64,000 bases of DNA from Phycisphaeraceae bacterium. Its GTDB lineage: Bacteria > Planctomycetota > Phycisphaerae > Phycisphaerales > SM1A02. The translations under genes were made by a program, and so were the position numbers. The stretch spans positions 186,001-250,000 of the forward strand of contig JAHBWZ010000002.1 of assembly GCA_019636755.1 (NCBI GenBank). Reading direction: 5' to 3'. How positions within the stretch are numbered: position 1 is the stretch's first letter; every line of letters starts with the position of its first letter. Below, one piece after another: positions 1-64,000 of the stretch. Below the pieces are notes generated by a model, which made no database searches, was not told the origin of the DNA, and saw only the letters and a program-made list of their open reading frames with translations.

Positions 1-5
1 AAAGG

Positions 6-35
6 ATCGGGGGCGGTCCGAAGACCGCCCCCGAT
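6..35 (-). terminator. Intrinsic terminator of the PEP-CTERM-like gene
   Basis: A perfect 13-bp stem (6-18 pairing with 23-35) closes on a CGAA loop (TTCG when read on the minus strand, a very stable tetraloop). On the minus strand it is followed by a short CCTTT tail. It lies about 40 bp beyond the stop codon of the gene at 78-704, so it most likely ends that transcript. Confidence 0.75.
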
Positions 36-77
36 GTCATGCATTCTCAGACAGGAGGGTCCTGTCGTGTCGCGTCA

Positions 78-704
78 TCACGCGCGGCGACGACGGGTGC
101 CGGCGAGGCCGGCCAGGCCCAGCAGCGCCAGGGCGCCGGGCGCGGGAACCGCGCCGGCCAGGATCGCGACGCCGGCCTCGCTCTCGTACGCGTACTCGAC
201 GAGCGTCCGGTTGGTGATGGAGGCGCCGAAGGCAACACGGAACCAGCCGTAGTGGACCTGGCCCGTGTCCTCGTTGTGGAACCGGAAGCCGATCAGGTTC
301 TGATCGCTGTTGAGGTTCCACTGCGAGATGTTCGACGAGGTGCCGGAGCCGTACGAGTTGGACCCGCCGATCTCCGCGCCGAACGCCAGGTTCGCGCCCC
401 AGCCCGGAGAGGTGACCACGTACACGCCGCCGGCCGGGCTCGCGGGATTGAACAGGCCGAAGCCCGTGGCACTCCACGGGTTGATGTCCCAGCCGGGGAC
501 CGTGCTGCCGCCGCCGCCACCCACGTTGTAGTTGCCGTTCACGACGTTCAGGTAGAGACCGTTCGTCGTGGCGGGGATGTTCAGGTTGACGGTGCTGTGG
601 ACGATCGCCGCGTCCGCCGAACCGACGCCGATGGCGACCGTGCCGGCCGCGACAGCCGCGACGGTACCGAAGTGTGAGCTCAGACGACTACGAAGGGTTG
701 CCAT
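78..704 (-). CDS. PEP-CTERM-like secreted protein
   Basis: A 208-residue exported protein. The start chosen (CAT at 702-704) has a strong AAAGGAA ribosome site just upstream; the longer open frame to 755 has none. An N-terminal signal segment (a hydrophobic, Ala-rich stretch ending GSADA) precedes a Gly/Asn/Ser-rich body. The C terminus shows the PEP-CTERM layout: a VPAPGAL sorting motif, a short hydrophobic helix and a terminal RRRR cluster. Such proteins are handled by exosortase-type sorting and are usually surface or matrix proteins. The body resembles the secreted PEP-CTERM proteins common in planctomycetes, but I cannot name a domain. No exosortase gene is in the window. Confidence 0.8.
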   Translation of the reverse strand: MATLRSRLSSHFGTVAAVAAGTVAIGVGSADAAIVHSTVNLNIPATTNGLYLNVVNGNYNVGGGGGSTVPGWDINPWSATGFGLFNPASPAGGVYVVTSPGWGANLAFGAEIGGSNSYGSGTSSNISQWNLNSDQNLIGFRFHNEDTGQVHYGWFRVAFGASITNRTLVEYAYESEAGVAILAGAVPAPGALALLGLAGLAGTRRRRA

Positions 705-755
705 ATCCGGGAGTTCCTTTCTTCTTCTTCCTGCTGAGAATGGGCCGCCGTTCAC

Positions 756-1309
756 CCGAACGGACGGCGAGACCGCTGTGTACCTGGAGAGAGAGGGGGT
801 CCGGAGGTCCGGACAGAGGCACTCAGCATACCCCGGGGGCAGGCGAAGGCGAACACTAACTCCATGCCAAGTCCGGCTTTTCGGCGAATCCCCACCGCCC
901 GGCGCCGCCGCCGGCGTCCCTGCCGGGACTTCCCGGACCCGCCGGGGCGGGCGCGCTGACCCCGGGAACCCGTGGCCCGGGTTCCGCCAGCACGGACCCG
1001 TGGGCCGGAATCCAGCCGCCGGAGCCCCGGCGCGCGGCCGCGCGGGTGGGGTCGCCTCCTCCGGGCTCGGCCTTCCAAGGGACCGCGAGAGACCCTCGGC
1101 CTCGTCCAGCGGACCGGGGGGAGGGCCGGCGAAGCGCGGCCGTGCGGCGAAGGGGCCCTCGATTCACCGCAGAGGCCGACATCTTCACGATGCGGCGCGA
1201 CGGAACAGCAGAGGACTCGGGCGTTCTTGCGGTATGGTGTCGACTGTGATGCCGCCTGTTCGCTGTTCTATGCGTCGGGCTTCTGATCCATTGCCAATCG
1301 GGTGCGTCT
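756..1309. other. Intergenic stretch, no convincing gene
   Basis: Very GC-rich DNA. The open frames here are low-complexity Arg/Gly/Pro/Ala translations of the kind produced by GC-rich non-coding sequence, with no ribosome sites or recognisable motifs. A local hairpin (8-bp stem, 965-972 with 978-985) is the only structure I can see. Confidence 0.5.
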
Positions 1310-1883
1310 CTACCCAAACGGCAGCAGTTCCTGTCGCACTCGCTCCTCTTCGAGTCGCCTGCAGATCCTGCTCACGGAACCGGGGCCCATGTCGCCGTTC
1401 TCCGGCAGTTCCTGCTGGTGCCACCATCTCTCTGGATCGAGCAGCAGCAGCCTGGCGACGCGAGAGATCTTCGTCGCAAGGACCGATGCGGGCCGTGCGA
1501 GCTTCACGAAGCGATTGGGCTTCCCTTCGACATGCACGTACAGCGGCGGCGCCTTGATGCTCGCGTTGCCGGAGAGGTCCACATACGAGACCTGCACCTC
1601 GGCGCACACCCGGCGACCGACTTCGCCCCTGCAGGGCACAGCCACCACCGGGACCGCTCGCGGCCCATCCCCTCGGGCATGCTCGCCGGGCTGCCTGGCC
1701 GCCTCCGAAACCATGCCGGCCCGCGCGTTGACTCTGGCCTCGATCACCAGCAGCCGATCGCCCAGTTTGACGAGCAGGTCAATCCGTCCATCGCGCGGAG
1801 ACTCGATCACTGCGTGTCGACAGTCCGGTCAACTCCCCCAGGAGTGACGGGAGCGCTTCGAGGATCTCCAGGTGACCCGGCAT
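1310..1883 (-). pseudogene. AbiEi-like winged-helix/nuclease-like protein, frameshifted remnant
   Basis: Two overlapping minus-strand frames together encode one protein-like sequence. The first part begins at about 1883 (MPGHLEILEALPSLLGEL). At about 1820 the sense continues only in another frame (VIESPRDGRIDLLVKLGDRL), so there is a frameshift. The second part carries an IESPRDGRIDLLV and IEAR segment, like a PD-(D/E)XK-type nuclease core, then the LSGNA-IKAPPLYVHVEG segment typical of COG4861/AbiEi-like proteins, then a winged-helix region (SVSRICRRLEEE). It stops soon afterwards, so the C terminus is also lost. The family assignment is from recall of the motifs; the frameshift is seen directly. 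Intact relatives are often linked to defence or toxin-antitoxin loci. Confidence 0.5.
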
Positions 1884-3567
1884 GTTGACGAAGACACTCG
1901 ACTTGACGGAGCCGTCAACACGAGGGTAGTGGTGCTTTTGACCGGGAGCCTCGCCAAACGTGAGAGTTCTCGGGTCTTTGGTGAGCTCACCTGACGAGTT
2001 CAGGAGAGGACCTTCGGGGGCACGCCTTGGGGGGCCTTGGCTTGCACAGTGCACGTGTCCTGGAGCGAACTCGCCGGCAGGGTCGTGGCGCGGCTGACGG
2101 CGCAGCATGGTCGTGGGTTCGACCTCGTGTTCCTCAGCAGGATCGAGAGCGACGGGGGCGGGATGCCGGTGGCGGTGGCGTGGCTTCTTTCAAGGGTGGG
2201 CGGCAGCGAGCGTTGCCGACGGTTGGGGTGCGACTCGTGACGAGGGGGGGGTGCACGGACTGGGATTCTGGCGGGGGCGCTGACAAGAAGCGACAACCAG
2301 GCGGTGACCGGCACCCTCGCCCTCTTGACATGACACATGTCGAGGCGGATGCTGTGCCCCGCCGCCCTCGCATCCCGACCTGACGATGGAGACCGTAAGG
2401 ATGCCAAGCAGTCATCGAACGAGTTCTGATGTCATGGCGCGGGCTGACGTTGTACGCCGGCTGAAGGCAGAGGTCCGGCGCGATCGGATTTGGACGCGCG
2501 CATCCGGGCGCGCCGGCTTGCCACTTTCGTTCGCTCTGGCGGGGAGTCACATGCTCGATCTCCTCATGCCATATGCAGCGTGTGCAATATTCATTCGGGC
2601 TGGAGGGAGGGCCTCCAAGCTGAAACAGCCTCGGGGCAGCACATCAGATGTCCGCTCGGACCTGTCGAGGGCGCTCGAGGAGTTTCATCCAGCAATGCCC
2701 GCTCAAGGCGCCGGCTCACTTGCGATGGCCATCGGCCGTGCGGCAGAGTTTCTCTGCTGTGATCTTCGCTCGGTGCGTGAGCTGCCAGTGCCAGTCCGTG
2801 AGTACCTCCGTCTAGAGACGATCGAGACGATTCAAGAGTGCATCGCGCCGCGGAAGGGCAGGCAGCCGCGGCAACCGAAGTGCGATTACTCTGTCTTCAT
2901 CACCGGCTTCGGCCACACGAGAGTCCCTGGCAGTCATCGGGGGGGCTACTGACGTCACGGCCTGGCTTCGGCTACCGGAACAGAACGTGTCAATGAGGAT
3001 GAAGCGTGCCGGGTGATGACGCGGGCCACCGCTTCCGGCGAGCGAGGTGCCTTTCACGGCGATTGATTGCCGTTGCGAGATCCAGAACTGTCCGCACCGC
3101 GACCAACGGGAGACGAGGCTTTCTCTATCCGGATCCTCATCTACCCCCGAAGGAGTAGGGCATGGTGCGGGATGAACTCGACGGTCACGCCCGGACAATC
3201 GCGGTGGCGAGTGATCCAGACATCGCTCGGTCCGGTCGGCGATGACGGCGGCGCACACTCACCTGCATGCAGTTCGCATCCGCGGGGTAGCTCTTGCAAG
3301 GCAATCCGAACTTCATCGCCATCGCCCAGTACATGGCCTGCTGCCCGGAACTGATCCACTGGCGGACGCGGCGCCATCGGCCAGAGATCAGCGCAGGCAA
3401 TCGTGATGGTGGACTACGCACTCGCTGACGCCTCGATCGTCACGGTACTGCGAGGCACGGCCTTCCCGCTCAGCGCCACGCAAACGCAGGCCATGGAACG
3501 CCTCCGGCGTGGACGACAGCCTGGCGCGTTCGCATCCAAGCTGACGGTGTCTCCGCGACCCACTAGG
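1884..3567. other. Intergenic region with degenerate sequence
   Basis: About 1.7 kb between the AbiEi-like remnant and the Hsp70-like gene. GC content is visibly lower than in the core genome. The longest frame (2386-2952, plus, 188 codons, possible start at 2401) has no recognisable motif and no clear ribosome site. A short minus frame (3141-3377, 78 codons) gives a plausible but unrecognised peptide. The only feature I can support is the repeat at 2979-3115, described separately. Decayed genes are likely, but I cannot identify them. Confidence 0.4.
2979..3115 (-). repeat. Left copy of a degenerate inverted repeat
   Basis: Read on the minus strand, this stretch matches 8671-8811 on the plus strand. 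Shared blocks include GTCTCCCG-TGGTCGCGG, GCGGACAG, GGATCTCGC-ACGG, CGCCGTGAA and a final GA-ACGTTC block. I judge identity at roughly three quarters over about 135 bp. Both copies can be read as similar peptides (SRWSR-GQ), so the repeat may be an old coding fragment. The two copies face away from the SNF2/Hsp70 gene pair that lies between them. Confidence 0.5.
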
Positions 3568-4962
3568 TCAGTTGTGAACTGTATGTGCGGGTGGCTCCCA
3601 AGGCTTGGGCGGAGGTGGTGGCTCGATCGGAGACTCAACTCCGTACTTTGGGATGTCAGGTACTCGAAACGAAAGACCATGCGCAACGGTCAGGAGGTGC
3701 CCGGAGGATCGTAGAACGTTGCCGCCGCCACGCACTGAACGTGTAGGACTCGGTCGCAGCAGTACACCACTGGGCGATACGATGTTGAGGCTGGCAGGCG
3801 CTGAGAGAGGGCGCACCGGTCCATGCTCGCTGATGTTGAGATTCCGCGGCGGAGTATCTCGCAAATGCTGCTCGGCGAACTCGAACCCACAGCCGCCGCC
3901 GAGCAAGAGGAGTGTCCACATCGCCTTACCGTCGACGCACCACTCTCTCTGAATGGGCCGTACACCAAATGCATCGCGATACGTGTCTCGATAGGCTGCG
4001 TCCACCATGTGAAGAAAGCCGGTCACGCACTCCTGCGAGAGACCACCTTCCTGTGCGACACGAAGCAGTCGCTGATGCGCGGTACATGCTTCGGTCGCGT
4101 CCAGGCCGTGGCGCACTCCCTTGAGGATGTCATTGGTTCCCACCGGACTCGACCGCACCGCATAGTACCATGCCTTACGTTCATGATTCACGTCATACTG
4201 TCCAGTCTGCAACCAGAAGTACGAGATGTCGGTCGTGCCGCCTCCGATGTCTACGGTGGCGAAATTCCCAGGGACGAGGTCTGGCCTGTGTAGGAATGAT
4301 GTGACTGCCGCAAGCGCCTCAGGTACCGCCGTCACCGGTGAGTCCCCGGGACCGGGCATTGGTTCACGCATGACTTGCTCATAGAGCGCGGCGGCTTGTG
4401 TCAGCGTAGGCGATTGCTGCGGCCACCAGGAACTAAGCAGGAGAGCGCGGTACGCCACCTCGCGGAACACCTCGCGGACGCGTGCATTCCGGGGGTGCGT
4501 CGAATCTGCGCCTACAGGGGCCGAGATATTCAAGTAGTACTTCAGGTCAAAGCCGGTGACCCATCCACGGACGGCCGTCCGCGCCACGGCAATCACCGAG
4601 GCCAAATGCAGGATGGCGAAGTAGTATGGCGAGTCCAGTCGCCGCAGACCTGTGCTGTACGGCTTGTCTTCGATCTCAGCGATCAACTCGGTCTTGAGGA
4701 CCTCGATGACCTTGCCGCGTCCCGTGAGGGCGTATGACGGCAGGAGACGGTCACCCGACATCTCCATTGCGCTCGGCAGAACCACCCCGGCGTCGGCCCG
4801 ATTGGTGCCACCAAAGGCAAGTACGGCGATCTGGTCCTTCTGCCCGGCTCGCTCGATGCGTATGACACACTCAGTCGTGGCCGTGCCGAAGTCCAGCCCG
4901 AGCCAAGCGTAGCCATCGGACCGTGTGACGTTCTTCCTGAATAACGAGTCACCAATGGGCAT
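3568..4962 (-). CDS. Hsp70/actin-like ATPase linked to the SNF2 protein
   Basis: A 464-residue protein of the actin/Hsp70/sugar-kinase (ASKHA) fold. Its phosphate-1 loop is GLDFGTATTECVI near residue 22, its phosphate-2 loop is VDIGGGTTDISYF near residue 245, and its adenosine motif LLLLGGGCGFEF lies near residue 355. The substrate-binding and lid domains of true DnaK are absent; instead there is a short Pro-rich tail (PPPPPKPWEPP). Proteins of this kind are repeatedly seen beside SNF2 helicases in defence neighbourhoods, but their role is not established. It starts only 2 nt after the SNF2 stop codon, so the two are surely co-transcribed and probably translationally coupled. A G8 run just upstream may act as ribosome site and as a slippery sequence. 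It is the last gene of its transcript. Confidence 0.8.
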   Translation of the reverse strand: MPIGDSLFRKNVTRSDGYAWLGLDFGTATTECVIRIERAGQKDQIAVLAFGGTNRADAGVVLPSAMEMSGDRLLPSYALTGRGKVIEVLKTELIAEIEDKPYSTGLRRLDSPYYFAILHLASVIAVARTAVRGWVTGFDLKYYLNISAPVGADSTHPRNARVREVFREVAYRALLLSSWWPQQSPTLTQAAALYEQVMREPMPGPGDSPVTAVPEALAAVTSFLHRPDLVPGNFATVDIGGGTTDISYFWLQTGQYDVNHERKAWYYAVRSSPVGTNDILKGVRHGLDATEACTAHQRLLRVAQEGGLSQECVTGFLHMVDAAYRDTYRDAFGVRPIQREWCVDGKAMWTLLLLGGGCGFEFAEQHLRDTPPRNLNISEHGPVRPLSAPASLNIVSPSGVLLRPSPTRSVRGGGNVLRSSGHLLTVAHGLSFRVPDIPKYGVESPIEPPPPPKPWEPPAHTVHN

Positions 4963-4964
4963 CG

Positions 4965-7900
4965 TCAGGCCCCCCCCAGAGTCGATGGTTCGAGCACGTT
5001 CACGAAGCCCGCACCGAGCAGCGCGTAGGTGACGGTGCCGAGCTTCAGGGATTCAATGCGCGCGAGCTGCACGCCTCGGTCCGCCTCCAGGTGCTCCAAT
5101 CGTGCCCTCATGGCGGGGAGGATCTGCTCCGCGCCCTTCTCGAAGGGCGCGCGCCTACTCATGTCACAAACCCGTTGCCGCTGACGGTTGATGCGGATGT
5201 CGAAGGTGGCCTCGACCGCACCCCTGCGGGCGTCCTTGATGGCCTGGATCCGTCCTGCACGCCTGCTGTGGAGTTGGTCGACCCGCGCGCGAATACGTGC
5301 CTCCGCGACATCAATGCACGTCTGCGCATCGACCGCACTCGGTGGGTTGAAATCAGGCCACGGCTCCGCGGCACGAAGCATGTCGGCGAGTAGTTCGTCA
5401 GCGGCGTCGTGCTCTGTGACGACCGGTGGGTGAACGGTGAGATCTACGACAGAGCACATGAGCGAGCTCGCCGACAGGAATCCCGTCTCAACAATGAGCG
5501 CCCAGAGGTAGAACCACGGCCCGGGCCGAACCGCAATGCTCCTGACTGAGACCACTGCGGTCTGCGGCCGGTCGGTCAGAGTGTCATCGAGGCGGTGCGC
5601 CATCGCTCTGATGAGTGGGTGCTGCGCATGCAGCGGCTCCACACCGGTATACCGCTCCGCTGTTTCTCCGTCAAATGCGATCCGCAGGGTGCCCCGCCGG
5701 TACTTGGTCACGAAGCGGATGCCCTCGTCCTCGCCCTTCGGTAAGGCCGCGTCAATCACGCGCTCTACCTCGGGCTTGTACGCGAGCGTGTACAGGCCGG
5801 GCTCATTGTCGGCCTCGAAGACAAGCCCCGGGGCGATGGATCGCAGTTCGTTGTCGGCAAACAACCTGAGTTCATCGCCCCCGATGTAGCGACCGAACCG
5901 ACGGATGCGATCGAGCTTGGCCCGAAAGAACTCGTCATGACCGATGAGCATCTCCGCCTGACTCTCGAGAGCCTGCTGCTTCTTTCGCAGGTTCTCAATG
6001 GCGATCTCTCGCGCATGCAGGATTCGGATCTGCTCTTCCTCGGAGAGGCGGGGGCGAAACAGCTCCTCTTCGAGCTCTCGCACAATGTCGCCGAGGATCG
6101 GCTCCAATTCACCGATCGAGTGCTCAAAGATGCCGATACGGTCGTACAGACGTCGAAGGATTCTTGCTTCGATGGTGCCGTTGCAGGCCAGGTTCACGAT
6201 GCTGATCGTCTCGGATCGCTGGCCGATTCGATCGAGTCGGCCGATCCGCTGCTCGACCACCATGGGGTTCCAGGGAAGGTCCCAGTTCACCATGGCGTCA
6301 CAGAACTGGAAGTCCAGACCCTCGCTGCCGACCTCGCTCGTCAGCATGATATCGATGACCGGATCGTCTCGGAAACGGGCAATGCGCATCTGACGCTCGT
6401 CTGAGTCTGGGTCTCCCGTCGTACTCTTGACGCTCCCATCGATCCTCACAAGCGAGAAGCCGTCGGCCCCGAGTCGCTGCTCCAAGTAGTCGAGACTGCG
6501 TCGGAAGTAGCTGAAGACCAGCACCTTCTTCGACCGTCGCTCCCCGGTCGTGGCTCGGCCGTGCTGCTCCTGAAGGGCACGCAGCAGGAGCTCGTACTTG
6601 GTGTCCGAGCGTTCCATTCCCTCGACATCGATGCTCAGCACAATGTCTTGAAACTCTGGATCCTCGGTGGGCCGATAGCGTGACTCGAGACCATCCTGCA
6701 TCGAGCCCTCTTCGAAGCTCTCGATCTCGTCATCGTCGGCAGCCTGCGCAGATCGGATGAGCTCCTGGAACTTGCGGATAGACGCGGGCAGACTGCTCGC
6801 GAGTTGGCGTTGATAGGTAGCAAGAACGAGCCGAGCCGCCCCATCTCCGTGGCGCTCCTGGTACTGCTCAAAAATGAAGTCCGAGACTCTGTCATACACC
6901 TCCTGCTCCTCGGGTGTCAGGTTCGCCTCCGGAATCACCGCTCGCCTCTGGGCAACCACGAGCTGGACGTCACGCCGCTTGGTCCGGGTGAACACGTTGG
7001 AGAGGAGGTTGAGCTGGTTCAGCTGTTCCTGCAGGTCGACCCGACGGATCGCCGAGTCTGGCCCAGGCTCTTCAATCGCCTCGACAAGACCTCGGTACAG
7101 CGGGTTCGCCGTGACCACGTCCCCATCGGGCAATCGCTCGAGCGCACGAAGCATGTCGCGTGCATTGGCAAGCTTGTCCGGCCCCTGCTGGCGGAGCAGC
7201 CTTTCCGCGTCAACGATCGGCTGGTTCAGGCGAAGCCGTTGCCGAAATCCAGCTTCGGAGGGGAACTCCTCGGGGACGAGCATGTTGAGAAGTGTGTAGA
7301 GGTTGAGCTCGCTTGTCTGAATTGGGGTCGCGGAGAGGAACACGACGGAGTCGGACTGTTCAATGAGGGCGGACACCGCCTTGGCCTGGAGAGTCTGGCT
7401 GTTGCGGCAATGGTGAGCCTCATCCACAATCAGCAGATCAAGCGGGCTTGGCGACGCCGCCACCGTTTCGATGAACCGCACGTTGCGGATCGACTGGATC
7501 GAGACAATCGCCATCAGGGGGTTTGAGGCCGCGGACCGACTCTCTGACATCGGGACATGTTGCCTCGCGCCGGCGGCGTCCAGAATCTTGAACCTGTGCC
7601 CGAAGCGATTGAAGAGCTCGTCGTGCCACTTGAGGCGCAGGCTCGCCGGGCACACGATCAGGACCCTCGCGAGGCGACCCCGCGCCAACTGCTCCTGAAG
7701 GATGTACCCAGCCTCGATCGTCTTGCCGAGGCCAACCTCATCGGCGATGAGGATCCGGCTGTACGGCGAGGACAGGAACTTCAGCAGGGGTACAAACTGG
7801 TACGGGAAAAGCTGCGTCTTGGACGCTCCGTACGAGTAAAGCGTGTCCGTGAGCTGCTTCTTGAGCTTTACAGCCGTCGCGTGTCGGCGGAATGCGTCCG

Positions 7901-8123
7901 GTCCACCGTAAGAGTCCGCGGCCAGAAGCTGCGCGAGCGATGGTGCAACGACATGCGGCCGAAGGTCGGACTCCCGACAGTTGTCCTGACTCGCGCCAAA
8001 CTGAACCCTGTACCAGTACTCACCGGCATGAACGGATGGCTGCCTTGATAAGATGAAACCGACCAAGCCGTCTCCATCTCGCAGTGTCACGAGGTCTCGT
8101 TCGTGAAATCGCTGTGGAGTCAT
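4965..8123 (-). CDS. RapA/DrmD-like SNF2 family DNA-dependent ATPase
   Basis: A 1052-residue superfamily 2 ATPase. An N-terminal KOW/Tudor-like strand region (about residues 10-50) precedes the motor. Visible motifs: Walker A ADEVGLGKTIEAG near residue 127, Walker B VDEAHH near 235, motif III LSATPIQ near 265, and motif VI QRIGRLDRIGQ near 635. The sequence between the two RecA lobes and the ~400-residue C-terminal extension is long and helical. This layout is that of the RapA/HepA branch, which includes the SNF2 proteins of DISARM class 1 (DrmD), but no other DISARM gene (drmA, drmB, drmC) is present. It is likely to translocate on DNA or remodel nucleoprotein for the neighbouring defence genes. 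It is the first gene of a leftward pair with the Hsp70-like ATPase. Confidence 0.85.
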   Translation of the reverse strand: MTPQRFHERDLVTLRDGDGLVGFILSRQPSVHAGEYWYRVQFGASQDNCRESDLRPHVVAPSLAQLLAADSYGGPDAFRRHATAVKLKKQLTDTLYSYGASKTQLFPYQFVPLLKFLSSPYSRILIADEVGLGKTIEAGYILQEQLARGRLARVLIVCPASLRLKWHDELFNRFGHRFKILDAAGARQHVPMSESRSAASNPLMAIVSIQSIRNVRFIETVAASPSPLDLLIVDEAHHCRNSQTLQAKAVSALIEQSDSVVFLSATPIQTSELNLYTLLNMLVPEEFPSEAGFRQRLRLNQPIVDAERLLRQQGPDKLANARDMLRALERLPDGDVVTANPLYRGLVEAIEEPGPDSAIRRVDLQEQLNQLNLLSNVFTRTKRRDVQLVVAQRRAVIPEANLTPEEQEVYDRVSDFIFEQYQERHGDGAARLVLATYQRQLASSLPASIRKFQELIRSAQAADDDEIESFEEGSMQDGLESRYRPTEDPEFQDIVLSIDVEGMERSDTKYELLLRALQEQHGRATTGERRSKKVLVFSYFRRSLDYLEQRLGADGFSLVRIDGSVKSTTGDPDSDERQMRIARFRDDPVIDIMLTSEVGSEGLDFQFCDAMVNWDLPWNPMVVEQRIGRLDRIGQRSETISIVNLACNGTIEARILRRLYDRIGIFEHSIGELEPILGDIVRELEEELFRPRLSEEEQIRILHAREIAIENLRKKQQALESQAEMLIGHDEFFRAKLDRIRRFGRYIGGDELRLFADNELRSIAPGLVFEADNEPGLYTLAYKPEVERVIDAALPKGEDEGIRFVTKYRRGTLRIAFDGETAERYTGVEPLHAQHPLIRAMAHRLDDTLTDRPQTAVVSVRSIAVRPGPWFYLWALIVETGFLSASSLMCSVVDLTVHPPVVTEHDAADELLADMLRAAEPWPDFNPPSAVDAQTCIDVAEARIRARVDQLHSRRAGRIQAIKDARRGAVEATFDIRINRQRQRVCDMSRRAPFEKGAEQILPAMRARLEHLEADRGVQLARIESLKLGTVTYALLGAGFVNVLEPSTLGGA
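4970..4977 (-). promoter_or_regulatory. G8 slippery tract at the SNF2/Hsp70-like junction
   Basis: Eight consecutive Gs (minus strand) encode the last codons of the SNF2 protein (GGG GGG GCC TGA). A -1 shift here, or one extra G in DNA or RNA, bypasses the TGA and reads CTG ACG straight into the ATG of the Hsp70-like gene, in its frame and without a stop. The tract also sits 8 nt before that ATG, where a ribosome site would be. The sequence geometry is directly visible; use as a frameshift site is inference. Confidence 0.4.
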
Positions 8124-8323
8124 GCTCGCAGCTCTGGTGCTCTGAACTACCTACTTGGCGAGATCGCAATCTACTCAGATTCTCACCACCGGGTGTTCCT
8201 GTGATGCCGATTGTACATCGGAGAGTCTCAATGGCGCGACGTCCGGCGCGACTCGCTGTGCCAGCATGACCGACTCGCCCCGACTGGGTCTACTCCCCGT
8301 TCGGGGCGAGGAGATTGTCTCCC

Positions 8324-8640
8324 ATGACGACCACCCTGACCCGTCCGGACCGGCCCGTGAGCGACGCCAGAGACATGTCCAGGCGGCGGCGGTACTCGGC
8401 CGAGTACACGCTCCGCTCTCTCGAGGAGGCCGACCGGTGCGCGAAGCCGGGCGGACTGGGGCCTTCTGCTGAGGCGCGAGGGGCTCTCCTCATCCTCCTC
8501 CGGTCTGCTCCAATCCGGCTCAATGGCGTCGGGTCGCCCGGGCCGACCACCCCGAGTCGCGGAGGCCTGGGACCGAGAGCCAGCGCAGCGACGGGAGCTC
8601 GGCATGACGCTCGTCGACGCACACGCGCCCGAGGTGGGTG
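8324..8640 (+). pseudogene. IS3-family OrfA-like transposase remnant
   Basis: A frame opening at ATG 8324, preceded by a GAGGAG site, reads RRRRYSAEYTLRSLEEADRC and then AKPGGLG, the start of the helix-turn-helix domain of IS3-family OrfA proteins (usually RRYSAEYKLRILEEADRC, then PGELGALLRREG). The expected next block, LLRREGLSSS, is found only in another frame, so a frameshift lies near 8463. After about 8560 nothing recognisable remains, and no OrfB follows. This is a dead fragment between the two defence gene clusters. Confidence 0.5.
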
Positions 8641-8670
8641 TGGCGGCGGGGGCCAGGGGGAGAGGGGCGC

Positions 8671-8811
8671 CGTCTCCCGCTGGTCGCGGCGCGGACAGCC
8701 CCGGATCTCGCGACGGTCGACACTCGCCGTGAAGCGCACCGCGGCGGCCGGAAGCGTGGACTTGCCTCATGAGTTGGCGCGCCACAGTCTCACTGATACG
8801 TTCCGCATCAC
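8671..8811 (+). repeat. Right copy of a degenerate inverted repeat
   Basis: Plus-strand partner of 2979-3115 (minus). With that copy it brackets the SNF2/Hsp70-like pair in inverted orientation. It lies between the IS3-like and IS256-like remnants, so it may be the relic of a mobile element end or of an old coding sequence. Confidence 0.5.
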
Positions 8812-8997
8812 CAGCGCCGCCTTCGCATGACCGACAACCTTGAGCGAGTCAACCGCGAACTGCTTCGACGAACCCGCGTCGCCAGCCTCTTCCCGAACGA
8901 GGCGTCGCTTCTCCGCCTGGTCACCGCGCTGGTCGTGGAGATCGACGAGGAGTGGACGACCTCACGCACCTACCTCAGCCCGCAGTCCGAATCGTGA
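8809..8997 (+). pseudogene. IS256 (Mutator) family transposase, C-terminal remnant
   Basis: The frame reads QRRLRMTDNLERVNREL, then RRTRVASLFPNEASLLRLV, then EEWTTSRTYL before a stop at 8997. This is the conserved C-terminal end of IS256-family transposases (usual form TTN-LER-NRE-RRRTRV--IFPN). Only about 60 codons survive; the catalytic DDE domain is missing. It records a past insertion next to the defence operon. Confidence 0.65.
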
Positions 8998-9272
8998 CCG
9001 CCACGATGATCCGCCGACTTCAGTTCCAGCGCATGCATGTTCACCGGCCGGCCCACCAGTCATGGCCCCCCCGAGCCCTTCCGGGGGAGAGCCGGGGGCC
9101 GGGCGCAGGACCGCGTCACGTGCACGCATCGCCGCCACCCCCGCGGATCGCTTCCGGGGGGAGAGCCGGGGTCCGGGGGCGGCGATTGAGCCCCGGAGGA
9201 GCGGCCGGCGGCGAGCACCCGGAGCGCCACCACGGCACACGCAGACTACGCCGAAAATAGAGTGAATCCATA

Positions 9273-9301
9273 TTGACAGCCCTGTACCCATGGTGTACTG
9301 T
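9273..9301 (+). promoter_or_regulatory. Sigma70-type promoter of the GHKL operon, probably leaderless
   Basis: A consensus -35 (TTGACA, 9273-9278) is followed after 17 bp by a weak -10 (TACTGT, 9296-9301). Transcription from it would begin about 7 nt later, at or one or two bases before the ATG at 9309, so the first mRNA codon would be the start codon. Confidence 0.5.
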
Positions 9302-9308
9302 CGCCGCC

Positions 9309-9926
9309 ATGGTTGTCGACAGGGCGGCAGAGATGATCCGTCGGGCAGAGCGGGAGATTCGCGGCCAGATCGCTGAGGCGGCGGCCTCGGGCGCGTACGG
9401 ACTCGTCGACCGCCTGAGCAGTCTCGCGCGCAGGCTCGCTGACCTGGCCGACGAGGCCGCGGGAACGCCCGAGCCCGCGTCCGCAGCGGCTTCGCCAGCC
9501 TCGAAAGGCGGGAAGCCTCGCTCCGGTGCAAAGCGAGTCGCCGCCAGCGGACGCAAGCCCTCCCGTATGGAGGGCTATCCGAGATTCGAGAGGAGCCGTG
9601 ATACGCTGCTCAAGATCGGCTGGTCCAAGAAGAGCCGGACTGAGTATGTCCACAGGGCGCAACGTGCAGGCCTGGACGCGGTGGTCCTTGCTGTGACGGA
9701 CCTCGGGAGGAACGGGCGCGTGTTCACCACTGAGGAGCTGCTCCCGGCGGTACAGCAGACAGGAGACAGCGACCTGCCCGAGTACCAGGCATACGTGTGT
9801 CTTGCATGGCTCCGTGCGATCGGAGTCGTTGAGCAGCATGGCCGCGAGGGATACTCGGTACCCGACGGCGATCCGGCCGTTGCGGTCGGGCGGGCGTGGG
9901 AGGCGCTGCCGAAGTCACGCGGGTAG
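9309..9926 (+). CDS. Small basic two-part protein, first gene of the GHKL operon
   Basis: A 205-residue protein I do not recognise. Residues 1-50 form an amphipathic helical, coiled-coil-like segment (AAEMIRRAEREIRGQIAEAA). A Lys/Arg/Ser/Ala-rich linker (about 55-85) follows, then a compact C-terminal half (YPRFERSRDTLLKIGWSKKS onwards) with the secondary-structure rhythm of a winged helix (TTEELLPA, YQAYVCLAWLRAIGVVEQHG, then a short strand pair). I infer DNA binding or a specificity/regulatory role. The ATG at 9309 is chosen over the in-frame TTG at 9273 because that TTG is part of the -35 box. It is 48 nt upstream of the GHKL ATPase gene. Confidence 0.6.
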   Translation: MVVDRAAEMIRRAEREIRGQIAEAAASGAYGLVDRLSSLARRLADLADEAAGTPEPASAAASPASKGGKPRSGAKRVAASGRKPSRMEGYPRFERSRDTLLKIGWSKKSRTEYVHRAQRAGLDAVVLAVTDLGRNGRVFTTEELLPAVQQTGDSDLPEYQAYVCLAWLRAIGVVEQHGREGYSVPDGDPAVAVGRAWEALPKSRG

Positions 9927-9974
9927 CGGTCCCACGTCCCTGAAGGAGTCATGAGAGGTTGAACTGGAGGCGAC

Positions 9975-11906
9975 ATGACAGCAGCATGGCACTTTGTCAG
10001 GCATCAGTCCGGACAGCCCATCGTCAACCCGCTCGGAAGTGAGCACTTCGCCGACGCGGACGATGACTGGCGGCCGGGGGAAGCGCTGGTTCGCGAGTGC
10101 ATCCAGAATTCTCTTGACGCCCGTTCGGAGGAGGAGGTGAGCGTCTGCTTTCAGGTGCGGGACGCTTCGTCCATGTCCGCGGAGACAGCCGGATTCTGGT
10201 TCTCGTCACTCTGGCCACATCTCAGGTCGAGAGACTGCAGATTGCCCGATGTCGCGAGTGCGCCGCAGGCTGGTGGGTTTGTTGTGGTCGAGGACTTCGG
10301 CACACACGGACTCGAGGGCGACTTCCGCCAGGGTGGGCTGTCGGACACGGACAACCGGTTCTTCAACTTCTTCCGTGCGGAAGGACTGTCGGGCAATCCC
10401 ATGAACGGCACGAGTGGTGGAAGTTGGGGTGTAGGAAAGAGCGTCTTCAACCGATGCAGCCGGATCAACACGTTCCTTGCGCTCACGGGCAGACGTGCCG
10501 AAGGTGATGCCGCGCTGATCGGGAAGTCGCTGCTGTGGCACCACCGGATCAACAGCGGGGGGGAATTCCAGGGGCTCGGACAGTTCGGCGCCAAGGATGC
10601 TGACAATGCATTCATGGTGCTCCCCGAGACCTCACCCGCTCTTGTCGGCCGCTTCATCAAGGACTTCGCACTGACGCGCCCGGTCGGCAGCTCAGAAGTA
10701 GAGCCCGGACTGAGCGTCGTAATCCCCTATGCTGACCCGGACATCAGTGCGGAGGGTATTGCCGAGATAGTCATCCGGGAGTACTTCCATCCGATCCTGG
10801 CGGGCCGACTGCGCGTGCGGATCAGCGGCAGGTCCGGCGGCAAGCAAGCGGTTGTTGATCTTGACCGGGAGAACCTGCTGGAGCAGGCCGCGAGGCTCAG
10901 CCGTTCAGAGACCGAGCCCGTTCTTCGACTTGCCCAGTGGTCGCTGGGTGACGGTCCGAGGCATGCGTACCCGCTCAAGTCGCCGCCGGCCGGGGAAGCC
11001 CCGACATGGAGTGACGAGTCGCTTACGCCGAATGACCCGGCCTGGAGCGAACTCTGCCAGCGCTTCGAGCGCGGGGAACCGGTAGCGATCAATGTCCCTG
11101 TCCGAGTGAACCGTCGCAATCAGCATGCCGAACGGGCGGCATTCATCGTGTACCTGCAGCGTGACCTGGCAGGTTCAGGATATCGACCAGTTTTCGTCCG
11201 CGGCTGCATCGTCGTCCCCAATGCCCGCCAGAGAGCGGTGCGGAATCAGAGCCTCTTCTCGCTGGTGACGATAGACGAGGGACCGCTGGCCATCATGCTT
11301 CGAGCCGCGGAGCCACCCGCACACACACACTGGTCCGCGGATACCGCGAACTTCCGTGGCCGCTACGACTTCGGGAAGCAGACCATCGACTTCGTGGTCA
11401 ATGCACCGAAGCACCTCGCAGATACATTGTCGAACGCCCGCACCGATCGGGATCTTGGCGTCTGGGCCGACCTGTTCCCGTCTCCCAAAGGCCAGGGCGA
11501 TCGTGGCGCAGAAGGCAAGTCGCGCAAGGGAAAGAAGCGTGTGGTCGGCCCGGTCGAGCCTCCGGCACCACGGATGAAGCCATTCAGGATTGACGAAGTG
11601 CACGGCGGCTTCAGGATCGTAAGAGACAACGCCGCATCCACGGCGCTGCCCGGCGCACTCGAGGTCCGTGTTGCGTATGACACGAGTCGGGGGAGTCCTT
11701 TCAACAGGTACGATCCCGCCGACTTCAGGCTGAACAAGCTCCATCGAGTGGCAAGGGACCTCCAGGAGGTCCGGTGTGCTGACAATCGAATTGTGGTCGT
11801 TCCGGAGTCCGATGACTTCGAGCTTGAGATCACAGGGTTTGACCTGAACCGTGATCTCGTTGTCAAGGCGCAGACGGTCGACAATGAGCCGTGGGGCGAG
11901 TCATGA
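9975..11906 (+). CDS. GHKL (Hsp90/MORC/MutL-like) ATPase
   Basis: A 643-residue protein with an N-terminal GHKL ATP-binding fold. The N box is LVRECIQNSLDA (about residues 38-49; catalytic Glu and Mg-binding Asn visible), the G1 box is VVEDFGTHGLEG near residue 105, and the G2 lid is GTSGGSWGVGKSVFN near 145. The remaining ~450 residues are an S5-like region and an unrecognised C-terminal domain with a basic linker (about 510-525). GHKL ATPases of the MutL/MORC type are known from prokaryotic restriction-modification operons, where they are thought to act as DNA clamps. A GGAGG site precedes the ATG. Its stop overlaps the next start (ATGA), showing tight coupling. Confidence 0.8.
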   Translation: MTAAWHFVRHQSGQPIVNPLGSEHFADADDDWRPGEALVRECIQNSLDARSEEEVSVCFQVRDASSMSAETAGFWFSSLWPHLRSRDCRLPDVASAPQAGGFVVVEDFGTHGLEGDFRQGGLSDTDNRFFNFFRAEGLSGNPMNGTSGGSWGVGKSVFNRCSRINTFLALTGRRAEGDAALIGKSLLWHHRINSGGEFQGLGQFGAKDADNAFMVLPETSPALVGRFIKDFALTRPVGSSEVEPGLSVVIPYADPDISAEGIAEIVIREYFHPILAGRLRVRISGRSGGKQAVVDLDRENLLEQAARLSRSETEPVLRLAQWSLGDGPRHAYPLKSPPAGEAPTWSDESLTPNDPAWSELCQRFERGEPVAINVPVRVNRRNQHAERAAFIVYLQRDLAGSGYRPVFVRGCIVVPNARQRAVRNQSLFSLVTIDEGPLAIMLRAAEPPAHTHWSADTANFRGRYDFGKQTIDFVVNAPKHLADTLSNARTDRDLGVWADLFPSPKGQGDRGAEGKSRKGKKRVVGPVEPPAPRMKPFRIDEVHGGFRIVRDNAASTALPGALEVRVAYDTSRGSPFNRYDPADFRLNKLHRVARDLQEVRCADNRIVVVPESDDFELEITGFDLNRDLVVKAQTVDNEPWGES

Positions 11907-12718
11907 GCAGAGGAACTCGTACATTCAACTACACCATGCGGCAGAGGCTCAAGCGAGAACACATCGCTATCGCGGTGCATCAGACAGGGGACACTGATCC
12001 TCCGATCATGTCCGCGTCTCTTGATCTCACTTCGTACTCCCTGCCGCCCGATGCAAGTGTACTCATCGAGGCATACCGTCACACTGTATGGCAGCGATTC
12101 GATTTCGGGACTGTCAGGGCGACCTGCGCGCCGGAGGATCGCGTTCTCCGTGACTTCGGAGCTGGTGAGGGACTTCTGTTCCGAGTGAAGATCGTTGAGC
12201 CAGGCGCTGGCGAGGCGGATGCTGTCCGCATCCTTGCTCAGGCCGATCGTCTCAAGCCGAGTGAGGATGGGCCCCGTCGATCACTGCTGCCGCTCGATCC
12301 GGACCCGTCACTCCGCGACGAAGTGTGGCGGCTGGACATCGATGAGAACGATGGTCCGCTCATCAAGGTGAGCACCCACCTGGTGCGCGACAGACATGCG
12401 CTCGCCAGATCTCCTGCGTTCATCACCCTGGTTCTACCCGAGGTCCTTCGACGCGTGCTGAGATGGGCGCTGGAGGACGGCTTGCCGGACGATGGCGACT
12501 GGGATACACCGCGGGGTCTGTGGATCCGCTTCGGTTGCGGCCTGATCGGACAGAGCGAGCCACCCGATGAAGTTGATGATCGGGAGGACGGCGCTGACGC
12601 CCGTGAAGAGTGGATCGATCAGGTGGTGACCCGATTCTGCCGCGAGAATCGGATCGACCGGCTCTTCAGCAGATGGTGGCGTGATGACAGTCCGCGCCAG
12701 ACAGGAGGTGTTGCGTGA
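11903..12718 (+). CDS. Unknown protein of the GHKL operon
   Basis: A 271-residue soluble protein that I cannot assign. It opens with a basic segment (RTFNYTMRQRLKREHIAIAV), continues with alternating strand-like stretches (LTSYSLPPDASVLIEAYRHT and VWQRFDFGTV), and ends with a helical, acidic region (DDREDGADAREEWIDQ). There is no transmembrane helix and no cysteine cluster. Both of its ends overlap neighbours by four bases (ATGA with the GHKL gene, GTGA with the DUF6339-like gene), so it is an obligate member of this operon. A structural partner or adaptor of the GHKL ATPase is the simplest inference. Confidence 0.7.
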   Translation: MSRGTRTFNYTMRQRLKREHIAIAVHQTGDTDPPIMSASLDLTSYSLPPDASVLIEAYRHTVWQRFDFGTVRATCAPEDRVLRDFGAGEGLLFRVKIVEPGAGEADAVRILAQADRLKPSEDGPRRSLLPLDPDPSLRDEVWRLDIDENDGPLIKVSTHLVRDRHALARSPAFITLVLPEVLRRVLRWALEDGLPDDGDWDTPRGLWIRFGCGLIGQSEPPDEVDDREDGADAREEWIDQVVTRFCRENRIDRLFSRWWRDDSPRQTGGVA

Positions 12719-13455
12719 CTCCCATCCGTGTTCGACGTCTCAACAGCACGGGAATGACCCGGATGGCGGAGTTTCTCTTTGCCTGCAGTGCTGCTCCGGA
12801 TCGACCTGTGGATCTTGAAGCTGAGGTCTGGCCGATACTGACCGGAACTGATACGACATCTGATTTCCCGAAAGTGGTGCTTGCCGACCGTGATCGTCGC
12901 TTCCCACGTCGATATGACCTGGCGGCGTACCTCTATGACCTGATCCCCGCGCTTGGGCTCGCCGATCCGACACGGGATCAGGGGCTATGGGCGTGGCTGG
13001 CGCTACTGTGGTTCGATCAGTTGGCCCCGATCTCCGGACGGGCCCGGAAGATCGGAGAGCGGGCGAGGTGGCTGCCCGATACCGGCCGGAAGTACTACCG
13101 GCACCTTGTGCTCGGGCCATACCTGATCTATCAGACCAGCAGCGATCGACCGGAGCGCGCGATGGCGCTGCTCTACAACCCTCCACACACGCCCGGCGAG
13201 CTTGTCGGTCAGCTGGCTGCAACTCAGGATGTTGCCCAGTGCAGAGCCGCGATCGGCGCCGTGACGGCACTGTACTACGACGCACAGCTCGGCAAGTTGA
13301 AGCGTGGCGCCGGCGGGAAGGGCGCGGGCAGCACCAGGCGCTTCAGAACGGTCCTCGATCAACTGGACCGGACATTCGACCTGCACTCGTCCTCTGACGC
13401 TGGCGTCCTCAGTCTGCTCCCGCGCGAGTTCGATCGGTACAGGAAGAGAGCCTGA
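12715..13455 (+). CDS. DUF6339-like protein
   Basis: A 246-residue protein starting at GTG with an AGGAGG site. A central block (LWAWLALLWFDQLAP, then YYRHLVLGPYLIYQ) and a late block (LYYDAQLGKLKRGAGGKGAG followed by STRRF and LDQLDRTFDLHS) correspond, from recall, to the DUF6339 family, whose members are commonly found beside DNA methyltransferases and GHKL ATPases. The basic GK-rich loop near residue 205 could contact DNA. The biochemical role is unknown. It is the last gene of the rightward operon and converges on the Vsr gene with a 55-bp gap. Confidence 0.65.
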   Translation: MTPIRVRRLNSTGMTRMAEFLFACSAAPDRPVDLEAEVWPILTGTDTTSDFPKVVLADRDRRFPRRYDLAAYLYDLIPALGLADPTRDQGLWAWLALLWFDQLAPISGRARKIGERARWLPDTGRKYYRHLVLGPYLIYQTSSDRPERAMALLYNPPHTPGELVGQLAATQDVAQCRAAIGAVTALYYDAQLGKLKRGAGGKGAGSTRRFRTVLDQLDRTFDLHSSSDAGVLSLLPREFDRYRKRA

Positions 13456-13510
13456 TGCGGATCATGGTTTCACTGCCGGCGGACCAGTCCGCAGCAGGCG
13501 CGCCGATGCG

Positions 13511-13930
13511 TCACCGCTCACTTTGCACATCGAGAGCCGCCTGGAGCCTTGACGCCAGCCGGCTCTGGTCATGGGTCCGGCACTCCCACACCGTCACCAC
13601 CCTCCACCCAAGGGACCTGAGTTCCCTCGCATGCCGTCGGTCGCGCGCACGGTTCGCGGCGAACTTGGCGTTCCAGAACGCCTTGCGCGTCCGCGGTGTG
13701 TAGGCGAACCGGCATCCCGGGTGCCGGTGCCAGAAGCACCCGTGCACGAAGATGACCGTGCGGAGTCGCGGCAGCACGATGTCCGGGCTGCCGGGGAGAT
13801 CGCGGCGGTGCAGCCGGAACCGGAATCCCATGCGGTGGAGCAGCGACCGGACGGCCTTCTCCGGCCGTGTGTCACGCCCGCGGATGCGGGACATGTTCCA
13901 GCTCCGCCTCTCAGGAGTCAGCCTGTCCAC
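13511..13930 (-). CDS. vsr: Very short patch repair (Vsr-type) endonuclease
   Basis: A 139-residue protein with the full Vsr layout. The N-terminal segment RRSWNMSRIRGRDTRPE is followed by the core LPGSPDIVLPRLRTVIFVHG (catalytic Asp in SPDIV), then CFWHRHPGC with the zinc- and Mg-site His/Cys residues, and WRVVTVWEC. Vsr enzymes nick at T:G mismatches produced by deamination of 5-methylcytosine, or act as nucleases in restriction systems. The gene follows the methyltransferase gene with a 13-nt overlap, so the two form one leftward operon. Its length is close to E. coli Vsr (156). Confidence 0.9.
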   Translation of the reverse strand: MDRLTPERRSWNMSRIRGRDTRPEKAVRSLLHRMGFRFRLHRRDLPGSPDIVLPRLRTVIFVHGCFWHRHPGCRFAYTPRTRKAFWNAKFAANRARDRRHARELRSLGWRVVTVWECRTHDQSRLASRLQAALDVQSER

Positions 13931-15516
13931 AGGAGTTCCTTCGGACTTGTGGAGCGTGCAAGGACGTCCCGGACGATCACGGCGACCTGTCTCGCGAGCC
14001 AGGGCGGGACCGCGTTGCCGACCTGGGTGTACTGCGCGGTCCGGTTCCCCACAAAGCGGTAGTTGTCCGGGAACGTCTGGATGCGTGCGGCCTCACGGAC
14101 AGTCAGCGACCTGCACTGCGACGGATCGGGGTGGATGTAGTAGTGTCCGTCCTTCGAGATGTGGCTGACCACGGTGGTTCCGGGTCGATCACGGATCTGG
14201 ACGCGGAACCGGTCGGCGAACGGTGTTTCGGCATGACCGTTGAGCGCGTTGCGATGGCGCGGCAGGAGTTCCTGCGGGAACTCGTGAAGCGTGGGTGAAA
14301 TGCCATGTACCCTGGCGAAGCTTGCCGCGAACAGATAGCGGTGCAGATCCTCCGGAATGTGGCCGCGCGTTGAGTGGTTCGGGACGCCGTCGAGTCGCGG
14401 GTCCTCGATCCACTGCCCGAGACTGTGTCCCTTGATGTGCCTCGTCGACGCCACGAACTCTGCGCCGCGGGTGAGCGTGGATGCCTCGATCCGGCTCAAC
14501 GCCTTCACGATCCTGGACGCGACAGCAGGATCCGAAGCGCTGAGTCGTCGAAGCCAGGGCTGCCGCCGTACTGATGAAACGACGCAGACCCAGGCATCGG
14601 GATCGTCTCCCCGTGAGAGACCGCTGCGCAATCGTGGCATCGCGTCCAGCACGGTCCTGAGCGGAACGGGCTCTTCACGTACGAGGTACTTCGGCCGGAC
14701 ACCGAGGTCGTTCCGGATACCCAGGATGATGATGCGGTGACGCGCCTGCGGCACGCCGTGATCCTCGCAGCGCACCACGAAGTCACCGTCACCAATCAGT
14801 GAATCCGCGGGTGGCGCCGAGATCGGATAGAGCTCGTAGGTATGACTGCGGCCGGACCGCCGAAGGCCTCGTCCATCCTCTCGACTGATGGCCCGGACTG
14901 GGTCGCGCAGATCCTCCTGGATCCGCGTGAACATGCGGCGCCCATCGTAACTGGCGGAGAGCAGTCCACGGACATTCTCCATGACGAAGACGGGTGGCCA
15001 GAAGTCGGCGATGATCTGGAGATACTCGAGGTAGAGGCGGTGCCTGGTCTCCTGCCCGTCGGAGTACCGCGTGCCACTCCGGTTCCGCGACCGGCCCGCG
15101 ATCGAGAACGGCTGACACGGCGGGCCCCCGAGGAGGACCCAGTTCTCGCTGCCGCCCAGGGCGTGGGCGATGCGCCGCCGTACATGCTTCGCGGGTACCA
15201 CGCCAAGCTCCGCACGCCATGCGTCACGCGAGGCTGCCTCCGCTTCGGCCGGATGCGCCAGATAGAGGTCCTCCAGCGAGATCTCCTCACGAAGGTACTG
15301 GTAGTACGCGTGCGGTATCGGCCGCGGCGCGAAGCGCCGCAGAAACGCACGGAGCTGGAGAGTCCTGTGCGCTGTCTCCTCCATCTCGATCGAGAGCACG
15401 GATCTGAACCGTCGCGGCGCAGATCCGTTCAGTGGCGAGAATCCCTCGCAGAGACCGCCCGGGCCGGCGAAGAGATCGATCAGAGGAACGGCGGGGTGAT
15501 CGAGGGAGCGCTTCAC
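13918..15516 (-). CDS. dcm: DNA (cytosine-5) methyltransferase
   Basis: About 532 residues from a GTG at 15516; an in-frame ATG at 15642 would add 42 residues that do not look conserved. C5-methyltransferase motifs are complete: I (LIDLFAGPGGL), IV (LLGGPPCQPFS, catalytic Cys), VI (FVMENVRGLL), VIII (QARHRIIILG) and X (QVGNAVPPWLA). The target-recognition region between VIII and X is about 200 residues. Partnered with Vsr, this forms a Dcm-Vsr unit. Beside the GHKL operon it probably provides self-marking for the island. No typical type II restriction enzyme is seen next to it, so the nuclease may be Vsr or part of the neighbouring operons. Confidence 0.9.
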   Translation of the reverse strand: MKRSLDHPAVPLIDLFAGPGGLCEGFSPLNGSAPRRFRSVLSIEMEETAHRTLQLRAFLRRFAPRPIPHAYYQYLREEISLEDLYLAHPAEAEAASRDAWRAELGVVPAKHVRRRIAHALGGSENWVLLGGPPCQPFSIAGRSRNRSGTRYSDGQETRHRLYLEYLQIIADFWPPVFVMENVRGLLSASYDGRRMFTRIQEDLRDPVRAISREDGRGLRRSGRSHTYELYPISAPPADSLIGDGDFVVRCEDHGVPQARHRIIILGIRNDLGVRPKYLVREEPVPLRTVLDAMPRLRSGLSRGDDPDAWVCVVSSVRRQPWLRRLSASDPAVASRIVKALSRIEASTLTRGAEFVASTRHIKGHSLGQWIEDPRLDGVPNHSTRGHIPEDLHRYLFAASFARVHGISPTLHEFPQELLPRHRNALNGHAETPFADRFRVQIRDRPGTTVVSHISKDGHYYIHPDPSQCRSLTVREAARIQTFPDNYRFVGNRTAQYTQVGNAVPPWLARQVAVIVRDVLARSTSPKELLWTG

Positions 15517-15722
15517 AGGGTTCGACTCACTGGTGGCTCCAGGATACCCGGTCCTTGCGGCGCTGGCATGCACGCCCGCCAGCGGATCGTGAGACTCGAA
15601 CTCCGACCTCCAATCCGGCGTGCCGGGGGTGCCGACCCTCATCTCAACGCAGGGCGCAAGGCCCCGACACGGATCAACGTCCGCGCGCCTGCACCGCGGC
15701 GCGCCGGCGCCGCCCCAGCAAC

Positions 15723-17615
<1,893 letters not shown>

Positions 17616-17718
17616 CGCGGTGCATCCTCTCACGGCCTCGCCGGGCCGGTGCGATCGTCGGGCCGGGCGCACCGGGCGCGAGGTTCGGATGCGCGGGCAG
17701 GACGATGATGATCTGCCG

Positions 17719-17812
17719 CCTGCGCGCATTCCCTCCGCCGGTACGAACCGGATCAGGTTCAACGGGTGCATCTCAGCGAGCGGACGCGGAGGTCCGATCG
17801 CGCCCCGTGCGA
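17719..17812 (-). promoter_or_regulatory. TPP riboswitch (THI element) upstream of thiC
   Basis: On the minus strand the conserved TPP aptamer core is present in order: GGGGCGC at the 5' stem, the CTGAGATG box, ACCCGTTGAACCTGATC, then GGTTCGTACCGGCGGAGGGA. It lies about 105 nt before the thiC start, so thiamine pyrophosphate represses thiC, most likely by masking translation or by termination in the intervening leader. Confidence 0.95.
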
Positions 17813-17848
17813 CGGGCGGATGGTAGCAGGGGCGTCCCGCGGGAGCGC

Positions 17849-18283
17849 TCAGGTGATCAGGCGGAGTGCGATGGCGCCACCGCAGGTCACGATGAGTTCG
17901 GCGAAGTCGCACTGCGGCGTGTGCCAGACCGTCCGCGTCGCGGTGCCGTCGAATGTCCCCGGCCACCAGGGTGCGTCGGGCTCTGGGACGACCGAGTCGC
18001 ACGCGATCCGCTCCACCCAGGCGCGCTCGCGCGGGATCACCGAGGCGGCCAGCAGCAGGCGATTCGCGTCGGCGACGGGCGCCGTGCACAGGAGCAGCGT
18101 CTTCTCCACCCCGTCCTCGGCACGCAGGTCGAAGCGCAGGTCCCGGTGGGCCCGCGGAAGGTCGTGCAGCCCGGCATCGAGCAGCCGTTCGCGCAGGATC
18201 GGCGGCGTGCAGGGCGAGAGCGAGAGCCGGCGGGCGGTGAGGGGAAGGTCGGCGAGGCGCGGGGCCGGCGGTGACAGGGGCAT
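17849..18283 (-). CDS. Hypothetical protein
   Basis: A 144-residue protein of unknown function. The start at 18283 is chosen because GAAGGAAG lies just upstream; the open frame extends to 18517 as GC-rich noise. The sequence has a plausible mixed alpha/beta character ([20 protein letters not shown] and [20 protein letters not shown]) with no signal peptide or transmembrane segment. It ends with [18 protein letters not shown]. It could be transcribed together with the thiC leader region downstream, but nothing links it to thiamine. Confidence 0.55.
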
Positions 18284-18499
18284 CGGGTGCTTCCTTCGGG
18301 CGGTCGCGAACGCGTGGCCGGGGGGGCGCGAGCGCGCCGTCGGCCGGGGCGCGGCATCGATCGGCGCATGTGCCGGCGACGGGGACGTACCCGACCGATC
18401 GATCGACGCCGGCGGTGGCGCCACTGGAATCGACCGCCGCAGCGACGCGACCCCGTGGATTCCCGGACGTCCACCCCCGGGCATCCCCGGTCGACGGAC

Positions 18500-19420
18500 A
18501 TGGCCGCCGAATACCATGGCCGCGTGTCTGCAGGCACCCTCGATCCATCCCGTGACCCCTCCCGCGCCACCGGCACGGACGGCGCCGCCGTCGTCGCCGC
18601 CGCGCCGTCCTCGCGCCCGTCCCGCGCCGCCGCGGGCGTCCAGGTCGACCGCGTGCCCGGGACCGCGCCGCTCCTCCCGTCACTCGCCGATGAAGAAGGC
18701 GCCTACCGCGACACCTTCCGGCGCGAGCGACCGGTGCTCTGGGCAGTCACGCTCGTCGGCCCGTTCCTCGCCACCGGGCTCATGCTGCTGAGCATTCTCC
18801 TGGTGAAGGGCGTGGTCTTCACGAAGACGCTCATCGGCTATGCCTTCGCGACGTTCTTCCTGTTCGGGCGGTTCGTCCTGCTCCTGGGAGAGGATGAGAT
18901 CGCGCGGGAGACCGGCATCCGCATGGCGCGAAGCGAACTCTTCATCATGCTCTTCTGGATGGACCTGATGACGGCGAGCCTGCTGGTCTATCACGCGGGC
19001 TTCCTGTTCCGCATCCGCTTCATCGGCCCGCGGCTGCTGAGCCTGGCCGAGGACGGTCGGTTCATCCTGTCGCAGCAGCCGTGGATGCGGCGCGCGACCT
19101 TCATCGGGCTGATCCTGTTCGTGATGTTCCCGCTGGCCGCGACGGGCAGCGTCGGCGGCGCGATCTTCGGGCGGCTCCTGGGGCTGACGCGATTCGCGAC
19201 GTTCGTCGGCATCGCGATCGGCAGCCTGGTGGGCTGCGGCACGATCTACTTCGGCGCGCGGCTCATCGCGCCCTACTTCGATCGCGACAATCCGCTCGTG
19301 CTCATCGGTGGCATCGCCGTCGTGATGGGCATCGTGCTGCTGCTCAACCTCCGGTTCCGCAGCATGAAGAAACGGGCACGGGAACTCGCCGCCGCCGCCG
19401 GGCAGTCGCCGGCGTCCTGA
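18500..19420 (+). CDS. Small multidrug export family (COG2426-like) membrane protein
   Basis: About 306 residues. After a disordered Ala/Arg/Ser-rich N-terminal 70 residues there are five or six hydrophobic helices ([76 protein letters not shown]). The [20 protein letters not shown] segment matches the conserved P-x-T-G-x-x-GG pattern of the small multidrug export (Sm_multidrug_ex) family. No substrate can be assigned. The start is uncertain: ATG 18500 has no clear ribosome site, and internal GTG codons are possible. Confidence 0.7.
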
Positions 19421-19466
19421 GTCGCCGGCGCCCGCACCGCCGGGACGAGGCCGATCGGAAGGACGG

Positions 19467-21077
19467 CTACTCCCGCACCTCGACAAGAAGCCCGTGCCGG
19501 CGCAGGTGTTCGATCATCCCGCCGTGGAAGGGGCGGTTCATTTTCGCGACGATCGTGTTGTGCGTCTCATCGGGCAGGATGGTGATCCAGCCGGATCCCG
19601 TGCGCTCGCCGCGAAGACGCTCGACCGCGTCGCGCAGTTTCGCGACCGCCCCCTCCAGGTAGTACGAGTCCAGGCCGCCGCATCCAAGGTGCACGCGGTC
19701 GAGCATCACCGGCCCGAGCCGGTCCCACTCGCGCTCGACGCGCCGGCGGATGTCGAACTTCGACCAGGCGTCGCGGACCAGGCCGTGGTCGATGGCGCCG
19801 GTCTGCGGATCGATCGGGCGGCGCGGCGCCCCTGTCTGCGGATCGCGCGGCGAGAACATCGCCGACCAGGCATCCCACTGCTCGCCGGAGAAACCGCGGG
19901 GCTCGATGACCCACTCGGTCCGGATCTCCTGTTCGACGGTCATCCGGACCGCCGTCGCGCCCTCCGCCGAGACGAGTTCACGGAACGAGGGATGCGGCGT
20001 GCCGTCGGCGCGGCGGAACGCGTTCGGTTCCTCGTAGAGGTCGATCGTCTGGAACGCCGAGAAGTCGACCGGATCCGGCGCGCTGGACCAGCAGGCCCCG
20101 AAGACCTGCGGCCACTCCAGCTGGAGCCAGAGCGAGGACCACCCGCCGGAGGAGTGCCCGGTCAGCAGCCGGCCCTCCGGGCGGTCCACCAGGCGGAAGC
20201 GCGCCTCGAGCGCAGGCACGAGTTCCGTCACGAACGCGGTGCCGCGCGGGCCGTGATTCGGCGAATCGACGAACCCGTGGTGACCAAGCGGCGACTCCGG
20301 GTCCAGCACCACCCACACCGCCATCGGCGCGAAGTCCTGGATGCCGGGCGTGCGCAGCATCTGCGCGTACTGCATCGCTTCGCCTTCGCGTCCGCCGTAT
20401 CCGGGGATCACGAAGATGACCGGCCAGCGAACCTGGGCGTACTCGGGCGCGTCGAACATGGGTGGCAGCGCAACGCCTGCGCGATGCGCGACGGGGCGAC
20501 CGGCCCAGGCGCTGAGCAGGGGGCTCTCCATGTCAAGCCAGACGACGCCGTCCGTCTCGCGCCGCGGGCGAGGACCGTCGACCCGCCGCGTCACGTGGAT
20601 GGTGACCTCGTCGGTCCCCGTGCGTGACACCTCCGCGCTCACGACATCGCTGAAGAGATTGCCCGGATTCCCGGTGCGATCCCGCTCCCGGCGCGCGGGC
20701 GGCGCCAGCGCAAGCATGGCCTGCACCCGGATGAGTCCGTCGAACGTGTCGACATCCGATGGGAACGCGTCGGCTTCACGATCGATCACGATCGTCTCGC
20801 CCGGTCGCCAGTCGACCACATCCCGCGCCGCGACCGGCTGCGGTCGATCGAAGAACGGGGCGTCGATGGGACGCCGGAAGCGGAAGCGGCGGTCGCGGTC
20901 GGTGATGAAGAAGAGGATCAGCCGACCGGAGACCGGCGCCTCGGCGACCGCGGGATCCAGCGTGACGAGGTATCGATCCCCCGGGCGTTCACCGGCGATC
21001 TCGGCGGGCGCGGGACGCGGGTCCGGGGGCTGAACGCCGATGAAGCACGACAGCGCGATCAGGATGACGGGGAGCAC
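19467..21077 (-). CDS. Secreted alpha/beta-hydrolase (putative esterase)
   Basis: 536 residues. A short signal peptide (MLPVILIALSCFIGVQ) precedes a beta-rich N-terminal domain (about 30-210) and an esterase-D-like alpha/beta-hydrolase domain. The nucleophile elbow is RLLTGHSSGGWSSLWLQ (Ser in GHSSG), the oxyanion region FVIPGYGGREGEAM lies upstream, and a candidate catalytic His sits in LPDETHNTIV near the C terminus. It is likely a periplasmic or cell-surface carboxylesterase. It converges on the membrane protein gene (46-bp gap) and stands alone upstream. Confidence 0.75.
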   Translation of the reverse strand: MLPVILIALSCFIGVQPPDPRPAPAEIAGERPGDRYLVTLDPAVAEAPVSGRLILFFITDRDRRFRFRRPIDAPFFDRPQPVAARDVVDWRPGETIVIDREADAFPSDVDTFDGLIRVQAMLALAPPARRERDRTGNPGNLFSDVVSAEVSRTGTDEVTIHVTRRVDGPRPRRETDGVVWLDMESPLLSAWAGRPVAHRAGVALPPMFDAPEYAQVRWPVIFVIPGYGGREGEAMQYAQMLRTPGIQDFAPMAVWVVLDPESPLGHHGFVDSPNHGPRGTAFVTELVPALEARFRLVDRPEGRLLTGHSSGGWSSLWLQLEWPQVFGACWSSAPDPVDFSAFQTIDLYEEPNAFRRADGTPHPSFRELVSAEGATAVRMTVEQEIRTEWVIEPRGFSGEQWDAWSAMFSPRDPQTGAPRRPIDPQTGAIDHGLVRDAWSKFDIRRRVEREWDRLGPVMLDRVHLGCGGLDSYYLEGAVAKLRDAVERLRGERTGSGWITILPDETHNTIVAKMNRPFHGGMIEHLRRHGLLVEVRE

Positions 21078-21340
21078 GGTCGGCGAGTATATGAGGTCTT
21101 CGGGATGGCGCCGGGCCGGCGAAGGGCGGCTCCAGCGGCCGACGGGTGATGCGTCGCGCGAGCATCCGGCCGCTGTGATGCATGATCCCGGCGGCGGCGG
21201 CCGATAGATTCACAGGCGCGGACCGGTCGGCCCGGGAGTCGACCGGCCCCCGGTCGCCCGCGGCGCGACCCGCCTTCGCGCCACGCACCACAGACCGTTC
21301 TCCCCGGGCGCGCCCCGGTGCGCCCAAGGATCGACCCCCG

Positions 21341-22249
21341 ATGCATGCCCAGACAGGTCGCCAGCCCCGACGCCAGCCCGCACGCGCGACACGACGACCG
21401 ACGCCACGACCGGCGGCCACGGCACGGGGCGCGCTGATCGCCATGCTCCTGCTCGCCGTCGGGCTGCCAGGATGTTCGAACGCCGTCCGGCGGACCTTCC
21501 TCTCGCTGACCGAGGCGGCCGACCGCGCCACCGTCGCGGCGCTCACGATCTCCGAGCAGGAGCCCGTCGTCGTCATCGACGTGCCCGGCCCGCTCGGCCT
21601 GGACGTCGAGTCGCTGGGCGGCGATGTCGACGTTGTCGTCAACCCGGAACTCACCCAGGCGACCGTCACGTTCATCCGCCGGGCGCTGCACGGTGCAGGC
21701 CGGACCGATGACGCGCGCGCCGCGCTGCACGAGATCGTGACCAGTGCCACGATCGGAACCGGCGCGTTCGGACCCTCGCTTCTCATCCGGACCTCGGCGC
21801 CCGGGTACCCGGAGCCGCACTTCCTGCGCGTGGACGTGCGCGTTGAAGCCCCGGATCTCGAGGGCATCCGCATCGTGACCTCGCGCGGCGCGGTCCACAC
21901 GACCAACATCGGCGGCGAGATCGACATCCGGACCGACGGCGGCGACATCCGCGTCCTCACGATCCGCCCGCTCACCCGCGCGGTGACGCTGGTCAACGAC
22001 GACGGCGACGTGGACCTGCGCATGCGCGGCAACTCCACCGGCGCCATCGACGGCCGGGCGCACCGCGGCACGGTCACGCAGAACGCACGGCTGGGCAGCG
22101 TGGTCATCCATCCGGGCACGACGCATGACCGGCTGCTGGCGACCCTCAACGGCGGAACGAATCCCATCACGCTGCGCGCCGCGGACGGCGCGGTGCGCCT
22201 GGCGGTGGTGAAGGACCCGTTGACGGTCGGCCGCTGGATCCGCAACTGA
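21341..22249 (+). CDS. Lipoprotein with DUF4097-like beta-helix region
   Basis: 302 residues. The start at 21341 has AAGGAT 9 nt upstream. After a long basic n-region comes LIAMLLLAVGLPGC, a lipobox ending in Cys, so it is a lipoprotein. The rest is a repetitive strand pattern (IRIVTSRGAVHTTNIGGEID, IRTDGGDIRVLTI, VTLVNDDGDVDLRM, VTQNARLGSVVIH) typical of DUF4097/DUF2807-type right-handed beta structures. These are often putative adhesins or envelope proteins. The function is unknown. It is 106 nt upstream of rlmE. Confidence 0.7.
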   Translation: MHAQTGRQPRRQPARATRRPTPRPAATARGALIAMLLLAVGLPGCSNAVRRTFLSLTEAADRATVAALTISEQEPVVVIDVPGPLGLDVESLGGDVDVVVNPELTQATVTFIRRALHGAGRTDDARAALHEIVTSATIGTGAFGPSLLIRTSAPGYPEPHFLRVDVRVEAPDLEGIRIVTSRGAVHTTNIGGEIDIRTDGGDIRVLTIRPLTRAVTLVNDDGDVDLRMRGNSTGAIDGRAHRGTVTQNARLGSVVIHPGTTHDRLLATLNGGTNPITLRAADGAVRLAVVKDPLTVGRWIRN

Positions 22250-22355
22250 CGCGCGATCCGCCCGACGGCGTCCGGGCACGTCACGCGCCCGCGTGCATCC
22301 CGGCCGCGGAGGGCAGGCCGCCCACCCCTCGACGGATCCGGGCTACGCTCCCGCC

Positions 22356-23084
22356 GTGGCCCGCGAGCTTCATGATCACTGGTTCCGACTGGCGAAGCGC
22401 GAGGGCTACCGCTCGCGCGCGGCGTACAAACTCATGGAGATCGACGATCGCCGCCGACTGCTGCGGCGCGGCGACCGCGTGCTCGATCTCGGCGCCGCCC
22501 CGGGGTCGTGGCTGCAGGTCATCGCGGCCCGCGTCGGGCCCGGCGGCCGCGTCGTCGGGATCGATCTCTCCGCGATCGATCCCGCCGGACTCCCGCCCAA
22601 CGTGCAGATCCTCTGCGGCGATGCCGCCGCGACGTCGGTCGCGGACTTCACGGCGGCGCTGACCGGCCGGCACGCGGCCGCGGAGACGGGCGACGGGACG
22701 CACCCGGCGCCACCGCCGTTCGACGTGGTGCTCTCCGACATGGCGCCGAAGACGACCGGCGATCGGACCATCGATCATCACGGCTCGATCCGGCTGTGCA
22801 TGCTCGCGCTGGACCTGGTCCCGGCGCTCCTTCGACCCGGCGGGCACGCGGTGGTGAAGGTGCTGGAGGGCGAGGCCTACCCGGACCTGCAGGCTCGGGC
22901 ACGGACGATGTTCGCGCGCGTCAAGGGCTTCAAGCCGAAGGCGTCGCGCTCGATCTCGACGGAGATCTACCTGGTCATGGAGGATCGCGGGGCGGACCTG
23001 GCGCCGGACGTGGCGACCGCGCCGGCCGATCGACCCGCCGCGCCGCCCACGCGACCGCGCGGCTGGGGCGCCGAGCGCGGCTGA
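22356..23084 (+). CDS. rlmE: 23S rRNA 2'-O-ribose methyltransferase RlmE (FtsJ)
   Basis: 242 residues from GTG 22356. It has the opening REGYRSRAAYKLMEID, the SAM-binding motif VLDLGAAPGSWLQV, the catalytic Lys-Asp-Lys-Glu residues (K in AYKL, D in VVLSDMAPKTTGD, K in AVVKVLEG, E in STEIYLV) and FKPKASRSISTEIYLV. It methylates U2552 of 23S rRNA in known members. An extra ~30-residue Asp/Ala-rich insert (ALTGRHAAAETGDG) and a Pro/Arg-rich C-terminal tail are unlike E. coli RrmJ. Confidence 0.95.
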   Translation: MARELHDHWFRLAKREGYRSRAAYKLMEIDDRRRLLRRGDRVLDLGAAPGSWLQVIAARVGPGGRVVGIDLSAIDPAGLPPNVQILCGDAAATSVADFTAALTGRHAAAETGDGTHPAPPPFDVVLSDMAPKTTGDRTIDHHGSIRLCMLALDLVPALLRPGGHAVVKVLEGEAYPDLQARARTMFARVKGFKPKASRSISTEIYLVMEDRGADLAPDVATAPADRPAAPPTRPRGWGAERG

Positions 23085-23096
23085 GCGCGCCGCGTG

Positions 23097-23120
23097 TTCT
23101 GCGCAGGCCCAGGCGCAGAA
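23097..23120 (+). terminator. Hairpin after rlmE
   Basis: An 8-bp perfect stem (23097-23104 with 23113-23120, TTCTGCGC/GCGCAGAA) and an 8-nt loop begin 12 bp after the rlmE stop. No U tract follows, so terminator function is tentative. Confidence 0.35.
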
Positions 23121-23234
23121 AGCACCCGGGCCCGGCATCGATCGATCACGCACCCCCTGCGGCGGGGCTCTGCGCCGGGTCCGCGCGGTGGCGCGCCTGT
23201 TGCAACCGGACCGGGACGCTCCAAGGAGACCCCC

Positions 23235-24101
23235 ATGAAGATCGACACCTCCCCGGCCTCTGCGCTCGCCGCGTCCCGGATCCCCCACGTGCTTTCTTCG
23301 AAATTGCCGCCTGCGGTGCAGCGCCCGACCGTTCCGCCCGCGCTTGCGTCGATCCGTCCGCTCGACCCGTCGGCCGCGACGGCGGGAGTCGATCCTCATC
23401 TCAGCGACCTGCGTCCTGCGGCTGAGTCGGATCCCGCGCCGCTCGGCGCCCCGTCGAGCATCGCGATGGAGGACTTCTTCAAGGCGTGGGGATCGAACGA
23501 TCCCAACTATGACCTGGACGGCGACGGCACCGTGGGCATGAGCGACCTGCTCATCTTCATGTCGAACCAGTCCGTCGCCGGCGCGCCGGGGACCGATGCG
23601 ACCGACCGCGCCGGCGACTTCAGCGACCTGCTGTCGCGCCTGGCACAGACCGGTTCACCGGAGGCTTCTTCCGGCGGATTCAGTTTCGAAGACCTGCTTC
23701 AGAAACTCGCGGGCAGCGGGACGCCGGCGCTCGAAGCGCCGGAGAGCGACTTCCAGGCGCTGCTCTCTCGACTGGCGCAGTCCGGCACACCGGCGCCGGA
23801 GGCGGCCGCGAGCAGCAGCTTCCAGGACCTGCTCTCGCGACTGGCCCTGACCGGAACGCCGTCCGCCGAGGCGGCGACGATGCCGGCAGACCCGGCCGCG
23901 TCCAACCCGCGCGCTGCGATCGATGCGCTGGCCGACCGGCTCCTGGCGAACTTCCGCGCCAACGGCTTCGACGGCGCGCCACCGAGCAACGTTCACGCGA
24001 TCACGCAGTCGCTCTCCCTGCCGGCCGGATTCGAGAAGATGCTGCTCGCGCGCATCTCACAGGCGTATCCGGGCGGACTCGGCATCAATCTGAAGGGTTG
24101 A
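23235..24101 (+). CDS. Dockerin-like EF-hand protein with four internal repeats
   Basis: 288 residues; ATG 23235 has AAGGAG 10 nt upstream. An EF-hand-like loop (YDLDGDGTVGMSDLLIFM, about residues 94-111) resembles half of a dockerin. It is followed by four ~22-residue repeats built on F-x-DLLSRLA-x-(S/T)GTP (GDFSDLLSRLAQTGSP, SFEDLLQKLAGSGTP, DFQALLSRLAQSGTP, SFQDLLSRLALTGTP; about 23.61-23.88 kb), and then a helical C-terminal domain. There is no evident signal peptide, which is unusual for dockerin proteins. It could be a calcium-binding scaffold or adhesin-like protein; the function is unknown. Confidence 0.65.
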   Translation: MKIDTSPASALAASRIPHVLSSKLPPAVQRPTVPPALASIRPLDPSAATAGVDPHLSDLRPAAESDPAPLGAPSSIAMEDFFKAWGSNDPNYDLDGDGTVGMSDLLIFMSNQSVAGAPGTDATDRAGDFSDLLSRLAQTGSPEASSGGFSFEDLLQKLAGSGTPALEAPESDFQALLSRLAQSGTPAPEAAASSSFQDLLSRLALTGTPSAEAATMPADPAASNPRAAIDALADRLLANFRANGFDGAPPSNVHAITQSLSLPAGFEKMLLARISQAYPGGLGINLKG

Positions 24102-24188
24102 GCGACCGGGTGGCACCGGTGCGTCGGCGCTCCCCGGAATCCCGTCGCGGTGATGCCCGGAACCGCACGGCGTCCCCCGCGCCGCAAG

Positions 24189-24261
<73 letters not shown>

Positions 24262-24338
24262 GGAAAGCGGGGAGTCTAGCCCGGCGCCCGTCGGCGTCAA
24301 GAGAGGCGGGCGCGAGGCGCCAGGGATCGGCGGGCCTC

Positions 24339-26180
24339 TCACGCCGCAGATCGGGTCGGCGACGCGGAGACCATAGGGCAGGTTGTCTCGGTCCCGGTCG
24401 ATTCCGCTCGAGCGGTGAGCGCTTCACCCACCGCCTCCGGACCCTCACCATCGGCGAAGAGCCGCGCCCATGCTTCGGTGACGAGCAGATCGGATGCGAT
24501 CGTCGGCGCGGTCCCGATGGTCGCCGCCAGGCGGTCGGCATCGAGACCGATCGCCTCGAGCCAGCCCGCAACGACGCCGTCGGCGGAGTCTGCCGCCCGG
24601 GTCGAGACCACCTCGTCGCATGACGGCGCACCGCACGCGGCCGAGAGCCCGGTCCGGACGTCGCGCGGCAGATGCTCGCGCAGGAGCACACCGATCGACG
24701 ACCAGCCGTGCGGCTCCAGGAGCCTGGCCGGATCACGAAGGTGCGCCGCGATCCCGGCGTCACCGAAGGGGCGCAGCGCCGCGATGGCGCTTCGGACCGC
24801 GGGATCAGAGAGCGGAAAGAGCGCGGGAACGCCCCAGGCCGCCGTGAGCCTGGCGGACACCGCGCGCCGGGCGCGGGCGGATGCATCCACGCGGTGCGGT
24901 GCCTGATCCATGGCGGCGCACAGAAGCATCGAGCGAAGCGAGTCCGGCGCGCGACCGATGCCCAGGCGGCGTGCGCCGCGTCGAAGGTGCTCGGCGCCGC
25001 GCGCCAGCGCGTGCGCCACGCGATCCTTCATCGGCCCCGGCCGGACCGGCGGATCCTCCACGCAGACAATCGCACCGAGCCGGCGGACCGCCGCCCGGTG
25101 CGCCAGCTGGTACAGCGGCACCATGGCGGTGAATCCGGACAGCGGCTGCTCCGCATGCCAGACGGCATCCACCAGGTTCGCACGGATCGACTGGCCGGTG
25201 GCGCGCATCGAGAGCAGCGGGAGATCGAGGCAGTCGGCAAGATCCCGGACGGCATCGGCGCGGGCGTCGTCGCCGGTATCGGCGAAGAGCAGCGTCATCG
25301 GCGCGCCGGCCCGCACGGCGCTCGCGGCCACGATCGCCGACCACGCGTCACCGTGGACGACCAGACCGAGGGTGCCGCACTGCGCCGCAGCGCGCGTGAA
25401 GTACGCGCCAAGCGCTGCATCCACGTCGCCCGAGACGCGCGTGCGGTCACTGCGCGTCGCGCGGACCGATTCGACATCCAGTTCACCTTCCACGCGGGTG
25501 CCGTCGGCCAGGAAGCGGACCAGTCCGCCCGGCGGAACCGCGTGCACATGGGCACAGAGCGTCCGATCGGAGGCCGGCGCATGCCCCAGCAGCGCCGCGA
25601 GCACCGAGCCCGGCTCGGGACGATCGCCGGGCCTCCGCAGCGCCTTCGCCTCGTTCGCGATGCGCAGGGTGCGGGGGCGCCCCGCCGGATCGACCTCGAT
25701 CCGGTAGAACAGGCTCCGCGCCCCGGACGGGTCGCACGCCATCCAGATCGCGCCGTCGCGCAGGTCATGGATCAGGCAGGCGAAATGACCGATGGCGAGC
25801 GTCTCCAGCGTCGCTTCGGCGCCGAAGACCGCGGCATGCTCGGCAAGCAGCGTCGCCGCGTCCATGCTTCCCGGTGCCGGCCGGTCGCCGAACGTGGTCA
25901 TGAGCCCGGAGAGATCCAGGGCCGCGGCATCCAGTGCCACGGCGACGGAACCGCACCGGCTGCGCGCCACGCCCTGTCCGCCGGTCCGCGTGCCGAATCC
26001 GACGATCACCGCGTCCGCGCCGTGGCGGACGAGCGTCGACGGGCCGCGATGCTCGATCGCGCGCGCCATCGCCTCCGCCTCGGAGGCGAACGGGTTCCCG
26101 GACGTTTCGTGCGCTGCGCGCGAGGGGAGGACCGACAGCGGTCGATCCCCGAACCGACAGATCGCGGTGAATCCAAGCAT
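24339..26180 (-). CDS. Degenerate asparagine-synthetase-like protein
   Basis: 613 residues with the two-domain layout of AsnB. The N-terminal part (MLGFTAICRFGD, then RAIEHRGPSTLVRHGADAVI and IWMACDPSGARSLFYRIEV) is clearly the class II glutaminase fold. The obligatory Cys at residue 2 is replaced by Leu. In the C-terminal synthetase part the PPi-loop (normally LSGGLDSS) reads LVVHGDAWSAIVAASA, so the ATP-binding signature is lost as well. The frame is intact over its full length, so it is not an ordinary pseudogene. It may have a new binding or regulatory role. It follows a tRNA gene and is monocistronic. Confidence 0.75.
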   Translation of the reverse strand: MLGFTAICRFGDRPLSVLPSRAAHETSGNPFASEAEAMARAIEHRGPSTLVRHGADAVIVGFGTRTGGQGVARSRCGSVAVALDAAALDLSGLMTTFGDRPAPGSMDAATLLAEHAAVFGAEATLETLAIGHFACLIHDLRDGAIWMACDPSGARSLFYRIEVDPAGRPRTLRIANEAKALRRPGDRPEPGSVLAALLGHAPASDRTLCAHVHAVPPGGLVRFLADGTRVEGELDVESVRATRSDRTRVSGDVDAALGAYFTRAAAQCGTLGLVVHGDAWSAIVAASAVRAGAPMTLLFADTGDDARADAVRDLADCLDLPLLSMRATGQSIRANLVDAVWHAEQPLSGFTAMVPLYQLAHRAAVRRLGAIVCVEDPPVRPGPMKDRVAHALARGAEHLRRGARRLGIGRAPDSLRSMLLCAAMDQAPHRVDASARARRAVSARLTAAWGVPALFPLSDPAVRSAIAALRPFGDAGIAAHLRDPARLLEPHGWSSIGVLLREHLPRDVRTGLSAACGAPSCDEVVSTRAADSADGVVAGWLEAIGLDADRLAATIGTAPTIASDLLVTEAWARLFADGEGPEAVGEALTARAESTGTETTCPMVSASPTRSAA

Positions 26181-26411
26181 GACGGAGGGACTCCAGTGGC
26201 GACTACGCGAGGCGGCGGGATCGCTCCTCGCGTATCGGACGGATCACCGGCCGACATGACCGCCATCCCGGCGGGGCCCGGCGCCGCAGCCGGTCGCCCG
26301 CAGGCCGCTGCCGGAAGGAGGCCCGTATACTCGGCCCGTTCCGTGGTCCCGCCGTCGCGCCGACCACCATCACGCGCCCCGACCGGACCACCCACCCCGG
26401 AGATCGAAGCC

Positions 26412-26819
26412 ATGGCCCGACCCGCCACCTCCCCCGTCGTTTCCGCAGGCGCCGTCCTGGTGCTGTTCGCCGCGCTCGGATCCGCGCTCGCCGGATGCGA
26501 TGGAAAGGACCCGGCGCCGGCGGCCCGCGTGGCGACGACGACGATCGAGATCCCGGTCTACGGCATGGACTGCGACGGCTGCGCGAGTTCCGTCAGGAGC
26601 AAGATCATGCGCGTGCCCGGCGTCGTCGAGTGCACCGTGAGCCATACCGAGCATCGTGCGGTCTGCACCGTCGAGGAGTCCGTCGATCGGGAACTGCTCG
26701 CGGAGGCGATCCGGCGCGCAGGCTACTTCCTGGAGCCGCCTGACGGGGACCACGATCACGGTCATGCCGATGATCATGGCGACGGCGACGGCGGCGCAAC
26801 CTCCGATCACGGCCACTGA
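26412..26819 (+). CDS. Lipoprotein with heavy-metal-associated (HMA) domain
   Basis: 135 residues. A lipoprotein signal (LVLFAALGSALAGC) precedes an HMA domain, VYGMDCDGCASSVRSKIMRV, with the C-X2-C metal site and the ferredoxin-like strand/helix order to about residue 105. A His/Asp-rich tail (DGDHDHGHADDHGDGDG) follows. It is likely an outer-envelope copper/zinc-binding protein. It could serve with the P-type ATPase at 32.1-34.4 kb, which has the same GM-C-GC motif, although the genes are not linked. The start is supported by position; the ribosome site is weak. Confidence 0.8.
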   Translation: MARPATSPVVSAGAVLVLFAALGSALAGCDGKDPAPAARVATTTIEIPVYGMDCDGCASSVRSKIMRVPGVVECTVSHTEHRAVCTVEESVDRELLAEAIRRAGYFLEPPDGDHDHGHADDHGDGDGGATSDHGH

Positions 26820-26843
26820 GTCAGACCGCGGATCGGCGGCGTG

Positions 26844-28172
26844 TCATGCGCGGAGGATCTGCGCGGGCTCGAATCGGCCGCCGAGCACCTTCGCCGCATC
26901 CGCCTTCATCCAGTGCGCGAGCACCGACGCATAGACGTGCCGGAAGTCGACGGTGTGCACGAGGTCGCCCTGTTCAAGCCCTGACATCGAGGGATGGGTG
27001 CCGAGCAGGCCGGGTCGGACCATGTCGCCGACCAGGTACATCGGCGCCGCCGTTCCGTGGTCGGTGCCGCCCGAGGCGTTCTGCGCCACGCGCCGACCGA
27101 ACTCGGAGAAGACCATCGTCAGCACGCGACCGCTGTTGCCCTGCGCGCGGAGTTCCCGGTGGAAGGCGCGGAGCGACGTGGCAAGCTGCCCGAGCAGGTT
27201 CGCATGCTGTCCGGTCTGGTTCGCGTGGGTATCGAACCCGCCGAGTGACACGTAGTAGACCCGCGTGGCGAGGCCGTCGCGGATCATCGCCGAGACCAGT
27301 CGAAGCTGATCGGCCAGCGCGCCGCGCGGCCACTCGGCCAGCGGCCGCTTCGCGACGGCCGCGCGGATCCGGTCGGACGAGATCTGCGCGTCGAGCGTGG
27401 TGCGCGTGAGGAACGCGAGCTGCGGATCGATCGCGTCCGGAGCGCCCGCCGCACCGGTGGCCGGCATCTCGTGCCGCGTGATCCCGTCATAGGTGCCGGC
27501 GAGCCTGGGATCGAGTTCGGCGCCTGCCCAGCGGAAGAGTTCCGCGGTCTCGAACGACACCGGCTGCTGCGTCTGCCCGATCATCGCCAGCGGCGCGGTC
27601 CGACCGATGGAGATGGCGGCATCCGGATCCGGAGCACCGGCGCAGCAGTTGTCGAAGTACCGGCCCAGCCAGCCGACGCCGCGGCCGGACGTGTCCGCGG
27701 TGTGCCAGATGTCCATCGACGCGAAATGCGATCGGTTGGGATTCGGGTACCCGACGCCCTGCACGATCGATGCGACACCGTCGTCCATCAGTTCCTTGAA
27801 CGGCGCCATGTTCGGGTGAAGTCCCAGTCCGCGCGACTGGTCGATCGCGAGCGCCGCGGCATTGCCCGCCCCGCCGCGGCCCGGTTCCGGAATCGCCAGG
27901 CCCGGCCGCATGCGGTAGTACTCCGGTGCGCCGAAGGGGATCACGGTATTGAGGCCGTCATTGCCGCCGCCGAGCTGCACGACCACGAGGACCCGGTCCT
28001 CCGGGACCCCCGGGCGGCTGGAGAGCAGGCTGCTCATCGGTCCCGCGATCGCCAGCGCCGTGCGGTCGATGAAGAGCGGCGCGGTCGCCGTCAGCGAGAA
28101 GAACGTCAGTCCCTGCTGGAGGAAGATGCGCCGCGAGTACTGGCGGTCGGCGTGGCCGGTGGTGTCATGCAT
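26844..28172 (-). CDS. DUF1501 family secreted protein
   Basis: 442 residues with a twin-arginine-like export signal (YSRRIFLQQGLTFFSLTA). The family core is visible: VVVQLGGGNDGLNTVIPFG, YYRMRPGLAIPEP, HPNMAPFKELMDDGVASIVQ, FDTHANQTGQH, MVFSEFGRRVAQNASGGTDH and GTAAPMYLVGD. DUF1501 proteins are sulfatase/alkaline-phosphatase-like proteins abundant in planctomycetes, and almost always lie beside a DUF1800 gene, as here (45 nt downstream). The function is undetermined; export and an envelope role are likely. A GGAGATT site precedes the start. Confidence 0.9.
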   Translation of the reverse strand: MHDTTGHADRQYSRRIFLQQGLTFFSLTATAPLFIDRTALAIAGPMSSLLSSRPGVPEDRVLVVVQLGGGNDGLNTVIPFGAPEYYRMRPGLAIPEPGRGGAGNAAALAIDQSRGLGLHPNMAPFKELMDDGVASIVQGVGYPNPNRSHFASMDIWHTADTSGRGVGWLGRYFDNCCAGAPDPDAAISIGRTAPLAMIGQTQQPVSFETAELFRWAGAELDPRLAGTYDGITRHEMPATGAAGAPDAIDPQLAFLTRTTLDAQISSDRIRAAVAKRPLAEWPRGALADQLRLVSAMIRDGLATRVYYVSLGGFDTHANQTGQHANLLGQLATSLRAFHRELRAQGNSGRVLTMVFSEFGRRVAQNASGGTDHGTAAPMYLVGDMVRPGLLGTHPSMSGLEQGDLVHTVDFRHVYASVLAHWMKADAAKVLGGRFEPAQILRA

Positions 28173-28217
28173 GGGTGAATCTCCGGGACCGCAGCGGTCC
28201 GGCTGCGTGTCCGCGCG

Positions 28218-29714
28218 TCAGCAGAGCTGGTATTCAGGAAGCGCCGTGATCAGCGTCAGGACGCCGATGAGAACCTGGTTGTCGAAGCGGCCGCCGCAGG
28301 CGTCCACGAACGCCTCCACCTGCCGCAGTCGCGGGTCCGCGGGCGGCCGACCGAGCAGGGTGCGGAGCAGGTAGGCGCAGACGTCCTGCGTCCCGCTCCC
28401 GGCGGTCCCCCGCAGCACCGGATCGAGCAGCGGCATGGCGTCGAACTCGGCACCGTCGCGCTCCCACGCCGTTCCCCCCGGACGCCGGCCGGTCAGCAGG
28501 TAGACCGCAAGATTCTGCCGCACGAAGAGCGTCGACGTATTGATCCAGGCACGACCGCCGTCCCATCCCTTGACCGACGGCGGCTGAAAGAGATCCTGCC
28601 CCATCATCGCACACGCCTGGACCAGCGTGTCGAGGCTCCTGACCGGGGTGTGAAGCTGCCGCACGAGCTGCACGGCAAGCTGGACGGGGCTCTTGATCTG
28701 GGCGGCACGGTTGACCCCGTCGTAGAAGTGCTCGCTCCGGAAGATCGCCTTGAGCACCGGTGCGATCTCGAACTTCGCGTCGCGGAAGCGCCCGGCAAGG
28801 CGCTGAACGAAGCTGCGCGCATCGCGTGACCAGCCCTCCGCGGCATCGCTCACGAAGTACCGGTACAGCTTGCTGCAGATGAACTCCGCGACCACGGCGT
28901 TGGACAGGATCAGTTCGACGAGATCAGCGCCGTTCCACTGGCCGCGCCGGCCGAAGAGCGTCTTTTCTCCCGAGTCGTGCTGACCCTCCCGGAAGATGAA
29001 GTCGTCATCGTCGAACGTGTACCCCGTCAGCGCCCGGGCCGCCTCCCTGATGTCCTGCTCGGTGTAGACGTTGCCCTCGCCCAGCGTGAACAGTTCCATG
29101 AGTTCGCGGGCAAGGTTCTCGTTGGGGCGACGCCGGTTGTTCTGATTGTTGTTCAGGTAGGCCAGCATCGCCGGGTCACGGATGATCCCGTGGACAAGCG
29201 ACCGGAAACTGCCGACGGCATGCTCCCTGAACAGCCGGTTCTGCATGAACAGGTGATAGCTGTCCTCGATCGGCCGGTACGCGGTGGCGAAGTGCCCGTG
29301 CCAGAAGAGCGTCATCTTCTCTTCCAGGGGCGCCGGGGTCTCGATGATCCGCTTCATCCACCAGCGCTGGAGCGCCGCGAACTGCTGGCGGTCGAGCTGC
29401 TGGCGGCGCTGCCGCTCCATGCGGAAGGCCTCGAGGACCGCCTCGTCGCCGCGCGCCCGCGCCTGGCGGAGTTCGGTCCGCTCCTCGGCGTCGGCGGGGC
29501 GCATGATGTCGCGGTCGAACGCGTCGGCCGGGACCGGCTCCCGGCCGATCCGCTGGTAGTCCACGATGAACTCCACGGCGCGGTCGAGCCCGAGTTCCGC
29601 CAGTGCCTGGATCTGCTGGGGCGTCCCTCCGAACCCGGCGCGCTGCAGGAGGTGCTGCGCTTCGGCGAACCCGAATCGGTCTGGTCTGAGCGGCTTGAGC
29701 GACGGCTCGGGCAT
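28218..29714 (-). CDS. DUF1800 family protein
   Basis: 498 residues, first gene of the DUF1800-DUF1501 operon. Characteristic segments: FAEAQHLLQRAGFGGTPQQI, EKMTLFWHGHFATAYRPIED, NLARELMELFTLGEGNVYTE, REAARALTGYTFDDDDF, ILSNAVVAEFICSKLYRYFV, VKGWDGGRAWINTSTLFVRQ. There is no classic signal peptide. The conserved linkage with DUF1501 suggests a shared role at the cell surface; no biochemical activity is established. Confidence 0.9.
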   Translation of the reverse strand: MPEPSLKPLRPDRFGFAEAQHLLQRAGFGGTPQQIQALAELGLDRAVEFIVDYQRIGREPVPADAFDRDIMRPADAEERTELRQARARGDEAVLEAFRMERQRRQQLDRQQFAALQRWWMKRIIETPAPLEEKMTLFWHGHFATAYRPIEDSYHLFMQNRLFREHAVGSFRSLVHGIIRDPAMLAYLNNNQNNRRRPNENLARELMELFTLGEGNVYTEQDIREAARALTGYTFDDDDFIFREGQHDSGEKTLFGRRGQWNGADLVELILSNAVVAEFICSKLYRYFVSDAAEGWSRDARSFVQRLAGRFRDAKFEIAPVLKAIFRSEHFYDGVNRAAQIKSPVQLAVQLVRQLHTPVRSLDTLVQACAMMGQDLFQPPSVKGWDGGRAWINTSTLFVRQNLAVYLLTGRRPGGTAWERDGAEFDAMPLLDPVLRGTAGSGTQDVCAYLLRTLLGRPPADPRLRQVEAFVDACGGRFDNQVLIGVLTLITALPEYQLC

Positions 29715-29966
29715 GGCGGTGGCACTCCGGACGACGGGACAGTTCCGGGACGGCTCCGGGACGATGCGCCGGGCCGCGCGAACACCCGGCAGGGCCTCCG
29801 GTTACGCCGCCCCGGCCGGGCACATCCCCGCCCTGGCGCCGGAAACAGGTACAGCATGCCACCGGTCCGAGACCGCGTCCGCATCCGTGCATCCACGCAT
29901 TTCATCGGCGTTCCCGGTCGTCGCATCCGGACTTCGCGCGCCGGACCGGTAGACTCATCGCCAAGG

Positions 29967-30782
29967 ATGGAGTCGCACGACACCACCGAGTCAACTCCCG
30001 TCGGTCCGGCACCGGGCCGCGACGCACACGCGGCGATCGAGGCGCTGGCGAACACGGAAGGCCGACGGCTGTACCACATCGCGCTGCGCCTCTGTGGCGA
30101 TCCGGAAAAGGCCGAAGACCTGGTCCAGGAGACCTTTCTCCAGGCGCTGCGGCGCTGGGAGACCTTCGAGGGTCGATCGAAGCCGACCACGTGGCTGTAC
30201 ACCATCGCGGCCCGGCTCTGTGCACGGCTCGACCGGCCGCGCGCCGGGCAGCGCGGCACCCTGGCGTCACTGGACGACCTGCTCCCGTTCTCGGAACCGG
30301 TCTCACCGGTCACGGACGGCATCGGGGGCGGAGACGAGGAGACGGAGATGCGGGTCGGGCAACTCGCTTCCGGGATCGCCGCACTGCCCGAGGCGTTCCG
30401 GATGCCGGTCATCCTGAAGGAGATCGTCGGCCTTCCGGTCACCGAGACGGCCCAGATCCTCGGTATCCCGGTGGGGACGGTCAAGACCCGCCTGCACCGG
30501 GCCCGGCTGGCGCTGCGCCGCGCCCTGACACCGGCACTGCCCACCCGACCACTGCCGCCGGCGGCCTTTGACCGACAGGTGTGCCTGGACCTGCTGGCCG
30601 CGAAGCAGGACGCGCTTGATCGCGGCGTCCCCTTCGATGCCGGCGACCAGACGCTCTGCGACCGGTGCCGGGCCGTCTTCGCGACGTTGGACCTGACCAG
30701 CGACCTCTGCGCCAGGATCAGCGCCGGTGCGCTGCCGCCGGAGGTGCGCGACCGGCTCACCGGGATCCTCCGTCGTGCGTGA
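29967..30782 (+). CDS. ECF-type RNA polymerase sigma factor with C-terminal CxxC domain
   Basis: 271 residues, ATG 29967 preceded by AAGGATG. Region 2 is visible as LYHIALRLCGDPEKAEDLVQ followed by ETFLQALRRWETFEG, and region 4 as IAALPEAFRMPVILKEIVGL then ETAQILGIPVGTVKTRLHRA. After region 4 an extension of about 85 residues contains RQVCLDLLAAKQDALDRGVP and a CDRC motif, resembling the zinc-binding start of anti-sigma domains. It may sense redox or metal state, or bind an anti-sigma factor in cis. It is followed after 154 nt by the YeeE/YedE pair. Confidence 0.85.
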   Translation: MESHDTTESTPVGPAPGRDAHAAIEALANTEGRRLYHIALRLCGDPEKAEDLVQETFLQALRRWETFEGRSKPTTWLYTIAARLCARLDRPRAGQRGTLASLDDLLPFSEPVSPVTDGIGGGDEETEMRVGQLASGIAALPEAFRMPVILKEIVGLPVTETAQILGIPVGTVKTRLHRARLALRRALTPALPTRPLPPAAFDRQVCLDLLAAKQDALDRGVPFDAGDQTLCDRCRAVFATLDLTSDLCARISAGALPPEVRDRLTGILRRA

Positions 30783-30936
30783 TCGGCCGGCTGAGCGGGT
30801 CCCGGTCCACCGGCCGACCACGCGCGACGACTTCGATCGGGAATCCGGGAACCCCGATGTGCTGTCGTGCCTCTCAATGCGGTCCCCGGTGCCGCCTGCC
30901 CGACGCAGACCGGACCGGCGCTCATGGAGAACAGCC

Positions 30937-31503
30937 ATGCCTGATGCACCTGCTTCGCATTCCGGCCACTGGATGACGCGCGGACGGTGGTCGCCCTACG
31001 TCGCCGGCGCCGGAATCGGCGTCCTTTCCTGGATCACGTTCGCCTTCATGGGGAAGGGGCTCGGAACCTCCACCACGTTCGTCCATGTGGCGGGCGCCCT
31101 GGAGGGTATCGTCGCCCGCGACCATGTCGAGTCCACGGGCTACTACGCCAGTGCGATCGTCGGGAAGCCGATCGTCGACTGGCAGTTCGCGCTCGTTGTG
31201 TCGCTCTTCTTCGGCGCCCTGCTGGCCGCGAAACTCTCCCGATCGACGTTCGTGGAGCACGTGCCCGCCCTGTGGTCGTGGCGCTTCGGACCGTCGCGGA
31301 CGAAGCGGGCGATCGTCGCGTTCGCCGGCGGCGCGATCCTGCTCTACGGCGCCCGGATGGCCGGCGGCTGCACCAGCGGCCACGCCATCACGGGCGGCCT
31401 GCAGCTGGCCGTGAGTTCCTGGTCATTCCTGATCGCCATGTTCGTGGCCGGCATCGGCATGGCGTTCCTTCTCTTCGGAAAGGCAGGTCGGCAGCATGTA
31501 TGA
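30937..31503 (+). CDS. YeeE/YedE family transporter, first half-protein
   Basis: 188 residues with four or five hydrophobic helices. It contains the family motif YGARMAGGCTSGHAITGGLQ, with the pore-lining Cys. YeeE/YedE (TsuA-like) proteins import thiosulfate or related sulfur compounds, and split two-gene forms are common. Its last eight bases overlap the start of the second half, so the two are translated together and probably form a heterodimeric pore. Confidence 0.85.
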   Translation: MPDAPASHSGHWMTRGRWSPYVAGAGIGVLSWITFAFMGKGLGTSTTFVHVAGALEGIVARDHVESTGYYASAIVGKPIVDWQFALVVSLFFGALLAAKLSRSTFVEHVPALWSWRFGPSRTKRAIVAFAGGAILLYGARMAGGCTSGHAITGGLQLAVSSWSFLIAMFVAGIGMAFLLFGKAGRQHV

Positions 31504-32065
31504 CCCCATCTTCGCCGATCCCCGTTCGCTGGTGCTCGGCGCCGTCACCGGACTCGTCTTCGGGTTCCTGCTCGTCCGCGGCGGCGTCACGCGCTACCAG
31601 GTCATCCTGGGCCAGTTCCTGCTGCGCGACTTCACGGTCCTGAAGGTCATGGGAACGGCGATCGTCGTCGGTGCCGTCGGGATCTTCGCAATGCGCGCCT
31701 GGGGCATGGACATCCCGGTCACTGTGCGCAGCGCGCAGGTGTACGGGAACGTTCTCGGCGGCGTCATCTTCGGCGTCGGCATGACCCTCCTCGGCTACTG
31801 CCCCGGCACCGCGGTCGCCGCCGCGGGCGACGGGTCACGGCACGCGCTCTACGGCATCGTCGGGGGCGTGTTCGGCGCCGCGATCTATGCGGAGACCCAC
31901 GCGTGGGTCAACGAGAAGATCCTCCGCACTGCGGACCTCGGGAAGATCACGCTCTTCGAAGTCGCACACGTCTCACCGTGGTGGGTGATCGCGGCCATGG
32001 CGGCGGCGGCGGTCATCGGGTTCACGCTGCTGGAACGGAAGGAGCGGCGCAGCGCGGCCGCGTAG
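31496..32065 (+). CDS. YeeE/YedE family (DUF6691-like) transporter, second half-protein
   Basis: 189 residues with about five hydrophobic helices and the second family motif, TLLGYCPGTAVAAAGDG, with the matching pore Cys. It completes the split sulfur-compound channel begun by the preceding gene (8-bp overlap). The gene ends only 8 bp from the convergent P-type ATPase gene. Confidence 0.85.
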   Translation: MYDPIFADPRSLVLGAVTGLVFGFLLVRGGVTRYQVILGQFLLRDFTVLKVMGTAIVVGAVGIFAMRAWGMDIPVTVRSAQVYGNVLGGVIFGVGMTLLGYCPGTAVAAAGDGSRHALYGIVGGVFGAAIYAETHAWVNEKILRTADLGKITLFEVAHVSPWWVIAAMAAAAVIGFTLLERKERRSAAA

Positions 32066-32073
32066 CGCTCCGG

Positions 32074-34389
32074 TCAGCCCGGCCGGGCGCTGCGCTCGCG
32101 GCGGCGGGCCCGGGCGAGGTCGGCGCGCAGTCTCAGGCTGTTCCCGACAACCGTCAGGTCGCTCAGTGCCATCGCGGCCGCCGCGATCAGCGGGCCATGC
32201 ATGCCGAGCAGGCCCAGCGCCGCGGCCGGAATCGCCATCGCGTTGTAGAGGAACGCGAAGAGGAGGTTCTGCCGGATCGTCCGCATCGTCCGCCTGGCCA
32301 GGTCGATGAACTGAGGGACCGCCATGACGTGATCGCCCGGGATGACGACATGCGCGGACTCCATGGCCACGTTCGTACCGGACGCCAGTGCGATGCCCAC
32401 GTCCGCCGCCGCGAGGGCGGCGGCATCGTTGACGCCGTCGCCCACCATGACCGTCCCGGCACCCGCCTCCGCCACGAACGCGCGCTTCCGCTCCGGACTG
32501 ACCTCGGCGTGGATCTCCGGCGGTTCGAGCCCGCACCGGCGGCCGATCTCCCCGGCGACCGCGGCGGAGTCGCCCGAGAGCAGGTGCACCGACAGGTGCA
32601 TCGCGCGGAGCGCCGCCACGGCATCCGGCGCGTCCTCGCGAACCTCGTCCAGCATCGCGAATCGACCGACGGTCGCGCCGTCGACCACGATCCTGCACGT
32701 GGATTCCGCGTCACGCTCGACGCGGATCTCCCGGCCCGCGACCTGCGCGACGACGCCCGAACCGGCGATGGCCCGGAAGGCGCTTGCCGGCAGGAGCGGC
32801 ACGTCCCGGGCATCCGCGTACCGCACGATGGCGCGGGCGAAGGGATGCTCGCTCGCCGCTTCCGCGGAGGCCGCGAACTGGAGCACATCGCGCTCCGGCA
32901 GGAGATCGCCGACCTCGAACCGGATGACCTGCGGCTTTCCATGGGTCAGCGTGCCGGTCTTGTCGAACGTGACGCGCTGTGCCCGCGCGGCGCGCTCGAG
33001 CGTCGACGCCTGCCGCACCAGGAGGCCGCGCCGGCCGCCTTCACCCACGCCCACCGTCACGGCCAGCGGCGTCGCGAGTCCCAGGGCGCACGGACAGGAG
33101 ATGATGAGCACGGTGACGGCGGCGATCAGCCCCTTCACCGGCGCGCCCGCGACGGCCCAGCCCAGGAACGCCACCATCGCAATGAGCAGGACGGCCGGTA
33201 CGAAGACCGCGCAGATCCGATCCGCCAGTCGCTGGACCGGCGCACGGCTCGCCTGCGCCTCCTGGACCAGCCGCGCCATCCGCGTGATCGTCGTCTCCCG
33301 CCCCGAGGTGGCCGCTTCGATCACCAGCGTTCCCTGCGCATTGACCGACCCCGCCACCACGGCATCGCCGGCGGCGCGGGGAACCGGCGCTGATTCGCCC
33401 GTCATGAGCGACTCATCCAGTTCCGACTCGCCCGACACGACGACACCGTCGACGGGGATCCGGGCTCCCGGGCGGATCCGCAGGTGATCGCCCGGGCGGA
33501 CATCGCGCGACGCGATGGTCTCTTCGCCGCGCTCACCGATCCGGATCGCGACATCCGGCTGCTGTCGGAGCATCTCGGCGAGCGCCGAACCGGCGTGCAC
33601 CGTGGCGCGCGATTCGATCCAGTGACCCAGCGAGATGATCCCGAGCAGGGCGGACGACTCGGCGAAATAGAGCGGACCGAGGTCGTGACCCGCGAAGCGC
33701 GCCACGAAGGCGACCAGGGAGTAGGCCCACGCCGTACCCGCACCGAGCGAGACCAGCGTGTCCATGTTCGTCGTGCGATGCCGCGCCGCGTTCCACGCCG
33801 ATCGGAAGAAGCCCTCGCCCGCGACGACCATCACGATCGTCGATCCGAGAAGCAGCACCCAGTCGACCCACGCGCCGTGCACCAGCCAGTGCAGCGCCTC
33901 CAGCGGGATCCAGACCGAGAGCCCGATGATCGCCCGGAACCGCCAGGCGCGCGCCACCGACGCGTGCCGCGCCTCGGCCTCGCCGCGGAGTTCAAGGGGA
34001 TCGACCGCGTCCGGCAGGGGCCTCGCGGCGAATCCGCGCGCCTCGACGATGCGGGAGAGTTCGCGCGGATCGACGGGCTGCCGCGCCTCGATGAAGGCCA
34101 GGCCCTCGCTCAGGCTCACGCGTGCGCCGTGCACGCCTGGTGCCGCCTCCAGGGACCGCTGCACATTCGCCGCGCAGCCGGCACACGACATCCCGTCCAC
34201 CTGCAGAACCGTCTGGTGCAGCGGCGGCGCTGGATCGGATGCGGGCGGGAGAACCGGGGTTGCGCGTGCGTTCAACGGGGTCCGTCCGTGGCAGGAGGCG
34301 TTGTCCGGCCGTCCATCGCCCGGCCGGCGCCGGGATCGGCGGCCGCGATGCCCGGCGGACCGATGGGTCCGGGAACCCGCACGGGCCAT
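32074..34389 (-). CDS. copA: Heavy-metal (copper-type) P1B ATPase
   Basis: About 771 residues from ATG 34389; a TTG near 34275 closer to the HMA domain is possible. Order: HMA domain QVDGMSCAGCAANVQRSLE, membrane helices, NMDTLVSLGAGTAWAYSLVA, actuator motif LMTGESAPVP, CPC metal site ISCPCALGLATPLAV, phosphorylation site FDKTGTLTHGKP, SEHPFARAIV, and the hinge MVGDGVNDAAAL. The CPC motif, single HMA domain and C-terminal NAMAIPAAALG and MALSDLTVVGNSLRLR are those of Cu+ exporters. Copper specificity is inferred from these motifs only. Confidence 0.93.
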   Translation of the reverse strand: MARAGSRTHRSAGHRGRRSRRRPGDGRPDNASCHGRTPLNARATPVLPPASDPAPPLHQTVLQVDGMSCAGCAANVQRSLEAAPGVHGARVSLSEGLAFIEARQPVDPRELSRIVEARGFAARPLPDAVDPLELRGEAEARHASVARAWRFRAIIGLSVWIPLEALHWLVHGAWVDWVLLLGSTIVMVVAGEGFFRSAWNAARHRTTNMDTLVSLGAGTAWAYSLVAFVARFAGHDLGPLYFAESSALLGIISLGHWIESRATVHAGSALAEMLRQQPDVAIRIGERGEETIASRDVRPGDHLRIRPGARIPVDGVVVSGESELDESLMTGESAPVPRAAGDAVVAGSVNAQGTLVIEAATSGRETTITRMARLVQEAQASRAPVQRLADRICAVFVPAVLLIAMVAFLGWAVAGAPVKGLIAAVTVLIISCPCALGLATPLAVTVGVGEGGRRGLLVRQASTLERAARAQRVTFDKTGTLTHGKPQVIRFEVGDLLPERDVLQFAASAEAASEHPFARAIVRYADARDVPLLPASAFRAIAGSGVVAQVAGREIRVERDAESTCRIVVDGATVGRFAMLDEVREDAPDAVAALRAMHLSVHLLSGDSAAVAGEIGRRCGLEPPEIHAEVSPERKRAFVAEAGAGTVMVGDGVNDAAALAAADVGIALASGTNVAMESAHVVIPGDHVMAVPQFIDLARRTMRTIRQNLLFAFLYNAMAIPAAALGLLGMHGPLIAAAAMALSDLTVVGNSLRLRADLARARRRERSARPG

Positions 34390-34566
34390 GCCGCCCGTTG
34401 CTTGTCCCGGCGCGTCGGCTCGCCGATACTCTACGACCGGCCGATCGTGCTCGCGTCGGGATCGTGGTCGCGCCGGCCGGGACCCCGCCGGCGCCTCGGA
34501 AGCACCCACGGCAGTCCTGGTACGCCACACGGGCGGCATCGCCAGGATCGTCGCGCCTCGGAACGC

Positions 34567-35034
34567 ATGTCGCAGCACCACACACACACTGATACGCCAG
34601 GGCGGCTCGCCCCGACACGTCGTCGGACGCGATCCCGCGCGGTCGACCGGCCGCGATCGTGCCGGGCGTTCGACCACTCGGCGCTGCGGATGGCCGCGCT
34701 CTCCACGACCGGGGTCCTCGGCTCCGGCCTCGCGGGCCTCATGGTCCTGGCGCTGGTCTTCGGTGGCGCCCCGCTTCGCGCCGGCACCCTGGCGCCGGGG
34801 CACGTGACCGCAGCACTCGTCGAAGGGCCCGCCGGGCGCATGGTCGCCGCGGTCGTGGCCGCCGCGTGCGATCTGCTCCTGCTGCGCTCACCGGCGGAGC
34901 ATGCACCGCAGGCCGGCATGGATGCGCCCCGGCGTCTCCCCGCCTCGTCCCCGCGGCCCGATCAGGACGCCCCGACCGGACGCGGCACGCCGCTCATCGT
35001 GACGAATCTCGACCTTCCACCGCCGCACGCCTGA
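34567..35034 (+). CDS. Hypothetical small membrane protein
   Basis: 155 residues. An N-terminal His/Arg-rich stretch is followed by two hydrophobic segments (GVLGSGLAGLMVLALVFGGA and AAVVAAACDLLLL) and a Pro-rich, probably disordered C-terminal tail. I do not recognise it. The frame is open much further upstream, antisense to the P-ATPase gene, but ATG 34567 is the first start outside that gene. It lies 158 nt before secA. Confidence 0.4.
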   Translation: MSQHHTHTDTPGRLAPTRRRTRSRAVDRPRSCRAFDHSALRMAALSTTGVLGSGLAGLMVLALVFGGAPLRAGTLAPGHVTAALVEGPAGRMVAAVVAAACDLLLLRSPAEHAPQAGMDAPRRLPASSPRPDQDAPTGRGTPLIVTNLDLPPPHA

Positions 35035-35192
35035 TCGCGATTCGCGCTGGACGGATTCCGCGCGGCGCTCAACCACCGTACCGCAGGGTGCCGATCACCT
35101 CGCGTGCGGGCGCCGGACGCGGATCCGCAGACTCTCGATCAGTCACGTCACGTGCCGCGATCCCTGAACGATCGCCGAAGGAAGTCCGAGCC

Positions 35193-38100
35193 ATGGCCGT
35201 CCCCGTTGTCAGCCCGGTGCTGAAGAAGCTGTTCGGTACCCGCAATGAACGTCTCGTCAAGCGCTATCTCCGCATCGTCGATCAGGTCAACGCCCACGAG
35301 GAGGCGACGCGCCGCCTGACCGACGCGGAACTCCGCGAGAAGACCGGTGAGTTCCGCCGACGGATCGCGGGCGGTGCGTCGGCGCGTGATCTCATCCCGG
35401 AGATCTTCGCGGTCGCCCGGGAGGTCATGGACCGGGCCGTCGGCATCCGCAACATCTTCAATCCGGACCACCGCTTCGATCCCGCCGTGCTTCCCGCACA
35501 CCTCCGGCCGGTGTACGCGGAGGTGAAGGCCGCGATGGACGCGGCGCCGCCCCGGGACCCGGTGGATGACCTGCGCGGCGGCAACGGACCGATCGCCGGC
35601 TGGCAGTACGTCGACATTCCGAACGGACTGTACGAGGCCGTCCGCGAGCTGTACCCGAAGTCACGGCCGCCGTTCCGCTCCCGGCCGTTCGACGTCCAGA
35701 TCATCGGCGGCGTCGTACTCTCCGAGGGTCGCATCGCGGAGATGAAGACCGGGGAAGGGAAGACGATCGTGGCGCCGCTGGCCGCGTATCTGGCGTGCTG
35801 CGAGGGCAAGCACGTTCACGTCGTGACCGTGAACGATTACCTGGTCCAGCGTGACCGCGACTGGACGTTCCCCTTCTTCCGCGCGCTCGGTCTCACGGTG
35901 GGCGCCATCCATCCCATGCACATGCAGCCGCCGCCGCTCAAGCTGGAGGCCTACGGCTGCGACGTCGTCTACGGCACGACCGCGGAGTTCGGCTTCGACT
36001 TCCTCCGCGACAACATGAAGCTCTCGGTGGCCGAGCAGGTCCAGAAGCACCGTGAGTTCGCCATCGTGGACGAGGTCGACTCGATCCTGATCGATGAAGC
36101 GCGCACCCCGCTCATCATCTCCGGGCCGGCGCACCAGCATCAGCCGCGCTATGACCTGGCCGATCGCCTCGCCCGCCACCTGGTCGATCTGCAGAAGCCC
36201 TGGGCGGAGGCGGACCAGAAGGTGCAGTCGTGTCTCCTGGAGATCAGCGGCTGCGAGGGCGACATCCGAAACGCCCGCGACCGCGACCGCATCCCGGAAC
36301 TCAAGAGTCGCCTGGAGGTCGCGCGGGAGAAGCTGCCCCGACTCGAGGGGGAGCGCGATCGCTTCACCCGCTACTACGAGGTCGAACTGGACAAGAAGAA
36401 GGCCACGCTCACGCACGAGGGCATCGAGGAAGCCCAGCGGCGATCGAACGTCGGTTCCTTCTACGTCGGCGACAACATCGATCTTCCGCACCTGCTGGAA
36501 CAGGCGATCCGCGCGCACAGCGTCTACCAGCGTGATCGCGACTACGTGGTCGCGCCGGACGAGACGGGCACGATGAGCATCGTCATCGTCGACCAGAACA
36601 CGGGCCGGAAGATGGTCGGCCGCCAGTGGTCCGACGGCCTGCACCAGGCGATCGAGGCGAAGGAAGGCGTCCCGATCAAGCAGGAGACGCAGACCATGGC
36701 CACGATCACGATCCAGAACTTCTTCAAGCTCTATGACCGGATCGCCGGCATGACCGGCACCGCGGACACCGAGGCCACCGAGTTCCACGAGATCTACAAG
36801 CTGGACGTGGTGGTCATTCCGACCAATGTCCCCATCGCCCGGCACGACTACAACGACCTCGTCTTCCTGTCCGCGCGCGACAAGTGGGATGCGATCGTCG
36901 ACGAGATCAAGCGCTTCCACGACGTGGGCCGGCCGGTCCTGGTCGGCACGACGAGCGTCGAGAAGTCGGAGACGCTCAGCAGCCTGCTGACGAAGCAGCA
37001 CAACATCCGCCACGAGGTCCTCAACGCGAAGCAGCATGACCGCGAGGCGGAGATCATCGCCGGCGCGGGCGAACTCGGCGCCGTGATGATCGCCACCAAC
37101 ATGGCGGGACGCGGCACCGACATCAAGCTCGGCCGGTTCACGCGGGAAGCGCTCATCGATCACTGGAAGCGCCGCAGCCTGGCGCCGCGCGAGGTCGACG
37201 CCGGGTGGGAGGACGCCCGCATCATCGCCGCCGTCTACCGGCACATCGCGCCGGACGAACTCGGCCGGAAGAAGCAGGAACTCCAGGACGTCAGCGACGA
37301 TGAACTGCGACTGATGCTCCTGCGGCACTGGGCCACGAACCTGGGGCAGGTGACCGAGTCCCGCGCCTCGACCATGGGCGAGGAGGCCCTCCGCGAGACG
37401 CTCGACCGCTCGGGCGCGATCGTGCTGCACCGGCTGCACATGTTCAGGGACATCGAGGACCTGGGCGGACTGCACGTGGTCGGCACCGAGCGACACGAGT
37501 CGCGCCGCATCGACAACCAGCTCCGCGGCCGCTCCGGCCGGCAGGGCGACAACGGCTCCAGCCGCTTCTTCCTGAGTCTCGAAGACGACCTCATGAAGAT
37601 GTTCGCCGGTCCGGCGACCATGAAGATCCTCAGCCGGCTCGGCATGAAGGAAGGCGATGCGATCGAGCACCCGATGCTGACAAAGTCCGTCGGGAACGCC
37701 CAGCGGAAGGTCGAGGAGCGGAACTTCCTGATCCGCAAGAACATCCTCGAGTACGACGAGGTGATGGATCACCAGCGCCACACCTTCTACGGGATGCGGC
37801 AGCGCGTGCTCGAGGGCCGCGAGGTCAAGGAACTCATCTTCGAGCATCTCGAGAATTCCGTGGCGGACGCCGTCGAGACGTATCTCGACCCGCTCCACCG
37901 CGCAAAGTGCATCACCGAGTGGGTGCGCGAGAACCTCGGTGCCATGATCGATCCGGAGCGGATCGCGAAGAAGGATCCCGAGGATCTCCGCTCGTTCCTC
38001 CGGGTCGCCGCGAAGGAGGAAGCGGCGGCGCTCATCCGCACGACGATGGGTGAGTTCATGCCCGACGACGGTGATCCCGGTGAGTGGGATCACCAGTCCC

Positions 38101-39314
38101 TGGTGGAGTGGCTCGGCGCCAACTTCAGCGGTTCGCTCCGGATCTCCGACATCCAGGGCCTTGGACGCCGGGAGATCTTCGAGCGCGCCGAGGCCGTGGC
38201 CGCGGACCACATCGACCGCGCCGACCTGGCACCGATCGACCAGTACCTCGTGCCGGAGTACTCGGAGCGCGAACTCGCCTCGTGGGTGCGGAACCGGTTC
38301 GGGGTCGAGATCCCGGCCGCGGAGTTCGTGGATCTCGAGGACTCATCGATCGCCTTCGAGAAGGTGATGGACAAGGCCCGCGAGGTCTACGCCCGTCGCG
38401 AGATCGTGTACCCGATCGAGTTCGCCATGGACATGACCGTCGCGGGCATGCAGCAGGACCCGCGACAGGCGCTGGAGATGTTCTGCAACTGGGTCCGCAC
38501 CCGGTTCGAGCTTGCATGGACCCCGGAGGCGCTTCCCTCGCCGAACCCGCAGGCGCTGTACGAACTGCTCGTCGAGGAGCGGAAGCGGTGGGACGATGCG
38601 CGCATCGCGGATCGCGCTCGCCGGGCGGTCGAGGCCGGCGGACGGGACCTCGCCTCGATCGAGCCCTGGCTGGCCGAGCACTGGGCGACCCGCCTGACCG
38701 AGGACGAGACCGAGGCCTTCGCCCGCGACCCGGTGGGGACGCTCGATCGCAAGATCCGGATGATGCTCCGCGCCGAACTCACCCAGTTCGAGCGGTGGGT
38801 CCTGCTCCAGATCGTGGACCAGGCGTGGAAGGATCATCTCTACGCCATGGACCAGCTCCGCGAGTCCATCGGCTTCCGGTCCTTCAGTCAGCGCGACCCC
38901 AGAATCGAGTTCAAGCGCGAAGGCGCGCGGCTTTTCGACGAGATGCAGGAATCGATCCGGACGAAAGTGACGGACCTCGTCCTCAAGGCGAAACTGGCGC
39001 CACAGGTTGCTCAGCGACCACAGGCGGCGCCGGCCGGCGCCGACGCCTCGGCCGACGCCGCAGCCGGCCAGGGTGCGGCCGGAGCACCGGGCCCGCGCCA
39101 GGTCGCGCCGGCCCAGCCGTCTATCGCCGCGGCGGCGGCCGCCGCCGCGGGGACCGCGTCACAGCGACGGGACCTCGAGGCCGCCGAGCGGGCAGGCGTA
39201 CCCGCCGGAGCCCGCCCCGCCCGCCAGCCCGCCCGCGCGGTCGTCACCGTCGGGCGCAACGAGCCCTGCCCATGCGGATCGGGGCTCAAGTACAAGAAGT
39301 GCTGCGGCAAGTAA
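35193..39314 (+). CDS. secA: Preprotein translocase ATPase SecA (long form)
   Basis: 1373 residues; GAAGGAAG precedes ATG 35193. Motor motifs: Walker [21 protein letters not shown] near residue 185, [11 protein letters not shown], Walker B and adjacent [20 protein letters not shown] near 290, [47 protein letters not shown], and [20 protein letters not shown]. A Pro/Ala-rich linker and the zinc-binding SEC-C tail [18 protein letters not shown] close the protein. It is about 450 residues longer than E. coli SecA (901). The extra length includes a helical insert near residues 340-400 and an expanded wing/scaffold region, as expected for planctomycete SecA. Confidence 0.97.
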   Translation: [1373 protein letters not shown]

Positions 39315-39321
39315 CGCAGTC

Positions 39322-39385
39322 GGCACGCCCTCCCGGCCCGCCGCACGCGGTGACCCCGCCGGCGGGACGGGAGGGCCCCTGTGCC
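39322..39385 (+). terminator. Large hairpin after secA
   Basis: Nested stems 8 bp after the secA stop: GGCAC 39322-39326 with GTGCC 39381-39385, GCCCTCCCG 39327-39335 with CGGGAGGGC 39368-39376, and CCCGCC 39337-39342 with GGCGGG 39361-39366. That is twenty base pairs, mostly G-C. It has no U tract, so this is a probable rather than certain terminator. Confidence 0.5.
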
Positions 39386-39430
39386 GGCGCGCATGCACCG
39401 CGGTTCATAAACATGCGCAACTACTGGCAC

Positions 39431-39449
39431 TGACGCACTTTGTGCGTCA
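39431..39449 (+). terminator. Second hairpin after secA
   Basis: A perfect 8-bp stem with a TTT loop (TGACGCAC/GTGCGTCA). It lies about 45 bp beyond the first hairpin and could be a back-up terminator or an operator-like palindrome for the next gene. Confidence 0.4.
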
Positions 39450-39488
39450 CTCTCCACGCGGCGCCCCGGCGCACCAGGTCCCGCACCC

Positions 39489-39818
39489 GTGGCTGAGAGA
39501 CGTGTCATACTCGCGCTGTTCGCGGCGATCGCGGCCGGCTGCACTGGTCCGCAGCCGGTGGCGCCGCCGTCATCGGCACGCACCACGGACGCAAGGGCCC
39601 TGATTACCGGCGCCGTCGATCACCCGGAACGCGGCCCTGAGCAGTCCCGGCGCGATGCCGACCTCGGCCTGCGCAACCGTGATTCAGCAACGCCAGACGC
39701 CCTCGCCCGCGTGTATCGACGTTCCTGGGATCACCATCACACCGTGAACGGCCGCGTGCGTGAGTACTCCAGGACCGAGATCCGCGTCACCGAGCGCACC
39801 GCTCGCCCTCGCCACTGA
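39489..39818 (+). CDS. Small lipoprotein
   Basis: 109 residues from GTG 39489. The N terminus MAERRVILALFAAIAAGC is a short, clean lipoprotein signal with the lipobox Cys at residue 18. The rest is polar (Arg/Asp/Thr-rich), with no recognised domain. No family is known to me. The compact signal favours a real gene despite the short length. Confidence 0.5.
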   Translation: MAERRVILALFAAIAAGCTGPQPVAPPSSARTTDARALITGAVDHPERGPEQSRRDADLGLRNRDSATPDALARVYRRSWDHHHTVNGRVREYSRTEIRVTERTARPRH

Positions 39819-39882
39819 GTCGCCTGTCGTACACGGGTTTGGAACGCGATATCCACTATCTGTTGTTCCGGTCCGATATTGC

Positions 39883-39911
39883 TTGACGGTCGCGCGCCGC
39901 GGCACCATACT
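39883..39911 (+). promoter_or_regulatory. Sigma70-type promoter upstream of the HU gene
   Basis: TTGACG (39883-39888), a 17-bp spacer and CATACT (39906-39911). A start near 39918 would give a leader of about 207 nt before the HU ATG at 40125. The interval 39819-40124 holds no other gene that I can support. Confidence 0.45.
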
Positions 39912-40124
39912 CCGCGCTGGGTTGTCAGCCCGACATCCGGATGCACCTTGCGGCGCCTGTGCCCGCGCGACCCGGCGAACATCGACCGGTTCATCGGTCG
40001 GGCACTGAGCGTCGGACATCTGCACCGGAGGCCTCGGGCCGGGAATGGATCGTCGTGGTCTGGGTGGCCAGGCGATCGGTGGTTGGATGGTCTCGGTCTG
40101 CCTTGGCAGTGGGGATGGCCGCGC

Positions 40125-40526
40125 ATGGCGACAACGACAAAGAAGGACCTGATCGATCGGATCACCGCTGAGACGGGCGAGAAACGGCTCGCGGTCCGGC
40201 GGATCGTCCAGGCGTTTCTGAACAGCGTGATCGATGAACTCCGAGCCGGAAACCGACTGGAGTTCCGCGACTTCGGCGTCTTCGAGCCGCGCGAGCGCGC
40301 GCCGCGGATCGCGCAGAATCCGAAGACGCTCGAGCAGGTGCCGGTCCCGGCGCGTCGCACGATCAAGTTCAAGGCCGGGCGGCTCATGAAGCTCGCGATG
40401 GACAGCGACGCCGATGACGATGTCGTCTTCCGCCTGACGGACGACGAGTCCCAGGACGAGCACGCTGTCGGCGCGAAGCACCCCGATCGCGCAACTCCTG
40501 CGCCCCATCGAAAGCGCCGCGGCTGA
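40125..40526 (+). CDS. HU/IHF family DNA-binding protein with extended tail
   Basis: 133 residues. The HU fold covers residues 1-90: MATTTKKDLIDRITAETGEK, QAFLNSVIDELRAGNRLEFR, DFGVFEPRERAPRIAQNP (the DNA-contacting arm with its RIAQNP turn) and PVPARRTIKFKAGRLMK. An extra 40-residue tail is acidic first (SDADDDVVFRLTDDESQDE), then basic and Pro-rich (HRKRRG). It is a nucleoid-associated protein. Start 40125 is set by conservation; the long upstream open frame is not coding. Confidence 0.92.
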   Translation: MATTTKKDLIDRITAETGEKRLAVRRIVQAFLNSVIDELRAGNRLEFRDFGVFEPRERAPRIAQNPKTLEQVPVPARRTIKFKAGRLMKLAMDSDADDDVVFRLTDDESQDEHAVGAKHPDRATPAPHRKRRG

Positions 40527-40710
40527 CCGGACACCACGGCGCCGGTCCGGAGCGGGTGCGGGGGCCTGTCCGCGTCCGCCGGTCGTCCCGGCCCATCTCC
40601 CTGCCGACACGAGCCCCCTCACCTGCGTGTGTGGATGACCTGACATGCGCCGTGCGGTGCCCGCGCGGCATCGCCCGACCTGTCAGAATGGGCGCAGGAG
40701 GTGAAGACCG

Positions 40711-42348
40711 ATGCCTGACCAGACCACCCTCGCCGGATCCGCCGGGCGCGCGTCGACCGACGCCGGATCCGCGCCTCGATCGAAGGCCGCGCGCGGTCGG
40801 GACTGGCAGCAGGTCGCGAAGCTCCTGAACGAACTGCCGCCGCACGCGATCGAGGCGGAGATGAGCCTGCTCGGCTCCGTCTTCCTTGAACCGCAGGTGC
40901 TCGGCGACATCCTCCTGGTCCTGCGCTCCGGGGACGACTTCTTCGATCCGGCCAACGGACGGATCTTCGATGTCATGGTGGAGTTGTACGACCGTCACAG
41001 TTCGCTGGACATCGTTCAGCTCAACCAGGTCCTTCACGATCGCGACATCCTCAACGCGGTCGGCGGCCTCGAGTACCTCATCGAACTCGCCCAGTCCGTC
41101 CCGAGCGCGGCGAACGCCACGCACTACGCGCGGCTCGTCCGGGAGAAGTCCTCCATCCGCTCGCTCATCAACGCGGCGGGGGAGATCCTGCACGAGGCGT
41201 ACACCAGCGCCGACGAGCCCCGGGAAATCCTTGAGAGCGCCGAGCGGCGGATCTACCAGATCGCGCAGCAGACCGAGCAGACCCACGCGGTCCCGATGGA
41301 CCAGCTCGTCCTGGAGGTGCTGCAGCTCATCGAGGAGAACGACGGCCGGCTCGTCACCGGCGTGCCGTCGGGATACGCGGATCTCGACGAGATGACGCAG
41401 GGGCTCCAGCCGGGTGAGATGATCATCCTCGCCGCGCGTCCGTCGATGGGGAAGACGGCGCTCGCGCTCAACCTGACCGAGCAGATCGCCACCGCCGGCC
41501 ATCCGGTCGCGGTGTTCAGCCTGGAGATGAGCAGGCAGCAGCTCGTCCAGAGACTCATCTCGGCGCGCTCCGGCGTGGACTCACAGCGGATCCGGCGGGC
41601 GGTCCTGGGCCGCGAGGAATGGGAGCGGCTGCGCCGCGCGTGCAGTGAACTTCACGACAGCCCGATCTTCATCGACGACACCCCCGGCCTTTCGATGATG
41701 CAGATGCGCGCCAAGGCGCGCCGGCTGCGCTCCCGCCATGACATCAAGGCGATCATCATCGACTATCTCCAGCTCATGACCTCCGGCCGGCGGGCCGAGT
41801 CCCGACAGGTGGAGATCAGCGAGATCAGCCGCAGCGTCAAGGCCATGGCGCGTGAACTGGAGGTCCCGGTCATCTGTCTCAGCCAGCTCAATCGCGCCGC
41901 TGAACAGCGCGAGGGCCATCGGCCGCGCATGAGCGATCTGCGCGAGTCCGGATCGATCGAGCAGGATGCGGACGTCGTCCTGATGCTGCATCGCGAGGAG
42001 TACTACCACCAGGCCGATCCCACGTGGCGCGAGCACAATCCGGACAAGGCAGGGCTCGCGGAACTCATCATCGCGAAGCAGCGGAACGGACCGACGGGCA
42101 CAGTGCGACTGACCTGGGTCTCGGAGATCACACGGTTCCGGGACTGGACCGGCATGACCGAGCCGGACGGGTGGGCGGGGCGACATCACGCCGATCCGCC
42201 CCGCGAGGCGCCGCCCCGGGACGACCGGACCACGGCGCCGCGGAGCGCGTTCCACGCGCGCCCGGACACCGGGCCGGTCGCCAACTTCCGCGACGGCAGC
42301 GGCCCGATCGACGCGGGACCGGATGCCGACGACGAACCTCCGTTCTGA
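40711..42348 (+). CDS. dnaB: Replicative DNA helicase DnaB
   Basis: 545 residues with a GGAGGTGAAG ribosome site. The N-terminal primase-interacting domain (ELPPHAIEAEMSLLGSVFLE) is followed by the RecA-like motor: Walker A ILAARPSMGKTALALNL, VFSLEMSRQQLVQRLI, Walker B AIIIDYLQLMTSG, ISRSVKAMARELEVPVICLS, QLNRAAEQREGHRPRMSDLR and ESGSIEQDADVVLMLHREEY, plus IAKQRNGPTGTVRLTW. It is slightly longer than E. coli DnaB owing to N-terminal and C-terminal tails. No intein is present. Confidence 0.97.
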   Translation: MPDQTTLAGSAGRASTDAGSAPRSKAARGRDWQQVAKLLNELPPHAIEAEMSLLGSVFLEPQVLGDILLVLRSGDDFFDPANGRIFDVMVELYDRHSSLDIVQLNQVLHDRDILNAVGGLEYLIELAQSVPSAANATHYARLVREKSSIRSLINAAGEILHEAYTSADEPREILESAERRIYQIAQQTEQTHAVPMDQLVLEVLQLIEENDGRLVTGVPSGYADLDEMTQGLQPGEMIILAARPSMGKTALALNLTEQIATAGHPVAVFSLEMSRQQLVQRLISARSGVDSQRIRRAVLGREEWERLRRACSELHDSPIFIDDTPGLSMMQMRAKARRLRSRHDIKAIIIDYLQLMTSGRRAESRQVEISEISRSVKAMARELEVPVICLSQLNRAAEQREGHRPRMSDLRESGSIEQDADVVLMLHREEYYHQADPTWREHNPDKAGLAELIIAKQRNGPTGTVRLTWVSEITRFRDWTGMTEPDGWAGRHHADPPREAPPRDDRTTAPRSAFHARPDTGPVANFRDGSGPIDAGPDADDEPPF

Positions 42349-42372
42349 CCGCCGCACGGAGCATCCCCGGAC

Positions 42373-43569
42373 ATGTCGTCATTCGACACGGTCATCATCG
42401 GCGGCGGCGTGATGGGACTCTGGACGGCACTGGCATGCGCCCGACGGGACGAACGCGTGCTGCTCGTGGAGCGACGCAAGGTCGGCGCCGGTTCCTCCGG
42501 TCGCTCCGGCGCCATTCTCCGCCAGCACTATTCGCACCCGGTGATGATCGCCATGGCGCGTTACGGTCTGCAGCGATACGCGGACTTCTCGCAGGAAACC
42601 GGCCACGACATCGGTTTCCGCCGGACCGGCATGCTGCTGATCTGTTCGCGCGATGACGCGGAGATGCTGGAGCAGAACATCGCGCGCCAGCGCGCCTGCG
42701 GCGTCGATGCGCACCTGCTCTCCGCGGACGAGGCCCGGGCCCGTTTCCCGGGGCTGACGCTCGGTGATGACATCGTGTGCGGATGGGAGCCGGAGGCCGG
42801 ATTCGTGGACCCGGTCCGGACCGTGCGCGCCCTGGCGGCGTGCGCCCGCGGTGCAGGCGCGACGGTGCGCGAGGGCGTCTCTGCAACGTCGATTCACCGC
42901 ACGGAGAGCGGACGGGTGGACGGCGTCGTTCTCGATGATCTGGCGCGCGTCAACTGCGAGCGCGTGATCCTGGCCACCGGGCCCTGGACCCGCGCGTTCA
43001 CGGACCGCCTCGGAATCGACCTCGCGCTGACCATCCGGCGACCGGAGCAGGCGTTCTTCGCCACCCCGGAATCATCGACCGATACCCAGATCATCGTGGG
43101 TGATCTTCCGCTGGGCCTGTACTGGAAGCCGGAACCCAACGGATGGCTCCGGGTCGGGCGACTCTCCTACGACGATGATGACATCATCGAGAATCCGGAC
43201 CGCTTCGATGAGGGAGTCAGCGGACCGTTCGTCGCGCTCTGTCATGACGGGCTGGCCACGCGCGTGCCCCTGTGCCGGGACGCCATGTCCTGGGGCGGGT
43301 GCGCCGCGCTGTACACCTGCACACCGGACGGTCAGGCGCTCATCGGACCCATGCCGGCGCCGTCCGGGACCGGGGTCATTCCCGGGCTCTTCATCGCCAC
43401 CGGTTTCTCCGGCCATGGCTTCAAACTGGGTCCCGCGGTCGGCGAGGGGCTGTCTGCGATCATCCGCGGGCTGGAACCGTCGACGTTTCCGTCCACGTTC
43501 CTCGCGCCGGACCGCTTCCGCGCCGGTCGGAGGATCGAGTCCGCGTACGCCTATCGGATTCTCGGGTGA
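42373..43569 (+). CDS. FAD-dependent oxidoreductase (DAO/sarcosine-oxidase-like)
   Basis: 398 residues. An N-terminal Rossmann FAD motif (TVIIGGGVMGLWTALACARR), VGAGSSGRSGAILRQHYSHP and a C-terminal IPGLFIATGFSGHGFKLGPA place it with the D-amino-acid oxidase / sarcosine oxidase beta / glycine oxidase group. It probably oxidises a secondary or N-methyl amino acid; the substrate is unknown. It lies 24 nt after dnaB. Confidence 0.88.
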   Translation: MSSFDTVIIGGGVMGLWTALACARRDERVLLVERRKVGAGSSGRSGAILRQHYSHPVMIAMARYGLQRYADFSQETGHDIGFRRTGMLLICSRDDAEMLEQNIARQRACGVDAHLLSADEARARFPGLTLGDDIVCGWEPEAGFVDPVRTVRALAACARGAGATVREGVSATSIHRTESGRVDGVVLDDLARVNCERVILATGPWTRAFTDRLGIDLALTIRRPEQAFFATPESSTDTQIIVGDLPLGLYWKPEPNGWLRVGRLSYDDDDIIENPDRFDEGVSGPFVALCHDGLATRVPLCRDAMSWGGCAALYTCTPDGQALIGPMPAPSGTGVIPGLFIATGFSGHGFKLGPAVGEGLSAIIRGLEPSTFPSTFLAPDRFRAGRRIESAYAYRILG

Positions 43570-43570
43570 A

Positions 43571-43606
43571 CCGGCGGCCTGGTCGCGTCGAAGGCACGAC
43601 CGCCGG
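43571..43606. terminator. Possible bidirectional hairpin between convergent genes
   Basis: CCGGC 43571-43575 pairs with GCCGG 43602-43606, and GGTCG 43581-43585 with CGACC 43597-43601, with a 5-nt bulge. It lies exactly between the convergent oxidoreductase and exchanger genes. Confidence 0.3.
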
Positions 43607-43611
43607 ACGCG

Positions 43612-44631
43612 TCAGGGCGTCCCGCCACTCCCGGCGATGCGCCAGGTCATCGCGACTGCGTACGCCAGGAGAAGCAACGCGCCAGCCGGCCGGCCCATGC
43701 GCCCGACACGGAACACCGTGATGGCGAGCAGTGAAAGCGTCAGCACGACCATGACAGCCAGGTCGAAGACGCCACCCTGCGGTACCGGAACCGGCGCGAT
43801 GAGCGTGGTGACGCCGAGCACGAGCAGCAGGTTGAAGACGTTGGAGCCGATCACGTTTCCGATCGCCAGGTCGGACTGGCCCCGCCTGGCCGCGATTGCG
43901 GACGTCACGATCTCCGGCAGGCTGGTCGAGACCGCGACGATCGTGAGCCCGATCACGCCCGTCTCCATGCCGAGCATGTCCGCCATGCCCACGGCACCGA
44001 CCTCCGTCAGCTTGGCGCCGCCCATGAGCAGCAGCAGCCCCAGGACGATGAGCAGGGCCGCACGCGGGAGGGTGGGCCGCGCATGGCCGTGCACCGCGGC
44101 GGTCGGCGAGTTCCGCGCGGCGCGGATCCAGTACACGCAGAAGCCGGCGAACACCAGGATGAAGGCGATCCCTTCCACCCGTCCCCACCCGGGCCCGTCC
44201 AGCCCGCCGCCGATGGCCGGGCTGATCCGCGAAAGCGGCGCCACGGCCACCACCACGCCGAACAGCGTCACGAGTCCGAGCAGCGGAAGCTCGACGCGCC
44301 GCACCTGGGTCGAGATCACGATCGGGCAGAGCAGCGCCGAAAGCCCGAGGACCAGGCCGATGTTTGCGATGTTCGATCCGATCACGTTGCCGAAACTCAG
44401 TTCGGCGCTTCCGGCGACCGCCGCGACGATGTTGAACGCCAGCTCCGGCGTGCTCGTCCCGAACGCGACGACAGTCAGGCCGATCACCAGCGGCGAAACG
44501 CCGAAGCGGCGCGCCAGCCGATCCGCGCCGTCCACCAGCCAGCCTCCGCCGGCAAGAAGCGTCACCACGCCAAGGAGAAAGGTCAGCGGTGCCGGCAGCG
44601 TGCCGGCGAGCCGCGCGATCGCATCGAACAT
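43612..44631 (-). CDS. Na+/Ca2+ exchanger-family (CaCA) antiporter
   Basis: 339 residues, about ten hydrophobic helices in two inverted halves. The alpha repeats are visible: VIGLTVVAFGTSTPELAFNI with GNVIGSNIANIGLVLG in the first half, and VIGLTIVAVSTSLPEIVTSA with GNVIGSNVFNLLLVLG in the second. These are the ion-binding signatures of the YrbG/CaxA type. The start at 44631 is chosen because it opens directly into the first helix region; the long open frame upstream is antisense to the sigma-factor gene. Confidence 0.92.
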   Translation of the reverse strand: MFDAIARLAGTLPAPLTFLLGVVTLLAGGGWLVDGADRLARRFGVSPLVIGLTVVAFGTSTPELAFNIVAAVAGSAELSFGNVIGSNIANIGLVLGLSALLCPIVISTQVRRVELPLLGLVTLFGVVVAVAPLSRISPAIGGGLDGPGWGRVEGIAFILVFAGFCVYWIRAARNSPTAAVHGHARPTLPRAALLIVLGLLLLMGGAKLTEVGAVGMADMLGMETGVIGLTIVAVSTSLPEIVTSAIAARRGQSDLAIGNVIGSNVFNLLLVLGVTTLIAPVPVPQGGVFDLAVMVVLTLSLLAITVFRVGRMGRPAGALLLLAYAVAMTWRIAGSGGTP

Positions 44632-44742
44632 GCCCGCGATGGTACTGCAGAGTCCGGCACGCGGTCCCGCACCGCGCCGCGCAACGACCACGCGCCGGCC
44701 GTGACGCCGTGCGTGGTCGCGCCGGCCGGTACACTCCCGCCC

Positions 44743-45531
44743 GTGAACGACCCGGGCCGGTCCTCCGATCCTCAGCCGCCGGCGATCGAGACACTTCTCG
44801 TCCGGGCGGCGGAGGGCGACCAGGCCGCATGGGCGGAGATCATCCGGTCCTACGCCCATCGCGTCTTCGCCCTCCTGCATGCCCAGTGCCGGGATGCGGA
44901 CCTCGCAGAGGAGATCGCACAGTCGACGTTCTGCACGGTCGCGCACAAGATCGGCGCCTATACGGAGCAGGGCCGGTTCGAGCAATGGCTGTTCCGCATC
45001 GCCATGAACCGGCTTCGCGACGAGATGCGTCGCCGCAAGCGGCAGGCGGTGGCGATGGAGGAGGAGACGCTGGTCGGACTCGCGACGCCGCGCCCCGCCG
45101 CCGGCGGTCCGGCGCTGGATCCGGAGGATCTGGCCCGACTCGAACGGGCCCTCACGCGCCTCAATGAGAACGATCGCGAAGTCGTGCACCTGCGCCACAT
45201 CTGTGGACTCTCGTTCAAGCAGATCGCGCTGGTACTTGATGAGCCGCTCGGGACGGTTCTCGCCCGCCAGCATCGCGCCATGCGCAAGCTGCATGACCTG
45301 ATCGAAGCCGACCGCGCGACGGCGGGTGGACCCGGCGATGCCGCCGCGCAGGGTCCGGCCTCCGGCGATGCACCCGGGACCGCGACCGGCGGGACGCAGG
45401 AAGGCCGGCGACGGCGGGGGCGCGGCACGGCGGATCCGTCGCGCATCGATGACGTCCGCCCGGATGCGGCGATCGGGAGTCCGCGGGACGGGCGTGGATC
45501 GCCGGCGGGCGGCGCGGAGGATCGCCCGTGA
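44743..45531 (+). CDS. ECF-type RNA polymerase sigma factor
   Basis: 262 residues from GTG 44743. Region 2 reads VFALLHAQCRDADLAEEIAQ then STFCTVAHKIGAYTEQGRFE followed by QWLFRIAMNRLRDEMRRRKR; region 4 reads LNENDREVVHLRHICGLSFK then QIALVLDEPLGTVLARQHRA. A disordered Gly/Ala/Arg-rich tail of about 80 residues follows. It is the first gene of a three-gene set with a single-pass membrane protein (anti-sigma candidate) and an exported-type protein, typical of planctomycete ECF loci. Confidence 0.88.
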   Translation: MNDPGRSSDPQPPAIETLLVRAAEGDQAAWAEIIRSYAHRVFALLHAQCRDADLAEEIAQSTFCTVAHKIGAYTEQGRFEQWLFRIAMNRLRDEMRRRKRQAVAMEEETLVGLATPRPAAGGPALDPEDLARLERALTRLNENDREVVHLRHICGLSFKQIALVLDEPLGTVLARQHRAMRKLHDLIEADRATAGGPGDAAAQGPASGDAPGTATGGTQEGRRRRGRGTADPSRIDDVRPDAAIGSPRDGRGSPAGGAEDRP

Positions 45532-45748
45532 CCCGTGCTGCCGGTTCCAGATCCCGCGAGCCCGGGCCGCCAGCCGGGCGAGCCACCGGACGCGATGCCG
45601 CGCCGCCGGTCCCCGGTCCCCTGTCGCCCCGCGCCCGGACCGGACGCAGTCTCAGACTGGCTGCAATCCCGTCGCCCGGTACACCGTTTCCATCCCAGTC
45701 AGGCGCCTCCGGCCTGGGCTTCCCGCGCATCGCGATCTCAGGCGCATC

Positions 45749-46429
45749 ATGACCCGCTCCCAGAACACTCCCGGTGACTCCTCGGGCTTCGACCCCCGCT
45801 TTCCGGACGTGACGTCGGCGGCGTACTCCGACCCGCCCGAGGAGGCGCTGAAACCGGAACACCTGCCGCCCGGAACGTCGTCGCACGATCTCGCGCTGGA
45901 CGCCGCGCTCACCGAGTGGGCCGCGATCCGGCGGGCCGAACGCCGGCCGGGGCTGGAGTCGCGGATTCTCCAGGCGTCCGCCGGCTCGCTGCCGGCGCCG
46001 CTCACGTCGCCGATTCCGTTCACGCGGGCGGTCACGGTCGAAGCGGGGGAGCGCCGATCTGCATCGCCGGACGATCCGCGAAGGCGGCGGGCCGGGCACG
46101 GCTGGGCGCTTCGCGCGGCATCGGTCGCCGCGGTCCTGACGCTCGCCGCCGTGGCGTGGTGGAGCGCCTGGCAGGCCAGGACGCCCGCGTCACCGGACTC
46201 GGAGCGCCGCGTCGCGGTCGAGCCGCCGGTGCGCTCCGGCACACCGTCGCCCACGATCACGCTGGCAACCGACGTCTGCTGGCACGCGGCGGACGAAGCC
46301 CGTCGACTCATCAGCGAGATCGCCTACATCGTCGAGTCCGACCGCATCCGTTCTCCGCAGGACATCGACGACGAACTGACAAGCCTCTTCCCTGAGCTTC
46401 GCCCGACTCCGTCGCGCGTGTCCGAGTGA
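45749..46429 (+). CDS. Single-pass membrane protein, candidate anti-sigma factor
   Basis: 226 residues. The N-terminal ~120 residues are cytoplasmic in character (GTSSHDLALDAALTEWAAIR), followed by one transmembrane segment (WALRAASVAAVLTLAAVAWW near residue 130) and a periplasmic C-terminal part. The position directly after the ECF sigma gene and the topology suggest an anti-sigma factor, but no zinc-binding HxxxCxxC motif is present. It overlaps the next gene by 4 nt (ATGA). Confidence 0.7.
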   Translation: MTRSQNTPGDSSGFDPRFPDVTSAAYSDPPEEALKPEHLPPGTSSHDLALDAALTEWAAIRRAERRPGLESRILQASAGSLPAPLTSPIPFTRAVTVEAGERRSASPDDPRRRRAGHGWALRAASVAAVLTLAAVAWWSAWQARTPASPDSERRVAVEPPVRSGTPSPTITLATDVCWHAADEARRLISEIAYIVESDRIRSPQDIDDELTSLFPELRPTPSRVSE

Positions 46430-47235
46430 TGACGATGACCCGCACTTCGCCTGCACCGTCCCCGCTCGACCGGGGCCTCGACCGGGGCCTCGGAACGCTT
46501 CTCATCGGCGCCGTGTGCGGCGCATCGGTGGTGCTCGGCATCCTGCTTCCCGGTCCCGGTGGCGGATGGCCGATCGCGCGGCGTGACATTGCCCTCGTGC
46601 AGCATCCGTCCGTCCCGGCATCGGTCGGGCAGATGGCGGACCTGTATGCCTTCATGCAGGATGGTGCGTCCGGTGAGACCGACACTCCGCTTGGAGCCAC
46701 GCTCAGCGATGCCAGTGTCGCCACAGCTGCGATCGACCTCACGCCGGGACGGATCACCCAGTGTCTCGAAGTGGCCCAGATGATCGATCCCGCCCTGGCG
46801 GACGGCCTGCGTGCGCTTCGCGAGCGCGATCCGGCGCTCTTCGCCAGGCGGCTGCGACAGAGCACGCGACTCATCGCGCTGGCGGAACTGCGCGAGCGCG
46901 ATCCGCGACTGTTCGATCTCAAACTCACGGAACTCCGCGTCGACGCCGATGTCAGTCGCCTGGCGCGCGAACTGCGCGGCGCGCATCTCCGCGGCGAGTC
47001 CGGGCGGATCAGCGGACTCGAAAGCCAGCTCCTGATGTTCGTCCGCGCCCAGGTCGCCTTCTCCATCCGGGCCCGGGAGGACCTCCTCTGCCGGCTCCGC
47101 ATGGAAGTCGAACGGATGGAGCGCGAGTACGACCGCGACCGGGCGAATCCGGAACAGCTCGTCGAGCAGCGTCTCCGATCGCTCCTCGGAGAGCACTGGC
47201 ACCCGGGATTCGGCACGGCACCCGCATCGCAGTGA
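46426..47235 (+). CDS. Exported/anchored helical protein of the ECF operon
   Basis: 269 residues with an N-terminal membrane anchor or signal (LGTLLIGAVCGASVVLGILL) and an almost entirely alpha-helical, charged remainder (LRALRERDPALFARRLRQST and EDLLCRLRMEVERMEREYDR). It may act as a periplasmic sensor partner of the candidate anti-sigma protein with which it overlaps. I do not recognise a family; the helical region resembles generic heavy-metal-resistance/DUF-type periplasmic coils only in composition. Confidence 0.65.
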   Translation: MMTMTRTSPAPSPLDRGLDRGLGTLLIGAVCGASVVLGILLPGPGGGWPIARRDIALVQHPSVPASVGQMADLYAFMQDGASGETDTPLGATLSDASVATAAIDLTPGRITQCLEVAQMIDPALADGLRALRERDPALFARRLRQSTRLIALAELRERDPRLFDLKLTELRVDADVSRLARELRGAHLRGESGRISGLESQLLMFVRAQVAFSIRAREDLLCRLRMEVERMEREYDRDRANPEQLVEQRLRSLLGEHWHPGFGTAPASQ

Positions 47236-47311
47236 CGCGTCGTCGCCGGCACGGCATCCTCCGCCCGAGGATCCCCATGCATGCCGGACGGCGCGGTAGC
47301 ATCGACTTCGC

Positions 47312-48322
47312 ATGAAGCCGGAGCAACAGGCTGGCGACGGTGCCCGGATCCGGCGCGGGTGGAGCGTCACCGGCCGGATCGGCGTGGTGCTGCTGGTCAC
47401 CTTCGCGCTGGTCTGCTTCGGCGCACTTCCCTGGTCCGCAGGACGGGTCGATCCGGGCGACGGCGGACCGCTCACGCGGCGGTTCGAACGACAGGACGTC
47501 GCGGCGGCGCTGCGTCCGCCCTCCTGGGCGCCCTACCGGACCGATGGCACACCGGACGGAGTCGGGACAGCCGTGTCCCGCCTGCACCTCTTCGGGACGG
47601 ATCGCCTCGGTCGGGACATGCTGGCACGGTGCCTGGTCGGCGGCGCCATCAGCCTCGGCATCGGACTCTGCGCCGCGTTCGTGGCGGTCGTCATCGGTAC
47701 CAGCTACGGCATGATCTCGGGCTACAGCGGCCGCCGGATCGACGCGGTCATGATGCGGACCGTCGATGTCCTCTACGGCCTCCCGAACATCCTGCTCGTC
47801 GTGCTGCTCGCCGTGGCGGTGGACGGCATCACCGAGCGTCTCGGCGCGGAGCCGTCACCGGCAGCGCGTCAGGCCATCAACGTGGGCACGCTCCTGTTCG
47901 CCATCGGCGGCGTCATCTGGCTCACCATGGCGCGCGTCGTCCGCGGGCAGGTGCTCAGCCTGAAGGCGCAGCCTTTCATGGAGGCGTGCCGGGCACTCGG
48001 CATCCCGCTTCCCAGGCAGTTCCTCAGACATCTCGCGCCGAACCTGCAGGGACCGGTCATCGTGTACGCCACGCTCACCGTGCCGACGGCGATCCTCTCC
48101 GAGTCGTTCCTCTCGTTCCTCGGCATCGGCGTCCGGGAGCCGCTTCCAAGCCTGGGAAACCTCGCCGCGATGGGGCTCAACGAACTGAACACGGTCGAGG
48201 TCCGATGGTGGCTCCTGCTCTGGCCGTGCCTCTTCGTCGCCCTGTCGCTCCTGGCGCTCAACTTCGTCGGCGAGGATCTTCGGGAGCGGTTCGATCCGAA
48301 GCGGGGGGCCCCCGGCGCATGA
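47312..48322 (+). CDS. ABC transporter permease (OppC/DppC type)
   Basis: 336 residues. After an N-terminal helix (IGVVLLVTFALVCFGALPWS) and a periplasmic segment come five core helices with the binding-protein-dependent permease loop RACRALGIPLPRQFLRH-like (EACRALGIPLPRQFLRHLAP). The LFGTDRLGRDMLARCLVGGA segment is diagnostic for OppC/DppC. The next gene, overlapping by 4 nt, is the matching ATPase. No OppB partner or binding protein is in the window, so the transporter is incomplete here. Confidence 0.88.
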   Translation: MKPEQQAGDGARIRRGWSVTGRIGVVLLVTFALVCFGALPWSAGRVDPGDGGPLTRRFERQDVAAALRPPSWAPYRTDGTPDGVGTAVSRLHLFGTDRLGRDMLARCLVGGAISLGIGLCAAFVAVVIGTSYGMISGYSGRRIDAVMMRTVDVLYGLPNILLVVLLAVAVDGITERLGAEPSPAARQAINVGTLLFAIGGVIWLTMARVVRGQVLSLKAQPFMEACRALGIPLPRQFLRHLAPNLQGPVIVYATLTVPTAILSESFLSFLGIGVREPLPSLGNLAAMGLNELNTVEVRWWLLLWPCLFVALSLLALNFVGEDLRERFDPKRGAPGA

Positions 48323-49443
48323 CCGACGACGTCCGGGACGGTGCTCCACTCCTGCACGTCCGCGATCTCGTCGTGACGTTCGATCTCGCGGACGGCCGGC
48401 GCTTCACCGCCGTGGACGGGCTCGAGATCTCGATCCACCGGAGCCAGATGCTCGCCCTGGTCGGCGAATCCGGCTGCGGGAAGTCCGTCTCCGCGCTGAC
48501 GATTCTCCGGCTGCTCGCCTCGCCTCCAGGGCAGATCGAGCGCGGCACGATCGACTTCAACGGTCGTGACCTGCTCACACTGCCCGAGCAGGCGATGCGG
48601 CGCGTCCGCGGCGGCGAGATCGCGATGATCTTCCAGGAGCCGACGGCGTCGCTGAACCCCGTCCTCACGATCGGCGCCCAGATCATGGAGACCATCCGGA
48701 TCCACCATCGACTCCCCTGGCGCGGTCGAACGCGGCGCGCGCGCGGACTCGCGGTCAATGCCCTGCGCGAGGTCGGGATGCCGCGACCGGACGAAACGCT
48801 TGACGCCTATCCCCACGAACTCTCCGGCGGCATGTGCCAGCGCGCGATGATCGCCATCGCGCTGGCCGGGAACCCGCTGCTCCTCCTTGCCGACGAGCCG
48901 ACGACGGCGCTCGACGTGTCGATCCAGCGACAGATCCTGGATCTCTTCAGGCGACTCCGCGTCCGGCACGGCCTGGCCCTGCTGCTCGTGACGCACGATC
49001 TCGGCGTCGTCGCTGAGACGGCGGATGTCGTGGCCGTGATGTATGCCGGTCGGATCGTGGAACTGGCGCGGGTCGACGAACTCTTCGCCAGCCCGTTTCA
49101 TCCCTACACGCGCGGGCTGCTCGAGTCGATTCCGCGCCTGGGGTCGCGGCGCGACCGGCTGCCGCTGGTGTCGGAACTGATCTCGTCGCGCGAGGCGTTC
49201 GCCGTCGTCCCGGGTCACCGCTACGGCGTAGTGCCCTGGTGGCCGACCCATGCGCCCCCGCGCGACGCGATCCCGGGCAGGGACGACCGCCTGCACCAGA
49301 TGCAGGAGGTCCGGCCCGGACACTGGGTCCGCTGCTGGCGCACGCCGTACGTGGCCGAGCACCCGGCCTCGCGCCCGGACATCCCGTTCATCCGGCAGGA
49401 CCGGCACCGGACTGACTCCGACGCCGGCATCGCACGGACCTGA
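48319..49443 (+). CDS. ABC transporter ATP-binding protein (OppD/DppD type)
   Basis: 374 residues. Walker A LALVGESGCGKSVSALTILR, Q loop MIFQEPTASLNPVLTIGAQI, signature ELSGGMCQRAMIAIAL (first Q replaced by a C-Q order typical of this subfamily), Walker B LLLLADEPTTALDVSIQ, H loop LLLVTHDLGVVAE. The C-terminal oligopeptide extension (SPFHPYTRGLLESIPRLG) confirms the OppD/DppD type. The last ~80 residues are unusually long and lack the usual Cys cluster. Confidence 0.9.
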   Translation: MTDDVRDGAPLLHVRDLVVTFDLADGRRFTAVDGLEISIHRSQMLALVGESGCGKSVSALTILRLLASPPGQIERGTIDFNGRDLLTLPEQAMRRVRGGEIAMIFQEPTASLNPVLTIGAQIMETIRIHHRLPWRGRTRRARGLAVNALREVGMPRPDETLDAYPHELSGGMCQRAMIAIALAGNPLLLLADEPTTALDVSIQRQILDLFRRLRVRHGLALLLVTHDLGVVAETADVVAVMYAGRIVELARVDELFASPFHPYTRGLLESIPRLGSRRDRLPLVSELISSREAFAVVPGHRYGVVPWWPTHAPPRDAIPGRDDRLHQMQEVRPGHWVRCWRTPYVAEHPASRPDIPFIRQDRHRTDSDAGIART

Positions 49444-49503
49444 GGAACCGGGCGCCTGCTGCGGCGGCGCGAAGGGGCGCGGGAGTGCTACGCTCTTCGT
49501 CCC

Positions 49504-50016
49504 ATGCCCGGACCCACGCCAGCATCGACGCCGTCCACCTCGAGTTCCCCGATGATCGGTCGCCCGGCACCGGACTTCGCGCTGGCCGATCAGGACGGCA
49601 CCGTCCATCGGCGCGCCGACCACGCGGGCCGGTACATCGTCGTCTTCCTGTATCCGAAGGATGACACGCCCGGGTGCACGAAGGAAGCGTGCGGCTTCCG
49701 CGATCTTGCCGGTGACTTCGCCTCGCTCGGCGCCGCGGTGTTCGGGCTCTCCGTGCTCGACAGCGCATCGAAGCGGAAGTTCGCGTCGAAGTACGGCCTC
49801 AACTATCCACTGCTCGCCGACCCGGACGCATCGGTCATCTCGGCGCTCGGATGCTGGCGGGAGAAGTCGATGTACGGCCGGACCTTCATGGGCGTGGCGC
49901 GGGAGACGTTCGTGATCGGTCCCGATGGCACGATCGTCATGCACTGGCCGGACGCGAAGGGCAGCGAGGTGCACGCCGAGGAGGTCCTGGCGTGGCTCCG
50001 TGCCCGCACCGGCTGA
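49504..50016 (+). CDS. bcp: Bcp-type thiol peroxiredoxin
   Basis: 170 residues. Catalytic segment VVFLYPKDDTPGCTKEACGF with the peroxidatic Cys in PGCT and a second Cys five residues later, as in atypical 2-Cys Bcp/PrxQ enzymes. IGRPAPDFALADQDG at the N terminus and ETFVIGPDGTIVMHW are also typical. It reduces peroxides using thioredoxin. A start at the internal Met (residue 17, MIGRPAPDF) would fit family length better. Confidence 0.93.
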   Translation: MPGPTPASTPSTSSSPMIGRPAPDFALADQDGTVHRRADHAGRYIVVFLYPKDDTPGCTKEACGFRDLAGDFASLGAAVFGLSVLDSASKRKFASKYGLNYPLLADPDASVISALGCWREKSMYGRTFMGVARETFVIGPDGTIVMHWPDAKGSEVHAEEVLAWLRARTG

Positions 50017-50098
50017 GCGCGGCCGGACCGGCGGAAGGCGGCGGAGATTCGGCGACGTCCGGGCGATGCAGACCCGGCACCTGTGCGACGATGCATTG

Positions 50099-51331
50099 TC
50101 ATCCCGGCTCCGGCGTGATGACGTATTCACGGCCACCCCAGCGGACCGGGCGCCGCTGCTCCAGCATGGACGCGGCGGATCGCATGATGCGCGCCGTCTC
50201 GAGACTCCCGATGGGATGGAGAAGCACGCCGGCCAGCGGCGTTCCCGCCCCGCGGTAGAACAGGCCGAGGCCGATCGCCTGGATCAGCAGGCTGGCGGCG
50301 CCGACGATGATGGGAAGGCCCCATGGCCACGACGACGGAAACGGGGCCCCGTCACGAAACGCGACACCGACGATGCCGCCGGCGATCGCACCGAGGCCGA
50401 GGAGCGGCTGGATCACGCCGACGACGAACTCGCGCGCCGCGAGGCGGCGCAGGCGCCCGGGCCGGCGCCGCGCCGCTTCGATGAGGATGCGCTGCCATCC
50501 GCGCCGGAAGGCGTCGATGGAGTCGTACATCGAGACGACGAGCATGCCCTCCGCGATCGCCATCCCGATGCCCCCCCCGCGCGCCACGATTGCCCGTGCG
50601 AACGCGATGTCCTCCAGCAGATCGCTCCGCACCGCCTCGTGGCCGCCGAGGCCGTCGTAGGCACGGCGCCGGAACAGCAGGAACTGGCCGTTCGCGAACG
50701 CCCGCGGCGCCACCGACCGGTTCACGCGGTCCAGCGGGAACATCCGCAGGAGCGCCAGGCTGGCGATCGGCTGCACGATGCGTTCGAACCAGTGCGCGGT
50801 GGTCAGCGTGCTGAGCAGGCTGAAGAGATCCAGCCCGCGCGCGTGGGCGAGTGCCACCGATGCCTCGATGAGTCTCGGATCGAATCGCACATCCGCGTCC
50901 GTGAAGAGGATCCACGTCCCCCGGGCGACCTCCGCGCCGCGGCGCGCCGCGTTGCACTTGCCGGCCCACTCCGGCGGGCACGCGTCGATGCGCACGACTC
51001 TGACGCGGGGATCGTCCCCGGCCGCGCGGCGCAGGATGTCCTCAGTCCCGTCGGTGCATCGATCCAGTGCGAAGATGATCTCGATCGGCGACCACGTCTG
51101 CGCGAGCAGTGAACGGACGCACGCATCGATCACCCGTGCCTCGTTGTGCGCGGGGATGACGACGGACACGAGCGGCCGGGCGCCGTCCTCGCCGACCGGC
51201 GCCGGCAGCGCGAGTCCGTCGAGGACGCTCGGCTGCGTGGACCGCACGCGCCGGATCCGGACGCAGACGACCGTCCAGTAGACCATCGCCAGGAGGGGAG
51301 GGATCGAGAGCACGATCGGCAGGAGCGTCAC
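50099..51331 (-). CDS. Membrane glycosyltransferase, family 2
   Basis: About 410 residues from GTG 51331; an ATG at 51412 would add 27 residues. An N-terminal helix (LLPIVLSIPPLLAMVYWTVV) precedes the GT2 domain: LVSVVIPAHNEARVIDACVR, IEIIFALDRCTDGTED, WILFTDADVRFDPRLIEASV (DAD metal site), and LRRMF-like region with RRAYDGLGGHEAVRSDLLED (acceptor ED motif). Two or three C-terminal helices follow. It resembles HpnB-like and other envelope-lipid or polysaccharide GT2 enzymes. The product is unknown. Confidence 0.85.
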   Translation of the reverse strand: MTLLPIVLSIPPLLAMVYWTVVCVRIRRVRSTQPSVLDGLALPAPVGEDGARPLVSVVIPAHNEARVIDACVRSLLAQTWSPIEIIFALDRCTDGTEDILRRAAGDDPRVRVVRIDACPPEWAGKCNAARRGAEVARGTWILFTDADVRFDPRLIEASVALAHARGLDLFSLLSTLTTAHWFERIVQPIASLALLRMFPLDRVNRSVAPRAFANGQFLLFRRRAYDGLGGHEAVRSDLLEDIAFARAIVARGGGIGMAIAEGMLVVSMYDSIDAFRRGWQRILIEAARRRPGRLRRLAAREFVVGVIQPLLGLGAIAGGIVGVAFRDGAPFPSSWPWGLPIIVGAASLLIQAIGLGLFYRGAGTPLAGVLLHPIGSLETARIMRSAASMLEQRRPVRWGGREYVITPEPG

Positions 51332-51465
51332 GCCGCAGATTATGCCCCGGCCCGGGCCCGCGCCGGACGCAGGGCCGCCGTCGCAGTACCCGCAACGCGT
51401 CGTCCGGGGCACAATGTCACCCGATCGCCGACCTGGTCGCCGACCAGGTCACTCGCCACATCGCC

Positions 51466-52179
51466 ATGGACGCTGCCCAGCCGGAATCCCACAGAACGCT
51501 CGTGTTCAGCCGCAGCGCCGCACGGGCGGTCGATCGCTGCACCATCGATGAGTACGGCCTTCCGGGCATCGTCCTCATGGAGAACGCGGCGCGCGGCGTG
51601 GCAGCGGCGGCCATGCGACTCGCGCCCGCCGGGCGGATCCTGGTCGTCTGCGGCACCGGCAACAACGGCGGCGACGGATGGGCCGCGGCGCGCCACCTTG
51701 CCAACGCCGGCCGGGACACCGTCATCATCACGCTCGGTGAACCGGACCCGCGGTCCGACGCGGCGATCAACCGTCGTGTCGTGCAGCGCATGGGCCTTGC
51801 GACAATGATCGCCGCCGACTCGGACGCCCTCGGGCCGGCGGTCATGCTGCAGCGCGCGGACCTGGTGATCGACGCGATCTTCGGGACGGGACTCAGCCGG
51901 CCGATCGACCCCGGACCGGCACGGACATGGATCGACGCCGTGAATGCCTGCGGTCGCCCGGTGCTTGCCGTCGATCTCCCGTCCGGCCTCGATGCGGATC
52001 TCGGTCACCCGCTGGGCGTGGCGATCCGTGCCACCCGGACCGTGACGTTCCTCGGGCCGAAGCCCGGCTTCCTCGTGCCCGGCGCCGAGACATGGACGGG
52101 CACGTGGTCGGTCACCGACATCGGCGTGCCGAGCGATGTCCTCGTTCGATTCGGGACGGCGATGCCGCGGCGCGCGTAG
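51466..52179 (+). CDS. nnrE: NAD(P)H-hydrate epimerase (YjeF N-terminal domain)
   Basis: 237 residues. Motifs: AVDRCTIDEYGLPGIVLMEN, the phosphate-binding VVCGTGNNGGDGWAAARHL, LVIDAIFGTGLSRPI and AVDLPSGLDAD. The enzyme interconverts the R and S epimers of damaged, hydrated NAD(P)H for repair by a dehydratase. The dehydratase domain, fused in many bacteria, is absent here. Confidence 0.93.
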   Translation: MDAAQPESHRTLVFSRSAARAVDRCTIDEYGLPGIVLMENAARGVAAAAMRLAPAGRILVVCGTGNNGGDGWAAARHLANAGRDTVIITLGEPDPRSDAAINRRVVQRMGLATMIAADSDALGPAVMLQRADLVIDAIFGTGLSRPIDPGPARTWIDAVNACGRPVLAVDLPSGLDADLGHPLGVAIRATRTVTFLGPKPGFLVPGAETWTGTWSVTDIGVPSDVLVRFGTAMPRRA

Positions 52180-52494
52180 GCGCGGCGAACCGGGTCACGC
52201 CAGCCGACGCGGCAGGCACAGGGGGCGATGGGGAGCCACCGCGTCCGTCATGGCGGTCGGCCTCGTGAACGCGCGTCGCGCACACGAACCGGATCTCCCA
52301 CACGCGTGACCGGGCCTGAGGGCGCGGCCTTGCCGCCGGAGCCGGTGCCCGGGGATCCGGCGGCCGTCGGCGCGAGACCCGGGAACTTCTTCCGGGCGGA
52401 CAGTGATGCGGGGCAGCATGTCACCTATGGGCCGCGTCGGACACGCGCAGGCCGGGTATCGTCCACGCCCCGACGCCACCCGCGACCCGAGCCG
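52180..52494. other. Intergenic stretch, nothing recognised
   Basis: About 315 bp between nnrE and the permease gene. The permease frame stays open through most of it, but the extension is Arg/Pro/Gly-rich without a ribosome site or export signal, so I treat it as leader sequence. Confidence 0.4.
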
Positions 52495-54195
52495 ATGTAC
52501 GCACCACTCCTCTCCAACCGGTATCTGCGCTCACGGGTCATCCCGCTCATCGCCGTCGCCGCGGTCGCGCTCTGCGTCGCGCTGGTGATCATCGTGGTCT
52601 CGGTGATGTCCGGGTTCCTCGAGATGGTCCGCCAGGCCGGGCGTCAGCTCAACGGTGACGTCATCATCTCCTACCCGATCAACGGGATCCCCGGATACGA
52701 GCGCCTGGCCGAGCGGCTGGAGGCCATGCCGGAGGTCTCCGCCGTCGCGCCGCTGGTCGACGGTTGGGGGCTGCTCCGCATGCCCTATCCGGACGGTGAT
52801 GAGAAGGCGATGGAGACCGTCCAGTTCTGGGCGGTCGAGCCCGAGTCGTTCGACCGGGTGACGGGATTCCTCGGGACGCTGCACTGGACGCCGGTCACCG
52901 ACGGACTCCGGCGCACGCTCGGCTCCCGGGACTTCCGTCGCGACCTCGAAGAGAGCATCGGCAACGACGAACTGGCCACGCTTGTCGACGAGGCCGCGGT
53001 CCTGCGCACCATGGAGCCGGACCGGGCCGGTGCACTCGTCCCGCGACCCGGCACCGTGCTCGGCCTGCATGTCAGCAAGGCGAACCGGCGTCAGGAGGAC
53101 GGATCGGTCCGCCCCGTCACCGGACACCGGTCCGGATCGTGGTGGATGCCGCGCTTCGAAGTCATCCTCTCCACGCTTCCGCCGCGGACCAACCTCGCAT
53201 CACCGCAGGCGGAGAACGTGCGGCTCCGCGTCGTGAACGAGTTCAGGACCGGGTTGTACATGATCGACGAGACCCGGATCATCATTCCGCTGGAAGAAGG
53301 CCAGCGGATCATGCACCTGGATGCGCAGGCACTGGTCGATCCGGTGACGGGGCAGCCCACCGGGCTCACGGAACCGAAGCGCGCCACCCAGCTGCTCATC
53401 CGCGCCGCGCCCGGGATCCACGCGGACGCCCTCAAGCCGCTCGTGGAGGCCACGTACGACGCCTACCGCGAGGCGTTCATCGCCGAGCGCAACAACGCCG
53501 CATTCGCGCCGCCGACGCGCGGGGTGGGCCTGGTCGTCCAGACCTGGCGCGAGCAGCAGGCGCGATTCATCGAGCCTGTCGAGAAGGAGCGCGAACTCAT
53601 GCGGACGCTCTTCTCACTCATCTACCTGGTGACCGCCGGCCTGGTCCTGGCCATCTTCTGGGCAATCGTGCACGAGAAGACGAGAGACATCGGCGTCCTT
53701 CGCAGCGTCGGGGCGTCCCGGGCGGGCATCTGCTGGATCTTCCTGCGATACGGATTCCAGATCGGCGTGCTGGGGGCCATCGCCGGACTCGGGCTCGGCG
53801 CCCTCATCGTCCGCAACATCAACGCCATCCATGGCGCGATGGGACATCCGCCGATCTGGCTGGGCGTGTTCCTCGGGATCGCGGCGATCGGCTCGGCCGT
53901 CATCGCCGCGTGGCGATCGCGCGGCGGCGCACTGCTGCCGCTCGTCCTTGGCGGCACCGTCGCGCTCGCGCTCGGCGGACTCGCCGCCGGCGTCTTCTGG
54001 GTCCGCTTCGTCGTCGGCGGCATCCAGATCTGGGATCCGGCGGTCTACTACTTCTCGACCATCCCGAATCAGCTCGACCCCGTCGCGTGCATCTCGACGA
54101 TGATCGGCGCGGTCATCTTCAGCGTGCTCGGCGCCTTCTTCCCGGCCGCGAGCGCCGCGGACATCGATCCGGTGCGGGCCCTGCGCTATGAATGA
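52495..54195 (+). CDS. ABC transporter permease (LolC/LolE-like)
   Basis: 566 residues. N-terminal helix VIPLIAVAAVALCVALVIIV followed by a large periplasmic domain (about residues 45-370) and FtsX-type helices at the C terminus (LIYLVTAGLVLAIFWAIVHE, FGVLGAIAGLGLGALIV-like region). The EKTRDIGVLRSVGASRAGIC segment is the conserved coupling helix of LolC/E proteins. An extra pair of helices (LLPLVLGGTVALALGGLAAG and nearby) lengthens the membrane part beyond the ~410 residues of LolC. It probably extracts lipoproteins or a related envelope lipid with the downstream LolD-type ATPase. Confidence 0.88.
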   Translation: MYAPLLSNRYLRSRVIPLIAVAAVALCVALVIIVVSVMSGFLEMVRQAGRQLNGDVIISYPINGIPGYERLAERLEAMPEVSAVAPLVDGWGLLRMPYPDGDEKAMETVQFWAVEPESFDRVTGFLGTLHWTPVTDGLRRTLGSRDFRRDLEESIGNDELATLVDEAAVLRTMEPDRAGALVPRPGTVLGLHVSKANRRQEDGSVRPVTGHRSGSWWMPRFEVILSTLPPRTNLASPQAENVRLRVVNEFRTGLYMIDETRIIIPLEEGQRIMHLDAQALVDPVTGQPTGLTEPKRATQLLIRAAPGIHADALKPLVEATYDAYREAFIAERNNAAFAPPTRGVGLVVQTWREQQARFIEPVEKERELMRTLFSLIYLVTAGLVLAIFWAIVHEKTRDIGVLRSVGASRAGICWIFLRYGFQIGVLGAIAGLGLGALIVRNINAIHGAMGHPPIWLGVFLGIAAIGSAVIAAWRSRGGALLPLVLGGTVALALGGLAAGVFWVRFVVGGIQIWDPAVYYFSTIPNQLDPVACISTMIGAVIFSVLGAFFPAASAADIDPVRALRYE

Positions 54196-54907
54196 ACCGC
54201 TGCTGGAAGCCCGGGATCTGCACAAGACCTACCGGCTCGGCCGCGTGGATGTGCCCGTGCTGCACGGCGCATCGCTTCGGGTGGTCGCAGGGGAGTGGGT
54301 CGCCGTGCTCGGCGCCTCGGGCTCCGGCAAGAGCACACTGCTGCACCTGCTCGGGAACCTGGATCAGCCCGATCGCGGCGGGGGCACCATCCACTTCCGC
54401 GGTCGCCCGCTGGACGCGCTGGTCCGCTGGGAGGGAGATCGCTATCGCAACCGCTCGGTCGGATTCGTCTTCCAGTTCTACCACCTGCTGCCGGAACTGA
54501 CGGTGCTGGAGAACGCCATGCTGCCGGCGCTGGTCGGCGTGACCCGCCTGCGCTGGTGGCGGGAGCGCGCCGCGATCATGCGCCGTGCGCAGGACACCCT
54601 GGAGTCGTTCGGCCTCGGTCATCGGCTGCGGCATCGGCCGAGCGAACTCTCCGGCGGGGAGCGCCAGCGCGTCGCGATCGCGAGGGCGCTTGCCAACAGT
54701 CCTCCGGTCCTCCTGGCCGACGAGCCGACGGGCAATCTTGACGCACGCACAGGTGCCGGCATTCTTGATCTCCTGGCGGACCGCCATCGCGCCGGGCTCA
54801 CCATCGTGATGGTCACGCACGATCTGACCATCGCCGCGCGCGCGGATCGCGTGGTGCACCTGGTGGATGGACGCGTGGATGAGGCGTCCGCATCAGCAGT
54901 GTCCTGA
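54188..54907 (+). CDS. lolD: ABC transporter ATP-binding protein (LolD type)
   Basis: 239 residues. Walker A VLGASGSGKSTLLHLLGNLD, Q loop VFQFYHLLPELTVLENAMLP (the FQFYHLLPELT form is typical of LolD/MacB), signature LSGGERQRVAIARALAN, Walker B VLLADEPTGNLD, H loop VMVTHDLTIA. It overlaps the permease gene by 8 nt, so the two are co-expressed. Confidence 0.92.
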   Translation: MNEPLLEARDLHKTYRLGRVDVPVLHGASLRVVAGEWVAVLGASGSGKSTLLHLLGNLDQPDRGGGTIHFRGRPLDALVRWEGDRYRNRSVGFVFQFYHLLPELTVLENAMLPALVGVTRLRWWRERAAIMRRAQDTLESFGLGHRLRHRPSELSGGERQRVAIARALANSPPVLLADEPTGNLDARTGAGILDLLADRHRAGLTIVMVTHDLTIAARADRVVHLVDGRVDEASASAVS

Positions 54908-54926
54908 GGCCGCTCCCGCAGTCTCA

Positions 54927-55940
54927 TCAGCGCCGCGCGCCCGGCCAGAGCTCATACCTCCATCGCTCGGGAACCGACGGCATCGCTCGCAGCGAGGCCG
55001 CCAGCAGCGGCAGCGTCGCCCGGTCGTCCTTGTCCGCCGCCGCCGCGAGGATCGGATGCTCCAGCAGTGCCGCCGCCTCCGCGCCGAGTCGACGCAGTTC
55101 CGTGTGATACTCGAGCAGGGCGGCGCGGTGTCGCTCGAATGCCGCCGGGTCATATCCGCCGACCACGCTGACTCTGTCACACCACGCACGCCGGACCGCG
55201 ATGGCGCTTTCGCGGACAAGCCGGCGCGCCTCGATGGCGTCGATCAGCGCCGAGTGGAGCAACGGGACCGAGGCGGCGGCGGCGTCATCATCGTCCGGGT
55301 CGCACATCCGACCGTCCACCGACAGGACCCGCCGCTCGTCACGTTCATGGAAGAATCCTGCCTCCTCCAGCGCCCCCATGTGATGCCGCGCCCAGGTCCG
55401 GCCGATCACGTCGCCAAGGTCGATCGAGACGTCTGCCATGAGCGCTCGAAGCGATTCGTGCTCCTCACGAAGCATCGCGTGGAGCGGTGTAGGGATTCGC
55501 GGCCATGATCGCGCCCGGCGACGCCAGGCTCTGTCCGGCATAGACCGCCAGCGCCCGCCCCATCTGCTCCCTGTCCACCTGCATGGCTGCCAGGGCGAGT
55601 GCGGCGCGCTCCTCCTCCGCAATGAACACGCTGAACTCGCCGAGCGTCTCGCCCTGAAGTCGCCGATACGATGCAAGTGCGTTGAAGCGGATGTCCTCCG
55701 GATCACAGTCGCATGGACCGGGCGATGAGGGAGGTGCGCACACCGGCGCCCGGTACAGGCAGCGGATGGGCACTGAATACTCCGTCTCCTGTTTCCACGC
55801 CGGCCCACCCGTCCGTGCCGTCTGCCCGGGTTCGTCGCCATGGACGGTTGAGCCTTGCATGAACGGGGAAGGCGCGGCGCATAGGCAACCGCACCCATCA
55901 GCACAATGCCTCGGACGCCGAGGTGTCTGGCCCGCAGCAT
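54927..55940 (-). pseudogene. Decayed third copy of the Cys-rich/large secreted protein module
   Basis: Read leftwards from ATG 55940, the start matches the small Cys-rich gene at 57640-58098 (MLRARHLGVRGIVLMGAVA). A frameshift near 55885 follows. The frame then continues as SPFMQGSTVHGDEPGQTA, loses the middle of the small protein, rejoins its end (PIRCLYRAP), and runs straight into the middle of the large protein (RFNALASYRRLQGETLGEFS). Near 55480 a larger deletion with frame change joins to the large protein's C-terminal third (LREEHESLRALM to the stop at 54927). Both genes are therefore deleted and fused. The 54927-55480 piece has an open frame but no start of its own. Confidence 0.7.
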
Positions 55941-56034
55941 GACGATACTTCCGCTCGGAACGGTGTCCGGCATGTGGTCCGGTCCGGCCGGCGGACACCC
56001 GATCCGACCCAACCGGCCCCTGCACGGTGAATTT
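55817..56034. repeat. Leader repeat, copy next to the decayed module
   Basis: Nearly identical (about 93-95 percent by eye) to 57973-58190. It covers the leader and first codons of the small Cys-rich gene. It shows that the decayed module and the second module arose by recent duplication. Confidence 0.8.
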
Positions 56035-56052
56035 ACCCCCCCCGTCTGTCAA
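56030..56052 (-). promoter_or_regulatory. Degraded promoter of the decayed module
   Basis: TTGACA is retained at 56047-56052 (minus strand). The G tract has only 8 Gs, and the nearest AT-rich hexamer (TAAATT) lies 11 bp away, too close for a functional sigma70-type promoter. Confidence 0.4.
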
Positions 56053-56163
56053 CCATGCTCCGCAGAGGTCCATCACACGGGGCACGGACAGGCGGGAGCA
56101 ACTGCGTCCGTATCGCGGCAGACCGCACCACGGCTGACCACGCGTGGCCCCCGTTGAAACCAC

Positions 56164-57621
56164 TCACCAGCAGAGCAGGCCCGGCCACAGCGTGTGTCCC
56201 CACCGATCCGGCACCGCGGGCATCGAGCGCAGCGAACCGCTGAGGGCGGGTACACGCTGACGATCCTCAGCCGACATGCGCTCCAGGATCGCCGGTTCCT
56301 CGAGGAGCGTCGCAGCCCGGTTCCCCAGTGAGACGAGTTGCTCATGGTGGGCCATCAGTCGACCCCTGTGGCGTTCCAGTTCCTCGGGGTTGTTCGCTCC
56401 GGTGCGCTCCACCCGCAGACACCAGGCACGCCGATCGGCGATCGCGGCCTCTCGCACGCGCATGCGTTCCTCCAGCACGTCGATGAGTTCATCGAGCAGG
56501 CGTGCAGCGACTCCGTTCTCTGAGTCACCCGGCGGAACGAGTTGCCTCGCGAGCGCCCATGCACGCCGATCCGCGCGCTCTTCGAAGAAACCGGCCGCCT
56601 CCATGGATCCCATGTGCGTGCGCGCCCAGGCGCGCCCGATCGCATCTGCAAGGTCCTCTCCGCAACCGCTCAGAAAGGCTCGCAATGCACGCTCTTCCTC
56701 GCCCAGCATGTCATGCAGTGGATCCAGCCATGACTGCCTGGCACGCAGACGTTCCGCCATGGCGTCCCGGCACCGCGCCTCGTCGTATCTCACACCGCAC
56801 CACGACTGCTGCGCGGCCGAATGCACCAACTCCTGCCAGAAAGCGGTGCGCAGTGCCTGGGTGGCACGATCGCACGCAGCTCTTGAAGTCCTCCCGATCC
56901 TGTCAAGCAGTCCAATGATGGCCTCACGCTCCATGGAGATGCCATGGCTCAGATGGGGCGACTCATGGGCGACCGCCGCGAACAGGACGCCGAGACCGGC
57001 CATCGGTCTGCCCGCTTCGGTCACGATGGCACTGGCCAGTTGCTCCCGATCAACCTGCATCGCCGCCACATCGAGAGCGTCCCGCTGCTCCGGAGCGAGG
57101 AACACCGCAAACTCTGCGATGGCTCCCGTCTGGATGCGGCGGAACCGCATCAGCGCATCCAGACGGATTCCCGCATGCAGGCGTGCTGCGGCTCGGACCT
57201 CGGGCGTGCTGACCGCCGTGACGTCTCCACCTCTCCAGGCGTCGGAGATGGTCTGCCCCCAGCGGGCCTCCCATGCCCGGGCACGTCGATCCGCATCTGC
57301 CAGGACTCCCGCGGCCTGGGAGGCATACCGGGGGAGAATCACATCCTCCAGCAGCGACACCTGAGCATCACTCAGCACGACGCAGACCCGCACGATGCCG
57401 TCGATGGCCTCCGCGGGGAGCGGTCGCGGCACGACCAGGGCCGTGGAGCCGAGGGTGGCGCTGCAGATCAGCAGCACCGGGACGAGATACGCAGCCTGCC
57501 ACCAGCGGAACTGTTTCGAACACCTGACCGAAGCAGGATCCCCGGGATGCGATCGCTCCGGGCAGACCGTCCCGCGGCGGATGTGCCCCTGTGACTGAGT
57601 CATGGATCCGACCGCGCCCAT
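56164..57621 (-). CDS. Large helical secreted protein, module 2
   Basis: 485 residues, unknown family. A hydrophobic segment (AAYLVPVLLICSATLGSTAL, about residues 43-65) acts as export signal or anchor after a 40-residue polar head. The rest is helical and rich in Arg, Ala, Glu and Trp. It is paralogous to the protein at 59313-60752 and to the decayed copy at 54927-55940. Shared landmarks are FAVFLAPEQRDALDVAAMQV, DAIGRAWARTHMGSMEAAGF followed by FEERADRR, VREAAIADRRAW, and a PAVPDRWGHTLWPGLL end. It follows its Cys-rich partner by 18 nt, so the two are co-expressed. The start at 57621 is likely; ATG 57603 is an alternative. Confidence 0.7.
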   Translation of the reverse strand: MGAVGSMTQSQGHIRRGTVCPERSHPGDPASVRCSKQFRWWQAAYLVPVLLICSATLGSTALVVPRPLPAEAIDGIVRVCVVLSDAQVSLLEDVILPRYASQAAGVLADADRRARAWEARWGQTISDAWRGGDVTAVSTPEVRAAARLHAGIRLDALMRFRRIQTGAIAEFAVFLAPEQRDALDVAAMQVDREQLASAIVTEAGRPMAGLGVLFAAVAHESPHLSHGISMEREAIIGLLDRIGRTSRAACDRATQALRTAFWQELVHSAAQQSWCGVRYDEARCRDAMAERLRARQSWLDPLHDMLGEEERALRAFLSGCGEDLADAIGRAWARTHMGSMEAAGFFEERADRRAWALARQLVPPGDSENGVAARLLDELIDVLEERMRVREAAIADRRAWCLRVERTGANNPEELERHRGRLMAHHEQLVSLGNRAATLLEEPAILERMSAEDRQRVPALSGSLRSMPAVPDRWGHTLWPGLLCW

Positions 57622-57639
57622 ACGTCACCGTGTATGCCT

Positions 57640-58098
57640 TCAAGGGCAGCCGGGGGCGGGCGGATTCGCGCAGCCACTGCCACAATACAACGTCTCTGTC
57701 AGCAGAAAGTTGATGGCACACGGCTGCGGCGCGCCCGGGCCCGCGCACCTGGGCGGATGGTACATGCAGCGGATCGGCTCTTCGCACGCCGTATCCAGCC
57801 TCCACGCCGGTCCGGCCTGCCATGGTGACTGCATCAGTTTGACGGTTGCGAACGGTTGCAGCGCGGCAGGAGTGCCGTAGCACCACGTCCCATCACATCT
57901 GACCCGGATGTTGTTTCCGCCCGGATCGGTGACGGCATCACAGCAGTTCTCGAGGAACTCCCAGGAGATGCACGCCGTCTGCCCGGGTCCGTCGCCATGG
58001 ACGGTTGAGCCCTGCATGAACGGGGAAGGCGCGGCGCACATCGCAATCGCACCCGTCAGCACAATGCCTCTGACGCCGAGGTGTCTGACCCGCAGCAT
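57640..58098 (-). CDS. Small cysteine-rich secreted protein, module 2
   Basis: 152 residues with an excellent ribosome site (GGAGGT, 7 nt). A signal peptide (VRGIVLTGAIAMCAAPSPF) precedes a mature part with many cysteines spaced C-X9-CC, C-X4-C, C-X5-C-X6-C, a late C-X3-C and a terminal C. The pattern is conserved in the homologue at 60749-61210, which argues for disulfide bonds and export. Conserved text includes PFATVKLMQSPW and AGPAWRLDTACEEPIRC. I do not recognise the family. It is always followed by the large helical protein, so they probably act together. Confidence 0.7.
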   Translation of the reverse strand: MLRVRHLGVRGIVLTGAIAMCAAPSPFMQGSTVHGDGPGQTACISWEFLENCCDAVTDPGGNNIRVRCDGTWCYGTPAALQPFATVKLMQSPWQAGPAWRLDTACEEPIRCMYHPPRCAGPGAPQPCAINFLLTETLYCGSGCANPPAPGCP

Positions 58099-58190
58099 GA
58101 CGATACCTCCGCTCGGAACGGTGTCCGGCATGTGGTCCGGTCCGGCCAGCGGACACCTGATCCGACCCACCGGCCCCTGCACGGTGAGTC
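57973..58190. repeat. Leader repeat, copy at module 2
   Basis: Partner of 55817-56034; see that entry. The few differences include a one-base deletion in the other copy that frameshifts its signal peptide. Confidence 0.8.
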
Positions 58191-58214
58191 TACTCCCCCC
58201 CCCCCAAGTGTCAA
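58187..58214 (-). promoter_or_regulatory. Promoter of module 2 with an 11-G spacer
   Basis: On the minus strand: -35 TTGACA (58214-58209), a 16-bp spacer of CTT, eleven Gs and AG, then -10 TAGACT (58192-58187). A leader of about 80 nt precedes the small gene. A homopolymer between the -35 and -10 boxes is the known architecture of slippage-driven phase-variable promoters. Confidence 0.6.
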
Positions 58215-59207
58215 CCGCCACCGTGCGGAGATCGCCGCATCTGCCGAGAAACCGCGGCGGGGCCGTCCTTCCTCAGTCGTTCACCAGGTGCCACCGCACG
58301 AGCGCGTCGGCAAGCGACGCGGGCGTCGCGCCGAACTCGCGTCGCAGCGCTTCCTCCCACGGCATTCCGTGCTTGATCGCGCGGATCCATGCAATGAAGG
58401 CATCCGGCCGCTCGCGCGCCATGAGTTCGACCAGCAGGTATCCGATCGAGTAGCCGATACCTTCCTCGCCCGGCCATGAGCCGTCGCCGTAGTACCAGCC
58501 CAGCATCTCCAGCGGATGGCCGCCGCTTCGGATCCACGCCACGCCCTGCCGTCGCCGGTCCCGGATGGCCGCATTCTCCGGCATGAGCCGTGCGACCATG
58601 CGATCCGCGAATCCCTCGTTCGCCCACGTCGGCAGTCGCACCGGCGAGATGAACCGGTGCATGAAGGCGTGCGTGGTCTCGTGGACCAGCAGCGCCGCGA
58701 AGATGTCGTCACGCGGCGGCACGCAGAAGATGACGTAGCTCTGCGGCCCCATCGGGAAGAACATGCCGTCGACCCAGCGGGGCGCCATGTGGCGGAAGGA
58801 CTGGGCGAGCATCAGCCGGAACCGGTCACGCTCGTCGGTCACGATGATGACCGCCTTCCCCCAGAAGATCCCCGGACGGACCGGGATCTCGAACTCGTGG
58901 CTCAGCATGCGGTACATGCGATCGAGATCGCGCACCCATCGCTCCTGCCGGGCGCGCGGCTGCTCGCTGTAGAAGAGGAAGTGATCGGTCTCGATCGGGC
59001 GGAGCACCATGCCCGCGCGCTCCAGGATCCGGTCCGCCTCTGCACGGACGGTGTCCACCGCGTCGGCGCGCTCACGCTCGGAGAGGAGCGGCCACGGGGT
59101 TGCCGTCCACGGCCCGGCCTCGGGTGAGACCGTCCGCAGGCGCTGGCGCTCCGCCTCCGCCTCCAGCGCCTCGCGGCGCGCCCGCTCCTGCGCCACCGCG
59201 TCCCGCG
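58195..59207. repeat. 1-kb direct repeat, copy A
   Basis: Matches 61318-62313. The two ends (about 180-200 bp each) are essentially identical. It spans the G-tract promoter element and the 3' two-thirds of the metalloprotease-like gene. The right breakpoint cuts that gene's coding sequence. Confidence 0.85.
58273..59196 (-). pseudogene. Metalloprotease-like protein, 5'-truncated copy
   Basis: An open frame of 307 codons corresponding to the C-terminal two-thirds of the protein whose 5' part is intact at 62.0-62.9 kb. The zinc-protease (gluzincin) site is complete: LLVHETTHAFMHR (HExxH form HETTH) with the third ligand in WANEGFADRM 25 residues on. The first codon lies at the repeat breakpoint with no signal peptide or ribosome site, so this copy is probably not expressed as an exported enzyme. 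Its uncorrupted sequence shows what the other copy should look like. Confidence 0.65.
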
Positions 59208-59312
59208 TATCCCCGCGACTGCGCTGCCGCGCGGGGAGTCTACCCCGCGTTCGTGCAGATCAGCGTGACAGGCTCAGTGACCGGGACGCAGCGCCGCAGA
59301 CCTGAGCGGCCC

Positions 59313-60752
59313 TTACCTGATGTCCAGCAATCCCGGCCACCATGATGTGTCCGGTATGGCGTCTCCCGGATCTTCCGGAACCGCGGGAAGGTGGCTTTCA
59401 GAGACCGCGCGGAGCGCTGCCCGAAGGGGCGCGTCCAGCATCTCACACGCCACAGCGCTTCCGATCGCGTCGGCAAGCGCCCGCCCGGCCTCCGCCATCC
59501 GGACGCACAGTTCGCGCAAACTCGCGACATGCGCTTCGTACTCGTCAGGGAAGTACTGCGAATGCTCCTCGAATGCCCGCGTCCATCGGCGCCGCTCCTG
59601 GATCGCCGTCGCGCGAATCTGCTGCCTCGCCTCGACTGCCCCGGCAAGCTCCTGGAGCGAGTGCGTGCAGGATGACTCGTCCTCGTCGCGCCCGGCAGAT
59701 CCGTGCGCCCGGTCGCTCTCACCGATCATCGCCATGATCCGACGCTCGGCCGCGTCATCCAGGAACCCGGCGGCCCAGAGCGCATGATGCCGGTGCATGT
59801 TCCAGACGCGGCGCAGCCGATCCTGTTCCACACTCGGAAGGCGTTCGCAGATTGCCAGGACGACAGCCTCCTCGAGATCCAGCGCTTCCCAGAGCAGCAG
59901 CACGTACTGGCGTCGGCGTTCCAGCCGTGCATGGTCCAGTCGCTGACACGCCTCGACGTCACGGGCATGTCTGCATGCGGCCCATGCCGCGGCGAACTCC
60001 AGCCCGCGTCGTCCGTGGGAACGATACCGCGCAAGCGCGGTCGCTATCACTGATCCTGCCTTCGCGTGCAATTCGTTGAGTTGATCGTGAATCACGAGTC
60101 GGTTGTTCCGAAGCGCGTCCGACAGTTCCGGACAGGACGCGGCAGCAGCACGCAACACGGCACCAGGCGACGGCGCCGTGCGTTTGACGGCGAGCCCGAT
60201 CCGGGCCGACTGCTGGGCTCGTTCAACCTCACGGACCGCGATCTCAAGCTCTGCGCGCTGGTCCGGCGTCAGGAAGACGGAGAATTCATTGAGCAGAACC
60301 TCCCGGAGAATCCGGATAGGCACGTCGTCGCTATCTTCCTCAATGCGCGACTCCTGGCGCGCCGCCTGAATCATCCAGCCTTCGCCCCAGCGACCGCTGT
60401 CAACCGCCTCCTGCATCCGGGAGCCCCATCGATTCTCCCACGCGATCGCCTCCCGACGTAACCGCGCCTCCAGACCATCAAGACGCGCCCGCAGCCGGTC
60501 CTCGAAGGTCGTTCGGAGCAGGCTCACCTGCTCGTCGCTCAGATGAACCAGCAACTCCACGATGTCGCAGGCCATTCGCGCATCAAGCGGCGGATTCCAG
60601 CCGACCGCAACACCCGTGGTCTGTCCATCGGCCTCCGTCACCGGCACGCACAGTGCGCATGCGACAACGGCTGCAAGGAGCGCCATGGTCCTCCGATGCA
60701 TCTGCGCCCGTCCGCGGATGTGCGCAGTCGGGGGCCGGATCACCGGAGTCAT
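59313..60752 (-). CDS. Large helical secreted protein, module 3
   Basis: 479 residues. The start at 60752 overlaps the stop of the Cys-rich gene (ATGA), proving coupling. A signal peptide (MALLAAVVACALCVPVTEAD) is preceded by a 30-residue polar head. The mature part is helical and paralogous to 56164-57621. Shared landmarks: FSVFLTPDQRAELEIAVREV, HALWAAGFLDDAAERRIM, IRATAIQERRRWTRAF and a C-terminal PDTSWWPGLLD. Divergence from module 2 is much greater than between modules 1 and 2, so this is an older duplicate. The function is unknown. Confidence 0.7.
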   Translation of the reverse strand: MTPVIRPPTAHIRGRAQMHRRTMALLAAVVACALCVPVTEADGQTTGVAVGWNPPLDARMACDIVELLVHLSDEQVSLLRTTFEDRLRARLDGLEARLRREAIAWENRWGSRMQEAVDSGRWGEGWMIQAARQESRIEEDSDDVPIRILREVLLNEFSVFLTPDQRAELEIAVREVERAQQSARIGLAVKRTAPSPGAVLRAAAASCPELSDALRNNRLVIHDQLNELHAKAGSVIATALARYRSHGRRGLEFAAAWAACRHARDVEACQRLDHARLERRRQYVLLLWEALDLEEAVVLAICERLPSVEQDRLRRVWNMHRHHALWAAGFLDDAAERRIMAMIGESDRAHGSAGRDEDESSCTHSLQELAGAVEARQQIRATAIQERRRWTRAFEEHSQYFPDEYEAHVASLRELCVRMAEAGRALADAIGSAVACEMLDAPLRAALRAVSESHLPAVPEDPGDAIPDTSWWPGLLDIR

Positions 60753-61210
60753 GCCGGTCCTCCCGGGCAGGAAGGCCAATCAGGCGGAGGCGGCTCTGCA
60801 CATCCCGTCCCGCAGTATCTCCAGGTGTACTCTGTGTCAGAGTGCGTGCATGGCCCCGGATCCGTCGGACCGCCGCAGTCAACCTTCCAGAACCGGCAGC
60901 GGATCGTCACTTCTTCGCAGGGGGTATGCAGATCCCATGCAGGCCCGCTTCCCCATGCCGACTGAATGTACTTCGTCGTCGCGAACGGCTGCGGTGGCGC
61001 GAGTTGCGCCATACATTTGACGCCATTGCACCAGACCCACAGCCCTCCGGTGCAGCAACCCTCCAGGAAATCCCATGTGACACACACCGTCTGTCCCGGT
61101 CCGTCCCACGGGGCCGCCGCATGCGGCATGGCGGACCCGAGGACAGTGCCGCAGGCGACGACCGCGAGCCCGGCCAGGCCTCTGACTGAAACACGACTCA
61201 CCTGGAACAT
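60749..61210 (-). CDS. Small cysteine-rich secreted protein, module 3
   Basis: 153 residues; GGAGGT lies 7 nt before ATG 61210. Signal peptide VRGLAGLAVVACGTVLGSAM, then a mature domain with the same cysteine framework as 57640-58098. Aligned segments are DGPGQTVCVTWDFLEGCC (against DGPGQTACISWEFLENCC), PFATTKYIQSAWGSGPAWDL, PCEEVTIRC and YCGTGCAEPP. A cysteine-stabilised domain secreted with its large partner is likely. No family is recognised. Confidence 0.7.
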   Translation of the reverse strand: MFQVSRVSVRGLAGLAVVACGTVLGSAMPHAAAPWDGPGQTVCVTWDFLEGCCTGGLWVWCNGVKCMAQLAPPQPFATTKYIQSAWGSGPAWDLHTPCEEVTIRCRFWKVDCGGPTDPGPCTHSDTEYTWRYCGTGCAEPPPPDWPSCPGGPA

Positions 61211-61310
61211 GGTGAAACCTCCACGAAGTGCGAGGTGCCGGTTGCCCTCCGTGCCAGTATGACCCTGGCCCCGGCAATCGTCGCCCGCACCCGCCAGCAC
61301 TCGCCCGCCG

Positions 61311-61338
61311 AGTCTAACCCCCCCCCCCCAAGTGTCAA
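61311..61338 (-). promoter_or_regulatory. Promoter of module 3 with a 12-G spacer
   Basis: Minus strand: -35 TTGACA (61338-61333), a 16-bp spacer made of CTT, twelve Gs and T, and -10 TAGACT (61316-61311). It has the same architecture as the module 2 promoter with one more G, while total spacing is conserved at 16 bp because the flanking bases differ. Confidence 0.6.
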
Positions 61339-62313
61339 CCGCCACCGTGCGGAGATCGCCGCATCTGCCGAGAAACCGCGGCGGGGCCGTCCTTCCTCAG
61401 TCGTTCACCAGGTGCCACCGCACGAGCGCGTCGGCAAGCGACGCGGGCGTCGCGCCGAACTCGCGTCGCAGCGCTTCCTCCCACGGCATTCCGTGCTTGA
61501 TCGCGCGGATCCATAACACGTATCCGGCCGCCGCGCGCCATGAGCTCGACCAGCAGGTAATCCGATCGAGGAAGCGATACCTTCCTCGCCCGGCCATGAG
61601 CCGTCGCCGTAGTACCAGCCCAGCATCTCCAGCGGATGGGCCGCCGCCAACCATCGCCACGCCCTGCCGTCGCCGGTCCCGGATGGCCGCATTCTTCCGG
61701 CATGAGCTGCGGCGACCATGCGATCCGCGAATCCCCGTTCGCCCATCGCCGGCAGTCGCACCGGCGATGAACCGGTGCATGAAGGCGTGGTCTCGTGGAC
61801 CAGCAGCGCCGCGAAGATGTCAGTCACGCGGCGGCACGCAGAAGATGACGTAGCTCTGCGGCCTATCGGGAAGAACAGATGCCGTCGACTCCAGCGGGCC
61901 GCCATGTGGCGGAAGACCAGCATCAGCCGGAACCGGTCACGCTCGTCGGTCACGATGATGACCGCCTTCCCCAGAAGATATCCCCGGACGGACCGGGATC
62001 TTCGAACTCGTGGCTCAGCATGCGCAAGACGCAACGAGACGCACCCATCGCCCGCCGGCGGCTGCTCTCCTGCTGTAGAAGAGGAAGTGATCGCACCTTA
62101 TCGGGCGGAGCACCATGCCCGCGCGCTCCAGGATCCGGTCCGCCTCTGCACGGACGGTGTCCACCGCGTCGGCGCGCTCACGCTCGGAGAGGAGCGGCCA
62201 CGGGGTTGCCGTCCACGGCCCGGCCTCGGGTGAGACCGTCCGCAGGCGCTGGCGCTCCGCCTCCGCCTCCAGCGCCTCGCGGCGCGCCCGCTCCTGCGCC
62301 ACCGTGTCCCGCG
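61318..62313. repeat. 1-kb direct repeat, copy B
   Basis: Matches 58195-59207. Identity is essentially complete at 61330-61513 and 62101-62300. Between about 61514 and 62100 there are some twenty or more short insertions and deletions as well as substitutions relative to copy A. Confidence 0.85.
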
Positions 62314-62875
62314 CCGCATCGATGTGTTCCTGCACGGCCGGGTCCAGGCGATGCGCCCGCCGGAAGGCGGTCTCGGCGGACACGGCCGCCCGCGGCTGAT
62401 CCAGCGAGAGCCGCAGGAGTCGATGCCCGAGCGCGACCCACGCCTGGGCGGAGTCGGCATCCATGAGCCGCCGGCCCAGCGCCCAGACATCCTCGTGGTG
62501 AATCTCCGCCCATCGATAGGTGCCGAAGGCGCCGGTCAGACCTTCCTCATCCCAGCCCTCCAGCGCGCCGGAGATCAGCCGAAGCCCCTCCAGCAGCCGG
62601 AAACTCACGCGGGCCGGTGGCCCCGGTCGTTCCACGGGCGCGGGAGGCGCCGGGGGCGAGTCCGTCCGCTCGTCGCCCTCCTGGGGCAGCGCGACCTGCG
62701 CCACGCCGTCGTCCCCGAAGGCGGCCGGCATCGCCCATCGCAACGGCGGATCCACCCCGGCGGGCCCGCCCGGGGGCCCAGAATCAGCGCGGACGGCCGT
62801 CGCACCGACGGCGAGTGACGGGAGGAGGAGCGCTGCCGTTCTGGCAGCGACGCGGCGCATCTGACGGATCGACAC
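61397..62875 (-). pseudogene. Metalloprotease-like secreted protein, indel-riddled copy
   Basis: The 5' part (62875 to about 62100) is open and clean. It has a signal peptide (RTAALLLPSLAVGATAVRAD), a Pro-rich segment, and a TPR-like helical region (DVWALGRRLMDADSAQAWVA), then an Ala/Arg/Glu coiled coil. From about 62100 to 61514 the frame breaks repeatedly, although the protein sense (LMLVFRHMAARW, AALLVHETTPSC) is still readable in alternating frames. Comparison with 58273-59196 shows that an intact gene would encode an exported zinc metalloprotease of roughly 490 residues, ending at 61397. Either this is a real pseudogene or the sequence is wrong in this interval. Confidence 0.7.
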
Positions 62876-63053
62876 ACCCCATTATGACCGCGCATCGTCG
62901 AAGATCCGTCACCGAATCCCGACGCCGACCCGCAGGGCTTCTCCAGATCGGGCACATCCGTTGCTTCACTTCGGAGGGGGTCGGCCGATATTGAATACCC
63001 CGGACGGTCCGGCCGATCCGGAAGGCGGGCCCAAACCCAACCGGAGATGCTCC

Positions 63054-64000
63054 ATGTTTGAACGACTGACAGACCGAGCCCGCAAGGTGATGGCGCTGGC
63101 GAATCAGGAAGCCCAGCGCTTCAACCACGAGTACATCGGAACCGAGCACATCCTGCTCGGCCTGGTCAAGGAAGGCTCCGGTGTCGGTGCGAATGTCCTC
63201 AAGAATCTCGACATCGATCTGCGCAAGGTCCGGCTCGAGGTCGAGAAGCTCGTCAAGAGCGGGCCCGACATGGTCACGATGGGGAAGCTCCCGCAGACCC
63301 CGCGGGCCAAGAAGGTCATCGAGTACGCGATCGAGGAAGCCCGCAGCCTGAACCACAACTACGTCGGCACCGAGCACCTGCTCCTGGGGCTCCTCCGGGA
63401 GCAGGACGGCGTCGCCGCGCAGGTGCTCATGAACCTCGGGCTCAAACTGGAAGAGGTCCGCGAAGAGGTGCTGAACCTTCTCGGCGCGGGCGTCGAACCG
63501 GAGGAGGGCCCGGAAGCCGTCGAACCCGGTCGCCAGGGCGGTGACCCCGAGGCCGGCGGGGGCGGTACCGCGACGCGGAACCGCAAGAGCAAGACGCCGG
63601 CCCTGGACTCCTTCGGTCGGGATCTCACCGAACTCGCCAAGGCGGGTGAACTCGATCCGGTCATCGGCCGCGAGAACGAGATCGAGCGGCTGGTGCAGGT
63701 ACTCTGCCGTCGGACGAAGAACAACCCGGTGCTGCTGGGCGAAGCCGGCGTCGGCAAGACGGCGATCGTCGAGGGTCTGGCACAGCGCATCATCGCGCAG
63801 GAGGTCCCCGACCTGCTGCACGATCGGCGCCTCGTGGTGCTCGACCTCGCGATGATGGTCGCGGGCACGAAGTACCGCGGCCAGTTCGAAGAGCGCATCA
63901 AGGCGGTCATGAACGAGGTCCGTCGCGCCCGGAACGTCATCCTGTTCATCGATGAACTGCACACGCTGGTCGGTGCGGGCGGCGCCGAGGGCGCGATCGA
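63054..64000 (+). CDS. clpC: ATP-dependent Clp protease ATP-binding subunit ClpC (partial)
   Basis: The first 315 residues; the gene runs off the window. ATG 63054 follows GGAGATGC. The two Clp N repeats are present ([20 protein letters not shown] and [20 protein letters not shown]), then a Gly/Glu-rich linker and the start of AAA domain 1: [20 protein letters not shown], Walker [20 protein letters not shown], Walker [21 protein letters not shown]. The linker of about 45 residues is longer than in B. subtilis ClpC. It is transcribed divergently from the metalloprotease-like gene. Confidence 0.96.

Follow-up and report, generated by a model that had tools for sequence, protein, structure and literature searches.

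What is the gene pair that recurs in this part of a Phycisphaeraceae genome, and what would govern its expression? The window, by which we mean the whole 64,000-nt stretch of DNA that was analysed, had been described in an initial annotation as carrying the same secreted two-gene module, a small cysteine-rich protein plus a large helical protein, three times in a row. We found two intact pairs (B and C), both on the minus strand, but the third copy (A) is a deleted, frame-shifted remnant in which most of the small gene's cysteine region and portions of the large gene are missing (Table 1). The pairs are also not directly adjacent, since a partial copy of a HETTH-peptidase-like gene separates C from B. 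An ATGA overlap of large-gene start and small-gene stop, which had been read as a sign of co-translation, is present in pair C (60752-60749), whereas in pair B the small stop and the large start are 18 nt apart. There is also a fourth pair, D (at about C12:269020-270977), 22 kb away from C and 19 kb outside the window, whose small and large genes overlap by ATGA as in C. The proposed tandem amplification with divergence is supported.

Table 1. Features of the repeated locus, in positions of the window.
Feature	Position	Strand	Description
Peptidase-like gene	61398..62875	minus	ends just before promoter C; frame broken mid-gene; context only
Promoter-like site C	61338-61311	minus	TTGACA-CTT-G12 (61329-61318)-T-TAGACT; spacing 16
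Small Cys-rich gene C	61210-60749	minus	153 aa, signal-like N-terminus
Large helical-protein gene C	60752-59313	minus	479 aa, signal-like N-terminus
Partial peptidase-like copy (HETTH motif)	58273..59207	minus	ends just before promoter B; context only
Promoter-like site B	58214-58187	minus	TTGACA-CTT-G11 (58205-58195)-AG-TAGACT; spacing 16
Small Cys-rich gene B	58098-57640	minus	152 aa, signal-like N-terminus
Large-protein gene B	57621-56164	minus	485 aa, signal-like N-terminus
Promoter-like site A	56052-56030	minus	TTGACA-GAC-G8 (56043-56036)-TAAATT; spacing 11
Remnant A	55940-54927	minus	small-gene start and large-gene parts; large deletions and frameshift

The protein sequences agree with most of what had been said of them. 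Eleven cysteines are invariant across three paralogues of the small protein, so the conserved cysteine framework behind a signal-like N-terminus holds, and signal-like N-termini on both proteins are consistent with an exported two-gene module. Length is conserved in the large protein (479, 499 and 485 aa in three copies), as is a C-terminal WPGL motif, both as annotated, but large B is only 30% identical to large C. Between D and C, identity is 57% for the large protein and 60-64% for the small one. The same two copies gave dN 0.36 and dS 0.90 for the large genes and dN 0.36 and dS 1.06 for the small genes; because dN is below dS in each case, both genes look to be coding and under purifying selection.

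Neither protein could be placed in a known family, as had been noted before, with no match above threshold in the libraries searched. In Pfam, large B and C matched no family at E up to 1, and the pair proteins gave sub-threshold matches only: small C to PKD (E=0.32) and a fragment of A to hemerythrin (E=0.056). PADLOC matches were likewise sub-threshold (LeoA, E=0.01, large B), NCBIfam had no match for the pair C proteins, PHROGs had none for the pair proteins, and PDB sequences had none to the large-protein profile. A structure model of large C was all-helical (pLDDT 69.9, pTM 0.60), and Foldseek gave no fold match to it at E up to 0.001; the model of the small protein had a pLDDT of 39, and no reading is based on it. 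Profile searches found no relatives of the large protein, either in 60 related genomes or in a scan of species genomes that may omit very near ones.

The strongest clue, absent from the initial annotation, is the poly-G spacer together with its order-wide tie to export-like genes. Upstream of A, B and C, a homopolymer of 8 or more lies between the -35 and -10 hexamers, and both near-optimal (B and C) and off-optimal (A) spacings are represented. About 190 nt upstream of B and C are identical up to the tract, where tract length differs and the sequences diverge; since identity stops where the tracts differ, the G tract marks a homology breakpoint. Tract lengths, which we took from draft assemblies, vary between paralogues (G8, G11, G12) and between homologous loci of different species. 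Pair D is preceded by TTGACC and TAAATT 16 nt apart, read from the sequence, with no G tract between them.

We searched 301 genomes of the same order, the genome under study included, for the pattern TTGACN{2,8}G8N{0,3}TANNNT. It occurs at 71 sites in 47 of the 301 genomes, compared with none for the reversed pattern, and this genome has the most sites of any (six). Tracts at these sites are 8 to 15 long, with the -10-like TANNNT 0-3 nt past the tract. Spacing ranges from 10 to 18, with 16 at 24 of the 71 sites (7.6 expected from equal use of the pattern's gap choices, p=1.7e-7) and other values at the remaining 47. A looser pattern that omits the -10 matched 8 of 60 other genomes of the same family, with 3 matches for the reversed control. 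Across the phylum, the pattern was found in 26 of 392 genomes; outside the order, 20 of 361 genomes had it, with 3 reversed matches. An export-like open reading frame (ORF) followed one of six examined among the 27 sites outside the order, these six being the ones with enough downstream sequence, so the link with export-like genes described below is seen so far inside the order only, against a small outside sample. A similar pattern matched at least 117 stretches in a collection of species genomes, with many phyla among the matches listed, and the promoter type itself is therefore not unique to the order.

Within this genome, there are 10 distinct places at which G8 comes 0-8 nt after TTGAC, and none with the reversed form; not every one of the 10 precedes an export-like gene. 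Tracts of G9 or more number 41, most of them without promoter context; in 5 of the 41 the G strand carries TTGAC just upstream, and in 0 of the 41 the C strand does. Further small export-like Cys-rich genes are preceded by poly-G sites. Counting the pairs of the window as family 1, a second family (C1:240800, C1:250510 and C20:109981) has a small gene overlapping a large gene. Its two C1 sites read TTGCGT-...-poly-G-...-TACNCT with spacings of 14 and 17; the C20 site has G19-A-C14 as its tract, with an ambiguous -10. The small proteins of families 1 and 2 are probably related, judged by profile alignment (hhalign, E=8e-4 across 118 columns), and their large proteins show no significant relation (E=0.098). 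Family 3 occurs in two places, C15:134643 and the right end of C17. A C39-peptidase domain that we had read by eye in its second gene was dropped because Pfam found no family, and DUF1573 stayed under the Pfam cut-off in this family (15.7 versus 26.1 bits).

Could the tracts be sequencing errors at contig joins? Nine of the 40 contig ends in this genome lie within poly-G, and the mixed tract of the C20 promoter would also fit an artefact, as would the state of the repeat beside promoter C. There, the match between the peptidase-like copies has 38 mismatches and 26 gap openings, most of which fall between 62100 and 61514, and the ~205 nt before and ~190 nt after are free of differences. This looks like unpolished sequence; we considered decay of the peptidase-like gene and found it less likely, since the differences cluster mid-repeat and the flanks are identical. 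Errors of this kind may also account for frame breaks in repeated copies: the peptidase-like gene, the family 2 large genes and perhaps remnant A. As an account of the poly-G tracts, however, we rate an assembly artefact extremely improbable, because the order-wide sites come from 47 assemblies, hold the -35 and -10 in register and are matched by no reversed site.

Poly-G sites of the order are closely linked with genes for putatively exported proteins. Export was assigned by a hydropathy heuristic (a Kyte-Doolittle window plus charge before the core) to ORFs starting within 150 nt of a site, with small meaning up to 260 aa. This rule was fixed after 30 of the 71 sites and most sites of this genome had been inspected and was later applied unchanged; it misses at least one evident case (L272), and all 71 sites, with DNA for all 71, were retained. 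An export-like ORF lies within 150 nt of 55 of the 71 sites, leaving 16 with no rule-passing ORF, and a small Cys-rich export-like ORF does so at 26 of the 71. At 30 ordinary promoter-like sites of the order, the corresponding numbers are 2 and 0 (Fisher p=1.6e-11 and 1.9e-5), where the control sites are TTGACA-N16-TANNNT with no G8, some of which may not be real promoters, and the test sites are TTGACN with spacings of 10-18. This control set supersedes an earlier one of four sites only (one export-like, one Cys-rich). Sites L288-L323, all of which except L289 were uninspected when the rule was fixed, gave 29 of 36 export-like and 15 of 36 small Cys-rich under the same rule. Random positions in the same loci, target genes included, gave 444 of 3952 and 100 of 3952, respectively.

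The small gene is usually followed by a partner. A second gene with a hydrophobic N-terminus (at least 150 aa, starting -60 to +130 nt from the small stop, with a slightly wider hydropathy window) comes directly after it in 23 of the 26 cases, pairs B and C among them, compared with 302 of 2955 random positions in the same loci and 184 of 3000 in control loci. The two-gene module therefore recurs as a design and is no peculiarity of this locus. These results bear on another account of the locus, that of a plain lineage-specific exported family that was amplified and is decaying, its G runs being accidents of a GC-rich genome. The remnant state of A, the lack of large-protein relatives among the related and species genomes scanned, and the many long tracts of this genome that lie outside any promoter context are all in keeping with it. 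Accidents would not, however, be expected to produce the empty reversed control across 301 genomes, the spacing peak or the link with exported genes, and we consider this account very improbable.

Comparing all poly-G loci against each other showed how the modules of different genomes are related. Both members are related across genomes in several pair families (L274/L290/L307, L310/L320 and L306/L319), and a family of ~380-aa proteins occurs at nine sites (L275, L285, L291, L293, L295, L311, L317, L318 and L322), with six of the nine passing the export rule. The initial annotation had named homologues of the two proteins routinely found apart as a refutation, and one homologous pair family in other genera did not refute it: a search of 400 same-order genomes with its partner protein found seven places in five genomes, with a small Cys-rich gene beside the partner at all seven (two tandem partners in G260 share one small gene). 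Three distinct small genes of this family have tracts (G10, G13 and G8), and loci L361, L362 and L363 lack a tract of at least 8 G. Since the small gene adjoins its partner at the tractless loci too, the pair holds together even without a tract, and these three loci and pair D indicate that the tract is not obligatory.

The modules of other genomes fall into separate families, which points to one design and not one protein family. For example, a genome of another genus (G015) has a G12 tract with spacing 17, followed by a 121-aa Cys-rich gene and, after 4 nt, by a 419-aa gene that has a hydrophobic N-terminus yet fails the export rule; no homology could be detected between the product of the latter and the large protein of the window (E=0.27). 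In two related poly-G operons (L299 and L301), a MauE-like gene comes first and a small Cys-rich export-like gene second. The MauE-like membrane protein of L301, the only one of the two on which Pfam was run, matches PF07291 at E=3.4e-14, and its place before a small Cys-rich gene fits a need for disulfide formation.

We think it fairly probable that these loci form a phase-variable set of exported two-gene modules in Phycisphaerales, switched by promoters of the porA type. Each unit would be an operon under a sigma-70-type promoter, its first gene coding for a small exported disulfide-rich protein and its second, directly after or overlapping, for a larger exported or membrane-anchored partner. 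Because the spacer between -35 and -10 is mostly a G run, slipped-strand copying would alter the distance between them and set the operon on (at about 16-17) or off, making it a contingency locus. By analogy with porA, B and C would be on and A off. Gene copies would arise by duplication and then diverge, one homology breakpoint falling precisely on the G tract, and together with switching this would give a population a changing repertoire of exported proteins. We infer from the sequences that these sites drive transcription, that switching takes place in living cells and that the proteins serve as variable surface or secreted factors.

A fixed promoter element that does not switch would explain some of the same observations; the G run might then bind a regulator, form a G-quadruplex or suit a special sigma factor of exported-protein genes. 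The strong tie to one functional class and the preferred spacing of 16 are also what a regulon should show, and the confinement of upstream TTGAC to the G strand of the tracts in this genome fits as well. G runs of 8 to 15 are expected to be unstable, however, and tract length varies over just that range among the 71 sites and differs between homologous loci, so we regard a fixed element as unlikely.

What the switched proteins would do is less certain. Our best guess, offered tentatively and with the odds somewhat against it, is that they are variable surface or secreted factors, a role suggested by the spread of Cys-rich proteins that are unrelated to one another, are coupled to partners and would be controlled at random. 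The bacteriocin-like pairs raised in the initial annotation, with the small protein as a secreted toxin and the second gene coding for an immunity or anchoring protein, seem quite improbable. In favour of such pairs, the exported product is small and disulfide-rich, the gene right after it codes for a partner that is often membrane-anchored, and there are many unrelated pair families. Immunity proteins are usually shorter than the partners (second genes), however, which are 205-410 aa; a single switch would silence toxin and immunity at once, so that off-cells would lack protection; and no dedicated exporter, toxin or immunity family was found above threshold for the pair proteins of the window. 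The bacteriocin reading is itself compatible with switching.

Turning back to phase-variable modules, we lean slightly towards a broader version in which the whole order has a contingency system: dozens of unrelated exported-protein operons with independently switching poly-G-spacer promoters, many of these operons being two-gene Cys-rich modules, would give each cell its own secretome, and part of the system would be hidden because short-read assemblies are interrupted where tracts are longest. Switching of poly-G promoters is best known from host-adapted bacteria. If the proposal is true, an environmental order of Planctomycetota also runs a randomly varied secretome, the promoter design is a simple sequence rule for finding such exported-module genes, and poly-G tracts may partly explain assembly breaks in such genomes. 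Among the open-licence papers listed, titles and the beginnings of abstracts gave no account of phase-variable poly-G promoters or Cys-rich secreted modules in planctomycetes or Phycisphaerales.

Several known systems resemble parts of this one. By eye, the large proteins contain LSDEQ/LTPDQ stretches. These stretches and the helical model of large C recall the Spy/CpxP-like (LTxxQ) helical periplasmic proteins, which we take to be a parallel, but large B and C match no Pfam family and the model has no fold match at the threshold given above. The L299 and L301 operons, in combining a MauE-like gene with a small Cys-rich gene, presumably parallel MauE and the disulfide-rich small subunit of methylamine dehydrogenase; no MauE gene was found by reading beside the pairs of the window. 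More generally, repeats can modulate promoters through the spacing of promoter elements, according to the part of PMC5084427 consulted. The closest promoter is that of porA in Neisseria meningitidis, where poly-G lies between -10 and -35 and transcription is lost when the spacing of 17 is reduced, as stated in the portion of PMC7864442 on which we draw. Poly-G occupies the same position here, and the preferred spacing of 16 is near the 17 described there for porA. The PorA protein itself is unrelated to the pair proteins, and unlike porA, the design described here is shared by many unrelated export-like operons of one order. In the tprL promoter of Treponema pallidum, the length of a poly-G tract affects promoter activity and the transcript starts 4 nt past the tract (same portion of PMC7864442). 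The loci studied here likewise have a poly-G tract of varying length in the promoter, but where tprL as described in that portion has its transcript start, they have a -10-like TANNNT within 0-3 nt past the tract.

Poly-G tracts are places where the assembly of this genome breaks. Such tracts were found at nine of the 40 contig ends examined (L101–L140), and at least three of the nine lie in promoter-like contexts of the poly-G-spacer kind (the end of contig C3, the start of C11 and the end of C17). The promoter of a family-2 pair, which belongs to another family of small and large genes in this genome, reads G19-A-C14, probably an assembly palindrome.

Within the window, the HETTH-peptidase-like gene is present as a second copy (see table). 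The divergent stretch and its counterpart hold most of the 38 mismatches and 26 gap openings between the copies, while the flanks, of ~205 and ~190 nt, are identical; the divergent stretch looks like unpolished sequence within a repeat.

Positions of the features discussed
Feature	Location	Strand
HETTH-peptidase-like gene, divergent stretch	window 61514-62100	
HETTH-peptidase-like gene, counterpart	window 58369-58960	
G19-A-C14, family-2 promoter	C20:109981 (L076)	minus
~380-aa family sites	L275, L285, L291, L293, L295, L311, L317, L318, L322	

A family of ~380-aa proteins is encoded immediately downstream of poly-G promoters at nine sites, and the member tested against Pfam (L275) had no match. 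Poly-G-spacer sites also occur in two genomes from other orders of the same phylum, with four each in G533 and G540. In loci L299 and L301 (relatives L298 and L303), the first gene after the poly-G promoter encodes a MauE-like membrane protein, and in both L299 and L301 a small Cys-rich gene follows it.
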